Shown here: positions 1 to 64,000 of the stretch, piece after piece
How positions within the stretch are numbered: the stretch's first letter is position 1
Layout of the letters: every line of letters begins with the position of its first letter
From: Prorocentrum cordatum
Lineage: Eukaryota > Sar > Dinophyceae > Prorocentrales > Prorocentraceae
Assembly: GCA_963575745.1 (NCBI GenBank)
Contig: CAUYUJ010015506.1
Coordinates: 209,999 to 273,998, forward strand
Length of the DNA: 64,000 nt
Direction of reading: 5' to 3'
Notes under the pieces: model-generated
Told to the model about the DNA's origin: nothing
Databases searched by the model: none
The model's input: the letters and a program-made list of their open reading frames with translations, nothing else
Program-made: the position numbers and the translations under genes

Positions 1-57
1 CGGTAGTGGTGGTGATGGCGATGATGGCGATGACGATGGTGATGATGGTGATGTTGT

Positions 58-113
<56 letters not shown>

Positions 114-126
114 CTGATGCTGATGC

Positions 127-157
<31 letters not shown>

Positions 158-235
158 CATGATGATGATGGTGGTGGTGGTGGTGGTGGTGGCAGTGGTG
201 GTTGTGATGGTGATGGTGATGATGTGGAGGGGGAG
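1..235. repeat. (GAT)n microsatellite, copy A
   Basis: Nearly uninterrupted GAT/GAC/GGT triplets. They read as poly-Asp or poly-Met in long but meaningless frames. The block is equivalent to 4953-5200 in copy B. Confidence 0.9.
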
Positions 236-537
236 GTGGAGAAGGAGGAGGAGGAGGACGACGACGAGGACGACGACAATATTGAAGAGCGGAGAGGAGG
301 AAGGGTGGACAGAGGGGGCAGGGGGGATGATTGGATGTGGGATTGGGGGTCAAGAAAGCGCAAGTATGGGGAGAGTGCGAGTGAAAGTGGTTGGGGACAA
401 TGCGAGAGACGGGTATGCCACTGGGCCCTGCTGGTGTCCTCCTGCTTCTATTCCTGTTCCTGCTGATCCTCATCCTCCCACTTCGGATGCAACTCCTGGG
501 AGGTCACATTCTGTTTTTGCCCCGGTCCGAAATCCAG

Positions 538-632
538 CTTAATCCGGGTTATTCCCGCTTAGTCCCGCTTAATCTCGCTTAATCCCGCTTAATCCGGCTT
601 CATCCCGCTTAATCCGGCTTCATCCCGCTTGA
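538..632. repeat. 10-bp tandem array (CCCGCTTAAT)n, copy A
   Basis: About nine degenerate copies of a CCCGCTTAAT decamer, with variants such as CCGGCTTCAT. The same array is at 5502-5603 in copy B. No gene is seen from 236 to 640. Confidence 0.85.
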
Positions 633-640
633 TCCGAGGC

Positions 641-790
641 CCAACCTTTCTTTTTTTTTGTATGTTTTTCTTTTTTTTTTTTTGTTTTTTTTCTCTTTTT
701 CTTTTTCTTTTTTTTTTGTCTTTTTCTTCTTCTTTTTTCTTTCATTCTCTCTTTTTGTTTTTTTTTTATTTTTTTCTTTTTTTTTATCTG
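641..790. repeat. T-rich block present only in copy A
   Basis: About 143 bases of T runs broken by C and G. In copy B (around 5604-5613) the flanking sequences are joined directly. It is either an insertion in copy A or a deletion in copy B, and it shows that the two copies are not identical. Confidence 0.85.
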
Positions 791-1684
791 GGCGTAGCAG
801 CTCCCAACTGGGGCTTAATCCTCTTTAATTTTCCGACGAAAAGCCTCCCAGTAGTTGCCCCCGAATCCCACCAGCCAAAGAGTCTCTCTGGGGCGGTGTG
901 CGGGCCCGAACGTAAGCCTACGAAGCTTTGTTTTCGTTTGCCTGTCGCCGCTCGGCGCGAAGCATCTGCTAGCGCCCGGGGGTCACCCCAGAGTACCGAA
1001 TCCTGGTCGTCGTTGTCGCCCTCCTCCCCGTCTCGTCCTCGTCGTCGCCGTCCCCTTCCTTGGCCCCCCTGACCTCCGACGAGGAGGCTGGCGGAGGTCA
1101 GGAGGGATCAGCTGGGTACGGCTGATCAGGGGCCCGAGCCGTCGTGGTCCGTCTCGCCTCGGGGGCTCGAAGATGGGGCCCTGAAGGATGTGGCCCCGAG
1201 GATGGGAACCGCCTTCCAGTCTGAGCTTACGCTGCTCGGGGCCTCCTCGCCAAGGGTCCCCACGTCACAAGGCCTCGTCTTTGGAGTGCCGCTCGCCATG
1301 TCGTGCCAGGCGACTCCGACATCATTCGCTCCCTGCCGGGCGGCGAGTGAGACGGCGTTGCGCGTCCGGGCCGGCCGCTGGCAGCAGGGCGGGCATTCTC
1401 GGTGATCCCGCCGGGGCACTCGCGGTGATAAAAAGCGCGTGGTGCTTGCTGGGAGCCATGCTTGGTTGCTTCTGCTTCTGGAGTCTTGCCTTCTCTGGTG
1501 TTCCTGGTACTTGTTGATGAGTCTTGGGTAGCGACGGTGCAGTTATCTATACACATATGTATATACATGTATATATGTGTGCTATGTATGTAAAGGCGTG
1601 CGCGTGTGTGCGCAGGAAACGTTCGCCAGCGTATATCACCAACAGTCAGCTTTTGTTCCATATATATATATATATATGTATTCG
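791..1684. other. No recognised gene; holds a dispersed ~50-bp segment
   Basis: GC-rich sequence, duplicated at 5612-6505. Reading frames on both strands are short and resemble nothing I recognise. A segment at about 1306-1354 (copy B 6127-6175) recurs in diverged form at 35368-35411. From 1545 to 1680 there are short TA/TATG runs. Confidence 0.6.
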
Positions 1685-1900
1685 CTAATGCAACAAGGCG
1701 GTGCAAGCTATGTGGTGCACGCTGCTATGTGGTGCCAGCTATGTGACGCAAGCTATGCGGTGCAAGGTATGTGGTTGAATGTGCGTTGTGCAAGCTGTGT
1801 GGGTCAGGCTATGTGGTGCAATGTGCGTGGTGCAAGCTGTGTGGGTCATGCTATGTGGTTCACGCTATGTGGTGCAAGCTATGTGGTGCAATTGACTACC
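1685..1900. repeat. Degenerate tandem repeat of GCTATGTGGTGCA units
   Basis: Repeated units built on GCTATGTGGTGCA, spaced 14-20 bases. The equivalent in copy B is about 6504-6720. The Cys/Val/Trp-rich frames here come from the repeat. Confidence 0.85.
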
Positions 1901-1999
1901 CTGCACCGCGCTTGACCACTCCAGTGCTCGCGCAAACATCCCACCCACCCACCCGCAACTTGGTTCGCAAAATCTCTTAAGGCCGTGACGGTGGGTACC

Positions 2000-2790
2000 A
2001 AATGGCACTTGCCAACGACAGCGACGCCGACGACGGACACGACAGCGGACAACGACGACGACGACGCCGCCGACAACGGGACTACGACGACACGACGACG
2101 TATTCCAACGGACTTCGACTCCACCGACAACGAGACAAAAGACGACCAACGACACCGACGACGACGACGCCGACGCCGACGACGACGACGACGGACAACG
2201 ACGACGATGACGACGCGACGACGACGCAATGACGACGCCGACGACGACGACGACGACGACGTCAAACGGACACCGACGACGACGACGACGACGACGACGG
2301 CGGCGACGGACGACGACGCGACAACGACAGACGAAGACGACGACGACGCCGACGCCGACGACGACGACGAAGACGACGACGACGTCGCCAACGAAGACGA
2401 AGACGAGGGAGGAGGGAGGACGACGACGGCGACAACGACGACAACGACGATGGAGGAGGGAAGACGGCGACGACGCGAACGACGAAGAAGGAGGAAGGAC
2501 GGCGACGCCGACGACGACAACGACGAGGGAGGAGGGAAGACGACGACGACAACGACGACGACGACGACGGCGACGAAGTAGGAGGGACGACGACGAGACG
2601 CCGACGACGGACGACGACGACGACGTGGGAGGAGGAGGAAGGACGACCACGGCGACAACGACGACGGAAACGACCACGACGCCAAAGAGGACGACGACGA
2701 CGAACACGAGGAAGGACAGAGGACGACGTAGGCGACGACGACGACAACGACGCGGGAGGAGGGAGGAGGAGGACGACGACGACGACGCAA
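2000..2790. repeat. (GAC)n/(ACG)n-rich low-complexity block, copy A
   Basis: About 800 bases of GAC triplets with GAG and GGA interruptions, giving long frames on both strands that are repeat artefacts. Compared with copy B (6836-7617), this copy carries many one- to few-base insertions of G or GG that break the triplet phase. That pattern suggests poor sequence or incomplete correction here, or relaxed drift. Confidence 0.88.
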
Positions 2791-2822
2791 GAGCGCGCGC
2801 GCACGCTTTTGTTGAAAATCCG

Positions 2823-3265
2823 TGTTGCGAAACCTTGGGTTTTTGTAGGTTTTTTGGACGCGCGATTTCGAAATCCTTCCGAAACCGATGGGTTTTGAAG
2901 GATTTCGGCGTACGCGCGCGACCACGCGCGCGTCTGCACTTCGTCCCATCTTTTGCAGAGGATCCTCGCGACGGCACACGCGCAAGGGCGTTCGACAGAT
3001 TTCGAAATGCGCGCGCGAAGCCCCTTTGGTAGCATTTTGTGAAAATCTTGAAAAACCGATGGTTGCCTTAAGATTTCGCAAGAGCTCGCGCGGAAGCTTT
3101 TTTAGCTAATCAGTGTTGCGAAACCATGTGTTTTTTTGTATGTTTCTGGGGAACTCGATTGCGAAATCCTTCCGGCACCGAAGGTTTTAGAAGGATTTCG
3201 GCATGCGCGCGCGACGACTCGCGCGTGTGCACTTCGTTTCATTTTTTTGCAAGGGATTCTTGAAG
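2823..3265. repeat. Two diverged ~290-bp tandem repeats with hairpin arms, copy A
   Basis: The segment starting near 2823 is repeated in diverged form near 3113. Each carries a self-complementary pair, GAAATCCTTC and GAAGGATTTC, about 20 bases apart, followed by CG-rich GCGCGC tracts. The same pair is at about 7643-8095 in copy B. No gene is evident. Confidence 0.75.
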
Positions 3266-3387
3266 AAGTGCTATGTTAGAACAACAATTGTCACCGCATA
3301 GTGTTTTTTACACGGGACCCTCAGGGGGGGGAAACCAGCCTGCCTGGGATGGTATGATTTCATATTTAGGATGGGCGTGTGTGCAGA

Positions 3388-3418
<31 letters not shown>

Positions 3419-3823
3419 ATATATATATATTTAATAATATATATATATATATATATGAAACGTAGTTATTCCCTAGGGGAAACGAATACGGTCGGGGAGG
3501 GGGCGGGGGGGCGGGGTAGAGTCTATTCTCTTTTGAGAAAGGAGAATCTACGCGTTGTGAGCTATGTGGTGAGAACGATGTGGTGCGGCGACGGACGGGA
3601 ACGGGTGTGCCCGAAGATGCCCCCCCCCGGGAGCAATGGGGCGGCGACGGACGCGAAGGAGGCTGCCAGGCCCGCAGACGGGCCCAGTTCATTGAAGCTA
3701 TCCAAGAGTCCCTACAGGCAAGCACTGCTTTGAGAATCGCATGATATGTGTGCACATCGTACCTTCTGCGTATCTGTGCAAGCTTGTTGTAAAGTTATGT
3801 CTGCGTGCATGTATGTGTGATCG

Positions 3824-3851
<28 letters not shown>
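3266..3851. repeat. (TA)n tracts and unrecognised sequence
   Basis: TA tracts at about 3388-3457 and 3828-3851 flank unremarkable sequence. The (TA)n at 3828-3851 directly abuts the A1-type terminal repeat. The equivalents in copy B (8212-8298 and 8649-8680) differ in length, as expected of microsatellites. Confidence 0.8.
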
Positions 3852-3854
<3 letters not shown>

Positions 3855-3938
3855 TTGAGATTCTCATGGGTTTTATCTCGTCCCCCCTCCGTCCTCGAAA
3901 CGATCTCCTCTAAACCGCCTCTCCGTAGCCGCCTCGGC
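3852..3938 (+). repeat. Extra copy of retroelement terminal repeat A (in copy A)
   Basis: These 87 bases match the A1 repeat at 8681-8767 and the A2 repeat at 16724-16810. This copy is stranded with a truncated gag by the tandem duplication. Confidence 0.9.
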
Positions 3939-4113
3939 TCAACCTGCGGCAGGGTGTGCGCGGTGGAGGTGCTTCTATTAGCCCTGTCAGAGAAGCAAGC
4001 GGGGGTCCCCAGAATGACCCCCTCCGAGGAGCCCGCGCCCGAGTGAGCTCCCCCCTCGGCGGCTGGGGGAGCTCACCAGCCCGCGCCGCCGCGGCGGCAG
4101 CACGGCGGTGGCG

Positions 4114-4784
4114 ATGTTCGGAGCCGCGGGGGCTGGCGCGGGCGCCCCGCCTGGCCCGCTTGGGTTGGGCCCTGGCGGGGGGCTCCTCGGCGTGGGCGGC
4201 GGCGGAGTGCTGGGCGGCTTTCTGGGACTGCCGCCTGGCGTCGGCGCCCTGCTCCCGCCGCCGCCTGCCGGAGTGGCCGCTGGAGCTGCCGCGGCCGCGG
4301 GCGGAGCCGCTGCAGGCCCCGCAGCACCAGGAGGCGGAGGCAAGGCAGCGGCGAAGCCCGGGATGGGCGGCAAGGGCGGCATGGGCGGCATGGGTGGCCC
4401 AATGGGCGGCATGGGCAAGCCGCCTGCCGCCCCGCCGCCCGCTGCAGGTCGCGGCAGAGGCGCTGGCGCTGGAGCAGGAGCGCCAGCAGCCCTGGGCGGC
4501 CCCGTGGTGCCGGGTCTGATCCCAGGGATCCCCGGGGTGGGAGCCCTCGTGGGACCACCCGCTCACGCTGGGGGTGGAGGCGGCCACGCCGTGGCAGGGC
4601 AGGCCGCCCACGCGGTGCCAGCCGCCGCCGCGCCTGTGCCCGTGGGCTGGCAGGCAGGCATGCCCGCGGCGGGCGGGGCGCTGCCGCAGTTCGGAGCAGC
4701 GTTCGCCCAGCCAGCGGTGGCGGGGGTCGCGGCGGCGGCGCAGCAGGCTGGACCCTGGGTATACGTGCCCATGCCGCCCCAGGC

Positions 4785-4815
<31 letters not shown>

Positions 4816-5012
4816 CATGATGATGATGATGATGATGGTCGTGGTGGTGATGATGTTGATTGTGATGATGATGATGCTTCTGATGATGATGGCGACGACG
4901 ATGATGGTCATGATGTTGATGGCACTGGTGGTGCTCATGGTTGTGCTGGTGACGGTAGTGGTGGTGATGGCGATGATGGCGATGACGATGGTGATGATGG
5001 TGATGTTGTTGT

Positions 5013-5071
<59 letters not shown>

Positions 5072-5084
5072 CTGATGCTGATGC

Positions 5085-5118
<34 letters not shown>

Positions 5119-5430
5119 CATGATGATGATGGTGGTGGTGGTGGTGGTGGTGGTGGCAGTGGTGGTTGTGATGGTGATGGTGATGATGTGGAGGGGGAGG
5201 TGGAGAAGGAGGAGGAGGAGGACGACGACGAGGACGACGACAATATTGAAGAGCGGAGAGGAGGAAGGGTGGACAGAGGGGGCAGGGGGGATGATTGGAT
5301 GTGGGATTGGGGGTCAAGAAAGCGCAAGTATGGGGAGAGTGCGAGTGAAAGTGGTTGGGGACAATGCGAGAGACGGGTATGCCACTGGGCCCTGCTGGTG
5401 TCCTCCTGCTTCTATTCCTGTTCCTGCTGA
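4114..5430 (+). pseudogene. Truncated gag fused to (GAT)n, copy A
   Basis: The first ~223 codons match the Gag-like ORF at 8943: Gly/Ala/Pro-rich sequence with a Gly-Met-Gly run. At 4785 the frame runs without a stop into poly-Asp from the GAT tract, then an acidic and Arg-rich tail ending at 5430. The fusion frame is a by-product of the duplication junction. No function is proposed. Confidence 0.8.
4785..5200. repeat. (GAT)n microsatellite, copy B
   Basis: About 400 bases of GAT with GAC and GGT variants. It marks the start of the 4829-bp unit. Confidence 0.9.
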
Positions 5431-5501
5431 TCCTCATCCTCCCACTTCGGATGCAACTCCTGGGAGGTCACATTCTGTTTTTGCCCCGGTCCGAAATCCA
5501 G

Positions 5502-5603
5502 CTTAATCCGGGTTATTCCCGCTTAGTCCCGCTTAATCTCGCTTAATCCCGCTTAATCCGGCTTCATCCCGCTTAATCCGGCTTCATCCCGCTTGATCCG
5601 AGG
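5502..5603. repeat. 10-bp tandem array (CCCGCTTAAT)n, copy B
   Basis: Same array as at 538-632. Confidence 0.85.
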
Positions 5604-6835
5604 CCCACTCTGGCGTAGCAGCTCCCAACTGGGGCTTAATCCTCTTTAATTTTCCGACGAAAAGCCTCCCAGTAGTTGCCCCCGAATCCCACCAGCCAAA
5701 GAGTCTCTCTGGGGCGGTGTGCGGGCCCGAACGTAAGCCTACGAAGCTTTGTTTTCGTTTGCCTGTCGCCGCTCGGCGCGAAGCATCTGCTAGCGCCCGG
5801 GGGTCACCCCAGAGTACCGAATCCTGGTCGTCGTTGTCGCCCTCCTCCCCGTCTCGTCCTCGTCGTCGCCGTCCCCTTCCTTGGCCCCCCTGACCTCCGA
5901 CGAGGAGGCTGGCGGAGGTCAGGAGGGATCAGCTGGGTACGGCTGATCAGGGGCCCGAGCCGTCGTGGTCCGTCTCGCCTCGGGGGCTCGAAGATGGGGC
6001 CCTGAAGGATGTGGCCCCGAGGATGGGAACCGCCTTCCAGTCTGAGCTTACGCTGCTCGGGGCCTCCTCGCCAAGGGTCCCCACGTCACAAGGCCTCGTC
6101 TTTGGAGTGCCGCTCGCCATGTCGTGCCAGGCGACTCCGACATCATTCGCTCCCTGCCGGGCGGCGAGTGAGACGGCGTTGCGCGTCCGGGCCGGCCGCT
6201 GGCAGCAGGGCGGGCATTCTCGGTGATCCCGCCGGGGCACTCGCGGTGATAAAAAGCGCGTGGTGCCTGCTGGGAGCCATGCTTGGTTGCTTCTGCTTCT
6301 GGAGTCTTGCCTTCTCTGGTGTTCCTGGTACTTGTTGATGAGTCTTGGGTAGCGACGGTGCAGTTATCTATACACATATGTATATACATGTATATATGTG
6401 TGCTATGTATGTAAAGGCGTGCGCGTGTGTGCGCAGGAAACGTTCGCCAGCGTATATCACCAACAGTCAGCTTTTGTTCCATATATATATATATATGTAT
6501 TCGCTAATGCAACAAGGCGGTGCAAGCTATGTGGTGCACGCTGCTATGTGGTGCCAGCTATGTGACGCAAGCTATGCGGTGCAAGGTATGTGGTTGAATG
6601 TGCGTTGTGCAAGCTGTGTGGGTCAGGCTATGTGGTGCAATGTGCGTGGTGCAAGCTGTGTGGGTCATGCTATGTGGTTCACGCTATGTGGTGCAAGCTA
6701 TGTGGTGCAATTGACTACCCTGCACCGCGCTTGACCACTCCAGTGCTCGCGCAAACATCCCACCCACCCACCCGCAACTTGGTTCGCAAAATCTCTTAAG
6801 GCCGTGACGGTGGGTACCAAATGGCACTTGCCAAC

Positions 6836-7617
6836 GACAGCGACGCCGACGACGACAGCGACAACGACGACGACGACGCCGCCGACAACGACTACGACGA
6901 CACCGACGACGTCTCCAACGACTTCGACGACGCCGCCGACGACGACGACAACGACGACGACGACACGACGACGACGACGCCGACGCCGACGACGACGACG
7001 ACGATGACAACGACGACGATGACGACGCCGACGCCGACGACAATGACGACGCCGACGACGACGACGACGACGACGTCAACGACGCCGACGACGACGACGA
7101 CGACGACGACGGCGGCGACGACGACGACGCCGACAACGACGACGAAGACGACGACGACGCCGACGCCGACGACGACGACGAAGACGACGACGACGTCGCC
7201 AACGAAGACGACGACGAGGGAGAAGGGAGGACGACGACGGCGACAACGGCGACAACGACGACAACGACGAGGGAGGAGGGAGGACGGCGACGACGCGAAC
7301 GACGAAGAAGGAGGAAGGACGGCGACGCCGACGACGACAACGACGAGGGAGGAGGGAAGACGACGACGACAACGACGACGACGACGACGGCGACGAAATA
7401 GGAGGGACGACGACGAGACGCCGACGACGACGACGACGACGACGACGAGGGAGGAGGAGGAAGGACGACCACGGCGACAACGACGACGGAAACGACCACG
7501 ACGCCAAAGAGGACGACGACGACGAACACGAGGAAAGACAGAGGACGACGTAGGCGACGACGACGACAACGACGCGGGAGGAGGGAGGACGGCGACGACG
7601 ACGACGACGACGACGCA
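6836..7617. repeat. (GAC)n-rich low-complexity block, copy B
   Basis: A cleaner triplet array than its counterpart at 2000-2790. Open frames on both strands reflect the triplet repeat only. Confidence 0.88.
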
Positions 7618-8244
7618 AGAGCGCGCGCGCACGCTTTTGTTGAAAATCCGTGTTGCGAAACCTTGGGTTTTTGTAGGTTTTTTGGACGCGCGATTTCGAA
7701 ATCCTTCCGAAACCGATGGGTTTTGAAGGATTTCGGCGTACGCGCGCGACCACGCGCGCGTCTGCACTTCGTCCCATCTTTTGCAGAGGATCCTCGCGAC
7801 GGCACACGCGCAAGGGCGTTCGACAGATTTCGAAATGCGCGCGCGAAGCCCCTTTGGTAGCATTTTGTGAAAATCTTGAAAAACCGATGGTTGCCTTAAG
7901 ATTTCGCAAGAGCTCGCGCGGAAGCTTTTTTAGCTAATCAGTGTTGCGAAACCATGTGTTTTTTTGTATGTTTCTGGGGAACTCGATTGCGAAATCCTTC
8001 CGGCACCGAAGGTTTTAGAAGGATTTCGGCATGCGCGCGCGACGACTCGCGCGTGTGCACTTCGTTTCATTTTTTTGCAAGGGATTCTTGAAGAAGTGCT
8101 ATGTTAGAACAACAATTGTCACCGCATAGTGTTTTTTACACGGGACCCTCAGGGGGGGGAAACCAGCCTGCCTGGGATGGTATGATTTCATATTTAGGAT
8201 GGGCGTGTGTGCAGAATATATATATATATATGTATATATATAAT

Positions 8245-8290
<46 letters not shown>

Positions 8291-8647
8291 TATATATCGT
8301 AGTATCCCAGGGGGAACCGATAAGTCCGGGGGGGGGCGGGGTAGAGTCTATTCTCTTTTGAGAAAGGAGAATCTACGCGTTGTGAGCTATGTGGTGAGAA
8401 CGATGTGGTGCGGCGACGGACGGGAACGGGTGTGCCCGAAGATGCCCCCCCCCGGGAGCAATGGGGCGGCGACGGACGCGAAGGAGGCTGCCAGGCCCGC
8501 AGACGGGCCCAGTTCATTGAAGCTATCCAAGAGTCCCTACAGGCAAGCACTGCTTTGAGAATCGCATGATATGTGTGCACATCGTACCTTCTGCGTATCT
8601 GTGCAAGCTTGTTGTAAAGTTATGTCTGCGTGCATGTATGTGTGATC

Positions 8648-8680
<33 letters not shown>

Positions 8681-8683
<3 letters not shown>

Positions 8684-8767
8684 TTGAGATTCTCATGGGT
8701 TTTATCTCGTCCCCCCTCCGTCCTCGAAACGATCTCCTCTAAACCGCCTCTCCGTAGCCGCCTCGGC
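8681..8767 (+). repeat. Terminal repeat A1
   Basis: Starts TCCTTGAGATTCTC and ends CCGCCTCGGC. It is 87 bases and matches A2 at 16724-16810, after which the two diverge at once. It is directly preceded by (TA)n at 8649-8680. Confidence 0.9.
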
Positions 8768-8942
8768 TCAACCTGCGGCAGGGTGTGCGCGGTGGAGGTG
8801 CTTCTATTAGCCCTGTCAGAGAAGCAAGCGGGGGTCCCCAGAATGACCCCCTCCGAGGAGCCCGCGCCCGAGTGAGCTCCCCCCTCGGCGGCTGGGGGAG
8901 CTCACCAGCCCGCGCCGCCGCGGCGGCAGCACGGCGGTGGCG

Positions 8943-10766
8943 ATGTTCGGAGCCGCGGGGGCTGGCGCGGGCGCCCCGCCTGGCCCGCTTGGGTTGGGCC
9001 CTGGCGGGGGGCTCCTCGGCGTGGGCGGCGGCGGAGTGCTGGGCGGCTTTCTGGGACTGCCGCCTGGCGTCGGCGCCCTGCTCCCGCCGCCGCCTGCCGG
9101 AGTGGCCGCTGGAGCTGCCGCGGCCGCGGGCGGAGCCGCTGCAGGCCCCGCAGCACCAGGAGGCGGAGGCAAGGCAGCGGCGAAGCCCGGGATGGGCGGC
9201 AAGGGCGGCATGGGCGGCATGGGTGGCCCAATGGGCGGCATGGGCAAGCCGCCTGCCGCCCCGCCGCCCGCTGCAGGTCGCGGCAGAGGCGCTGGCGCTG
9301 GAGCAGGAGCGCCAGCAGCCCTGGGCGGCCCCGTGGTGCCGGGTCTGATCCCAGGGATCCCCGGGGTGGGAGCCCTCGTGGGACCACCCGCTCACGCTGG
9401 GGGTGGAGGCGGCCACGCCGTGGCAGGGCAGGCCGCCCACGCGGTGCCAGCCGCCGCCGCGCCTGTGCCCGTGGGCTGGCAGGCAGGCATGCCCGCGGCG
9501 GGCGGGGCGCTGCCGCAGTTCGGAGCAGCGTTCGCCCAGCCAGCGGTGGCGGGGGTCGCGGCGGCGGCGCAGCAGGCTGGACCCTGGGTATACGTGCCCA
9601 TGGCGCCCCAGGCCGTGACCCACGGCCTCCTGGGACTGAGCGCCGGCTGCCGCGTCGAGCTGGTGATGTACGATGCTGCCTGTCAGCCAAGCGGGACGAC
9701 GACGATGACCGTGACAGGGCTGTATCCGCCTGACGCGGCAGGAGAGTTCGTGGAGTGCACAGTGGAGAGCAGCAGCGACCCTCTCTACCTGCCGATCCTG
9801 CAGGGCATCTTCGCGATGGGAAGCAGCGTGGTGCACCTCTGCACCCAGGGCGTGGCGACTTGCTGTCGCACGACCGCTTGGCCAGGGCGCAACGTGGTGC
9901 ACTCGGACACGTTGCGCGTGCTGGGGGCGGCCGGGCCTGGAGGCGGTGCCGCTGATGGCGCTGGAGCCACCCCGCCTGGCGCCCTCCCTGCAGGCGGTGC
10001 GCCGCCCGCCGCTGACGCTGGACCCGTGGTGCCGGGCAAGAACGCAGGTGGAGCTCCCAAGGGCTCAGGCGGTGCCGACGGTGAGGACGTGGATGGCAGG
10101 ACGGCCGAGGAGATGAGGAAGATCGTCAAGAGGCTGAAGGAGAAGCTTCAGAGGAAGCGCTCCATGGGCGAGGCGCTGGCCGAGCGCGCCGAGGCTGCGC
10201 TGGAGGGCCGCCGCAGCCGCAAGAAGCAGAAGAACAGGGACAAGGATAGCTCCGACAGTGCGAGTTTTGATGAGGCCCCGACCGCTGGTTCCGGCCGCCG
10301 AGTGCAGAAGCTGGCCCGCTCCGACCCCGGGGCGCTCGTGGCGGCGGGTCTGAAGCAGATCCGAGAGTACTTGGCGCAGCGGGGCGGGGCCGACAACGAT
10401 GATGAGCTGGATAGGATGGCGTCCAACGTGGTGCAGTGTATCACGAGCGTGTGGCACGGCATGCACCCTCAGAACGAGATGGGGGTGCGGAATGTGCGCG
10501 AGATGAGGATGATCGGGGAGTGCCTGGACGCCCTCACGAGGGGCGATCTGCCGCAGCTGGGCGACATGCTCATGCAGAGGCTGAAGGCCATCGAGCAGGC
10601 CACCAAGGACGGGCACTGGAAGATAGCCGAGCACCTCGAGCTGATCGACTCCACCGACATCGGGCTGGCCAGCAGCGCCGAGGTGTCGGCGGCCGTGGCA
10701 TCCTACTCGGAGGGTGCGAAGTTGAAGGAGCGCCTCACTCGAGCGGGCGCGAGGAGGCCCCCCTAG
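8943..10766 (+). CDS. Gag-like protein ORF, ends at TAG
   Basis: 607 codons from the first ATG; a GTG lies two codons upstream. Residues 1-220 are Gly/Ala/Pro-rich with a Gly-Met-Gly segment near 80-103. Residues about 226-330 look like a compact beta-rich domain with several Cys. Residues about 380-450 are highly charged (Lys/Arg/Glu), and 455-600 are helical, as in capsid-type Gag regions. Position as first ORF of a YR retrotransposon, 5' of RT, supports a Gag role (RNA binding and particle assembly). I see no database-recognisable motif, so the assignment rests on position and composition. The TAG at 10764-10766 follows a CCCCCC run and is followed by GGA. The same frame then stays open for 184 more codons. 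Confidence 0.7.
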   Translation: MFGAAGAGAGAPPGPLGLGPGGGLLGVGGGGVLGGFLGLPPGVGALLPPPPAGVAAGAAAAAGGAAAGPAAPGGGGKAAAKPGMGGKGGMGGMGGPMGGMGKPPAAPPPAAGRGRGAGAGAGAPAALGGPVVPGLIPGIPGVGALVGPPAHAGGGGGHAVAGQAAHAVPAAAAPVPVGWQAGMPAAGGALPQFGAAFAQPAVAGVAAAAQQAGPWVYVPMAPQAVTHGLLGLSAGCRVELVMYDAACQPSGTTTMTVTGLYPPDAAGEFVECTVESSSDPLYLPILQGIFAMGSSVVHLCTQGVATCCRTTAWPGRNVVHSDTLRVLGAAGPGGGAADGAGATPPGALPAGGAPPAADAGPVVPGKNAGGAPKGSGGADGEDVDGRTAEEMRKIVKRLKEKLQRKRSMGEALAERAEAALEGRRSRKKQKNRDKDSSDSASFDEAPTAGSGRRVQKLARSDPGALVAAGLKQIREYLAQRGGADNDDELDRMASNVVQCITSVWHGMHPQNEMGVRNVREMRMIGECLDALTRGDLPQLGDMLMQRLKAIEQATKDGHWKIAEHLELIDSTDIGLASSAEVSAAVASYSEGAKLKERLTRAGARRPP

Positions 10767-11321
10767 GGATTCGGCGAGGGAGAGGGCGGGCGCACCAGGA
10801 CGCCCTCTCCCGCGACGCCGCCCCCACAGACATCGAGTCCTGGAGCACAGGGGGAGAAGGATGCGCCGACGCCCGGATCGAGGAAGGACAGGTGGAGGGC
10901 GAAGCTCTGGCGTGGACGCGGCCGAGGGCGAGGTCGCGGTCGAGGGGACGCTGGCGAGGCAGTGAAGAGAGCGTCGCCGAGCCCGGCAGCCGGGACAGGT
11001 GCTGGCGAGAGATCGGGGAGCCCGAGAAGCCCGTCGCCCCACTGGCGGCCAGCACCTGGCTCGATCAGCCCTGGAGTGGATCGCAAGCCGGCCCTTCGGA
11101 GACCCTCGAGCCCTGTTCGTCGCGTGAGGTTCGCGGACGACGTGACCGCGGAGGCGAAGGCTGGCAACGAGGGCAAGCCGAAGGGCGACAAAGGGCAGCA
11201 CCGCGGGACGCCACCTTGGCGCTCGTGGAACCCGAAGGGCAAGGGCGGCACGAAGGGTCAGGCCCGTGGCAAGGGCAAGGACAAGGGCCAGGGCAAGAGG
11301 TCCAACAATAATCGGAAGTAG
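10767..11321 (+). CDS. Basic nucleocapsid-like Gag extension after in-frame TAG
   Basis: Same frame as the Gag ORF and open for 184 codons with no internal stop. It is rich in Arg-Gly (a run of alternating R and G near 10911-10950), Ser-Pro and Lys-Gly, the composition of a nucleic-acid-binding Gag tail. It has no good ATG of its own (the first usable start is a GTG at 10962). It ends at TAG 11319-11321, five bases before the ATG of the polyprotein. The likely relation to ORF1 is one protein interrupted by TAG, by readthrough, by mutation, or by sequence error. The frame at 10436-11311 (-1) is also open but looks like a GC-rich shadow. Confidence 0.55.
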   Translation, partial: GFGEGEGGRTRTPSPATPPPQTSSPGAQGEKDAPTPGSRKDRWRAKLWRGRGRGRGRGRGDAGEAVKRASPSPAAGTGAGERSGSPRSPSPHWRPAPGSISPGVDRKPALRRPSSPVRRVRFADDVTAEAKAGNEGKPKGDKGQHRGTPPWRSWNPKGKGGTKGQARGKGKDKGQGKRSNNNRK

Positions 11322-11326
11322 AATGC

Positions 11327-14300
11327 ATGAGCTTCGAGGGCACTCGAGAGGCGTGTGACTGCACGTCCGACGGCAGCTGGGAGTCCGAGATCACCTTCTC
11401 CTCGTACCTTGAGGATGAGTGCAACGGCGCCGCTCATGGCGCAGTCTCGGACGAGCCGTCCACGCGAATTCACGACTTTCCTTACTTGAACCCGACGCGT
11501 GCCGCCAGTGAGCTGGGCAGTCTCTGTGGAGCTCCAGTTCGTGTTGTGGGACGCCGTCTAGCTGACCTCAGTACTTCTTCGCCCGCGTCGAGCGGGGCAC
11601 TTGGCAATTTTGATGCGAAATCGTACGATGATATCCTCTCACCACTGACCGCAGGGAACGGACGGCGTGACCTGCTGCCGTTGCCCTGCGTCGATCTGAC
11701 GATCGAGGAGTTGAGCATGAACGGCGTTGTGTTCGGCGAATCGGAGCCAGTCGATCCCTCCTTCGAGGACGACCTGAACGGCTGGCTGAAGCTCACTGTC
11801 CTGAGCCTGAACTTCCAGTACGCGCTGGGGGGCAAGCATCCTGGTCTCAAGATGGCCCCCTGGAAGGTAAGGCACGGGCCCGCCAGCGCGGTGCAGCTGA
11901 AGGCCCTGAGGTTGCTGGCCAGGAGTGTGGGCACGTTCCTATGCCAGTACGAGGGCTCCGTGGCGAACCTCGACTGGACCCAGGAGCTGAAGTCGTCGGC
12001 AGTGAGCTACACGGGCATGGAGGTGTACCCAGCCGAGCAGCTAGACCGCGAGCGCCTCTTGCTCGCCCTGCCGTCGAAGGAGGCTTGCGGCTCGGTATTG
12101 GCGACCGAGGTGAGCGAAGGCTGGATCAGGAGCGTGCTGGAGCACCCGGAGTGGGTGATGAAGAGCCCCGCGGAGCTGGGCGAGATGCCCAAGACCCCGC
12201 GCGTCTGGGCCGAGGATGACGAGTGGGAGCTCATCGCGGCCGAGCTCGTGAACAGGGGCATCCTCGTCCCGATCGAGGCCGACGAGATCGTGAAGGTCAA
12301 GGGCCGTCGCGTGCTGGGCGGCCTCTTTGGTGTACGAAAGTCGGGACACGTCAAAGGCTCGGGGCCGCAGCGGCTAGTGATGAACATCATCCCGAGCAAC
12401 TGGTTGCAGGAGACGGTCCAGGGGGACATGGGTCTCCTCCCGACGACAGACAAGTGGAAGAGCATCATCCTGAGGAGCGGCGAGGTGATGATGAGCTCGT
12501 CGGAGGACCTCAAGTGCTGCTCCTACGTGTACCGGTTGCCCGCGGTGTGGCACAAGTACATGGCGCTCTCCAAGAAGGTGAGCAGGTCCTGCCTCGGTCT
12601 TGACGGGACCGGCGAGGTGCACGTGGCCGCGGCCGTGATCCCAATGGGCTGGGTGTCGGCGGCAGGCATCATCCAGCACATCCACCGGCGGCTGCTTCGT
12701 GAGTGGCTGGAGGGGGTGCCTCCGCTGCCTGAGGACCGTGAATTGCGGCGCGACCTTCCTCTGCCTCCACATCGTGAGAGAGGCTCGGTGGTCTCTCAGG
12801 GCGAGGCGAGGCTGCCGGTGCGAGGCGAGCTGGGCCGATCCTACAGCGACGAGCGCCCACAGGTGTACATCGGTCGCACAGGGCAGCGGTATGGCTTCTC
12901 CCCATCCAAGTGGGCGAACCCCTTCAAGGTGTCAAAGATGATGCCGAGGAGCGAGGCCATCGCGAATTACGAGAGCCACCTGCGCGACTCGCCCGATCTG
13001 CTGGCCTGCTTGCCCGAGCTCTCGGGCTGTCGCCTCCTGTGCCACTGCAGGCGAGGGCAGCGCTGCCACGGGGACGTGCTGGTCAAGATGTGGGCGGAGA
13101 CGGTGCCGAAGGCGACGAGAGGAGATGACACGCTCATACCGGAGGGTGCTGGTACGGCCTGCTGGGTGGTGTGGCAGGTGTACATCGACAACCTTGACGT
13201 GCTGGAGGTTACCGACGAGGTCTCCGCGGCGGCGCTGAAGGCACAGGGCCCCCCCGAGGTGGTGCAGCTGGCTTGCGAGAGGTACGCGCAGCGAGGGGTG
13301 CCCAGGAGCGAGGATAAGGCAGTGTGCCGTGAGCCTGTCAGTCAAGTTTTGGGTGAGCTCATTGACGGCGCGAGGGGCGTGATCAGCCCGCCCCTGGAGT
13401 TCGTGTACCGTCTGCTGGGCCTCACCTTCGCCACGCTGGATCGGAATGTGCTGACTCAGACTTGGCTGCAGGTGGTGGCGGGCCGCTGGGTGCGAGCGAT
13501 GATGTTCAGGCGTGAGACGATGTCCGTGTTCGACGACCTGTGGCGTGCCGTGGTGCGCTGGAGAGGCGAGCGCAGGCTGCCCGCTCCCGTTCAGAGGGAG
13601 CTGCTGCTGGCCGTGGGGCTCCTGCCGCTCATGAGGTGCGACCTCAGGACGCCCGTGAGCGGGCTCGTGACCGTGTCCGACGCCAGCATGCGCAAGGGGG
13701 CGGTATGCCGGGCTGTGCGCCTGCTCCCACACGGCGTTGAGGCAGCCAAGGCTTCTCGCAGGCGCCAGGTGGGGCGGCTGCAGGACGAGGGCGTGCTGCT
13801 GTCGCTCTTCGACGGGATCGGAGGTGGAAGACGGGCCCTCGACATGCTGGGGCTGAGCGTGGCCGTGTATGCTGCGTCGGAGACGGACCCAGAGGCCTGC
13901 CGCGTGGTGAAGCACGCGTGGCCGGACGTGGTGGAGCTGGGCGACGTCGCGAAGCTGAGCGCGCAGGACATCGCCAAGATCCGAGACAGGGCCCCTCATG
14001 TGCGCTGGGTCCTCCTCTTTGCTGGAGCTCCCTGCGTGGACCTCACCAGGCTGAGCGTCGACAGGCGAGGGCTGTCAGGAGCGAGGTCGGGCCTTTTCTA
14101 CGAGATCAAGCGGGTGAAGTCGCTGGTGAAGGAGGTGTTCCCCGTGGAGGTCGAGGTGTTCGACTTGATCGAGAATGTGTCCTCCATGACGGCCGAGGAT
14201 CGCGACGCGATGTCAGAGCACATGGGGCTGGCCCCGGTGATGATCGATGCCGCCGACATCTCACACGTTCGCCGAGAGAGGCTCTACTGGTGTGACACCG

Positions 14301-15424
14301 ACCTCATGACGCCGTGGCAGGGCGAAGTCTGTGTGAAAAGTGAGGTGGTGAAAGTGACGATCCCTGGAGGTCCAGGCCCGCTGGGCCGCTGGCTGCGCCC
14401 TGGGCGAGAGTGGTCAGGAGCCGAGGTTCTTGAGCAGCGTCTGCCCACCTTCGCGAGGTGCATCCCGCGCGGGCGTGCCGGCGACAAGCCAAAGGGCCTG
14501 CACCAGTGCAGCGAGGCCGAGCTGGAGCGTTGGCGGAGGCACGACTTCTGCTATGCGCCGTACCAGTTTCGAGATCCTCACTGTCTGCGATGGCAAGGAG
14601 GTGCGCTGGAGCCTGCGGATTCCTTTGAGAGAGAGATGTTGATGGACTTCCCACCTGGGCACGCGGCGACAGCGCGGGCCACGCGGTTCCGCAAGCTGGC
14701 TGAGCTCGAGGTGGTACGTTGCGCCCTGCTGGGCAACTCGTTCCAGTGCGGCGTGGTGGCATGGATAGTGGCGCACTGGGCTCACCGACACGGCTACCTG
14801 GACTCGGTCCCCACGATGGCGGAGGCGCGCGCGGTCGGAGGCGCCTTCGACGCTGCCGAGGGCCTGGTGCAGGTAGCCAAGGAGGGCGACGACAGCGGGG
14901 TGGTGATCAGGGACCGTGGCCTTGAAGAGGCCGAGGCGCAGGCGGACCCGAGCATCCAGATCGTGGAGGAGCTGATCCGGCGAGCTGAGGTGAGGGGCTC
15001 GGACGTGCGCCTCGACACGCTGGAGGTCATGCGCCCTGACTTGTGGCCACGCCGCCCGATCAGCGTGAGCCGCTGGACGTGGAAGACAGTGCTGGTCTGG
15101 AAGTGGAGGTGGAAGAGCCACATCACGGCGCTGGAAGTGCTGAGCACGCTGGCAGGCCTTCGCTGGCGCTTCAGAGTGGGCCATCACCTTGGCACGAGGT
15201 TCGCTCATCTGATGGATTCGCAGGTTGGACTTGGTGTGATATCGCGGGGGCGCTCCTCCTCGCATCTGCTCAACGCAGCCGTCAAGAGGATCTCAGCTCT
15301 GGTCCTGGCGGCGTCGGCAAGACCGATCTACGGGTACACCGAGACCGACAAGAACCCAGCCGACGACCCTTCGAGGGAAGGCGGCATGTCAGGTGACAGC
15401 AATGCCAAGGAAGCGTCGCATTGA
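11327..15424 (+). CDS. Retrotransposon polyprotein: RT with inserted DUF4326-like domain, RNase H with inserted DNMT3-like methyltransferase
   Basis: 1365 aa from ATG 11327. Reverse transcriptase: RLVMNIIPS at 349-357, SEDLKC with Asp394, VIPMGW at 437-442, then the catalytic box VYIDNLD with Asp621 (YIDN type). Between the last two lies a DUF4326-like domain (about 513-590): KWANPF, then a Cys-rich end LLCHC...CHGDVL at 570-585. RNase H begins with Asp785 (VSDAS) but its remaining acids are Glu1270, Asp1297 and Asp1346/1347 (NPADDPSR). The ~480-residue gap is filled by a cytosine-5 DNA methyltransferase (about 815-1175): motif I LFDGIG at 827-832, Pro902-Cys903 nucleophile, ENV at 949-951, RRERLYW at 982-988, GNSF at 1136-1139. 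Wording around motifs IV-VIII resembles DNMT3. All catalytic residues appear intact. Function of DUF4326 is unknown. Residues 1-300 are not recognised. Confidence 0.92.
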   Translation: MSFEGTREACDCTSDGSWESEITFSSYLEDECNGAAHGAVSDEPSTRIHDFPYLNPTRAASELGSLCGAPVRVVGRRLADLSTSSPASSGALGNFDAKSYDDILSPLTAGNGRRDLLPLPCVDLTIEELSMNGVVFGESEPVDPSFEDDLNGWLKLTVLSLNFQYALGGKHPGLKMAPWKVRHGPASAVQLKALRLLARSVGTFLCQYEGSVANLDWTQELKSSAVSYTGMEVYPAEQLDRERLLLALPSKEACGSVLATEVSEGWIRSVLEHPEWVMKSPAELGEMPKTPRVWAEDDEWELIAAELVNRGILVPIEADEIVKVKGRRVLGGLFGVRKSGHVKGSGPQRLVMNIIPSNWLQETVQGDMGLLPTTDKWKSIILRSGEVMMSSSEDLKCCSYVYRLPAVWHKYMALSKKVSRSCLGLDGTGEVHVAAAVIPMGWVSAAGIIQHIHRRLLREWLEGVPPLPEDRELRRDLPLPPHRERGSVVSQGEARLPVRGELGRSYSDERPQVYIGRTGQRYGFSPSKWANPFKVSKMMPRSEAIANYESHLRDSPDLLACLPELSGCRLLCHCRRGQRCHGDVLVKMWAETVPKATRGDDTLIPEGAGTACWVVWQVYIDNLDVLEVTDEVSAAALKAQGPPEVVQLACERYAQRGVPRSEDKAVCREPVSQVLGELIDGARGVISPPLEFVYRLLGLTFATLDRNVLTQTWLQVVAGRWVRAMMFRRETMSVFDDLWRAVVRWRGERRLPAPVQRELLLAVGLLPLMRCDLRTPVSGLVTVSDASMRKGAVCRAVRLLPHGVEAAKASRRRQVGRLQDEGVLLSLFDGIGGGRRALDMLGLSVAVYAASETDPEACRVVKHAWPDVVELGDVAKLSAQDIAKIRDRAPHVRWVLLFAGAPCVDLTRLSVDRRGLSGARSGLFYEIKRVKSLVKEVFPVEVEVFDLIENVSSMTAEDRDAMSEHMGLAPVMIDAADISHVRRERLYWCDTDLMTPWQGEVCVKSEVVKVTIPGGPGPLGRWLRPGREWSGAEVLEQRLPTFARCIPRGRAGDKPKGLHQCSEAELERWRRHDFCYAPYQFRDPHCLRWQGGALEPADSFEREMLMDFPPGHAATARATRFRKLAELEVVRCALLGNSFQCGVVAWIVAHWAHRHGYLDSVPTMAEARAVGGAFDAAEGLVQVAKEGDDSGVVIRDRGLEEAEAQADPSIQIVEELIRRAEVRGSDVRLDTLEVMRPDLWPRRPISVSRWTWKTVLVWKWRWKSHITALEVLSTLAGLRWRFRVGHHLGTRFAHLMDSQVGLGVISRGRSSSHLLNAAVKRISALVLAASARPIYGYTETDKNPADDPSREGGMSGDSNAKEASH

Positions 15425-16358
15425 CTATGAGATAGACTTGGTGTCCCGCATTCGGGTGCGACGCGCGATTGGCAGATTATCACACACACTAGTTCAACCT
15501 CGTACGTTTCGCAGATATGGTCAGATGGTGCAAAGCTTTGTCTCTTGGATTCGTGCCCATGGTATCGACGTGGCCACTGACCTGGAGCAGCTCGACTTCC
15601 AATTATGTGAATGGATAGAGACGCTATGGGCGCATGGGAGGCCTGCTGGAGATGCTGGGGCCACCTTGTCTGGCGTACAGTTTTTCTTGCGACGCAAGAG
15701 AGTCTTTCACAGTGCGTGGAACCTGCTGAAGGCTTGGCAACGGACTGAGATGCCACAAAGAGCACCACCCATGCCAGAATATGTGCTGATGTCACTTGCC
15801 ACGGTGGCTCGATCCTGGAGTCGAAATGACATAGCGGTGCTGCTTGTGATTGGCTACTCCGTATTCTTGCGTACAATGGAGCTTCTTACTCTCCGTAAGT
15901 GGCAGCTGCAGTTCAGCAACGACGGCCTCAGCCTTGTCATAGCCCTGCCAGTGACCAAGGCAGGCAAGAGACGACACTGTGAGGAGTCCGTCACACTCCA
16001 CGACGCCAGGATTGTTCACTTCATCAAAGTGCTCACTCAGCATTTGCCGCCTGAGAGCTCGTTGCTGCAGGGCACCGTGCCCGAATTTCGTGATGTGTTC
16101 AAAGCTCTCTTGAGGTCATTGAACCTCGAGCGGCACGGTTATCAGATATATTCTTTACGCCGTGGAGGTGCCACCACTCATTACAGAAGGTTCGAGAACA
16201 TGGGCTTGACTTTGATAGTGGGGAGATGGCAAGACACAGCTGTGGCCAGACTGTACATCAGTGACGGTGTGCAAACTTTGCTGCAAAACGATTTCTTGCC
16301 TGCAGAATTGGAACGATTTCGTGTACTGGCGAGTGCTCTTAACTTTGATGTGGGTTGA
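15402..16358 (+). CDS. Tyrosine recombinase (integrase) of the YR retrotransposon
   Basis: 318 aa from ATG 15402; a GTG in the same frame lies at 15393. It overlaps the polyprotein end by 23 bases in another frame. Catalytic region: Arg157 in FLRTMELL, the second Arg in YSLRRGGATTHY (253/254, with the usual HxxR His position not preserved as His), Trp276 in GRWQ, and the Tyr nucleophile at 285 in RLYISDG. Such enzymes join a circular cDNA into the chromosome through a Tyr-DNA bond. Codon use shifts sharply at the boundary: the preceding ORF ends most codons in G or C, whereas this one uses many A/T-ending codons, which suggests a different origin or history. The ORF looks intact. Confidence 0.88.
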   Translation: MPRKRRIDYEIDLVSRIRVRRAIGRLSHTLVQPRTFRRYGQMVQSFVSWIRAHGIDVATDLEQLDFQLCEWIETLWAHGRPAGDAGATLSGVQFFLRRKRVFHSAWNLLKAWQRTEMPQRAPPMPEYVLMSLATVARSWSRNDIAVLLVIGYSVFLRTMELLTLRKWQLQFSNDGLSLVIALPVTKAGKRRHCEESVTLHDARIVHFIKVLTQHLPPESSLLQGTVPEFRDVFKALLRSLNLERHGYQIYSLRRGGATTHYRRFENMGLTLIVGRWQDTAVARLYISDGVQTLLQNDFLPAELERFRVLASALNFDVG

Positions 16359-16464
16359 GATGAAAAGAAGGAGCAAAATATCTGAGCAGCTTCGCTGTCA
16401 GCATTTTCCTGACCCTCCCACCCGTCCCTGGGGATTAATGGCGGTTAACCAGAAAGGGGTGCAT

Positions 16465-16724
16465 GGAAAGGGGTCCCGGGGGGGGTTCGGACTCGCGTCG
16501 AGCGCTGCCGCCCTCACCCGAGGGGGTTCGGACTCGCGTCGCGCTGCCGCTCCCGGTCAACTCCGAGGGGTCGGACTCGCGTCGCGCTGCCGCCCCTGGC
16601 CAGGCTTCGGAGTCCCCGGAGGACATGGGGGGGGTCTCCGCTGGCAGCCCCCCTGTAGCACAAAACCTCTGGTGAGAGGAGTAAAAAGGAGAGAGACGGG
16701 GAAAGGGGACACAGAGATAAATAT
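16465..16724 (+). repeat. Split repeat B1
   Basis: 260 bases repeated at 16908-17167. It contains three internal tandem units built on GGTTCGGACTCGCGTC (about 40-bp period). It lies 106 bases after the integrase stop. The short spacer 16359-16464 shows no gene. Confidence 0.9.
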
Positions 16725-16810
16725 CCTTGAGATTCTCATGGGTTTTATCTCGTCCCCCCTCCGTCCTCGAAACGATCTCCTCTAAACCGCCTCTCCGTAG
16801 CCGCCTCGGC
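16724..16810 (+). repeat. Terminal repeat A2
   Basis: Matches A1 over 87 bases and directly follows B1. A 97-base spacer (16811-16907) with no counterpart at the left end separates it from B2. Confidence 0.9.
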
Positions 16811-16907
16811 CCCGCCCTGTAACCCTGCCCAAGCCGAGTTGGCTAAAAGATGTGCCGATTGCGAGCCATCTGAGGATGTGCTGACGCCATCCCAGCAGGA
16901 GTGCCGG

Positions 16908-17167
16908 GGAAAGGGGTCCCGGGGGGGGTTCGGACTCGCGTCGAGCGCTGCCGCCCTCACCCGAGGGGGTTCGGACTCGCGTCGCGCTGCCGCTCCCGGT
17001 CAACTCCGAGGGGTCGGACTCGCGTCGCGCTGCCGCCCCTGGCCAGGCTTCGGAGTCCCCGGAGGACATGGGGGGGGTCTCCGCTGGCAGCCCCCCTGTA
17101 GCACAAAACCTCTGGTGAGAGGAGTAAAAAGGAGAGAGACGGGGAAAGGGGACACAGAGATAAATAT
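16908..17167 (+). repeat. Split repeat B2, right end of element
   Basis: Second copy of the 260-base B repeat. It ends in GATAAATAT and merges into (TA)n, mirroring the (TA)n left of A1. Confidence 0.9.
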
Positions 17168-17250
17168 ATATATATATATATATATAATATATATATATAT
17201 ATATTATATATATATATACATATACATATATATATATATATATATTTTCA
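17163..17250. repeat. (TA)n microsatellite at element right flank
   Basis: Long TA runs with a few interruptions, directly abutting B2. Confidence 0.9.
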
Positions 17251-17569
17251 TGCATAGGTGTGTGTTTGTGCACACGCGCAGGTTTGCATACGTACATGTT
17301 TGCACCTATGTTTAGTTCTCCATATATGTGTGTAGAACTTTTCTGAATCAGCTTGTGCAGTTGAGCTTGCCTTGACTGAGCTTGATAACACACACACGCT
17401 GACTGCCTCTGCAGTTTTATGGTTCGGAGCCGTCCCCTTGCATGCTGTGGTTTGGCCTCGCATGGGGCGGGCTTTACGTCCATACATGTATGTAGATATT
17501 GGCCCACGTGTATGTGTATGTGCATGTGTTGTACATACGTTTACCCTTATGTGTATACACACATGCATA
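17251..17569. other. No recognised gene
   Basis: Moderately AT-rich sequence with TGTGTG/CACACA and TATG runs. No credible coding frame is seen. Confidence 0.5.
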
Positions 17570-17745
17570 CGTATGTATATATATATATATATATACATTC
17601 ACATGCGTATATCCATACATACATACAAACATACATACATACATACATACATACATACATACACACAAACAAACATACATGCATTCATACATACATCCAT
17701 GCATACATACGTACGTACGTGCGTACGTACATACACACATACATT
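17570..17745. repeat. (CATA)n tetranucleotide microsatellite
   Basis: About 175 bases of CATA/CGTA repeats. Confidence 0.9.
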
Positions 17746-17829
17746 TATATTCCCCAATCAGAGCTTGCCTCTGTCGGGGTCCTAGCGGATTCATATGGTT
17801 AGTTTAGGTGTGTCGCCGATTTTCGCTGC

Positions 17830-17965
17830 ACGTCCAGGTGCCCGGGTGCCCGGGGGTGCCCGGGGCCCGGGTTCCCAGGGGTTGCTCGGGGGTGCCCGGG
17901 TGCCCGGGTGCCTTGGTGCCCGGGTGCCCGGTTGCCCGGGCGTGCCCAGGGGTGCCCGGGGGTGC
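17830..17965. repeat. GGTGCCCGG tandem array
   Basis: GC-rich 8-9-bp units (GGTGCCCGG) with variants, directly followed by the CCCTATAG array. Confidence 0.88.
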
Positions 17966-18110
17966 CTCATAGCCCTATAGCCCTAAGCCCTATAGCCCTA
18001 TAGCCCTATAGCCCAATAGCCCTATAGCCCTTCAACTCTATAGCCCTATAGCTCTATAGCCCTATAGCTCAATAGCACTATAGCCCTGGAACCCCCTAGC
18101 CCTGTAGCCC
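17966..18110. repeat. CCCTATAG-type minisatellite
   Basis: About 15 copies of a 9-base CCCTATAG(C) unit with single-base variants such as CCCAATAG and CTCTATAG. Confidence 0.9.
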
Positions 18111-18136
18111 TGATTGGGCTGTTCTCCGGTATCATA

Positions 18137-18143
18137 CATAATA

Positions 18144-18215
<72 letters not shown>
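18137..18215. repeat. (TA)n microsatellite
   Basis: About 80 bases of TA. Confidence 0.9.
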
Positions 18216-18218
<3 letters not shown>

Positions 18219-18394
18219 CTATGTATGTATGTATGTGATTCGTGGGCACGCTTGCCCACCTTGCCCCGCGTGTCCTGAATTGGTTTGCTCTCGTACGCTC
18301 TCGGGCCCAGCCTTCTCCTTGACATCACCTACGGGTAACGAAGGCCTCAGCTGGTCCATCGTGCTGCTCTTGATTGTTATTCGCTATGGGCTCG

Positions 18395-18660
18395 GCCTCC
18401 AGGGCTCGTTTCGATTCCTCCGATTCGATTTCGATGGCTTCCGATTCCGATTCGATTCGACTTCGGATGCCGATTGGGGCTCCGATTCCTCGATGGAGGC
18501 CTACTATCCTACCGATTTCTGCCTATACGATTTTTCCCGACTCGGCTGCCGATTTCTGCCGATCCGATTCATTTCGATGGCCGATCCGACTTATCGATTC
18601 GATTCTGGGCTCTCCTGGGCCTCTCGATCGGCACCTGCCGGACTTGGTTTCGCTTGAGCC
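18395..18660. repeat. Degenerate GATTCC/TTCGAT hexamer-like repeats
   Basis: Short units built on CGATTC and TTCGAT recur throughout. Reading frames here are Ser/Asp/Phe-rich repeat products. Similar units recur near 23130-23170. Confidence 0.7.
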
Positions 18661-18759
18661 GACTGTCTTCGAGTCCCATCGCCGACGCCCCTCCTTCGGC
18701 ATCACGTTCGGGCCCTGTGACACCATGATCTGGTTCCTTGGAGTGATCATGGCGCGATC

Positions 18760-19746
18760 GTGAGAGCTCCCACAGATCCTCGAGCTATTTGGGATTCCTT
18801 TGACGACCCGAGCGGCTTCGCTTACCACCATCGAGTCTTGATCACCGAGAAGGGTACCCCCGCCGTCTGGATCGGCGCGCCCCCGGACCTCAGCGTCCAT
18901 CGGGTTGGTCTCAACTCGTCTGCTCGCGTGGTCGCCGCGTGTCGCGCCGCGGAGCTCCCTCTGCGACATGGGCACGAGGCCCTCGCCCTCCACGAACCGA
19001 TCGACGCAGAGCAGCCTCGGCAGGCTCGGTCTGGGGCGCGAGGCTCGGGCGGCGTCCTCGGTCGGGCCCGAGGCGCTGCGGAGCACGCCGCGATCCAGGG
19101 CACGTGGCGTGTGGCCGATCCACGGCACCATCCGAGGCCCAAAAACCATCACGTCACCAATTTTGGGCCCCGGGGCCCACTGAGGCCCCAGGGGTCCCAG
19201 ATTAGTGAAGTGTTTTTTTTCCCACGTAAGGACCTCGAAATTCATCACTTCACTGAACCGAACCCAGGACGAAAGCCAGGGGCCGAATTGCTGCTGTGAT
19301 GCAACATAGGTCTCGTACACCAGGGTTTCGGTGAGGAGCTGCTCCAGGAAGCGTTGGACGACCTTGCCCGCTTCATCACGCCGGGCCAGCTCGGTGTCGA
19401 GGGGTACCAGGGCGGTCTCGCCTTCATTGACGATGAGCGTGTTTGGTCCCAGTTCGTGCCAGCAGGCTGGCTTGTTGGCTGGACGTTGCGACTGGCCACG
19501 TCACGCCGCTTGGACCAACGTTCGACCGATGACGACCGTGACGTTGTCTCAGGCCGGCGGCGGCTCACGTTCACAGGCCCCTTCGATCGCCAGATGTTTG
19601 TGACTGACCAGCCGCTCCCGCTACAGGGCCAACGAAGCGTCATCAAGTTTCCAGCGGCCTTGTGGATTGGTGGTATGGAGTGGATCTCTCACCACACGGA
19701 TTTCTTTCGCAAGCGTGGCATTTCGCCGAACAGTGGCTCCGTTTGA
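18760..19746 (+). pseudogene. Possible gene fragment, function unknown
   Basis: The same frame is open at 18760-19296 and 19300-19746, interrupted by one TGA at 19297. The second part (about 148 codons, ending TGA) has the amino-acid texture of real protein, with segments such as QLGVEGYQGGLAFIDDE and ALWIGGMEWISHH. The first part is partly plausible (18790-18900) and partly repetitive. An intron around 19140-19310 would remove the TGA. I do not recognise the family. The minus-strand frame at 18523-19320 is an alternative. It could be a retroelement remnant. Confidence 0.3.
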
Positions 19747-20064
19747 GCCCACCATCGTGGTTCGGTGGCCGTCGTGCACATTCAGCTACACGACCTGGTC
19801 CACCTTGGAGCAGCATCCTCATCGTCATGAATCATCGTCATTACCACCTATTGCCATCACCACCGTCGCAATCAACATCATCGTCATGGCTCCACTTCAC
19901 CATAGTTCGTGCCACCGATATCGTCGCCTGCCGCCTGTCGTGATGTGTCTCTGGCTGTGTGCACGGGAGCTTCAGTGCACGACTGTTTTCGGAGGTCAGG
20001 TTTGCCCTGTATTCCTTACTCCTCGGGCAGGCGTCGCGAGTTGTAGAAATGTTGGTGCGAAGTT

Positions 20065-20197
20065 GTGCATGCAACATTAGATCATTATCGTTATCGTTAT
20101 CGTCGTCATCATCGTCGTCATCCTCCTCTTCCTCCTCCTCCTCCTCCTCCGCATCATCATCATCATCAGCATCATCAACATCATCATCATCACCGTC

Positions 20198-20230
<33 letters not shown>

Positions 20231-20431
20231 GTCGACTTCATCATCATCCTCATCATTATCCTCGTCATCACGCATGATCAGCATCGTCATCGTCATCATC
20301 ATCATCATCATCGTCGTCGTCATCATCATCATCATCTTCAGCAGCATCATGATCCAGATGATCGTTATCAGCATTGTCATCTCCGCAATCCTCAACATTC
20401 ACTTATCATCATCAATCAAATCATCATCACG

Positions 20432-20469
<38 letters not shown>

Positions 20470-21135
20470 GTTCATCATCATCATCAAAATCGTCACCCAC
20501 GCCCCTCATCATTTTCAAGTATCATCATCATCATCAGTATCATCGTCATCGTCATCGTCATCCTCGACACCAACATCCACTATCACCATCGTCACCAGCA
20601 TCCATCATCATCGTCATCACCATCACCATCATCATCATCATCATCAGCATCATCATCATCATCATTATCATCATCATCATCGCCATCATTCTCATCACCC
20701 ATCAGCTCCATTTTATCAATCATCATAATCACCAGCATTATAGTTATTAGCATTTAGCATCATCATTACCACCATCATCAGTATCATTATCATCATCTAT
20801 TCGTCGTCGTCATCATCATCATCATCAGGCGTCATTGCTATCACCATCGTCACCAGTATCGATCATCCTCATGATCATCGTCATCATCCTCGTCATCATA
20901 ATCGTCAATACCGTCAGCACCGTTCGTCATCATTAGTATCATCATCATCAGCATCGTCATCACCATCGTCACCATCATCCGTTCTTATCATCATCTTCTT
21001 CTTGATCATCATCCATCAGCATCTTCGTTATAATCATCGTCAACTTCATCATAACCATTGCCACCAGCATTCATCATCGTCATCATCGTCATCACCATCG
21101 CCGTTGGTATCCATCGTCATCATCACCATCATACT
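20065..21135. repeat. (CAT)n/(ATC)n microsatellite, ~1 kb
   Basis: About 1.07 kb of CAT/CGT triplets with small interruptions. It is open in several frames on both strands only because of the repeat. Confidence 0.92.
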
Positions 21136-21246
21136 TGCCGCAGGATGGAATCAGACTGTTCAATTGTTTGTTCAACGTTAGCCTTGAGCCGCCCTGACAG
21201 GTATTCTTACAAGCGGCCACACAGTGGATTGATTTTGCAGGCTGAC

Positions 21247-21387
21247 GCCCTGTCCGACGGTTGCATTGCAGGTGTGGACCAGGTGGCTGCCCACCTTCCA
21301 CTCGACCCTGACCTCCCTGGGGACGAGTACGTCCGCCGTCTGGGCAACAGCTGGGCCGACGGGGCCGCAAAGATGGGGGCGGCATGA
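21247..21387 (+). pseudogene. LINE-type RNase H C-terminal fragment
   Basis: In the frame ending at the TGA 21385-21387, a pattern like the end of a LINE RNase H is seen: a Val-Ala-His-Leu segment, then acidic residues, then RRLGNSWADGAAK with the Asp expected in the last RNase H motif (G-N-x-W/L-A-D-x-x-A-K). Upstream lies the CAT microsatellite, so nothing more of the element survives. The match is short. Confidence 0.45.
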
Positions 21388-22149
21388 CATCCAGATGCGT
21401 CCCCCCGCCGACCATCACAGGTTGGACCAGCTGCTTTTTTTGGGGGGGGGGCGCGGGCAGGGGTGTTGTTCTCGGCAGGGCGGCCGAGGACGTCCTTGGA
21501 CGGCAGGGGTGCCGCCGCCTCCGCATGTTGCCGAGAAGGGCTCCTTCTCCAGGGTCTGCCCCCCCCCCCCCCCCCCAAGAGGTGGGTCTTGGCCGGGCGG
21601 CCTCGCGGTCCTTGGCAGCGTCCTGACTGCTGGAGGGGCTCGCGTTCGGTATGCAGGCCTCCAGACCTGGGTAGTCGAAGGCCAGACTGTCAGATTGGAT
21701 GGGGCCCCAGGGGCCAATCTGGCCCGGCCAAGCTGGATGACTTGGGTTATCCGCCAGACTGGATTCGCGTTGGCTCCCTCGCCAGATTGCCCCCGTTTGC
21801 CAGACTGGGCCTGCCAGATTGGCGCCAGATTGGCTTCGACTACCCAGCCAGATGGTACGGTGTAGCAAACATCTTCGTGTCCAGCCTCACGTTTTACGAC
21901 AGCTGGGACGTCGGTGCGTGGCAGTTGACGGCGGCGACGATCCGTTTGTGTGTGTGTTTGCCAGCGGTGCGGTTGTTTCACTTCAGGTGCCCGATTCGAT
22001 ACGTTGGCGAAAACATGCACGCCTCTCGCTGATCCGCGCAAGAGCGAGAATTGGAGGCAGCTCGGCAAAGGACTTTATCCGAAGAGATCAGGAGTTACTG
22101 TTGACCTGTCAACTTTTTGCCCCATCTGATCGTGGTCTTCTGCCGTGGA
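21388..22149. repeat. CCAGATTGG/CCAGACTGG degenerate repeats, otherwise no gene
   Basis: From about 21650 to 21850 the motif CCAGA(T/C)TGG recurs every 10-25 bases on either strand, partly as the palindrome-like GCCAGATTGGC. G and C homopolymers sit at 21439-21450 and 21558-21575. The rest to 22149 shows no recognised gene. Confidence 0.65.
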
Positions 22150-22301
22150 TGTCAAAAACAACTCATCACGATCACCACCACCACCATCATCATGAGCATC
22201 AACATCGTCATCATCAGCATCATCATCGCTATGTTTTCATCATCACCATCATAATCAGTATCGCCACCAGCATCATCACCATCACCAGCATGACCATCAT
22301 G

Positions 22302-22332
<31 letters not shown>

Positions 22333-22690
22333 CCACTATCATCATCATCACCACCAGCATCTTAGTCGTCAGCATCATCATCATCACCATCCTCACCGTC
22401 ATCGTCACCATCATCCACCATCATCACCACCACCATCACCACCACCACCACCCCCATCAGCATCACCATCATCATCATTATCATCATCATTATGATTATT
22501 TGTTTTTGATTGCTTATTATTATGATTGTTGTTATCATTATCATCATTATTATTAGTAGCATTATTGTTATTATTGTCATTCTTATAATCATTATCATCA
22601 TCGTCGTCGTCGTCATCACCATCATCCTCATCCTTATCATCATCATCATCGTCGTCGTCGTCGTCGTCGTCATCACCGTCAGCATCATCC
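22150..22690. repeat. (CAT)n/(ATC)n microsatellite, ~540 bp
   Basis: A second long CAT array, with ATT-rich variants near 22490-22570. Confidence 0.92.
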
Positions 22691-22702
22691 CCCCCTCGCC
22701 AC

Positions 22703-23221
22703 TCAGCGCGGGCCCGGCGAGGAGGCGGCCGCTCCCGCCGCCGGCGGCCTGGAGGTGCCGCGCGCGTGCGGCGCGGCGCCCGCGCGGCCCGCCGCTGTCA
22801 GGTGTTGCGGTGTCGCCAGGATCTCCAGGGAGGCCCCCGCGGCCTCCAGAGCACCCCTCACGAGGCCCAGAGCCCAGGGGTCCCTGGGGCCTCCAAAGCG
22901 TAGCGCCTCCTGCTCCTCCCTCTCCTCCTCCTCCTCCTCCTCCTCCTCCTCCTCCTCCTCCTCCTCCTCCTCCTCCTCCTCCTCCTCCTCCTCCTCCTCC
23001 TCCTCCTCTGTCTCTCTCTCCTCCCGTCGGGATCCTCGTCCATCCGATTCGGTATTGGTTTGGCCCGGCCCCATCAGGCTCGACGTTGCCCGATGCCTGC
23101 GTGGCGCTGCTGTTCGTCCTGGCGCGGCCGGTCCGATTCGATCTCGACTCCGAGCAGATGTGGTCCGATTCGACGCTAATTTCGAGCCGGTCCTAACTTC
23201 TCCTGTGGCCTTCTTCTCCAC
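22703..23221 (-). other. Glu-rich reading frame over a (CTC)n tract
   Basis: On the minus strand a 172-codon frame holds a run of about 30 Glu encoded by the CTC array (22917-23010), followed by about 70 residues of ordinary composition. It could be an exon with an acidic tract. A plus-strand Ser run uses the same repeat. No family is recognised and the coding status is doubtful. Confidence 0.25.
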
Positions 23222-24249
23222 CTCTCCCCCCCACGTTCTCCCACCCTCACTCCGTTCGTTCCCCTGTCATCCCTCCCTTCCAAAGTTCCCTGTTCCTCCC
23301 TCTCCTGCTCCTCCTGTTCCTCCCCCACCGTCTCTTCCCATCTTCTCCTGTTCCTCCTTATTCTCCCTATCCTTCTTCTAGTCTTCTCCCGTCTTCCATC
23401 CCTCCTTCCCTTCCTCCTTCCTCCCCGGCCCCTTCTCGCTCCCTCCCCACTCCCTCGTCATTGGCCTCGTAAGCTTCAGTTTTTTTCAATTCGGGGGGGG
23501 AGGGGGGCTAAGCATGCGGATGGCCGTGGCCACGTAGACTTGAACATTCAAAGCCCGGGGCGCGACATGCCGGAAAATCGAAGAGTCGCGAGAAGCGGCA
23601 GAAAAGGAGCAGCCAAAGCCCCAAATTTTGAAAAGTGGAACGGCGTTTTTCTTCTGCTCCCCCTCCCCCCTCCTGTGCGACGTTTCGACGCATCGAGTTT
23701 TAGCGGCTAGGGCCGTTGCCGAGTCTTGCGTGGTAGTGCTCGCATGAGAAGCGTGTAAACACAACACCCACCGGCAACACGCATGCATCAAACGCGTCAG
23801 CAACATATGTCGGTAGTGCATATTCAACAACTGCACTCCAACAACATCCATCACTCACGTACATAAGTTGCATACACACATTCAGGATGCATGGCGCGAG
23901 GTAAAGAACAGCACATTTAGCACGCATGACATACAACAATGCAAATATGCTAACAGCAGAATGCTGCGGCCATGCCTCAACGCCACGCAGCAAGGCCATA
24001 CACGAATGCCAAACATCAATGACACTCTCCACGAGCCTGCAGCAACACGATAGAACAAAGACACATCAATAACAATAACCCATCATATACTTGAACAGCA
24101 GATATAATGGGAACATACATCAATATCCCATACCATTACCATGAACGTATCAATGGCACACATCCGTGACGTACATCAGTCACGTACATCAGGGGCTTAT
24201 CTACCAGCGTTGAGTCGACATATTGGTAGTCGAATTTACTGAAAGGACC
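23222..24249. other. No recognised gene; pyrimidine-rich then AT-richer
   Basis: 23222-23460 is strongly C/T-rich. 23480-24249 is the least repetitive and most AT-rich stretch of this part, with only short frames. Nothing recognised. Confidence 0.5.
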
Positions 24250-24530
24250 ACAGTCGACTCTATGCGGCTCCATTTGGCTCCATTGGGATTCATCAGGCTT
24301 TGTTGGACCTAATTGGGTTCCGTTGAGTGTCGTCGATCTCCATTCGATTTCAGTTGGCTCCATGGGACTGCATTCGACTCAATTGGGCTCCAATGTATCC
24401 CATTGGAGTTCATTGGGCTCCATCGGATTCCAGGGGACTCCGTTGGACCTCGTAGGTCTCTAGTGGACTTGGTCCAAATCATTGGACTCCAGGATTGGAA
24501 TACCATTGCGAGTCCATTGGGGGCCATAAT
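24250..24530. repeat. Degenerate ~10-bp array (CATTGGACTC)
   Basis: Units like CATTGGACTC and CATTGGGCTC recur about every 10-15 bases over 280 bases. Confidence 0.75.
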
Positions 24531-25073
24531 ACTTGCAGGACCACCCTTCGGGTCGGGTATTTGTGTCGTGCGTTCATGCGTGTTTTACTCGTTGTTTGGC
24601 TTGAGGGGGGGACATTGTATCCACACCTAGTTATGTATCATATGTGTGTAGACGTAGCGGCACTCCTACATACATATCTATATACACATATATATAGATA
24701 TAGATCGACCTCGCTATCTACTGACCGACCTCATTACCAATACATGGCCGTTCACATACATCACCATCAATATTTACACACAAGAAGATGTATACATGTG
24801 CGAAAGATCGCGTTCTGTGGTCGCTTGAAGGGTGGGGGATTGGAATCGGACCCCCCCCTCGGGATGGAGAGGGGGGGGGTTCGAACCCCCCCCCCTTCCC
24901 GAGACGGAGGGGGGGGGGGCTGGAGGTTTTCGACCCTCTCCCTCCCCCCTTGCTCCCCCTCTCCTCGGGCCGGCGCTTGCGTCGGCGGCGGCTGGCGGCG
25001 GCGGCGGGGACGACGATTTCCTTTTCTGGGCCGGCGCCAGCGCCTGCGGCGGCGGGCGGCGGCGGCGGGGAGC
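24531..25073. other. No gene; G/C homopolymers around TTCGAA
   Basis: 24531-24833 shows nothing recognised apart from short TA runs. At 24845-24925 long C and G runs flank GGTTCGAACC, the same design as the units at 56420-57960. 24960-25073 is GC-rich with GGC repeats. Confidence 0.55.
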
Positions 25074-25665
25074 GTCGACGTGGACGACGGTGGTGGTGGT
25101 GGTGGTGGTGGGTTGTGGTGGTGGTGGCGGTGGTGGTGGTTGTGCTGGTGGTGGTGGTGTGGTAGTTTGTTGCGGTGGTGGTGGTGGTTGTGGTAGGTGG
25201 TGGTGGTCGTGGTGGTGGTGGTGGTGGTGGTGTGGTGGTGGCATGGTGGTGGTTTGTGGTGGTGGTGGTGGTGGGTTGTGGTGGTGGTGGTGGTGACTTG
25301 GTGGTGGTGTGGTGTTGCTTTGTGGTGATGGTGGTGGGTTGTGGTGGTGGCGGTGGTTTGTGGACGTGGTGTTGGTGGTGGTGGTGGTGGTGGTGGTGGT
25401 GGTGGTGGTGTGGTGGTTTGTGGTGGTGGCGGTGGGTTGTGCTGCTGGTAGTGGTGGTGGTTGTGGCGGTGGTGGTGGTGGTGGTGGTGGTGTGGTAGAT
25501 TGTGGTGGTGGTGGTAGTGGTGGTGGGTTTTTGTGGTGGTGGTGGTAGTGGTGATGGTGAGTTGCGGTGGTGGTTGTGGTGGTGGTGGTGGCTGTGGTGG
25601 TGGTGGTTGTGCGGTGCTGTTGGTGGTGGTGGTGGTGGTGGTGGTGGTGGGTTGAGGCGGTGGTG
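25074..25665. repeat. (GGT)n microsatellite running into a gap
   Basis: About 590 bases of GGT/GTG triplets that stop at a run of N. The assembly evidently broke in this repeat. Confidence 0.92.
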
Positions 25666-25765
25666 NNNNNNNNNNNNNNNNNNNNNNNNNNNNNNNNNNN
25701 NNNNNNNNNNNNNNNNNNNNNNNNNNNNNNNNNNNNNNNNNNNNNNNNNNNNNNNNNNNNNNNNN
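25666..25765. other. Scaffold gap (100 N)
   Basis: Exactly 100 N, a conventional placeholder of unknown true length. Confidence 0.99.
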
Positions 25766-26214
25766 AGGGGAGGGGGAAAGGAGGGTTGGGAAGGGTCCGT
25801 CGGCGCTCCCTGGGCCCGTGCCGAGCCACTGGAGGGGGGGGGTGGCGGTGGGCTTGCAGCGTGGGTGCAGCGCGAGGTTCTCACGGCGCCAGGGGTCTTC
25901 GGGCGCGCTCTTTGGGCGCTGGGCAGTCAGTCTCGCTCCGCAACCTGGGGCTGATGCTTCCAGTGCGTGCGTGTGGGGGTGGGGGGGGGCGAACCGCGCA
26001 GGTGGAGCGGGGGGTGGGCTTGCTGCGGTGGGGGTCACTTCGCTCGTGAGCTCCCGAACGAAGTGAACCCCACCCTCCCCCTCAGAAAACGTGGGGGGTA
26101 GGGGTATGGTTCGCATGTGGCCCCCTAAAGGCCCTCACGGCGCCAAGGGTCGTCGGGCTCTCTTTTTGGGCGCTGGGCAGTTCCGCCGAGCATTCCGAGT
26201 CTGATGCTTCTATT
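25766..26214. repeat. Diverged direct duplication of ~85 bp
   Basis: A segment at about 25878-25960 recurs in diverged form at about 26135-26212 (both contain CTCACGGCGCCA, TTTGGGCGCTGGGCAGT and TGATGCTTC). No gene is recognised here. Confidence 0.7.
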
Positions 26215-26413
26215 TGTTGTGTGGTTGTGTGTTTTGTGTGTGTGTGTGTTTGTGTTTGTGTTTGTGTTTGTGTTTTTTGTTCTGTGTGTGTGTTGTTGTT
26301 GTTGTTGTTGGTGGTGTGTGTGAGGGAGAGAGTGTATGTGTTTGTGTTGGTGTTTGTGTTTTTTTATGTATGTGTTGTTGTTGCTGTTGTTGCTGTTGTT
26401 GCTGTTGTTGTTG

Positions 26414-26445
<32 letters not shown>

Positions 26446-26525
26446 GGTGGTGGTGGTGGTGGTGTGTGTGTGTGTGTGTGTTGTGTGTGCTGTTTGTGTG
26501 TGTGTGTGTGGGGGGGGAGGAGGAG
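26215..26525. repeat. (GT)n and (TTG)n/(GGT)n compound microsatellite
   Basis: GT, then TTG and CTGTTG, then GGT, then GT runs. A separate (CTC)n lies at about 26618-26655. Confidence 0.9.
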
Positions 26526-26655
26526 GAAACAGTTCTCCCCTTGCCCCTCTCCCCTCCCCTCCTCGCCCTCCCTCCCCTCCTCTTCCTTCCTTTCATTTCT
26601 CCTTTCCCCTCCCCTCACCTCCTCCTCCTCCTCCTCCTCCTCCTCCTCCTCCTCG

Positions 26656-27449
26656 AACGGCAGTCCCGCCTTCTCATCCTTGCCGCGCCTGGCCTGCTGT
26701 GGTGCTTCCCTGGGCGTTTGGCCCAGGGTACGTGTCGTGTCCAGCGGCCTCTCCGAGCAAGAGCTCAGGCATGGCGGCCCGTGCGCGAGTGCCCATATTC
26801 GGGTTGCCCTCCGCACGCGCTCGCAGAACGAGGGTGCGGACACTGGTGCGATGGAGGCCTACGATCCAGTGGGCTCCCCCCTTCCCTAACCCCGCTACCT
26901 CCCCCTCCCCCTCGAAGTCCTTCGTTCTTCCCCCCCTGCGGCATTCTGAGTGAGCTAGGTCAACCTCGAAGTGGGGGCCGTCGCGACGGGCTCTCGCACG
27001 CACAGCAAGCCCCCCCGAGGGGCTGCCTCTGCCTGGCAACTCCAGATCCTCCTTTCCCTCTCCTCCTCCTCGTCCCTCCTCGTTCTCCCCCTCTCCCCCC
27101 CCCCTCCAGGCCGCCCACGCGGCGTCGGAGCATCGGGCCGCCTCGCCGACGCATCGGCGATGCGGCGCGATCAGAAGCCAGGTTTTGTCCATCCTGGCGT
27201 CGCCGCTGCACTGCCGGTGCATCGGCGATGCAGCGGGGATGTGGCTCGATCCCCTGGCCCGATCTGCTCAGGCCCCGCTCCTGGTGGCCCCCCGCGCAGC
27301 CTCCCAGAGGCCCGGCCCTGGATAGGGCCTCCTGGAGGCGCCGAGAGGCCCAGGGAGAGCACGAGGCACCCGATTGCCTCTCGGGGGCGGCCTGACCGAC
27401 CCCCAGCCAGCCATCCCCTCACGCGACGTTCCCCTTGCCTCGCCCCAAG
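26656..27449. other. No recognised gene; paired GCATCGGCGATGC palindromes
   Basis: GC-rich with short frames only. The sequence GCATCGGCGATGC, nearly self-complementary, occurs twice (about 27149 and 27220), 70 bases apart. Coding seems unlikely. Confidence 0.5.
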
Positions 27450-27455
27450 ACTTAA

Positions 27456-27665
27456 GTCGGGTGTGTCCCTCTGCATGAGGAGTAGCCAACATTAGTTTCA
27501 AAGATCATGCGGAGACGATTTTCGAATCTTTTTGTTCATTTTGAATATTTTTTTGACCATTTGAATTCGAGGCGGGAATTGATACATGACCACCGCCTGG
27601 AGTGTCAGTTTTCGGAACTTCGGCAGACGGTGGATATGGACATTTTCGGGCCCCGAGGCTCTGGC
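27456..27665 (+). mobile_element. Short inverted-repeat element, diverged copy
   Basis: Starts GTCGGGTGTGTCCCTCTGCA, matching the left arm of the family at 35520, 36561 and 53849. Further in (about 27567-27662) it matches, in the opposite orientation, the unit at 34428-34563: both share an ATTTGAAT...CCACCGCCTG block and a GGTGGATATGGA block. No coding capacity. Confidence 0.6.
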
Positions 27666-27861
27666 TCGAGCGCCTGCCATGGACATGCAGTATCCTTTGC
27701 TCAGCTGGCGGTCCCAAGTCCGCCCCCGCCCATGGAGCATCCCATGTAACGCGTGATGTGGGTGAGCTGAGGGTGTCGCGCCCGCCCGAGTGCGACGCAC
27801 CTGCACGTATGGATCAGAATGAGGACAACGAGGCAGGGAACACCGGCAGACTGACACACAA

Positions 27862-28990
27862 GTGGTCTTTGCGGCGCGCCGTACGGCTATTACTCCTTAT
27901 GGGTTGCTGTTGTTACAGAGGCCGCAATACACGAAGGAGAACGCCGCGTGCCTGGCGCTCCTGGAGCTTTTCACAGCTATGCACGAGTCACTTGGCGCGC
28001 GTTCGCAGGGGCATGCAATATTTGCTGAGCTACCGCAGTATGAGGCCGCCCCTGGGCGGCGCCCTTGGCGGCCCACGACCACAGCCCAGGGAGACCGTGT
28101 AAAGGTATGGTCTTGCAATGTGGAGTCTCTGAAGACTGTGGGGAGGCTACAGGAGATCCTCAAGTACACGCGGAGCATCGACGCGAATATCGTACTCATG
28201 CAGGGCACTTGCATGGACCTCTCGATTGAGTGGATGGGCCGAGGACTATCACGTCATATCCTCCCCTAAATCTTCGGCGACGGCTCACGACGGGCTTATC
28301 ATCGCGCTGGACACGACGCCTTCCCTTCTTATTCGATCGTGTGCCGCCATGTTTGGATGCCTGGCAAACTCGCTGGAGTTTGTGTCCGAGTGGGCACCGA
28401 CAGTAGGGCTAGCGACATGTACATTTTGAATTGGAACGCCCCGCACACGATGCGGATTGGAGAAAGCAACTGACCAGGACGTCCTCGCCAACAAAGAGCA
28501 GCAACAACTATTTTGGAAACAGGCGGATCACGTCCTCAAGCTTCTTGGTAACCATAAGCGTGCTATTCTAGTTTGGGGCTTGGACAATAGCGGCGACCTT
28601 CGGGCTGAAGCGCCATTGGTGGGGCTCAAGAGCGCCCGCCTGTATACGCCTACCCGCAGCAACAACGGCGAGTTTTTGCGGACCCTCCCCCGCGACTGCC
28701 GGTTGAAAGCTCTCAACACGTTCGGCAGTACCCGAAAACTTTCTTGGACTTGGATCAGACCGATGGGAGACAACTCCCCCATATATATTTCTTGATCGTC
28801 AAGCTCCAGCGGCACTCTGGCATCTGGATTTGGACAGACTACACGGCACCTGTCGGTATTAAGGAAGTTCGCGATCATCGCCCTATTGTTGGCGTCCTTG
28901 ACATATACTATGGGTCTACCCAAGAGGTCGATTCCACGCTGGGACCGTGTGTCCCTCTCAGCGGCACTCAAGTTAATCCAAGGTATCCCT
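27862..28990 (+). pseudogene. LINE endonuclease domain, frameshifted
   Basis: An N-terminal extension leads to VKVWSCNVESLK, matching the start of the exonuclease-endonuclease-phosphatase fold (WNVNSL in typical copies), then DANIVLMQGTCM, where the usual catalytic Glu of LQET is Gly. The frame shifts near 28225, and again near 28740, where WTWIRPMG precedes VRDHRPI with the Asp-His pair of the last motif. In the middle, VWGLDNSGDL stands where GDFN would be expected. The order and spacing fit a LINE endonuclease that nicks the target. Confidence 0.7.
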
Positions 28991-29632
28991 GAAGATAATG
29001 TGGTACAGTGCGTTTCGTCCGATTGGATTGACGTACAGAGGGCTCTTCACTTTCGCACCTTCGTTGAGGCAGGTCTTGGTTAATTGTCGTTGGAGGCACT
29101 CGTTTTCAGCGACCCTGGCCGTGGCTACGAACAACTTGAAGACTTGCCCGTACGAGTTGGTATCGCTGCTGGCTTTGTCCTCCGCCCAGGCCAAAGTGCG
29201 CTCAGTCGTCTGTCTGCGCTCCAGGCGTCCACCCTGAAGCTGATAGAGGAGAAGCACCGGTGGCTCAAGATCTTGAGCGACGTCCATTTTCACGACATCT
29301 TCGTTTTCTCCCAGCATCGCTTTTGCGTGGCTCACATGGCCACGGTGGCAGCCAAGAAGGTCAAGGCAGCAATTCGGCAAGACCGCAGGGCGAACGCCCA
29401 GCGCTTTGCCCTGGAGGCGAGGGAAGCTTTCTCCCGCGGCGACCCACGAGGAACCTTTAAACTTATTTCTGTGTTGGCCCCAAATGGAAAGGCCTCTGCC
29501 GTGTCCATTCGGCTGCACGGGGAGCTTTGCTGGTCTACGCGTCAGGAGCTTACTGCCCGCGAGCGCGCAGCGGGAAATATCTACGGCGCTCAGCGTGTCG
29601 ACCTTCAGCTACCTGACCCTGGTGCTCCATGA
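28991..29632 (+). pseudogene. LINE linker between endonuclease and RT
   Basis: A continuous frame from about 28886 through a short break at 29083, then 29084-29632 (183 codons). It is helical and charged (segments such as AIRQDRRANAQRFALEAREA), typical of the region ahead of RT in such LINEs. It ends at a TGA, with the following RT sequence in another frame. Confidence 0.6.
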
Positions 29633-30869
29633 ACCCCGCCGGCACTGCCCGAGGGCCAGGGCGACTACGACGTCTTCACGCCGTCCACGGTTGAGTCCAT
29701 GATCAAGCGGATGCCGAACTTCAAGGCTGGGCTATCGATCTCTGCCGCGGGCCCTGGTGGGCCGCTGCGGGGCGCAGTCGGCGAGCTGTTCAAACTTGCC
29801 TCTGGCGTCGTCGCGGAACCCTTCGCTGACCTGTCCGCGGGGATGGGCGCGCTCGTGTCGTTTCCTCCCTGGTAAAGGAGGACACGGCTCGGGCCCTAAG
29901 GGTGACTGCAGATATTTGTCTTTGCTCAGCCATTGAGGGAAACAACTCATCAAAGCCTTTCTCGAACCTGCGACTTCAGATTTTGCCTCAGCTGTGCTAC
30001 CGGCGCAGTTTGGAGGGCTCCCTGGGCGCTCCGCGCGGGACGCCATCGGCGTCGTTGGGGAGATATCAACCGCGTCACCTGCGCCGCCAACCAGCGTCGC
30101 AGCCATGCTCGATCTCGTTGGATATTGGTACAGGCGCTCTTTGACCTCGGCAAGGCGTTCGACAAAGTCGACCGTGGAATGCTCTGCGACGCGCTTGCGT
30201 CTCTGTCTCATCGCGTGCGCCTCCGCCTACTGCTGGAGGAGGCGCACAATGGCACGTGCACGCTGCTGAAGGATTTACGTGCTGGCCGCCTTGTGCGGCG
30301 CCGTTCGGTCCGTCAGGGCGTGCGCCGCGGGTCAGTGGAAGGGCCCATCTGTTTCGTCGTCTTTTACGACCGAGCCCTGAGGCTCATCCGGGGCGCGAGA
30401 GGCGAGGACAGCGATCAATTCGCGGCAATCTTCGGGCTAGGATTGGATCGCGTGGACCCCGAGGTTGGGGGGGGGGGGGCGGTCTTTATGGGCGATCTGA
30501 GTGCCATGGGGTTCTTCCTTGATTTTGAATGCGTGGGGGCGTTTCTTACCTTGGTCGCGCAGGTCCTGGTGGAACAGCGGTGCGTGGCGAATTACTCCAA
30601 GCTGGAGGTTGCCGCCCGGTGCTTTGGAGCCGGCTCGAAGGCTTTCAGCGGGAAGGCCCAGAAAAGGCCAATTGTTCGTGCAGGTCGGCGGCGTGCGCAT
30701 TAATGTCCGTGAGCGCGCAGAGTACCTGGGCCCCCGCCCCGCAATTTCGGGGGCGCCGATGGTGGAGGCCAAGGCTCGCGTAAAGGCCGCTTCCACAGCC
30801 CACCATCGCCTCTCTACGCGTTTCTGGAAGTGCCGCGCTTTCCGACTTACAGGCGAAGTGGTTTTGTGA
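29633..30869 (+). pseudogene. LINE reverse transcriptase, frameshifted
   Basis: RT motifs appear in order. LFDLGKAFDKVDR (about 30137-30176) carries the first catalytic Asp. RQGVRRGSVEGPICFVVFYD (about 30313-30372) corresponds to the QG..SPLLF motif. AVFMGDLSAMG (about 30478-30510) stands where YADD is expected, with the first Asp replaced by Gly. A frame change follows near 30670, and INVRERAEYLG then matches the usual post-catalytic segment. The changed YADD box and the frameshifts indicate an inactive copy. Confidence 0.75.
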
Positions 30870-31035
30870 ACAGCGTTAGTCCGTTCCGTCTTGATATGCG
30901 CCCTGGAGGTGGAGTTCTGGCGCGCCGCTGCGTTGCCGCGTTTGGAGAGATTCCAGGCCCGGCGCCTTCGACACCTCGCGCGCTTGCCCGCGCACCTGAC
31001 CAGAGTAAAATCTGAGGCAGCGCGCAAATAATGCA

Positions 31036-31640
31036 ATGTCCCTACGGTCGAGTCGTCTACGAGACTCGAGCGATTGCAGTGGGCGCGGAAGGTAGTCGGC
31101 CCCATCTTCCGGAACGATGCTAACAGCCCCCTCTTCGGCACCCTTGAGTACGATCCCAATATTGCTGTCAGGGCCGCATTCTTCGGGCGTTTCGATTTCG
31201 AGGGAAGCAGGGCCGAGGGGGAGATGGCGGCTGGACGACGCACAATCCTATCGGATCGGGGATGGTGCTGTACGAGGGCTTGCGCCCCTGCTCGGCGTGG
31301 ATCGTGGGCTGGATCAGCCCACTATTACTTGGGTCCCGTTCGAGTCCATCAATCTGTGCTCGCGTCTGTTTCTATTTTGCTGGAGGGCCCTCCAGAGCTT
31401 CATGCGCCGGTTCCTGAATGTGGCGTGCTGCGCCGTGGACCCCGGGGGCTCAGTATCCCCCGAAAACATATACTAGTCAAATCTATGCCTCTCTGTCAGC
31501 TCCAGTGCCATCAGTGCTGCGTGACTTTCGCCCGACGCGACAGCCTCGTGCGCCGCCTCCGCTCCAGATGCAAGGCTGGAGTCGCTGTAGTCCCCAGTTC
31601 CGCGTCCACCCTTTCGGTAATTCCAGTGGCCCCCGTCCCG
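31036..31640 (+). pseudogene. LINE C-terminal part with zinc-finger remnant
   Basis: The segment around RLERLQWARKVVG is characteristic of LINE C-terminal regions. At about 31494-31575, LQCHQCC...FARRDSLVRRLRSRC gives a Cys-x2-Cys pair and a finger-like core, but the His ligands are replaced by Arg and Cys. Such a finger usually helps bind RNA or target DNA. Confidence 0.55.
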
Positions 31641-31864
31641 GCCCCTGCTGCCGGTGACAGTCCTAGCCGTGAGAGCGCGGGCTCAAGCCTGGATCCGACA
31701 TTTCGCGACGCTCCTGCCGCTCCTGCCCGCATTGTGGACGGCCGTGTCCGAGGCGATCTCGTCCGCGCCGCGCAGAGTGGCCGAGGTCGAGGACGGGGGC
31801 GCGGGCGCGGCCGCCTCGCGGCAGGTTCTGGACCTCCCCGGGGGCAGGAAAGGACAAGGACAAG

Positions 31865-32604
31865 GTGAAGGGCGAGAGCGAGCCCGCGGCCGGGGGCGCG
31901 GGCGACGAGGGCAACCGGGCTCCGAACCCTATGGGGGACAGGGCCATGGAGCTGCGGCTGCTGGAGGCTCTATCGCGGCTGGCGCTGTCCCTGGGCGACG
32001 AGCGGGCCCGCGCGATGCGCGCCCGTAACGCGGTGTTGACGGGGCCCGAGGACCACCCTCTGATGGTGGAGATGGCGGCCATGGTGGATGGATACCCGGC
32101 GGCAGGGCCCGTGGCGCGCCAAGAGGCGCGCCAGGGGCCACCCGTATGGCAAGAAGCCGATGGCGCTGCTCAGTTCCTTGATCTTCCGGCTCGCGAACAA
32201 GATGGAAGGGCACAGGGAGGCCGCGCCCGTGCGCGTGGAGGGCGAGCGCGGGGCGGGGGGGCGCGCGGCCGTCGATGAGGCGCTCGCGTGGCTCAAAGTC
32301 GCGGGTGGGTCATTGCAGCGGTCCCCAATCTCGGCTGCGAGGTGCTTCGGCGCGCGCGTGGAGGACGATGGGGGCCGGCGATGGTGCAGCGTGCTGCAAG
32401 AGGGTCTTCGCGACCAGCCGCGTGCCGCGCTTCCTGGAGATGTGGGGTCTCTTGCAGGATCTGTGCCTGGCGCGCGAGCTGGGCCTCGCGGTTGGCCCCG
32501 ACCACGGCCCCAAATCCAAGTGCGCTAAGGAGGTCTCTAAGCTTGCCTCCGGGGCGAAGGGCAAGGGCCAAGGGAGGGGCGGCCTCCTCCAGGCTAAGAA
32601 GTAA
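31865..32604 (+). pseudogene. Basic, Arg/Gly-rich tail region, frames broken
   Basis: Three overlapping frames carry plausible protein: an Arg-Gly run just before 31865, a helical segment LLEALSRLALSLGDERAR (about 31957-32011), GHPYGKKPMALLSSLIFRL (about 32138-32194), and an end SGAKGKGQGRGGLLQ before the TAA at 32602-32604. It probably continues the LINE, or is a separate Gag-like piece. Confidence 0.4.
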
Positions 32605-33750
32605 GTTCTGGAACGCGAGCCGTGTTTTTCGGGGCATGCCAGCCCGTCGACCTATTCCGGCTGCCTCCGGCATGCAAGACCCGAGTGCGCGATTCGCGTT
32701 GCAGTCTTGATGCGGATCCATGTGTACATGTTTGTGCCAGATCAGACTTGTACACGCCAGGTGCGCCGAGGGTGGTCGCAGATGCAGCCCCCCTCGTGCG
32801 CCGCGGCAGTGCCAGTTGGTAGGAGACCAACCGCGTTCTGGGCAGACGCTTTATGAGGATGTGTGGCAGACGCCGCCAGTCCGCATATACCGCGTGGTAC
32901 GGTTGGCGCTTGCAAAAATTCTTGACGCTTCGCGAACCCCCGCCAACTCGGCCCACGGTGGCCGTCGGCTCTCGCGGCTGCTACAGCGCAGCTTCCCCCA
33001 GGTCGCCCCACCCAATGGCAATGTTTTGCCCGCTTGCTTGGACGCGCGCCACACGCCGCCCCTGGAGGTACAGCCAGCACTGTGTACTTGGAGGATCAGG
33101 CCTTCCCTCGGTGGCCTTTGGCGTACTTCAGGCGGCAGCGCCACCGCCAGTGCAGCGCCCCTCCGGACTCCCCTGCCTCGCTGGCGATGCTCACCACGCC
33201 TGCCTGGCCTTCTCCTCTAGCCCCTCTGGCCTGGCGCCGTGCCGCTGCCCGCGAGGCTCGCGGTCGTCCGGGCCTACCACGTGCACTGTCTGGTGGACTT
33301 GTGGGTGTTGAGGTCGCCACGGAGTGGTTCAGCCCTTCGCAGCAGCAGCAGCACCCCAGGCTCATCCCCCCGCTCCCGGCAGGTTGCGTCGTTCCACGTT
33401 CCTCGGCAGCTCAGCTCCCCTAGCCAGCGCACGTCGTTGGGACGGTTGGAGCCGGGCGCCCCACTGGCGACTCGCTCCTCGGGCCTCCACTCAGAATGAC
33501 GGACACGGTTGCTCCGGTGCACGTCATGTCACTGTGTGGGTCATGCCTCATGGCAGGCATCGAATTCCTCGACATTTTGTCCACTGCGCGTGCCCGAGCT
33601 TCCCAGGTTGCCCCCTGCCGTCAGCTCCCCCTCAGCCTCGCGGCTGCTTTGTGTGTGGGCCGGCCGGCTAGCGGCGCCTGTTGTAGCTAATTCGGCTTGC
33701 CCGTCGGCCCGGACACCCTGCCCGCCGCCTGCCTCTTCGCTGGCGGCCGC
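32605..33750. other. No recognised gene
   Basis: GC-rich with overlapping frames of 80-170 codons on both strands. None shows motifs, and codon patterns do not favour one frame. Possibly decayed element sequence. Confidence 0.45.
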
Positions 33751-33839
33751 GACCAAAAAAATCCCCACCAGCCCATCCAGAATCGATGCCCAGAGGAATT
33801 GCCTCGATCAGGGAAGTGGGCAGCACACAGAGGAAACCA

Positions 33840-34280
33840 TTATGATACATCTTGGGATATCTTGAGCCATCTTGGAGGCCATTCTGGGCTCTCCCAGGCG
33901 CTCGTGGAGTCATCTGAATCAGTTGCCCCCCCCCAAGAGGCCAACATGAGGCTAAAACCTTGATCGAATCAGTGATTTGGCATTCTCGCCGAGGCCTCTT
34001 GGAACATCTTGGGTGCCTCTGGGGGGTCTCTTGGGGCCTCTTGGGGGTCTCTTGGGGGCCTCCTGGGGGCCTCTTGGGGGCCTCTTGGGGCCATCTTTGG
34101 GCCATCTTGGGGCACCCTTGGGAGCCTTGGGGGCCATCTTTGGGCCATCTTGGGTGAGATCGATCACAAGTGGGGGGGTACGGATTACAGTCGCCCCCCC
34201 CCCAGGAGGCCAAAATGGGGCCAACTCTCAAGTGAAATCAATGAATTTGGCTTCCTCGCCGAGGCCGTTTTGGACGCTCC
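33840..34280. repeat. 10-11-bp array (CTCTTGGGGGC) inside a duplicated ~75-bp module
   Basis: From 33990 to 34155 units of CTCTTGGGGGC and CATCTTGGGGC recur every 10-11 bases. It is flanked by two diverged copies of a module (about 33925-34000 and 34192-34270), each with a run of 9-11 C, a GAGGCCAA..TG segment and TCGCCGAGGCC. Confidence 0.75.
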
Positions 34281-34427
34281 GACGACTCGCCAGACCCCCT
34301 GTCCAGGTCCATGGTGAGGGGGTCGGGGGAGGGATAACCCCCCCCCCGAAGGGGAAAAAGAGGGGTGGAAGAGGAAACCCCGTAAACCACCGACGCCCAG
34401 AGGGCTGGTGGGATTTTCGGGCCCCCC

Positions 34428-34563
34428 GGGGCCGAAATGTATCCATATCCGCCGCCCGCTGGGGCACCAGGACGTCGGTTCCCAGGCGGTGGATATGGAT
34501 AAATCCCCGCTTCGCATTCAAATTTTTCGTCCGAAATCTCCCTGTAGGTTGACATGCCCGACC
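34428..34563 (-). mobile_element. Short inverted-repeat element, diverged or partial copy
   Basis: Its right end CCTGTAGGTTGACATGCCCG matches the right arm of the family at 35652 and 53980. Internally, TATCCATATCCGCC and GGTGGATATGGATA form an inverted pair about 50 bases apart. It matches 27567-27662 in the opposite orientation. Confidence 0.6.
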
Positions 34564-35170
34564 TGACGCCAGAGCGACCCAAGGCGTGCTCGGAGCTTCC
34601 CGGAACGCCCTGGGACGGCCGCGAAGCGCCCGGGGTGTGCGGCCTCCGTGCGCGCTGGCTCCCAGAGGCTCCCGATTCCTCCTCCGAATTGGTCCTCCTC
34701 CCGCCTTCCTCTCAGCACTCCTGCCCCTGCCCCTCCTCCCTCCCCAGACATCCGACTCGGGGGTGGATCGACCTCCTACCCTGACACGTCGATTAGCGAA
34801 TTGGCCGTTTTCGGTTCGCGAGAGGGCGTCGCGGCCGTCGTTTTTGCGGGTCCAGGCCCGTCGGTTTCGGTCCCAGGCCGTTTTCACTAAGGGGAGGTTT
34901 ACTAAACGGAGGTTTGTCCACCGCCGAACAGCACTCTTCCCCCTGCCCCTCCTCCCTCCCCAGACGTCCGACCACTTTTTTTTTCCCGTCCACAACGTGG
35001 ATCCCCAGAGGTCCGGACCCCTTCCGAGGGGCCGGCTTTTCACCCCCAGTTGCTTCTTGGCGGTCCTGGGGCCCGGGACGGACCCCTGGACGCCGAAAGC
35101 TGCCCAAAAGCATTTGTCGTGCTTTCCTCGGGGGCGGAAAAGAGGGGGGTGATGACTAAGGCGGGGGTGG
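34564..35170. other. No recognised gene; short direct repeat
   Basis: A ~35-base C-rich segment (CCCCTGCCCCTCCTCCCTCC...) occurs at about 34724 and again at about 34939. No gene is recognised. Confidence 0.5.
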
Positions 35171-35194
35171 ATATCATGGCGCGGGCCATGATAT
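35171..35194. repeat. 24-bp near-perfect palindrome
   Basis: ATATCATGGC and GCCATGATAT arms around a short centre. Two related half sites follow within 90 bases. Confidence 0.75.
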
Positions 35195-35367
35195 TTCCCC
35201 AGATTTCATGGCGCCTCTTCTTGTTTCATTACGTCCCTGGCCCCCCCGCTGGGCCGCGCACATGCCGCCGGCCATGATTTGCACCCCCCCTCGTGGACAC
35301 CCCCCTCTTGGCCGCTCCCGATCTCCCGCGGCGCGAAGACGTCTCGTGGCCTCCTGCCGGCGGCGCA

Positions 35368-35411
35368 GGCGACTCCGACATCATCCGGTCTCTGCCTGGC
35401 GGCGAGTGAGG
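35368..35411. repeat. Dispersed segment shared with the tandem duplication
   Basis: AGGCGACTCCGACATCAT and GGCGGCGAGTGAG match 1306-1354 and 6127-6175 with about 85 percent identity by eye. The minus-strand peptide LAARQxxDDVGVA is shared, hinting at a fragmented coding or element sequence. Confidence 0.65.
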
Positions 35412-35519
35412 GAGCCCCCGGGCGGCGCCGCGCGCCGAGCGCGTGGGCGGAGGAAGAGCGCCCGCCGCCCCGGGGGGCTGCTTGTTCGCTCGGTCTGGCG
35501 GCAGGCGGGCTGAGGCTAT

Positions 35520-35674
35520 GTCGGGCCTGTCCATCTACAGGGGGAATGTCCGAGAATAGTCCAACAAAAATAGTTCGGGGACGACGTTTTGACAATTTTT
35601 GGCCATTTTCGAATCTGTTTTGACTATGCTTTGTGTTTCGTCCAACCTCCGCCTGTAGGGCGACATGCCCGACC
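35520..35674. mobile_element. Short terminal-inverted-repeat element (MITE-like), ~155 bp
   Basis: The left arm GTCGGGCCTGTCCATCTACA and the right arm CCTGTAGGGCGACATGCCCG are inverted copies of each other (about 24 bases). The interior is AT-richer, with TTTTCGAATC. Near-copies occur at 36561 and 53849, partial ones at 27456 and 34428. No ORF. Confidence 0.75.
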
Positions 35675-36049
35675 TGAGACTGGGGCGGGCGTGGGTACAG
35701 TCGGACCGAGGTGCAACATCGGGGTCGCTTCTGGGAGGGTCCCCCCGTGCTCTTCGCATTTGTCGGATGTTCTCCCGTGCATCCTGGGGGGAGGGCACTC
35801 TCGAGTGCTCTTCCTGGAGGCCGGCGGAGGGCCTCGTGCTCTCGAGGAGTGTCCTTCTGTCCCGGGTCCGACCCGATCATGGCCAGGTTGGGGACCACAG
35901 GTGGGTCTGGTCAACGCTCGGGTCGGCCGAGTCCCTTCAGGTGATGCCTGGGAGGCCCGAGTACTGACCCGACTCGTGGTGGCCCAGAGGCGGCAGCTCC
36001 ATTCAGGAGGGGGAAAGACACACAGAGACACTATTGATCGTCGATTCCT
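35675..36049. other. No recognised gene
   Basis: GC-rich, with short overlapping frames only. Confidence 0.45.
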
Positions 36050-36460
36050 CAGAAAATGCAGGAAAATAAAGGAAGTGGGGGGGAAGGCGAAAACCCAGAA
36101 AAATATGCGAATCTGGGGAATCCTGTTATTTGTGTGTATTTGTTTGTGTGTCCCTGGGCCCCTTCGTCCATGGCTGATTGGTCAGGTCGGTGTTCAGGCG
36201 GCTCCTGTGGCACTCCAGCAAAACTCCCTTGGCGCCCAGCGCTGACCTGCCTGTTTTTCCGACCCCCTGCTTCTGGCGGGTAAATGCCTGTGCTGACCCA
36301 CCCACCCCCTCTCGTCCGCGCGCATGTCTCTCTCGCCGTGATGCGCTGACCCCACAAAATAATCGGCGATTCGCCAGGAAATATAGGAAAATATGGGAAG
36401 TGGGGGGGAAGACGAAACCCAGAGAATGTGGGAAAACATGGGGAATCCTGTTATTCGTGT
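36050..36460. repeat. Direct duplication of ~100 bp
   Basis: A segment at about 36052-36140 and a copy at about 36372-36462 share GGAAAATA, GGAAGTGGGGGGGAAG, AACCCAGA and GGGGAATCCTGTTATT. The region between shows no gene. Confidence 0.8.
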
Positions 36461-36560
36461 CGTGATGCGCTGACCCCACCCCCTTGCTGCCCCCCCCCCT
36501 CCTCGGCGCGTGCCGAGCCTGACCGCGCGGGCGGAGGACGCGTGCTCGCCCTGCTTTTAA

Positions 36561-36731
36561 GTCGGGCCTGTCCCTCTACAGGTGGAATATTCCATACTAG
36601 TTTTTGATAATAGTCTGTTTTTTTGGGGGGGGGAGGGGGGGGGGTATTTTTCGACTATTTCGGAATATCTTTTTAGTATTTTTATTTGTTCTGTCGAAAA
36701 TCCCCCTGTAGGAGGACACGCCCAATTTAAG
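36561..36731. mobile_element. Short terminal-inverted-repeat element, ~170 bp
   Basis: Left arm GTCGGGCCTGTCCCTCTACA; right arm CCCTGTAGGAGGACACGCCC. The arms extend outward to about 30 bases, with TTTTAA and TTTAAG at the edges. A G homopolymer interrupts the AT-rich interior. Confidence 0.72.
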
Positions 36732-38189
36732 CCTACTTGGGGGGTGCTGCTCGTTCGTGCGGTCTGGTGACGCGCGCAGAGCGGGGTGTTGCGCGGGCGG
36801 CCTTTATGTGTTACGATGCTCGAGCCGAAGGCATCTCATATCATTTTAGGAGCGTTTTTCTGTTTTCCTCCCCAGGGTAACGCTCGTTACCCCGCCCCGC
36901 CCTCCCCCCCCACCTCCCTGGGTAACGCTTACGGTCGTACTGGGGGAGGTGGCCTTGACCCCCCCCCGTACATGCTGTTATCGTGCACACAGGCGATTGA
37001 TGCCAGTGGCGCGCACGCACCCTGGCGGGTGCACGCCGCGGCCGCCGTTACCGTGACCCTCCCGCCCGACCCTCCCCCCTGAGTAAGGGCCGCCACGCGG
37101 GGAATGAGAACAGCGGTCTTTTTGGGCACCTCTCTAGTGGCCTGGCCGGGCCGTCTGGGAAGCAACAACTGTGGCAGCCTGGGCGCCCCGAAGAGCGCAC
37201 GGAGAAGGCGTCGGGGCGCCCAGGGGGGCCGCGCGGGGAGGGGGGGGGCGGGGGAGGCATGCAAAGGAGCGACGCAACAAGCACAGGGTCATCTTCGCCG
37301 ACATTGGCGCGTGAGCTGCCCGCGTAAGGTCGCGCGTGAGCGCCCTCGTCTCCATTTGGCGTGCCGCGCTGGCGGCCCGCACAAGGCACCGCGTAAGGCC
37401 GCTATGCCATCTCGCGTCAGACCCGTGTTTGATCGTCGCTCGAATGGACGCGGGCAGAGAAGCCCTACCAGGCAGCACTCGGCACTCCACCCTGCCTCAG
37501 CGTGCCAGTGGGCATGGTGGCGGATCTTAGGCTCGATGATCTGCGCAGGTGTCGAGGTCCCAGAGGAAGGCATTGCAGTAGCATGTTCGGGGGGGTCCAA
37601 AGGTGCCCCTGGCCCAAGGCGCCCCTAGCTTTTCGCTCAATTCCGGAGGGCCCTCTGAGCCTCGTGCAGGGGTGCTCTGGAGGCAGTGGGGGCCTCCTTG
37701 GAAATCCTGGGGGCACCTTGGGCCATGGGCACTTCTGGCAATACCCGACGCGTGGAGAGGGCGTCCGTGGGGCAGGTGAGGCGTCTGCCTGCCGGCAGGG
37801 CTAGGCGCGCGGAGCTAGGTGTTCGAGGTCCCCCCGCGGATGCACTCCTTAACAGTGGGTCTCTGGCTGCACGGTTCTCAGGAAGGAAGGGAGTATGGGA
37901 AAGAAAGAGTGAACGTTCGATCGAGCGCCCAAGGATGTCTCGTTCCGCTTGCGGAGACGGCGTGCTTCATGCAGAAAGATGGAGGCGCATGCAGCAGCAA
38001 AATGCAGCTAATGGAGAGAAAAAGCAAGATCCAGGACATATGGACAAACATGGGACATCCTGGAATCAGTGCCGATGTATTGCGAAGGCTTTACGGCCTG
38101 TGCCGCAGATCTTGAAGGGGGACGACGTCAACGACGACGACAACGGCGGCGGCGGCAACGATGACGACGCTGACGTGGGCCAGAGTCCT
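36732..38189. other. No recognised gene; GGGTAACG palindromes
   Basis: At 36879-36900, GGGTAACG and CGTTACCC form a palindrome, and a related half site recurs near 36920. The remainder to 38189 has many short frames without motifs. Confidence 0.45.
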
Positions 38190-38580
38190 CAGGGATGGTT
38201 CTTGGGTCTCTTCGGAAGTCTCTCGGGGGCCTCTGGGGAGGAATTTTGGGATCTCTCGGGAGCCTCTTGGGGGCCCCTTGGGAGCCTCTTCGGGATTCCT
38301 GGAACCTCTTGTGAGCTTCTTGGGTCTTGGGGAGATCTTGGGGGCCTCTGGCGCCGTTTTGGAGCGGCAGGAAGTGGAAAAGGCGAGAACGCCCAAATTT
38401 GAAAAACCAGCGAAAAGCAATGAATTTGGCCCCTTGGGGCCCTCTCGGGAGTGCTTTTGGAGGCGTCTTGGGGCGTCCCTGAAGCCTCCTGGGCAGTCTG
38501 GAGGGCGTGAAGGCGTTTTGGACCGATCGTTTGGCGATTATGGACCCTCTCAGACCGTCTCGGCGGCCTCTTGGGGTACT
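38190..38580. repeat. 10-15-bp array related to that at 34 kb
   Basis: Units of GCCTCTTGGG and GTCTCTCGGG recur across about 390 bases. The element-like module GAATTTGGC also recurs (38420). Confidence 0.7.
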
Positions 38581-39627
38581 CTTGACCTGTCTTCGTACTT
38601 TCTGAGGCCCGAGGGCCCCCAGGGGGGGAAAGCGTATCTGGTTGTCGACCCCCCCCTGGGACCCCCCCCAGGACCCCCCCGTCCCGGCGCGGGGAAGGGA
38701 TCAAAGGGACGGGGTTTCCCTTCGACTCGATTACGACATTGCTAGATTTTGCTCTCGCTAACAAGCTTGAGGAGAAGGACGCAGGGAAAGGGGACGACGG
38801 AGACGACGGCTGGCGGCGACGACGACTCGAACAGCCAAACCTCTCACACGCCGACAGGGTCGGCGGATTTGTGTCCAAGCGATATCGATCTCGGAAACCA
38901 GTGGCGTGAAGAAGTTTGTCCCCATAGTCGCATCCATAATCTATTTCGACGGCCCGATCGTCTTATTCCTTGCTGAAGCTATCGCCCTGGAACACGCCAG
39001 CCCTGAAATGCTGTGGTGGCGGAAGTGGGTGGTCCCGGCAATTATGTGCAGTGCTCTCTGTTGTGCAATGTTGCTTCAGGCCAGTTTCGTGGAGCCTTGC
39101 CCCCCCCTCGCGAGACAGCAGGGCCTCCCAGTGGGCCCCTCCAGACGGACTCACAAAGCTCACCATCGGGACCCACGGCCCCTGCCAGCTTGCCACGCGA
39201 TGCCCACACGGACCGGGAACAACACAAAAACAAGTGGCCCGACGACGCCCGAGGGGCGCCAGCCCCGCCGCCGACCTCCTCGGGAGGCGCTCCGGGCGCA
39301 CGCGCGGAACGGCATCGGCGCCCGCCTCGCCTCGCCTCGCAGACGGGGTCGGAGCAGAAGGGGTCGGAGGGTAGCGTCGCGTCGCCGACGCTTCGGCGAG
39401 CACGGCGCGTGCTGGAGCCCGTTCTGCCCCAGGCCCGTTGTCGACCCTCCGACGACTCTCCGACCTCAGCTGCTGCAAAGCCTCATGTAGGGGGAGGCCA
39501 CCATTGGCCTCTCGGCAGGCCCTCTCTGCGAGTCGTCCCTGCCGAGAGGCCGTCTGATTTTTTCAAAAGTCTGAGCAGCCCAACCCCCGTCGGCCCCCCC
39601 CCCCCGGCGCGGCGCCAGATGTTTACT
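38581..39627. other. No recognised gene
   Basis: Contains a GAC/ACG-rich patch at 38790-38830. Overlapping long frames at 39013-39490 have no motif and arise in GC-rich sequence. Confidence 0.4.
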
Positions 39628-39825
39628 CGAAGAAGGAGATACGCCATAAACATAAACTTTGGTCGCTCCGCGCGGATCTCTTGGAGCCGCGCTGGGCCCC
39701 CCCAGCGGCGCCTCTGGCGCCGCCCCTGGGGCGCTCTGCGCGCCAGGAAGGGGGGTCCAGCGCAGATCCAAGACATCCGCGCGGACCTCCAAAAGTTTCT
39801 GTTTATGCCGCTTTTTCTTCCTGTA
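39628..39825. repeat. Foldback element with ~62-bp inverted arms
   Basis: Left arm (39643-39705) begins GCCATAAACATAAACTTT. The right arm (about 39747-39809), read in reverse complement, begins GGCATAAACAGAAACTTTTG. Similarity is about 80 percent by eye over 60 or more bases, with a GC-rich spacer of about 40 bases and weaker similarity extending outward on both sides. Confidence 0.75.
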
Positions 39826-40191
39826 TTTACGCCTGCCATCCTCTTGTACTTCCCAAATTCCGCCGATCTGACGTGCAAGCTCTAGATGAGCCTCCCTGGG
39901 GTCAGTGGGGATGGGCGCGAAGCTCCTGCTCCACAAGGGGGCTGGGTGCCGTGGTGGCTCTGCTGGGGTAGGGGGAGGGGGCGGGGGTTCTCGAAATTCC
40001 CGGGGCCTCTTGGGACAGGGTTTCTCCGAAATCCGCAGGGCCTTACGAGAATCTATGATTTCTGCCTTTTCGACCTCTTGGCTCGCAGTGGGCCTTCAGA
40101 TGGCTCAAGATGGCCCCAGGACAGTCCAATATGACCGCAAGACACGCCGAAAGGCCCCCACGACGCGCCAAGAGGGCCCTCCATAGCGATT
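39826..40191. other. No gene; ~10-bp periodic sequence
   Basis: Contains units like GCCTCTTGGG and GGCTCAAGATGG related to the arrays at 34 and 38 kb. Confidence 0.45.
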
Positions 40192-41098
40192 TTGCCTCAA
40201 GCTCCTGGCGAGGGGCCTCCTATTGCTTCGTCGAACTGTCGCCACTTCACTCGGCCAGGGGATATCAGCGGTGATGTGCGAACCTGTGACGTGCGCAATC
40301 GGTGCTGGTGCGGTGTATGCTGGTGCGTTGTGTCTCTGTTGCCTCGTAGTGATTGTGAGTTGCGAGTGTGGTTCTTTTTCTTTTTCGCCCGTCTCACGGC
40401 CTTGGGCGTCCATTCGCAAATTGCGGATGCCGAAGCCGAGATGTACAACTGCACGGTCAGAAAGTACGAAAGCAGGATGGAGAATGTGTCCAGCAACAAC
40501 CCGACGGTTTCCGAGTGTGCGCAGGAGGTTATGGACCAGATGAGTGTTTGCGGTCGCGTGGGCGAGGAGAAGAACATCTCTGAGGAGTGCAGAGACATCA
40601 CCAGGGAGTGCGGGTGTTTGCTGACTGAGGCGCTCACCGATATGGACACACCTCTTGTCGAAGAGTTTACTCAATGCTGCGACATGGGAGACTTGGATCT
40701 GCCACATGCTATAGGGGTGTTGGGGCAGACAGAGGACTGACTAAGAACTGACTGCGTCCAAGTCATGACACATGTCACATCCGAAATTGAAGACATGGCC
40801 ACTGCTTGCAAAGCAGGAGAGTACCCATTCGAGGACTTTGACACGTACATGGTGCCCGGCGGCCTGACCGATCTTCTGTCGAGTTTTTTCCGTCGGCCAG
40901 GCAGCTCTCCTTGGATCTGCCAGCGGCGGCACTGCCGCCATGGTGGGAGCATGCGGTGGCTTTGCGTTAACAGCAGCGATGATCCTCGTTGCTGGGCGCA
41001 CGATGCGATCTCGCATGCAGCCGACCGGCGGGGCCGCGCGGCTGGTCGAGGAGCCCATGATGATGGCCCGCCGCTTTGAGCTCCAGTCGGTGGAGTGA
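40192..41098 (+). pseudogene. Cys-rich secreted or type I membrane protein gene, frame broken twice
   Basis: A plausible gene of about 300 codons. A Phe-rich hydrophobic stretch (about 40366-40400) looks like a signal segment. Next is a Cys-rich ectodomain-like region with about ten Cys (40449-40810), including REC-GC and QCC pairs and one or more N-x-S/T sites (NVSS, NIS). An in-frame TGA lies at 40738-40740, after which the same frame continues without interruption. At the T6 run 40884-40889 the coding signal moves to the next frame, which reads a membrane helix (MVGACGGFALTAAMILVAG) and a ~40-residue tail ending at TGA 41096. A one-base error in the T run would explain the shift. The start is unclear, since no ATG lies in the main frame upstream, so an upstream exon is possible. 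The family is not recognised. Confidence 0.5.
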
Positions 41099-41359
41099 CC
41101 GCGCGGGCCCGCGAGGGGAGCTGAGCTTTCCGCGCCGCGCAGTTGCCTGCATCGGCGCCTCGCGCCGAGTGCCTGAGACTGTTTTTCCAAACCCTCCTTG
41201 GTTGGGCATGCGTTTTGAATACAGCACTGCGGTCTCCAGTCCTCCTCCCGCCTCTCGCCTCTCGCTTTCCTCTTGTCTCCTCTTGTCGTGTGCGTACCTC
41301 ATGTGTGTGTGTGTGTGTGCATCCTGGCTGCGGTACCTCTTGTGTGTGCATCTTGCCAA

Positions 41360-42690
41360 GGGGCTGCGATCTGTGACACTGTCGCCACTTTCGAGGGCTG
41401 CTGGTGGGTTCTGCGGAGTGAGGCACCGCGGGGACCTGAGCGACACCTCGCCGTCTCTGGGGGGCTGCGACCTGCGACACTGTCGCCACTTTGGAGGGCT
41501 GCTGTTGGGTCCAGCGGAGTGAGGCACAGCGGGGACCTGAGCGAGACCTCGCCGTCCCTGGGGGGCTGCGATCTGCGACACCGTCGCAACCTTCGAGGGC
41601 TGCTGGTGGGTTCTGCGGAGTGAGGCACCGCGGGGACCCGTGCGAGACCTCGCCGTCCCTGGGGGGCTGCGATCTGCGACACAGTCGCCACTTTGGAGGA
41701 CTGCTGTTGGGTCCAGCGTAGTGAGGCACCGCGGGGACCTGAGCTAGACCTCGCCGTCCCTGGGGGGCTGCGATCTGCGACACTGTCGCCACTTTCGAGA
41801 GCTGCTGGTGCGTCCAGCGGAGTGAGGCACCGCGGGGACCTGAGCGAGACCTCGCCGTCCCTGGGGGGCTGCGATCTGCGACGCTGTCGCCACTTTCGAG
41901 GGCTGCTGTTGGGCCCAGCGGAGTGAAGCACTGCGGGGACCTGAGCGAGACCTCGCCGTCCCTGGGGGGCTGCGATCTGCGACACCGTCGCCACTTTCGA
42001 GGGCTGCTGGTGGGTCCAGCGGGGTGAGGCACCTCGGGGACCTGAGCGAGACCTCGCCGTCCTTGGGGGGCTGCGATCTGCGACACCGTCGCCACTTTCG
42101 AGGGCTGCTGGTGGGTCCAGCGGACTGAGGCACAGCGTTGACCTGAGCGAGACCTCGCCGTCCCTGGGGGGCTGCGATCTGCGACACCGTCGCAACCTTC
42201 GAGGGCTGCTGGTGGGTCCAGCGGAGTGAAGCACCGCGGGGACCTGAGCGAGACCTCGCCGTCCCTGGGGGGCTGCGATCTGCGGCACTGTCGTCACTTT
42301 GGAGGGCTGCTGTTGGGTCCAGCGGAGTGAGGCACCGCGGGGACCTGAGCGAGACCTCGCCGTCCCTGGGGGGCTGCGATCTGCGACGCTGTCGCCACTT
42401 TCGAGGGCTGCTGGTGGGTCCTGCGGTGTGAGGCACCGCGGGGACCTGAGCAAGACCTCGCCGTCCCTGGGGGGGCTGCGATCTGCGACACCGTCGCCAC
42501 TTTGGAGGGCTGCTGTTGGGTCCAGCGGAGTGAGGCACAGCGGGGACCTGAGCGAGACCTCGCCGTCCCGGGGGTGGCTGCGATCTGCGACGCTGTCGCC
42601 ACTTTCGAGGGCTGCTGCTGGGTCCAGCGGAGTGAGGCACCGCGGGGACCTGAGCGAGACCTCGCCGTCCCTGGGGGGCTCTGGAGAGCT
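41360..42690. repeat. 101-bp tandem satellite, ~13 copies
   Basis: The landmark GGGGGGCTGCGATCTGCGAC recurs at about 41459, 41560, 41661, 41762, 41863, 41964 and so on to 42672, a 101-bp period. Copies are 90 percent or more alike by eye. Because 101 is not a multiple of three, the long minus-strand frames (up to 492 codons) pass through the unit in all three phases. They are a property of a stop-free unit rather than evidence of a protein. Confidence 0.95.
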
Positions 42691-42875
42691 GCTGTGGGAT
42701 ACGTTAGGGGCAACGTGCGCGTGGCACAGCCAACGGTGGTGATTTGTGAAACAGACCATCTGCCGGGTGATGGCCATAACGTTGCGCCTACACGTATCCC
42801 GCGGGGGCTCTCAAAGCTGCTGTGGGATACGTTGGGTGCAACGGGCGCATGGCACAGCCAACGGGGGTGATTTGT
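42691..42875. repeat. 60-bp direct duplication, spacing 126 bp
   Basis: AGCTGCTGTGGGATACGTT...GGTGATTTGT occurs at about 42691-42750 and 42817-42875. Confidence 0.85.
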
Positions 42876-43019
42876 TATCACGTAGCCCTTATATCTTGAT
42901 CGGGGGCCTGCGAGCCTTCCGATTGCTGCTCGCAAAGTCACATGCGTCCATGTTACGTCATCGCCCCCGTTGCAATCCTGATGTACTTATGCCCCGCATT
43001 GCGCAAGGGTTGGGTACGT

Positions 43020-43215
43020 CGCCAGGGTAATTTTTAGGGTCCGGCGATAACCCAGGTTATCGGGCTTGCCCCCCCTCCCCCCCACCCCAGGATAACCTAA
43101 CCTTGCCGGTTGTGCAGGTCCAGGGTGGGGGGGCGCGGGCATATGCAGGGCTGCCCACAGCGCGAAGGTTAGGTTATCGGCCGGCCCCCTCCCCCCCCCC
43201 TCTCGGATAACCCGG
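43020..43215. repeat. Nested palindromes built on GATAACC/GGTTATC
   Basis: GATAACCCAGGTTATC is a near-perfect palindrome (about 43045). GGATAACCTAACCTT and AAGGTTAGGTTATC form an inverted pair spanning about 90 bases. GATAACCCGGGTTGTC follows. Together they could form a large hairpin. Confidence 0.7.
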
Positions 43216-44210
43216 GTTGTCGCCGACTAAAAAATCGGTCTCGTACGCGTCCGCATTGGGTGCGCTTTGACTGCCCGGCCGTCTCCTATGTTTTGGTTGT
43301 CTCAAGCTGTGCTTGATGGAGTATCTGGTGCTGTGCACTCCGCCTTCCTGTGGCATTCCGTTCCATTCCACTCCCCGGGCCGCGTCGGCGCACCGCGTGG
43401 AGGAGCCAGCCCCCTGGCCTGCAGGGCGCAGCAGCAAGACATGCTTGTCCGCTGTACTGTGACGCATGTGGGAGGGTGTGCGCGCCGAAATTATCCTGCC
43501 GTCGCGTCGGATGTGCCCCTGATCGTGATTGTCGTTCCTCCTCGTCCTCTTCCATATGTACACATATCGCCTACCTCCTCCCTTCTGCCTCCTCACTTCT
43601 CCAGATGTTCTTGAATATCTCGAGGTCACCTTGCATCTTTCGGCCCTTACCACGTTTGGACGCACGCATCCCTTGGCTTTCGCGCCGTTCCGATGGTCTT
43701 GCATCCTTGGACTCAATCCTTATCGCGGACTTTGCATGTCGCCGTGCTAATTTCTATGTGCCGGCTTCTGGGCGCGGAAATCTGCAGCCCAACTCCGCCT
43801 CTTTGAATTGGCGCGTCCCAGCATGTGTGTTTTGCGTCTGGCCGCAGTATGCCTGCTTTTCCCAGGGCCTCGGCATTGCACCGAGAGGATGTGATGCGTT
43901 GATCTTCGGCTGTCCGCGTCCCCCTTCCTTTTTCTCCCCTCCCTCTCCCCCAAAGGCACAAGTTCTCCCGCATTGTCTCCTGCTTCTCCTCGAGTTGACA
44001 GACGGCGCCGCGGGTAGTCAGCAAGCTGACAGGCCGCAGTCAGTGTGCAGCGGGCTCGGGAGGATTCAGTGTGGCGCTACCTCTTCTGTCTCAAATGGTC
44101 ATCGTTCCCATGTAGCTGGACCTAGTCCGCCTTCGTGACAAAAAACAAGTGGCACGCGTGCTCTGGCTCTTGCACATTCGAGGAGAGAAAGAGGAGGAGG
44201 CGCAGGTGGG
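43216..44210 (+). other. Weak coding signal, possible retroelement zinc-finger remnant
   Basis: In the frame 43350-44138, YCDACGRVCAPKLSCRR (about 43455-43505) resembles a LINE C2H2-type finger start, but no His ligands follow. The rest of the 262-codon frame shows no motif. No firm gene. Confidence 0.25.
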
Positions 44211-44222
44211 GGGATCGAGGAG

Positions 44223-44410
44223 ACAAGGAGGAGGAGGAGGAGGAGGAGGAGGAGGAGGAGGAGGAGGAGGAGGAGGAGGAGGAGGAGGAGGAGGGGGAGG
44301 GGGAGGGGGAGGGGGAGGGGGAAGGGGGAGGAGGAGGAGGAGGAGGAGGAGGAGGAGGAGGAGGAGGAGGAGGAGGAGGAGGAGGAGGAGGAGGAGGAGG
44401 AGGAGGGGCA
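44223..44410. repeat. (GGA)n microsatellite
   Basis: Nearly pure GGA with GGGGGA interruptions near 44290-44330. Poly-Ser, poly-Glu and poly-Gly frames arise from it. Confidence 0.93.
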
Positions 44411-45003
44411 GGTGTGGCCAGGGCGCCCCGGTGCTGAATCAGCGGTTGTCGATTGGGACCTGCTCGAATGAGTTTGTTTGACAGCTGAGGCGCGGTAGAT
44501 TTTCCAGGGTGGGCCAGAGGGGAAGGCCGGGTCCAGGGACAGGGACAGCGGGGCGAGGGGGGCTGGGGCCAGGACAAGGGGGCTAGGCTGGGGTCCAGTG
44601 CAGGACCAGGGTGGCGAGGGGGGCTGGGGCCAGGTCCAGGGGGGGCGACTTTCTGAGGACGCTTGCTTTCGGGAAAGGGGCTTCGAGGGTGGGCGCATGG
44701 AACACCCCAGCTGATCCTCGTCGCTCGCCTGCTGGATCGGCTCGCACGGTTCGTTGGCGCAGGCGCCGTGGCAGCTCCGCGGTCGGGGCTTTCGCCGTTC
44801 CCGCGTAGCCGATGACACAACAGTAGTTCGGGGGGTGCGCACCCCCAACACCAGCGTCGCGCCACCCAGAGGGGGGTCCAAACTCAGGTGCCCACCTTCT
44901 GGAGCGACGCAGCGGCTCGCCAACTGGGGCTGCCTCCTCTCACGCGGCACAGCAGCGCCGCCTCCCCCCTAACAATCACCCTCTCTTCACCCGCCCACCC
45001 CCC
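44411..45003. repeat. Dispersed ~125-bp repeat and flanks
   Basis: 44647-44772 matches 52067-52191, the latter ending at a scaffold gap. 44500-44640 carries GGGGCCAGG-type short repeats. No gene is recognised. Confidence 0.75.
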
Positions 45004-45148
45004 ATGGAGGAGGAAAGGAGGAGGACGAGGCTCACACGCCGTTCAGACGAGAGGACGCAGGTCATCAGTCCAGCAACGGACTGGAAAGTAGCTGGCAGAG
45101 AGTGCACCCGCAGAATGCTGGCGCAACTTCAGAGGCGCGGTCGCAAGA

Positions 45149-46323
45149 TTGGCGCTGGCGGCTCTCGACCCTTCCGGGCTCTCGACCTATTCCATCAGGA
45201 CCAGAGGAGCCCTCCAACCCCTCCCTCCGCCCTCCTTCTTTTCTCCGCGGCCGTTCGGCTTACAACGTGGAACCCCTGCTCCACAGTATCCGTGCTACAA
45301 ACGATGCGCTGCGCGGCATAACACACCTGGTCTGACACTCCGATTCGATTTTCTGGCAGAGTGCGGGGCGGCTCCAGAGTTCCTCACTCAGTGGCGGGAC
45401 GGCATGCAGCTTGACGCACCATGGGTTCAACCCAAGCAGGCGAAGGATGATCTGTCGCATCTGGAACACCAGCCGTGGGCCGAGGAGGACTTCGACCGCC
45501 TTGCCAAATTCGGCAAGGTGCATGTGTACCCGCCTGGCCAACCTAGGCCGGCGGGTTTGAACGTGAACCCGCGCGCGCATCTCTTGAAACCGCGGGAGGG
45601 CGCTGCGGACGATCTTCCCGACGAGCAACGATTTAAGTCACGCGTCATCGTTGATTTGCGCATGGGGCGGGTCAACGAACATAGCCCTGATATCGGGGTT
45701 CGATACGGCACTTTGGAGGACGTGATACAGCGTCTCACGTCCTCGTCGTGGATGTTTGTATTAGATCTCCAAGATTGCTTTTCCAACTGGAAGGTTGCCG
45801 AGGTCGACACCCTTTTCCTCGGCTTTTACCACCCCAGCACGCGGCAGCTCGGGAAGTGCAGCTTCCTCCCGTTCTGTCTCAAAAGTGCCCGCGGCATCAA
45901 TGATGCCTCTGTCAAAAAGCTGTTGCGATTTCTCAAACATCACAGGGGAGTCGACCTCTTGGATTCGTCGGTGACTTGTCCGGCGCAGCCGCGTCGAAAT
46001 CCGAGGCGTGGCTCCAGTTGCACGGTGCAGTTGATTTCCGTCTATCTTGCGGCATACCCGTCAGCGCAGAGCCTTCGGGCGTGAAAGGGCCAGCGGCTCG
46101 CCAGACGTGGATCGGCTGGACCTTCGACGCGGCTAATGCCGTAGTCACAGTCACGCAAGAGAACAGCGACAAACCCGTGCGCATCTGCCAAGAGGTGCTC
46201 GCGGCAGACATGGGCCGTCCCCTGCGTAGTCGCCAAGTCGCCGCGGCCGCGGGGGTCGCCAGCCATCTGACGGAACTGCTGCCGCAAGCTCAGCGCCAAC
46301 TCATCCGATCTGGGCCGACCTGA
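45149..46323 (+). pseudogene. DIRS-type reverse transcriptase, frameshifted
   Basis: The frame from about 45340 reads KSRVIVDLRMGRVNE, then MFVLDLQDCFSNWKV with the first catalytic Asp, LGFYHP, and LPFCLKSARGINDASVK (the motif after the GLP/PFGL box). A frameshift near 45955 leads to GFVGDLSG, where FVDD would be expected, so the second catalytic Asp is Gly. The continuation to TGA 46321-46323 fits the RT connection region. Upstream frames (45004-45335) carry further pieces of the same protein. The copy is inactive. Confidence 0.75.
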
Positions 46324-46345
46324 ATTCTGGTGGGGTGTACGCAGC

Positions 46346-47377
46346 TTGTCCGACAACACGCGGCAGGTTCTGGCGTGGTTGACGCGCACTTTCGCCACAC
46401 CTCCGTGCAGACATCTTGTCTGCGAGGGGGGCGTTTTGTCGTCATTGAGACACAAATCCCACGAGGTTGCGAACTGGCGCGCGTTCGCAGCAGACGGCAA
46501 GGCGCATGTGATCGAAACAGACGCTTCACGCGACCACGGGTGAACCTACCACCTCTGCAACTCGGGAGTGGGAGTGGCCGGCGCGTGGGCTGGCGGTATT
46601 GCAACTCAGGGGCAGGTTTTTGCGGCCGACGCCATCAACTACAAAGAACAGTGGTTGGCGGCCGAATTTTTACGTTGGGAAGGTGCCCGTCTCCGTGGCT
46701 GGAGAATCGTTATCAACATGGACATCGCTTGTGCCATTCATTGCGTGAACTTTAGGTGCGGCCGCCCTCGGCACTTAGAACACTTAACTCGATATTTCGA
46801 AGACGCTGAACGCGCGTCGGGGTGCTGGGCGCTCGCTGCACGCCTCCCGGGCCGCTCCAACGTAGTGGCTGACAGGGGCTCCCAGGGCTCGGGCTTTGCA
46901 GCCGGCTGGGCCGAATATCCTTTCGAAGATGCTTTCCTGCGTAAAGATCTGTATACGGAAATGCAGAGTCGATGCAGCGTCGCTTGCACGGAGGACCTCC
47001 TTGCCGACAGGCGCGGGCTGTCCGCTTTAGCCGCGGGGTGCCGATGTCTGGAGCTGACGGCTTTCGAACGCAGCCTTGAGGGTCGCGTCGTCTGGGCCCG
47101 CCCGCCGCGGGGTCTAGCCCAGGCGTGCCTGGATTTTTTGAAGTCTGTCGGGAAAGCTTGTCCGTCCCTTAAGATTTTATTGCTTCTGCCAGAGGGCGCA
47201 GGATCCCCGTGGTTCCGCGCGGGCGCGCTTTCCTCCCGGCGCCGGGTCCGCTCCCGGGATCCCCGTTCGGACATCTTGCAGTGGCTCTCTTCGAAGGGCC
47301 AGGTGCGGCGCGGGCCCCGCGCGGACCTTCGCTATTTGGTTTTGGCCAGCTGGGAACCAGCCGGGAGAAGCCGATGA
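46346..47377 (+). pseudogene. DIRS-type RNase H and C-terminal domain, one in-frame TGA
   Basis: VIETDAS carries the first RNase H Asp (46520-46522). An in-frame TGA at 46541-46543 stands between DHG and TYHLCNSG, possibly a TGG-to-TGA change. The same frame then gives the RNase H Glu (NYKEQW), Asp (VINMDIACAIH) and final Asp (NVVADRGSQ). After it comes the segment typical of DIRS polyproteins, with WARPPRGLAQACLDFL and SPWFRAGALS. It ends at TGA 47375-47377. Confidence 0.72.
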
Positions 47378-47857
47378 TTGCACAGACTGCGCAGTCACTT
47401 CGCGCGGGTTCTAAAAACACACGCGCCCGCGCGCTCGCCTCCCCCCCTCTCCGGCGCTCTGGCACGCCACTTCCTTGCCTTCCCTCCTCCCCCCATCCCC
47501 GTCCTACCTCGCCCTCGCCTGGGCGTCCGGCCCTGTCTCGTTGGGGCCCATTCGGACGATGGCAGTGGACGGGGGAGTAAGGGGGGGGTTGGATAAGTGA
47601 GGACAGGCTTCGGGAAGTACAGAGATAATCACAGCAGTCCTGTTCATAACGAGAGCTCAAACAATGCAGAAATAACGATCCACCCAGGGAGTCGTCGATG
47701 AAGCGCAACAGAGCCATTCAAAACGAGGGGCCAGACTACGCAGCGACGGCGGCCCATCCAGGAGGATAGCGTCTCTGGGGGGACGCGCGCTCCCCGCGCC
47801 ATTCGGCCCGAGGCCCGAGAGCAACCGCGCGGGCTAGCGCACCTCGGCCCCGCACCT
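47378..47857. other. No recognised gene
   Basis: C-rich sequence between the RNase H and Gag pieces of the second element. It shows no similarity by eye to the A/B repeats of the first element. Confidence 0.45.
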
Positions 47858-49256
47858 TTGACGGGCATGGCTTCCGACGAACAGGGCAAGACACTGATTG
47901 CGGAAGCCGTCGAGGCCGCGACGGAACCCGGAGGCGCCGTCTACAATTCCGTCGTGGAAAGGAATGCAGAGCAGCTCAACGCCGCGACCCTCCCAGGCGG
48001 GGCCGCGTGCGCAGCTGTCGAAGAGCCCGCCAAACCAGGGGGCGTCGCCCACGCGGCGTTCGCCAAACGAGTGCAACAGGGCGGCTGACCAGGAGTGCCC
48101 TTGGCGGGCCGTTTTGCAGAACCTCAAGGTTTCGCAGTGGAAGGCGACGCGGGAAGCGCTCGCGGTCGACCTGTCGAGGCAGCCGGGGAGGCCATCGAGA
48201 AGTTCGGGAACCCCGCAGTTAGCCTGTGGGGGTTGAACGCGGCCCACCGAGAAAACAAGGAGCTTGAGGCTCTAGAGACCCGCGTCGCGATGAAGCACGT
48301 GGTTCGCGCGAAGTGGAAGGACTTGCGCCTCCCGGAGCGGGGCGGGCCCAGCGTTCAGATGCCGCCTTGGGGGGCGAGCCGAAGCCGGCAAGGGCCAGAA
48401 CGTCCGCGCCCTCGGCCGCTGCAACCAGGTGCTCTACCACCTCGCGGAGAAGAGGTGCACGTCGGTCCTCGCCGGCGCCCAGGCCAGCGCTGCCATGGCC
48501 GAGGCCCGGCGGGCGACGGTCATGGAGTGTGGCTACTACGCCATGAAGGCCTTCAAACAACGCACTTATAGACCGGGTGCGGCTTGGGCCTTCGACCACG
48601 AGACCTTCCTGAATGACTTCGGCCTCGACTTGGTGTTCGGGGGCATTGCGCTCCTGAGCGCGGCTGCTGGCCAAAGCCGCGCGAACGACCTGAAGCGGCT
48701 CGGCGCCGACTCGCCGCAGTCTGTTTCGAAAGCGCGGCGCCTGGGCGACCCATCGGGCGCGACCGGGTCCGCGGGCTACTGCCAGAGCGGAGCGGCGGGG
48801 TCCGGCCCCCGCGCGAGTTCCGGGGCGAGGGCTAACCGCTGGTCCAACGTTCCGGCGGCAGGCCCTCAGGCGGCCCCGCCCCAGGCAGCTCCGCGGGCGC
48901 CGCCAGCCCCAGGTCGCAAGGAGTTGGTGCGACAGATGAAGGCCAGCCTTGCTGCTGTCGCGCCGGGAAAGCCCGCGCAGTTTTTCCAGAGGTGGTTCGA
49001 CGAGCGTTTCAACGAGAAAGGCTTGCAACAGGCCGCCCCCCAGGTCAGCCGGGGGGCGTGCAGGAATTGTCTCTGCGGCGGCAGGGGCGTCTTCGAGCGC
49101 ACTTTTAAAGAGCGCCGCGACATTTTCAAGAACATGTGCGTCCTCCCGTGCCCGCGGTGCGTGGCCGCGGGCAGGCTGGCGGGGAGCGCGTGCTATTGGG
49201 CGCAGGATTGCGAGTGTAGCAGAACAGCGCGCCCGCTGCTGCAGGGGGGCCGGTAA
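47858..49256 (+). pseudogene. Gag-like protein of second YR element, frameshifted
   Basis: The best coding path starts near ATG 47870 (MASDEQGKTLIAEAVEAA), meets an in-frame TGA at 48086-48088, and continues through ENKELEALETRVAMKHVV. Near 48370 it shifts to the frame that ends at TAA 49254-49256. That last part (about 290 codons) has helical sequence, a Pro/Ala linker, then a Cys-rich end: CRNCLCGG, CVLPCPRC and CYWAQDCEC, a likely zinc-binding nucleocapsid. Position between RT-RNase H and YR pieces supports Gag. Confidence 0.55.
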
Positions 49257-50221
49257 AGCAGAACGGCGCCGCATACCGCGTGTATTCAAGATATCATAAC
49301 GCACTTGTAGTTTGTGGATGGGCTTCCCGGCCCCCGCGCGCCCCCGCCTCGGCCGTCTGCCATTGAGCGAGTTTCTCAGCATATTGCCGGGGCAGCGACG
49401 TGGCGCAGCCAACGGCGAGCCCGCGACAACAGCCGGGTCGGGAAAACAGAACGCACTACGCGGAAGCATCCATATCGGACGCGCGAAGCATTGGGGGGTA
49501 AGTTTCTTGGCCCCGAAGCACCCCCGCGCCGCCGTCCGCAGTTTGAAATTTTTACAGCAGACCCTGGAAGGCGCCAGGCGCTCCCACCGATGCTCAGCAG
49601 GCACTCCCGCATTCTCTCGCGGGCCGCAGGAAAAATGCCCATCCCTCCCCTATCCCTTGTTCCCGCCCCCGTCCCTCTCGCCTCCTCCCTCGCCCCTCGC
49701 TCGTCTGCTCCATGATGGGCGCGTCATTGTTGCGCCGCTAGAGGAAGCCCCAACTCGGTGGGGGCATCTTTCAGGCGACGGAGACGGGGGGGGCGCCATT
49801 AGTAGGGGGGCGGGCGCAGGAGTTGGGGGGGGGAGGCAACGCAGGACAGCGGGGAGGAGAGGCATTCATGCGCTAAGTGTCTTGCATGGCGACCCACGGC
49901 CGCCGTTGGACATCGTGGCCAGGCCCTGGGAGGACGCCCCAACGCCAGGTAATTCTAGACAACCGCGCCGGTCAATCATGAGTTCTCCGGCCCCAATTAA
50001 TTTTTTTACTGCCGACGCGCTGGCCCATGAGGGTTGTCGCATTTTCCCCGGGATCTGTCTGCCCGTTGCGGTTGCCAAAACGCTTCTCAAACAATTGGAG
50101 TCTGCGCTGGCGCGCCCGCGTCGCGAGAGATGACGACCGCGCCAGCCCGCCCAGATGTCCCCGCGAGCGAACGCTGGGGGCGAGGTCGAGAATCCCGTCG
50201 CGCTAGCAAGCCCTCTGGAGC
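49257..50221. other. No clear gene; possible YR N-terminal remnants
   Basis: A frame at 49312-50133 is open but mostly low-complexity. Its end (about 49978-50130, INFFTADALAHEGCRIF) has normal protein texture. It could be part of the second element, but no motif is visible. Confidence 0.35.
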
Positions 50222-51793
50222 GTGTCGGCTCAGGCCCGTCCGTCGCCATGGACCTGCCGCTCTCCCCTGCTCAGAAATTCCGGCGGATCGGGCCGTGTTT
50301 CCTCTGCAGAAGTGATTTCGTCGCAGACGCTGCCGCCGGGGCCGTCCGCGGCACTTGCGAGGAGAGCGGCATCGTTACCCAGCGCGGTCGCCCGCGCCTC
50401 AGAAGAGCCGCCCGGCGCGGACGCATGGCGCCCAGGAGAGCCGGGCTCGTCGGCTTCGCCCTCTCCTGGCCCACGCGGGGGCGTCCGACAAGCCAGCGAC
50501 GGCGCTGGTGAACGGGCCCAGGCAGGTGTTGTACAACTTGCAACGCAAGCTTCGGGGGGCGCCCGGGTCACGGTGCAACGCGCCGGGGCATTGGGGAGCT
50601 ATCTGGCTAACACTGCCCCCGCCCGGCACTATGGTCGGGCACCGCGCGTCGGGGCCCGACCGGCCGGGCTCCCGGCATCTGGTTGGCCTCGAAGTGGCTC
50701 CGAACATCCCGGCGGTCACGGGCGTGCGCGCCGACCAACGGGCGCTCCAAGCCAGGGCATCATTTACCGCGCGGCGTGGGAAGAGTCCACGCGCGCGCGC
50801 TGTGATGCTGCGCCTCGCCCCGTGGCCAACCGCGCAGAGTCCGCACCCAGTCTGTCGCTGTTGCCTTGCGACTCAGACACGAAGCTGGTGTGTGTTATTC
50901 GCTTCCTTGACGGCAAATTGTCGGGCGCGATCCCCACGGCCCGCGCAGCTGTGCGAGTGTGGCGCGAAGAAAGGGACTTTGTAGACACTTTTGATTCCGC
51001 GTGGACCGACCGGGCCGCGCGGTTTTGGGAGGGCCCCAGAACACGGGCAGACCGCACTCTGTCGCCGGCCAAAGAGCCGCTGTCTATAACGCAGCTCCTG
51101 CACTACGTGCGGGCGCGCCGCGGTGCCAACTCCCCCGCGGGCGTCCGGGGCGCAGCTGCTGCGGCATTTTCCTTCTTCGGCGTGCGACGGCCCGCCGAGA
51201 TGCGACCCCTGGCGGCGGGGGATCTTGCGATCGAGAGCGCGCGCGCCGTAACCTTCATCGGGAAGCAAAAGAATAATCTGCTCGGAGCAGGGAGGCGCTG
51301 CATCATTCCATGCCTTCCGCGTCTAGGAGGCTCTTGTTCCGTTCAACTGTTGCGGGACGGGGTCGCCGCCCGCGCGAAGCTGTGGCCGGATCGCGCCAGC
51401 TGCCCGTTGTTCTCCGTCACGCGCGAGGCAGTGCCATCAGCGATGTCTGCCGACGCAGCGCGCAAGTCCTTGGCATCCGTGTTTTCCGGGCATTCAGCGG
51501 GTGCCCAGTCGCCGCGAAAGGGCGGGGCCCATTGGGAAGCAAATGCCCAGGTCCCAGACGAGATAATTCAAGCTCAAGGCGGGTGGTCGAGCCCCGAGAC
51601 AATGCGTTAAGTCTGCGCCCGTTTCAATGAGCAGGAACGTCTCCGCGTGTTTGCACAGGCAGCTGCGTCCATCAACGCGGACACCACCCAAGCCTTCAAG
51701 CCTCCCGGCCGCGCGCCGGCCCTGTCGTCCGAGCAGGGCCAGTCGGCGCCCAGGCCCATGCCTCGATGGAGACGCCTCGCTTACTCATTGTGA
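50222..51793 (+). pseudogene. Tyrosine recombinase of second YR element, nucleophile lost
   Basis: 462 codons to TAA 51608-51610, then the same frame runs on to TGA 51791-51793. The C-terminal half is a YR catalytic domain: AFSFFGVRRPAEMRPL with the first Arg (about 51165-51210), VTFIGKQKNNLLG, then SPRKGGAHWEAN where HSLRKGGA is usual (first His replaced), and IIQAQGGWSSPETMR. At the place of the Tyr nucleophile (MR-x-x-YxRF in relatives) the sequence gives stop TAA, then Val-Cys-Ala-Arg-Phe, so neither candidate position has Tyr. The N-terminal ~200 residues are low-complexity and perhaps in the wrong frame. Confidence 0.7.
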
Positions 51794-52191
51794 GCGCCAC
51801 TTCCCTCACTTGGGTTTGGCGGGGCTGCGAGCGGCACCTTGCCGGCAGGCCTGCAATTCCCCTGGCGCTCCCTTTGCGGCGTGGTTTGCCGACCCCCGCG
51901 GGAAGGGGGAGGGGTCATTTCTGCTTGTGCCATGTTCTTGTTAATTCCTGCTCCTATATATTCTCCCCTCGACGTTGCTTTTCCCGATGCTGCCTCGTCC
52001 TCGCCTCCCCCCCCCCTCTCGGCGGGGCAAGGGGGGGTTGGCCGGGCAGGGCCGTTGCCCGCGGGTGATTTTCTGAAGGCGCTTGCTGTCGGGAAAGGGG
52101 CTTCGGGGTGGGCGCGCGGAACGCCCCAGCTGATCCTCGTCGCTCGCCTGCTGGGTCCGCTCGCACGGTTCGTTGGCGCAGGCGCCGTGGC
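51794..52191. repeat. Unrecognised sequence ending in the dispersed ~125-bp repeat
   Basis: 52067-52191 matches 44647-44772. It runs into the gap. Confidence 0.7.
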
Positions 52192-52291
52192 NNNNNNNNN
52201 NNNNNNNNNNNNNNNNNNNNNNNNNNNNNNNNNNNNNNNNNNNNNNNNNNNNNNNNNNNNNNNNNNNNNNNNNNNNNNNNNNNNNNNNNNN
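52192..52291. other. Scaffold gap (100 N)
   Basis: Exactly 100 N. Confidence 0.99.
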
Positions 52292-52299
52292 GGGGCGCG

Positions 52300-52640
52300 C
52301 GGGATGGGGGGGGGTGCCATGCCGAAATGAAGAGAGTCGGGGCGTAGGGGGCGCGCTGGCTGGTGGGTTGGGGGGGGATGCGGAGGGGGTGCGCGGGATG
52401 GGGGGGGAGGGTGCCGTGCCGAAATCAAAAAGGTCGGGGCGGAGGGGGCGCGCTGGCTGGTGCGCGCGGGGGGTGCGGAGGGGGCGCGTGGGGTTGGGGG
52501 GGTGCCGTGCCGAAATGCAAAGGGTCGGGGCGTAGGGGGCGCGCTGGCTGGTGGGTGGGGGGATGGGGCGGGGGAGGTGGGGGCGCGCTGGGGGCGCGCT
52601 GGCTGGTGGAATGGGTGGGTGATGGAGGGGGTGCCGAAAA
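52300..52640. repeat. Tandem repeat, ~90-100-bp unit, 3-4 copies
   Basis: GTGCCGTGCCGAAAT(G/C) followed by GGTCGGGGCGTAGGGGGCGC and CTGGCTGGTG recurs at about 52314, 52411 and 52501, with a partial copy near 52630. It lies next to the gap. Confidence 0.88.
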
Positions 52641-52669
52641 TGGTCGGAGTTCTGGACACCCTGCGCAAG

Positions 52670-53110
52670 TAAACGCGCCAAAAAGGCCCCAAGAGGAGCC
52701 GCAAGACGGCCTCCAGAGGCAACACATTAAGTATGAAAAGGGCTGTTTTGGCGCAGGACGTGCGCGAAGGCCCAACAGGTCCCAAGTATCGGCCCCATGG
52801 CGGCACATGGGGCACCCACGAGGATCCCAGGACGGCCCAAGAGGACCCCAAGGCGGCCCAAAAGGACCCCAAGGCGGTCCAAGATGCGCTCAAGACGGTC
52901 TCGGGGGCCTCCAAGAGGGCTCCATGATGAGTCCCACAGGGAACAGCCGAACTCTGCTTGTGACCCTCGCCCTTCGAAGATAGGTCAAAGAGGCGCCCAG
53001 ATACACTCAAGACACCTCCAATAGGCCCCAGGAGGCCTCCAAGAGGCCCGGAAAAACCTTCAAGATGCCCCACAAGAAGGTCCCAAGAGTCTTCCAAAAG
53101 ATCCCCCCAG
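52670..53110. repeat. 10-11-bp array, opposite orientation to those at 34 and 38 kb
   Basis: CCCAAGAGGC, CCCCAAGGCGGCC and CTCCAAGAGG recur about every 10-16 bases, the reverse complement of the CCTCTTGGG units elsewhere. Confidence 0.75.
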
Positions 53111-53848
53111 AAGTTCCCAAAACGTTAGAACGAGCAAACCACCCACCCAACCCCGAGACTGCTACGCCGATGTGCCTGCAAGGCGACGTGTGCCCACGCA
53201 AAGCCTACACGTGCGACGCTGAGAACGACGACGAGCGTGAAAACGAAGCACGACGAACGACGCGTATGTATGACTGCCACGACCGGAGGCTCAACAAACG
53301 ACCTCCAACATGATGGACGCTCACGCAGCTCGCTCCACCACAAAACCTCAGCTCCAGCTCGGCGGCACCGGCCGAGGGCATTTGCAATATCGAGACGCCA
53401 GCTGTTTCCACCCGGCATCTCTCGGACGTGTGCCCTGATTCCCGGCAGGGGCAACCGAGGAGCCTTCGGGGCCATGTTGCGAAAAAGTGCGCGCGCGAAG
53501 CCGGGGAATGCACGAGGAAGGGACGTCCAAGCGAGGGCGAGTCCATGTTTGGACCTCTGGAAGCCTGTTCCGAACCCGTGTTGGGCCGCACCGCCCGGGT
53601 TGGCGCGGTCGTTGCCGTCTGCCGCGCCCTCGGATCGCCCCTCTCGCCCCGCGCCTGCAGCCCGGCCGCCATCGCCGGCCGCGCTCTCGGAGGCCTCTCC
53701 TCGGCCCGCGCCCGCGTCCGCAGCTCGGCCGCCCCTCGTCGTCGCGTCGGGACGCGCCGTCGCCTGTGCACCGGGCATGCCGGGGCCGGATGCCCTGCCG
53801 GCTCTGGGCCCCGGATGGGTGCAGGTGCGCCCTTCCGGCCAGGCTGAA
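53111..53848 (-). other. Possible minus-strand exon, otherwise no gene
   Basis: Minus-strand frame 53125-53778 (217 codons) has a C-terminal half of normal texture with a hydrophobic segment (FVFTLVVVLSVARVGFAW). Its N-terminal half is Ala/Gly/Arg-rich. Plus-strand frames are equally long. Not recognised. Confidence 0.2.
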
Positions 53849-53995
53849 GTCGGGCATGTCCCTCTACAGGAGGAGCATTCAAGAGTGGTGAAACATAGTC
53901 TGGGGGGCGATGTTTCGTGCTCTTGAGGCTATCTCTGAATACTTTCAGACTTTTCGAAATTATCCCAAATCCGCCTGGCTGAGGACATGGCCGAC
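53849..53995. mobile_element. Short terminal-inverted-repeat element, ~147 bp
   Basis: Left arm GTCGGGCATGTCCCTCTACA; right arm CTGAGGACATGGCCGAC. Weaker inverted similarity continues outward (CCAGGCTGAA on the left, CTGAGGCCAGG on the right). Same family as 35520 and 36561. Confidence 0.68.
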
Positions 53996-55489
53996 CTGAG
54001 GCCAGGCCGAGGGGGGGGGGGCATGGTGTGCGCACGCCCCCGGGTCCATCGAGCCAGGATTGGCGCCCTCCCGTGGCGAGCCCCTGGCTCTCCCTGTGTG
54101 TTGCTGTGTGCCCGCTCTCCTCTCCTGCTCAGCTCTGCCGCGCAGTCAGCTCTGCCGCGCCCCGGCTGCTGCTGCTGCTGCTGCTGCCCGCCGCTGGCAA
54201 AAGCAGGTGTCCTTCACCAGGGAAAAATACACAGACGCAACACACACGTCGATCCCCAGGAAAATATGGAGCAGATTTGCGCAGGGCGAAAGATTTTCTT
54301 CTTGAGATGAAAATTGGCGATGCGGAGTTCGCGAGATAACATCGGCGCCGCCGAACGGACGGCGTGTGGACGAGCTGCGTGCAGCAACCGAGAGGAGAGA
54401 GATGTATTCATGTTGAGTGGGGCCCGCGCTCTCGGAAAGTTGATGGGAGTGCAGGGCCCATCTTGGGAAGTTGGTGACCGTCCCTCCCTCCCCCGTAGAA
54501 TCTTAACACGGGCGGATTCTGCTATCCGCGGCTCCGATTCCTTCTGGTTCCCCTTTTTAATGATCATGTGCATTTTACACGGGTAAGAAATCGGATCCGC
54601 CGTAACAAATAAGACCGTACGTGGATTTAGATCTTCAGCAATCGGTCCGCGCGGACAGGAATTGGGTCCACCCAAGCAGAAATCAAATTCAAAATCTGAC
54701 ACGCGCGAACTTAATCGGATTCCGCGGTCGGTATTTCATGTCCGTCTGTTCAAGACTTCAAACCGTCGTTCCGGGCCCAAGAGGAAAATGTCGTCCTGGG
54801 CATGAATGGGAAGTGGAGGGGAAGACGGCACTCAAGGTCTCAGAGCGTGAATTACCTACCCCGCTTTCGCTTCCAGGCAAAACCAAGCCATACCACGCGC
54901 CTCCTCGTCAAGCGGCCTAACCAGTACAGGCTGCAATTTGGCATCGCTTGGTACCTCTTGGAAGCGAGGGTGGTCAAAAGCGAGGTAGGTTTGTTTCCCC
55001 CCTAAGAACACACGGAACCACAGGGGGGAATCCTGGGATCCGCGCCCCTCTGCTCGCGTGTCCCTGGGCCCCATCCAGCCAGTGGGCCGCCAGGTGAGCT
55101 CGAGTGCACGCTCCCCGGTCCTGCCGACCACCAGCCGGCGTGGCCCCCGCGGCCGAGCGCGGCGGGGCGGCGACGAATGGGGGCTGCCCGGAGGCGTCCC
55201 TGCGCAGGAGTCACCACCCACCAAACCACCCCAACCCCACCCGAGGGGTCAGATTTACCCTCGATTTCTGGTGTGGGGGGGTCCGGGAACATCGAAGAAA
55301 CACCTAGGGAGCCCATGCCCCCCCCCCCAACCCGGAATTCGGGTCTTCGGGTTGGGTTGGGGTGGTCTCGTAGGTAGTCGAGGAGCGTTCAAGCCGACGC
55401 GCAGCCTTGCAGGCAGCCCGAAAGTCAGGGCCATCCCGGGCGGCCCACGGCCCCCGCAGTCCCGGCCCCGGTCGGCGGGGAGCGAGGGG
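53996..55489. other. No recognised gene
   Basis: Mixed composition. 54200-55000 is less GC-rich. A short hairpin ACCCGGAATTCGGGT lies near 55338. No frame shows motifs. Confidence 0.45.
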
Positions 55490-55680
55490 GGGGGGGGGAA
55501 GTGGGAAGGAGAAGGCCTTCTCAGAGGGCGGGGGGACTCCTCAGAAGCCCTCGCGCCCTCTGAGAGGCTTCTGCTGCCTTCGGGGAGAGGCTTGGAGAAG
55601 ACTTCTCAGAAGGCCAGGGGACCTCCGGGCCTTTTGAGGAGGCCTTCTCCATCTCACTTCCCCCTCCCTCTCGCTCGCCG
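55490..55680. repeat. Large hairpin, ~45-bp arms
   Basis: The left arm reads GGGGAAGTGGGAAGGAGAAG and onward. The right arm, read in reverse complement, gives GGGGAAGTGAGATGGAGAAG and onward. The spacer holds a nested inverted pair (CAGAAGCC/GGCTTCTG) and repeated CTTCTCAGA segments. Confidence 0.75.
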
Positions 55681-55789
55681 CCGACCCAGGGGGTGCTGTG
55701 GAGCTGGGGCACTAATCCGCCTTCGCCCAGGGGGCTGCTTGGATCTGGGGGCCCTCTGCTTCGAACGCAGATGCCCGCGGTAAGTGGGC

Positions 55790-55935
55790 AACGTGCCACC
55801 GTAGCATTCTCTGTGGCGCTTCCAGGGAATTGCCCAGAAGGCCGTAGCATGTGACAGCTCTCGTCCCCTATGCCCCACAAGGCCGTAACATGTGATTTCT
55901 TTCGCCCCCAGGCTCCAGAGGGATGTAACATTTAT
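55790..55935. repeat. Degenerate tandem repeat, ~55-bp period
   Basis: AAGGCCGTAGCATGTGA and AAGGCCGTAACATGTGA (55841 and 55880) with partial copies either side. Weak. Confidence 0.6.
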
Positions 55936-56410
55936 TTGCCAGTGCTTTCAAACACTTTGCCAGCAGATGATTCGCAGCTCCAGATTAACCCTTGCCGCTT
56001 GGTCAAGCGTTGGATCATCAAACAAACGGGTGCTTTCCTTGAGCCTGTATAGCTACAGTGACACGATTTTGCCCAAACAGATATCATTGTCTTGCCGATG
56101 CGAGGAACGAATGTGTATCGGATCAACGTGTTTTCTTGTGCTTTGATGTTGAAGTCACACTTGATTTGTAACCCTCACGCATGGACCTGCGACTTGCGGT
56201 GTTGGCTCATCAGGGCGGAAGGTAAAGAGCATTGTAGTCGCGCCCAGTTCCAGGACTCCGTTCTTTTATTTCTGCCTGGTTCATTTTGCCGCGTCCATCG
56301 TTTGTCTCCATTCCCGTTTTTAGTTGTGGATTCAGCAGACGTGATGGCGCAATTCCGGGCGATTGTTGAGCAGCCCGGTCTGGTGTAGATGTGCATGTTT
56401 GAAAGAGCGT
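55936..56410. other. No recognised gene
   Basis: Less GC-rich sequence with only short frames. Confidence 0.45.
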
Positions 56411-56419
56411 GTTCTGCCG

Positions 56420-56640
56420 CTGCTGGCGGAAAACCAGGGGGGTCACTACCGGTTCGAACCCCGCCCCCCCCTCCTCCGGAAAACCGGGGGGGGGTGGGTC
56501 ACTACCGGTTCGAACCCCTCCCCCCCCGTCCATCATGAAAAGGGGGGGTGGTCACTAGCGGTTCGAACTCCCCCCCCCCTCGAAAACCTGGGGGGGTCAC
56601 TACCGGTTTGAACCCCCTCCCCCTCGAAAACCGGGAGGGG
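56420..56640. repeat. G-tract/TTCGAA units, forward array (left arm)
   Basis: Four units of about 50-57 bases, each with GAAAACC, a G run, GTCACTACCGGTTCGAACC and a C run. The same units occur in reverse complement at 57540-57960. Confidence 0.88.
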
Positions 56641-57535
56641 GGTGCGGACAGTGGTGGGGACGGTGGTGGTGGGGACAGCGGTGACGGGACAGCGGGGCAG
56701 TGGTGGGGACAGTGAGACAGTGGTGGGTGGGGACAGTGGTGAAGGCGGTGGTGAGGACAGTGGTGGGACAGTAGCACAGTGGGGAAAGTGGTGGGGACAG
56801 TGGGGGCAGTGGGGACAGTGGGACAGTGATGGGGACAGTGGGGACGCTGGGACAGCACAGTGGGACAGCGGCGGGGACAGTGGGACAGTAGTGGGTACAG
56901 TGGGGACAGTGGGACAGTGGTGGGGACCGTGTGGAAAGTGGGGAGTGGGACCGTGGTGGGACAATGGTGGGGAGAGTGGGGACATTGACACATTGGTGGG
57001 GGCACTGGTGGGGATAGCGGGGACAATGGTGGGAACAGTGGGGACAGTAGGACAGTGGTGGGGACGGTGGTGGTGGGGACAGTGGTGTAGGGACAATGGG
57101 AATGTGGTGGAAACAGTAGGACAGTGGAGGGTACAGTGGTGGTGGGGACAGTGGTGAGGGCGGTGGCGAGGACGGCGGTAGGACAATGGGACAGAGGTAC
57201 AGTGGGGACAGTGGTGGGGACAGTGGGGACAGTGGCGGGAACAGTGACAGCTCAGTGAGACAGCGGATGAGACAGTGGGACAGTGGGGACAGTGGGGACA
57301 GTCGGGCAGTGGTTGGGGCCGTGGAGAAAGTGGGGAAAGCGGAACCGTGATGGGAACAGTGGTGGGAACAGTGGGGACAGTGCGACAGTGGTGGGGGCAC
57401 TGGTGGGGACAGTAGGGACGGTGGTGGAACCAGTGGGGACAGTGGTGGTGAGGACCATGGTGCTGGGAACAGCAGTGGGGGATGTGTTGCGGACGGTGGT
57501 AGGGACTGGGAGTCGTTTGCTGGCGGTGAGGGGGC
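56640..57535. repeat. Purine-rich minisatellite (GTGGGGACA)n
   Basis: About 900 bases of GTGGGGACA/GTGGGACA units, 8-12-bp period, strongly G-rich on the plus strand. It forms the loop between two inverted arrays. Confidence 0.9.
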
Positions 57536-57960
57536 GGGGAGGGGTTCGAACGGGAGTGATTCCCCCCGGTTTTCGAGGGGGAGCGGGGGGGGGTTCGAAC
57601 TGGTAGTGACCCCCTCTGGTTTTCGAGGGGAGGGGGGGGGTTCGACCAGTAGTGACCCCCCCGGTTTTCGAGGGGGGGCGGGGTTCGAACCGTAGTGCCC
57701 TGCCCTGCTTTTTGGAGGGGGGGGGGTGCGAACGGGTAGTGACCTTCCTCTGGTTTTCTGGGGGGGGGAGGGGTTCGAATTGGTAGTGACCCCCCCCCTC
57801 GGTTTTCCGAGGGGGGGGGGGGGGGGGTTCGAACCAGTAGTGACCCCCTCGGTTTTCTGGAGGGAGGGGGGGGTGGAGGTTGTGGAGGGGGGGGTTTTGC
57901 CGGTGGAAAGGGGGGGGGTGGGGGAATTCCAGCCAGGTGGGTGGATTTTCGAGGGGGGGG
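57536..57960. repeat. G-tract/TTCGAA units, inverted array (right arm)
   Basis: About seven units in reverse complement to 56420-56640, e.g. GGTTCGAACTGGTAGTGACC then GGTTTTCGAGGG with G runs up to 16. Confidence 0.88.
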
Positions 57961-58040
57961 GACCCCGGGGTTCCGGACGAAGATTGTATAGTCTGTGATG
58001 TTGGTAGACTGCAGGTTAAGCGTAGGGTAGCGGGGGCTTT

Positions 58041-58077
58041 GCCATAGCCATTTTGGGTCCGTAGTCGTTGGCTCGAG
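58041..58077 (+). promoter_or_regulatory. Tandem spliced-leader relics (genomic imprint of retroposed mRNA)
   Basis: GCCATAGCCATTTTGGGTC (58041-58059) matches the first 19 bases of the dinoflagellate spliced leader at 17 positions. It is followed directly by CCGTAGTCGTTGGCTCGAG (58059-58077), which keeps the SL start CCGTAG and end GGCTCxAG with a 2-base contraction. Tandem degenerate SLs upstream of a coding region are the known mark of mRNAs reinserted into dinoflagellate genomes. It lies 127 bases before the ATG of the giant ORF. It is not a promoter in the strict sense. Confidence 0.6.
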
Positions 58078-58203
58078 TTCGAGCCAGGACTCGGGTGGGC
58101 AGGGGGGCCGCGGGGCGGCCACAACCGCGGTGCTGCAGTCCGGGGACTGCTGGCATCCTCGCGCTAGCGACCCAGGGTCGCTGGCGCGGGGCGGAGCGGT
58201 GCC

Positions 58204-61200
58204 ATGGCGGCGGGCTTCCCGATGGCGCACTTGGCAGTTATGGTTCCTTGGTCGGCCCAGGGGGCGATGGGTTGGTGGCCTTATGGTCGCGCGGCGGGCG
58301 TTGGGGCCCCCGCGCCGACGGCGCTACCCAAGCCCGGGCCGAATCTTCAGACGGCGGGCGGTGGTGGGCATGGCAAGGGGCGCGGCGCGCCCGCCAAGCT
58401 TGCGCCCGGAGCGGGCGGTGGTGGGCATGGCCAGGGGCGCGGCGCGCCCGCCAAGCCTGCGCCCGGAGCGGGCGGTGGTGGGCATGGCGAGGGGCGCGGC
58501 GCGCCAGCCAAGCCTGCGCCCGGAGCGGGCGGTGGTGGGCATGGCGAGGGGCGTGGCGCGCCCGCCAAGCCTGCGCCCGCGGCAGGGAAGGGGCGAGGGC
58601 CGCCGGCCAAGCCCCCTGGGGCGCGCCCGGCTGGTGCCACGACGACTACGACTACGACGACGGGGGCGTCCGCACGGCGGGCTGTGACCAGGACTACGAC
58701 GGCCACGACTACGACGACTTCGACGACCCCCCTGAGGCAGAGGCCTGGGCGCAGGGGCGGTGGCGAACCTACGGGTAGCCCCGCCGCGCCGGATCCTTCG
58801 GAGCGACCTTCATTGACACCGTCCGGCCAGCCGGCAGCCCAGAGCAACGGTTCGGGCGCTGGCGAGGCCCCGTCTCCGGTGGATCCGGTTTTCCCCGTCG
58901 CTGAGCGAAGCCGCGCGGCGGCCAGCTCCGTGGGGGGCGCTGGGAGCAGCGGGCTGGGCCTCGACTTGCTTCACCTCGGCTGGCTGGCCGCTGGTTGGTT
59001 GGCCTGCTGCGTGTTGGGAGCCGAGTGCCGACATCGCCGCATGGAGGCTGCGCTGGCCGAGAAGGGCACCAACCTGCAGCTTTGGGCGACCGAGGCGCTC
59101 GACGCCGGGGAGAAGCTGGCCGTGGCCCGGTCGCGGTGCACCGCCCTGGAGGCAGAGCGGTCACGGGCCGCCGTGGGTGCTGAGGAGTGGCGCCAGGCCT
59201 ACGAAGAGGAGGCGACTCGACGGTGGAGAGAGCGCGTTTCACGGCAGATGATAGCCGAGAGGCTCGTCCAAGGGATGAGCCAGGCGTGCGAGTACGAGCG
59301 GGCGCGCAGATTATGTGCCGAGGAGACCTTGGCGAGGAGCCGCGCGCACGTCGCCACCTTGATGGCGATCGTCGACCACCTGACGACGAGCTTCGAGCTG
59401 GGGGCCACAGGCGCCGAGAACCTCCGGGCCCGCATCGACGAGCTCGAGGCTGCCGCAGGGGCGGGGGGCGAGGCAGGAGTCAGCACCGCGGATTTCGTCG
59501 CGGAGCTACGCGCCGTCGGGGATGATGAGGCCGAGGAGGCGGTCCCGCCGCCCTCGCGCGAGCCTGGCGTGTTCGCGACGACCGAGGGGGTCGACGGCAG
59601 AGGAGGAGGAGGAGTAGGCGGCGTAGGAGGAGAGAAGGATGAAGAGGCGCAGGCAGCGAAGGCGCCGGCTGCTGGGCCAGCGGGGACGGGGGGCCGCGCG
59701 GCGGTCAATCCCACCCCCTTCCGCCCGCCAGATGGCGAGAGAGCGGCGAGGGAGGAGGTCCGCCCGAGAGCGAGGACGAGGAGGCGGAGGAGGATGAGGA
59801 GGACCGCACTCCAGGAGGACGCCCGCACCCCGACCGAGGTTGTCTGCCAACCCCCAGCCGACGGGGGACCGTGGCGGGGCGGCGCGGTCGGTTCCGCCGG
59901 CGCGTTCGGATCGGCCATCATGGTCGGGGTGGGCCAGAACGACGGCTACGTGGGCGACGGGGCGCAGAGCAGGCGCGGCGTGCTGACGCTGAAGTACCCA
60001 ATCGAGCACGGCATCGTGACGAGTTGCGACGATAGGGAGAAGATTTGGCACCACACGTTCTACGCGATGTACGAGGCCATCCCGGCAGTGCTCTCGTTGC
60101 ACGCTTCCGGCCCTGCCACTTGTATCGCGACGGACTCGGGTGCCGATGTGTCGCATGGGGTGCCAATCTACGAGGGTTATGCCTTGCCGTGCACCATCTT
60201 GCGCCTTGACCTGGCCGGCCGCGACCTCACGGGGTACCTGATGAAGGTCGCTGACGTTACGGAGAAGCTCTGCTACGTTGCCCTCGTCTGTGACACTGAG
60301 ATGCAGGCTGCCACCGAGGTTGGGGACGAGGAGAAGGCGTACGAGCTTCCGGGCGGCAGCATCATCACCGTGGGCAGCGAGCGTGCCCGCTGCCCTGAGG
60401 TGCTATTCCAGTCCAGCTTCACCGGCAGGGAAGCCAGCGGCAACCACAACACCCCCTTCCAGTCCATCATGAAGTGCGACGTCGACATCCGCAGGGACCT
60501 CCACGCCAACGCGCTTCCGTCTGGCGGCATCACCCTGTTCGCCGGGATCGGGGAGCGCATGAACAAGGAGCTATCCGCCCTGGCGCCCTCGACGATGAGG
60601 ATCAAGATCGCGGCACCGCCCGAGCGTAAGTACCCCATGTGGATCGGCGGGACCATCCCCCTCACGCAGAGCGCTTCTCAGCAGGAATGGGCTACGAGGG
60701 GCGAGTACGACGAGTCTGGCCCCACCATCGTTCACAGGATCGTCATCCGCGAGGCAGCGATGGGAGGTCCAGCCGGGCTGAACGAGGACGGCGGCTTGGC
60801 CATGCCTGGGCGGGGACGCGCGGGCGAGGGCGAGCGGGCTGACGACAGCGCCTCGTGCGTCCTCCCCGGCGCCAGCGCCTATGGCAGCGCTGCCCACAGT
60901 GCCTATGCCAGTGATGAGGCCCACCCCAACGACGGCGACTGCGCTGGCACCCGTGCCGGCGCAACCGCCAGCGCCGGCGCCTGCGTTGATGCCGGCGCCG
61001 CCGCCCGCGGGTACACCAGCGCCGAGGCCAACATCGATCGCGGCCAGCGCGCCAGCACCAACGCCATCGCGTTCACCAGCATCGATGCCAATGCACGCGC
61101 AGGCACAGACCCGGCTCCGGATCTCTGGCGCGGGGCCGGCCCCGAGCTGGAAGCACGGCTGCGCCGGCGCGCGCTGGCCCTTGAGGGCGCCAGAGACGCG

Positions 61201-64000
61201 CTCGCGAGGCGCCGCTCGGAGCGGGCAGCCGCCGTGGCGGCGGGAGGGGCGCCAGCGGAGGCCAAGCAGTGCCGGTTGACGGACGTGCTCGAGACCTGGG
61301 AGGTCGCGCGGTTGGAACGCGATGAGTTCCCCCGCGAGGCCCGCGAGGCCCTCGAGGTGGGGCAGCAACTGTTAGTGGGGGCTCGCCGCCACCCCGCCGC
61401 GGAGCAGGCGCGGGGCCTCATGGAGATCGGATCCGAGGCCGAGACGGACGTGGAGGCCGACGAGGTTTGGGACATGGATTGGACCACGCACGGCACCGCG
61501 GGCACCGCCAGGGGCCCCGTTTCCGGCACCAACGACCCCGCCGATTTCGTCACCGATGTCGCCGCCTGCACCATCATCGGGGGGCAGGGGATCGTGAGCA
61601 TCACCGCGGGCACGTGGAGGGCCGCGGAGACGGCCGAGGCCGAGACGGACGTGGAGGCCGACGAGGTTTGGGACATGGACTGGACCAGGCTCGGCGACGC
61701 GGGCCCCGACGAGGGCCCCGTCCCCCGCACCGACGCCGCCGCCGTCGTCGGCACCGTCGTCACCGCCGGCGCCAACATCAGCGCCAACGCCGACGCCAGC
61801 GCCGACGCCGACATCGATGCCGACGCTCAGGCTGGCACCGGGCCCACCTACGACACCAGCGCCGCCGCCCCCGACGCCCCCGCCTGCGCCGGCATCAACG
61901 ACAGCGACGGCGCCAGGGCCGACGCCTACGCCGGGGCCGCCGCCAGGCTGGACGCCGACGACTGCACCTCCGGCTCCGACACCGATGAGGACATTGCCGC
62001 CTCCGCAGCCGCCAGCACGGGCGCCAGCGCCAACGCTCCCAACATCACCGCCGATGCCGGCATCAACGCCATCGGCTCCGAGGGCCGCGCGGGCACCGCC
62101 GCCTCCTCGGCTGCCGGCGCAGGCGCCGACATCGACGCTATCGCCCACGCCAGCTCAGTGGCCGGCGAGGTCTGGGCTATGGGTTGGTCCAAGCATGGCG
62201 CCGGGTTCCCTGACGTGGGACCTAGCACTAGCACCAACGCCTGCGCTGAGGTCGGCACCAGCATCACGGCCTACGCCAACATCAGCGCCAGCACCGACGC
62301 TAGCGCCGACGCCTCCGCTACCGATGCAGGCGCTGCCGGCGTTACCGCCTACGCCGAAACCAACGCCAGCGCCGACGCCGGCGCAAGCGCCGACGCCGCT
62401 GCGAGAGCCGGCGTCGGCACCGATACCAGCGCAGGCGCTGGGACCAACGCCGACGCCGACAGGGACGTCTGCACGGGCACCGGCGCCCACACTGCCGCCG
62501 GCGCCGACGCTGGCCCTAACGTCGGCGACTGCGCCACCTGCTCCGCGCCTCCGCACGCACGGGCTTGGCTCCGCAGGCTCCGTGCAGCTCGCGCGGGCGC
62601 TCTCGCGCGCGCGCGCTGCCAGTTCTGCTTTCGGTCGCGCTCAGCGCGCCGCACGCGTCTCGCGCCCTTCGCGAGCGCGGCCACGCGCCGGCGAGCCGGC
62701 GCCGCGCGGTTGGGGCGCGTTTGCTCCCCGCCTGAGCGAGGCCGTGGAGGCCAGTTCAGGCGCGTGCCGTACGTTGCTGGCGGGGCTTGCCCAGCTGGAG
62801 CGTCGCGGCTGCCCTCGCCGCCGCCGCGGCAGGCCGCTCCGCGCTTGCCGAGCCACGAGGACCACCTCAAGGGCGACTCCGCCTCCCCCACCGCCGACGC
62901 CAACGCCGACGTCGAGGGCTCGAGGAGGGCTGCGGGGACGGACGGGGTCAAGACGGACGCGGAGGCCGACGAGACTCGGGACTGGGACTGGACCAGGTTC
63001 GGTGCCGCGGGCCCCGACGGGGGCCCCGTTCCCGGCACCGACGCCGCCGCCGTCGTCGGCCCCGTCGTCACCGCCTGCGCCAACATCAGCGCCAGCGGCG
63101 AAGCCGGCGCCGACGCCGACACCGATGCCGAGGCTCAGGCTGGCACCAAGGCCGCATCCTACGACGCGAGCGCCGACGCCAACGTCCCCGCCTTCGCTGA
63201 CATCAACGCCGGCGACGGCGCCAACGCCGACGCCTATGCCGGAGCCGCCGCCTGGTCCGACGCCGAGCCGCCGCCGCTGCAGGCCGCTCCGCGCCCGCCA
63301 AGCTGCGAGGACTGCCGCGAGGGCGACTCCGCCTCCGCCACCGCCGACGTCGACGCCAACGGCGCCTACGCCGACGCCGAGACCAGCGCAGAAACCAGCA
63401 CCGACGCCGACATCGGCATGACCGTCTACATTGGAACCGCTGCCCGCACCGCCGACGACGCCCGCGCTGGCACTGGGGCCCGCGCCTACGCCGGCGCCGC
63501 CGCCGGTCCCGGCGCCAGCGACGGCGCCTTCGGTGCCGACGACGCGACCGCGGGCGTAGTCGCACACCGAGGCACGCACCATGAGGCGGGCGCTACGCGG
63601 TTCAGCTTCGTGGCTGCCCGTGCCGCCCAGCCGGCGTTGGTCATGCCGGCGGGGCTTAGCCGCGTGGGTACGAGCCTTAGGGGCGACGTCCCAGCGGCGG
63701 GGTTGGCGGTGGCTGGAAACCTTACCGTTCGCATACCTTCGGATCACGTGGAGGATTGCGCGCACGCCCTGGTGAGGCGCGGGGCCGGGCCCCCTGTCAA
63801 GGGCACGCGGGCGCTCGACAGTACGTGGGATCCGACAGGCACGCTGACGCCCTTCAGTGCGCCCGCATCCCAAAGCGCGCTTGGGCCTTGCAGCACTCTG
63901 GTATCCGAGAGCGTGCCCCAGTCCAACTTCAAGGGTGTGGCTGGGCTCAACGGCAGGCTCCATGGACTGTGGTGTTGTGATTGGATTGGCCGAGGGGATT
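58204..64000 (+). CDS. Giant chimeric ORF with an actin-derived domain (open at window end)
   Basis: No stop from ATG 58204 to the window end: at least 1932 codons. An in-frame TAG at 58165 precedes it. Parts in order: four ~20-aa Gly/His/Arg/Ala/Pro/Lys repeats (residues about 50-129); Thr-rich linker; one hydrophobic helix (about 253-275, [19 protein letters not shown]); a coiled-coil-like region (280-419); acidic and basic linker; an actin-derived domain (573-846); a charged linker (980-1070); then Ala/Asp/Asn-rich modules to at least 1780. The actin part keeps [56 protein letters not shown]-like, [10 protein letters not shown] and [13 protein letters not shown] segments, but lacks the actin N-terminus and two internal blocks. 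The nucleotide-site residues that can be judged are altered, so polymerisation and ATPase activity are doubtful. No introns are needed. With the upstream SL relic this suggests a retroposed, then fused gene. The repeats favour C/G-ending codons in this frame. Function unknown. Confidence 0.65.
58351..58590 (+). repeat. 60-bp coding tandem repeat in giant ORF (4 copies)
   Basis: Four in-frame units encoding [19 protein letters not shown] with few substitutions. The last copy is the most diverged. Confidence 0.9.
59920..60745 (+). other. Actin-derived domain within giant ORF
   Basis: 274 residues. In conventional actin numbering they cover roughly 44-91, 131-192 and 213-372. Missing are the N-terminal ~43 residues with the first phosphate loop, about 39 residues after HHTFY, and about 20 after YLMK. 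In the second phosphate loop DSGDGV has become DSGADV, and the Gln of AIQAVLSL is Pro. The retained blocks are collinear and in frame, so the losses were multiples of three. Confidence 0.88.
61435..63540 (+). repeat. Ala/Asp-rich repeated modules in giant ORF
   Basis: A module starting [15 protein letters not shown] occurs at 61441 and 61651. Diverged starts are at about 62167 (EVWAMGWS) and 62959 ([14 protein letters not shown]). The second and fourth continue with [13 protein letters not shown], VVTAxANISA and a long tract where every second residue is Ala (ADADxDADAQAG, ADAYAGAAA). The underlying DNA has a strong GCCGAC-like 6-base rhythm. Confidence 0.85.

Follow-up and report, generated by a model that had tools for sequence, protein, structure and literature searches.

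The giant open reading frame at the right end of the window, the stretch of 64,000 nucleotides of Prorocentrum cordatum DNA analysed here, belongs to a 14-kb mobile element that is present in more than 20 nearly identical copies and is thus multicopy. The frame probably represents the coding part of a large P. cordatum mobile element that is apparently non-autonomous, most likely a retroelement of the tyrosine-recombinase type with split direct repeats (DIRS/PAT/Ngaro-like); a piece of a host actin gene has been captured by one of its subfamilies. The full element is 14.25 kb long (C14657:267982-282232) and extends 8.2 kb beyond the window. The first-pass annotation had described a fusion unlike any known actin or actin-related protein; the copy number rules out a unique fusion gene, at least 22 loci having the same trimmed actin in a dispersed element. 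The features are collected in Table 1.

Table 1. Features of the actin element and of the second element in the window (window coordinates).
Feature	Position	Strand	Remarks
Left 6 kb of the 14.25-kb mobile element	57984..64000	+	Sharp ends in copies on other contigs
Terminal repeat A1, 114 bp	57984..58097	+	Its copy A2 follows B1 immediately, 375 bp before the 3' end
Match to the reverse complement of the element's 3' terminus	58015..58026	+	Short asymmetric inverted repeat
Dinoflagellate spliced-leader relict, 16/18 bases	58042..58059	+	Second, gapped SL-like stretch to ~58080 (by eye)
Giant open frame from the first ATG	58204..64000	+	Stop-to-stop opening from 58168
Gly-rich 57-bp tandem array, 4 copies	58354..58579	+	
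Hydrophobic stretch, membrane-helix candidate	58966..59022	+	By eye; a like stretch in the actin-less relative L028
Charged, coiled-coil-like, heptad-like domain	59041..59547	+	By eye; common to P. cordatum proteins P0122 and P0123
Segment without counterpart at the same place in L028; contains the actin	59820..61110	+	Homology stops at ~59819 and restarts at ~61111
Trimmed actin	59911..60771	+	Pfam and host-actin alignment
Ala/Asp-rich modules, internally repeated	61111..64000	+	~83% between 650-bp units
Second split-direct-repeat element, A1-body-B1-A2-spacer-B2	8674-17167	+	Layout scan
A1 of the second element	8674-8767		
B1 of the second element	16465-16724		
A2 of the second element	16717-16810		
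B2 of the second element	16908-17167		

The frame runs without a stop to the window edge and holds 1932 codons from its first ATG, as the first-pass annotation had reported. In this copy it stops about 560 bases past the window, giving 2132 codons from stop to stop. Copy C20933 has an intact frame of 4382 codons. Position-specific base frequencies predict 37.9 stops in it and 0 are present, and each of the remaining five frames of this DNA contains 21-126 stops, so base composition does not explain the opening. The Gly-rich repeats, hydrophobic stretch, charged region, actin and Ala/Asp modules previously described in this one frame are all found there at the places given for them, the membrane helix and the coiled coil by eye, and so are runs of Thr.

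Parts of the frame also appear in annotated proteins of P. cordatum. The coiled-coil-like domain matches P0122 at 73% and the first 159 residues of P0123 at 159/159. P0123 is a predicted protein with an Actin domain and matches the giant frame at 327/344 positions over the actin. Its gene model leaves out large parts of the frame as if they were introns, though the DNA is open throughout; these omissions are perhaps a prediction artefact. A 64-residue piece of P0122 resembles the far C-terminal part of the giant frame (41-44%). One source names P0122 a DDE-1 domain protein; a Pogo/DDE origin was rejected, neither P0122 nor a piece of it matching Pfam.

The assembly searched comprises 4,128,499,153 bases in 21,875 contigs (4.15 Gbp, 22,724 scaffolds and 59.7% GC in the published account of strain CCMP1329, as far as excerpted; PMC10666404), and all genome copy counts are lower bounds. 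The actin search gave at least 132 matches (102 of 220 candidates scored). The loci with the same trimmed actin (profile positions 234-236 to 407) number at least 22, of which 21 also have the 122-186 piece and hence both Pfam pieces; the frames around the trimmed actin at the 22 loci range from 861 to 4382 codons. When the 5' 221 bp were searched, at least 40 matches were obtained (40 scored of 663 candidates), comprising at least 22 loci of the actin subfamily, one A2 copy and 17 other loci that match over the first ~146 bp at 91-94%. The 3' 300 bp gave at least 80 matches (40 scored of 437 candidates), with at least 23 loci at 98-100%, 17 at 93-94%, and second B copies as the remainder.

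The five copies that were read at length share about 99% identity and have sharp, exact ends and unrelated flanks. The window copy is 99.0-99.6% identical to the four others in the main pieces and 98.5% in the duplicated 2.2-kb piece of C13425. The length is 13.9-14.3 kb in the four of the five copies that have both ends; the C13425 copy has N in place of its 5' part, with no A1, and a duplicated 3' piece. A further copy lies on contig C13950. Ends paired 13.9-14.3 kb apart were also found on C20833, C10280, C14347, C10890, C13974 and C13889, none of which is among the actin matches listed; the first four are counted as actin-less only by that absence. In the relative L029, taken from C20833, the giant frame spans at least 2877 codons, and its modules are the same but differently ordered. 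Directly upstream of the insertion, window positions 56437-57881 contain minisatellites of the GGGGACAGTG type together with 43-56-bp repeats. The copy at C15337:223639-237954 seemingly lies within a coding-looking stretch, and by eye the frame of that stretch runs across the joined flanks (L042, L043) without added bases.

The ends of the element have the layout A1-body-B1-A2-spacer-B2. The 3' end is a head-to-tail junction, made of B1 (209 bp, ending CTTAAC), A2 (114 bp), 52 bp, and B2, a copy of B1; A begins TTGTATAG and B ends CTTAAC. Within each of five elements compared (the actin copy C20933 together with C10280, C14347, C10890 and C20833), A1 and A2 show 0-1 differences in 114 positions and B1 and B2 show 0-2 in 209. 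The actin element differs from the four others at 5-7 positions in A and 10-11 in B; among those four, A differs at 0-7 and B at 0-4 positions, with identical A in C14347 and C10890. A scan for this layout in the window and in five 30-40-kb regions recovered the actin copies in four of the five regions, the fifth being without A1, in N; it detected only one other element, that at 8674-17167 in the window.

Insertion sites were read for 24 copies (18 actin, 6 other), of which the 22 with both ends were used and two with the 5' end missing were left out. There was no target-site duplication: none of the 22 sites has two or more matching bases (1.7 expected by permutation), and three match at one base. 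C11670 and C10890 lie in related flanking repeats, and by eye the flanks align across both insertions with no added bases. The flanks indicate only a loose preference, with no strict 3-bp core as in DIRS1, and neither poly(A) nor terminal inverted repeats were found at the element ends.

In the five elements, the near-identity within the A pair and within the B pair despite the divergence of the subfamilies, together with the lack of a target-site duplication, is the signature of tyrosine-recombinase retrotransposons of the DIRS/PAT/Ngaro type. Accounts of PAT and Ngaro elements describe the order A1-body-B1-A2-B2, with A2 copying A1 and B2 copying B1 (PMC4157794; PMC8547959), and integration of the DIRS1 type is described as leaving no target-site duplication (PMC3266345), in the portions of these sources that bear on the point. 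The actin element shares the repeat order of the PAT and Ngaro elements so described, but it has a spacer between A2 and B2 and no enzymes were found in it; it is also far larger than the Ngaro of Cafeteria, given there as ~6 kb. Membership in the DIRS/PAT/Ngaro order, as judged from repeat structure, is not proven. Against it speak the absence of a recombinase or reverse transcriptase among the domains found in the element, the 52-bp spacer between A2 and B2, unlike the B1A2B2 layout of Ngaro, the lack of a strict 3-bp core, the identical A of C14347 and C10890, and the imperfect identity of A and B among the actin copies. In the five actin copies compared, the window copy has 1 difference between A1 and A2, and its A1 is the same as in C14818; the A2 of C14818 differs from all others at 8-10 positions; B1 and B2 of the rearranged C13425 copy differ by 9. 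Gene conversion could be an alternative homogeniser of the A and B repeats.

Pfam searches detected no reverse transcriptase, RNase H, tyrosine recombinase or any domain besides actin in the element, although such searches could miss a very divergent reverse transcriptase, and no YxDD-type motif occurs in its six frames. With no enzyme found inside, the element looks at most like a non-autonomous derivative. The reverse transcriptases of dinoflagellate DIRS elements are reported, in the relevant part of one study, to align poorly with Pfam, so a missing reverse transcriptase is no proof (PMC5890265).

The same ends could also belong to a rolling-circle DNA element (Helitron-, Helentron- or Helitron2-like) that captured actin, in which tandem read-through would give the head-to-tail B1|A2 junction. 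The absence of target-site duplications and the exact ends without terminal inverted repeats would fit such an element, as would the short asymmetric inverted repeat, which has 2/12 mismatches in the actin element and 1/12 in two relatives tested; Helitron2 is described, in the section consulted, with asymmetric terminal inverted repeats (PMC4067079). The same section gives 5'TC, 3'CTRR, a 3' hairpin and insertion between A and T as the hallmarks of Helitrons (PMC4067079). The ends found here are not 5'TC/3'CTRR, the bases at the insertion sites follow no A|T rule (A before in 10/22, T after in 9/22) and there is no significant 3' fold (z 0.52), and Helitrons were ruled out by ends, target and hairpin. 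Of the Helentron and Helitron2 traits, the short asymmetric repeat is present, but the sites read follow no TT rule and the 3' fold is again not significant. Rolling-circle replication also does not predict that the pairs A1/A2 and B1/B2 stay identical while subfamilies diverge, and we regard this origin as rather unlikely.

The spliced-leader relict occupies positions 59-76 of A, with 58 bp of conserved sequence upstream of it. Its match score of 14 was reached by none of 2000 shuffles of the first 260 bp; the score is also reached in the rest of the element because the A2 copy lies there. Four of the five elements score 14 and C20833 scores 12. The spliced-leader sequence used, and the fact that dinoflagellate retrogenes carry such relicts, are taken from passages of a single report (PMC6050394). 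In the retrogenes so described the relict likewise lies upstream of the frame, but in the actin element it is inside a repeated terminal block, 58 bp from the end. We infer from these positions that the element RNA may once have been trans-spliced at the relict, with A2 restoring the lost 58 bp.

The relict near the 5' end could also be expected if the copies were segmental duplications, or LTR- or LINE-type retro-copies of one mRNA, since retrogenes bear such relicts (PMC6050394, in part), and gene conversion between repeats also yields A1 equal to A2 and B1 equal to B2. Retro-copying is contradicted by the conserved 58 bp upstream of the relict and by the lack of poly(A) and of a target-site duplication, which rule out a LINE-type retro-copy. 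Moreover, of 22 matches of the actin subfamily, 20 reach the very 5' end and the others begin at positions 46 and 71, and bodies of other subfamilies lie between this same pair of ends. An origin by duplication or retro-copying is therefore improbable.

For a split-repeat retroelement, the following course can be proposed. Transcription would start in A1, and the RNA would be trans-spliced near the spliced-leader relict and so lack the extreme end. An autonomous element would supply reverse transcriptase and recombinase, and the internal B1|A2 junction would provide the missing ends. A circle with a B|A junction would then form, which the recombinase would insert cleanly. The actin would travel as a passenger coding sequence. 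The frame would be held open in master copies, perhaps since a premature stop would make the transposition RNA unstable or because a gag-like bulk protein is required, and not for an actin function.

Actin is the single Pfam family in the frame of the window (E 2.1e-54, in 3 stretches), and the best actin match in the PDB (E 1.2e-113) indicates homology over the fold present. The trimmed actin is collinear with the host actin L001, with 73.8% amino-acid identity over 279 codons. It lacks host residues 1 to ~41 and the last three residues, and two in-frame losses lie inside it, of 39 codons at 60063/60064, between FY and AMY, and of 17 codons at 60246/60247, after LMK. The host-actin alignment thus agrees with the first-pass annotation, in which the actin blocks were collinear and in frame despite three losses. 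The nucleotide-binding P1 loop is gone with residues 1 to ~41, AIQAV has become AIPAV, and DSGDGV has become DSGADV. We take the P1 loop, Q137 and D154/D157, in this numbering, to be key residues of actin; given the known actin biochemistry of Q137 and D157, the trimmed actin should not be a working ATPase. The host reference consisted of eight whole actin loci, L001-L008 (376 aa, two identical), with 0-4 residue differences against L001; in contrast to these whole actins, the captured piece is trimmed and its key residues are gone. At third positions the captured actin is closest to L003 (0.333) and L001 (0.348), within the range between differing host paralogues (0.10-0.39).

The relative L028, read directly here, shares 92% of the 5' end as well as the Gly-rich, Thr-rich, hydrophobic and coiled-coil parts, and has no actin. 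Since L028 lacks actin yet shares the end and the modules, one subfamily of an older mobile family captured the actin. The actin is thus no separate processed pseudogene, the case that the first-pass annotation had considered for relatives, but lies inside one element subfamily.

The first-pass annotation had also argued for selection on the reading frame or for a very recent origin. As to the residues, the five copies show 114 nonsynonymous, 46 synonymous and 0 stop private changes in the frame, and their own mutation spectrum predicts 72.8% nonsynonymous, 26.0% synonymous and 1.1% stop (1.8 stops of 160). The private changes among recent copies are close to the no-selection expectation and hence neutral. 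Private substitutions, non-coding ones included, are biased from AT to GC (A>G 53, T>C 34, C>T 27, G>A 21). The 87 A>G or T>C changes stand against 48 reverse transitions though the frame has 74% GC, and A>G exceeds T>C. At sites invariant among the eight host actin loci, the element differs at 35/259, 41/271 and 18/96 sites of codon positions 1, 2 and 3, respectively; the actin is without detectable amino-acid constraint since capture and drifts freely. The naive dN/dS of the actin against host actin, a check that the first-pass annotation had proposed, is low (0.149/0.812, or 0.18), yet this ratio misleads because much of the synonymous distance can sit on the host side. Purifying selection as a reading of that ratio was rejected on the host-invariant sites. 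When L029 is compared with the actin element, positions 1, 2 and 3 have mismatch rates of 0.153, 0.128 and 0.111 and dN/dS is 0.97 over 1304 codons, measured on the best non-overlapping aligned pieces, in which paralogous modules may be included. Against L028, dN/dS is 0.585 over 268 codons, and the N-terminal part may be weakly constrained.

The openness of the frame is another matter. The frames of two subfamilies, the 4382-codon frame of C20933 and that of L029, are stop-free. Over 300 simulation runs with 6.5% neutral change, the 4382-codon frame gained 8.6 stops on average and never fewer than 2, a result contingent on the recent mutation spectrum and the use of two elements. The lineage thus appears to preserve an open frame but not its residues. 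The claim of selection thus holds for a frame that is open beyond chance and stop-free in two subfamilies, but not for the protein, given the host-invariant sites and the neutral private changes. The complete lack of stops in two subfamilies exceeds the openness that a pure passenger would require. Indel phase was dropped as support for frame selection: 2/41 and 5/46 gaps are multiples of three, and the distant alignments are full of 1-base gaps.

These data also bear on the possibility that the copies form a functional host gene family encoding a giant translated actin-fusion protein under selection. A frame open far beyond chance, the in-frame actin losses, the public gene models P0122 and P0123 and the dN/dS of the L028 part would all agree with it. 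However, the copies have transposon-like ends and unrelated flanks, the private changes look neutral and the full 4382 codons are present in 5 of the 22 frames. In the actin, the P1 loop and further key residues are missing and constraint is not detectable, and the gene model of P0123 is a prediction from which much of the frame is absent. A host gene family is therefore very improbable. It is also unlikely that the element encodes one giant, largely disordered protein of ~4370 residues whose frame, with a drifting sequence, is selected for openness and composition and not for residues, the actin being a host remnant recruited into the gag-like protein of a split-repeat retroelement.

The second element in the window has the same layout as the actin element and a Gly/Ala-rich first ORF, but its A and B repeats are different and it has coding parts of its own. 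These include a Dnmt3-like domain (best PDB match DNMT3A, E 1.2e-14; PF00145, E 1.1e-9) and DUF4326 (E 1.8e-16), the latter within a polyprotein that by eye resembles a divergent reverse transcriptase/RNase H. The ORF at 15240-16358 has weak integrase similarity (PHROG 216, E 0.013); no integrase was detected in it in Pfam, NCBIfam or PDB sequences, and a single-sequence model was of no use (pLDDT 36.5). By eye this ORF has what we take to be recombinase-like motifs. No tblastn match to the ORFs of the second element was found in the copies of the actin element that were read. A further copy of its A repeat lies at window positions 3845-3938 (98.9% identical) and is perhaps a fragment of another copy.

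By its domains the second element resembles a DIRS-Dnmt3-type element, and it suggests that tyrosine-recombinase-type machinery is present in the P. cordatum genome. SymbioDIRS-Dnmt3 of Symbiodinium is described, in the part of that study concerned with its structure, as A-coding region-B-A-B with a methyltransferase gene taken into the coding region, and as encoding a reverse transcriptase, a tyrosine recombinase and a DNMT (PMC5890265). As described, it is like the actin element in its dinoflagellate host, split repeats and gene capture. The actin element differs in that no reverse transcriptase, recombinase or DNMT was detected in it, in its length of ~14.3 kb and in the position of the actin in one 13-kb low-complexity frame. 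In the openly licensed literature we found no report of actin captured by such an element nor, searching by phrase, of a non-autonomous DIRS, Ngaro or YR element.

The actin element, a large split-repeat element that seems non-autonomous, is apparently a variant within a known kind of element. If the class is right, it would be a very large non-autonomous tyrosine-recombinase retroelement carrying a captured actin. Such an element offers a system for testing movement in dinoflagellates, where trans-splicing would remove the 5' end of the RNA and split repeats could restore it. The comparison with host actin also calls for caution: where the host gene is strongly constrained, the host branch can be largely responsible for a low dN/dS measured against it. 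Mobile-element bodies whose amino acids are under little or no constraint can account for giant open frames of many kilobases in a GC-rich genome, a point of importance for gene counts and claims of giant proteins.
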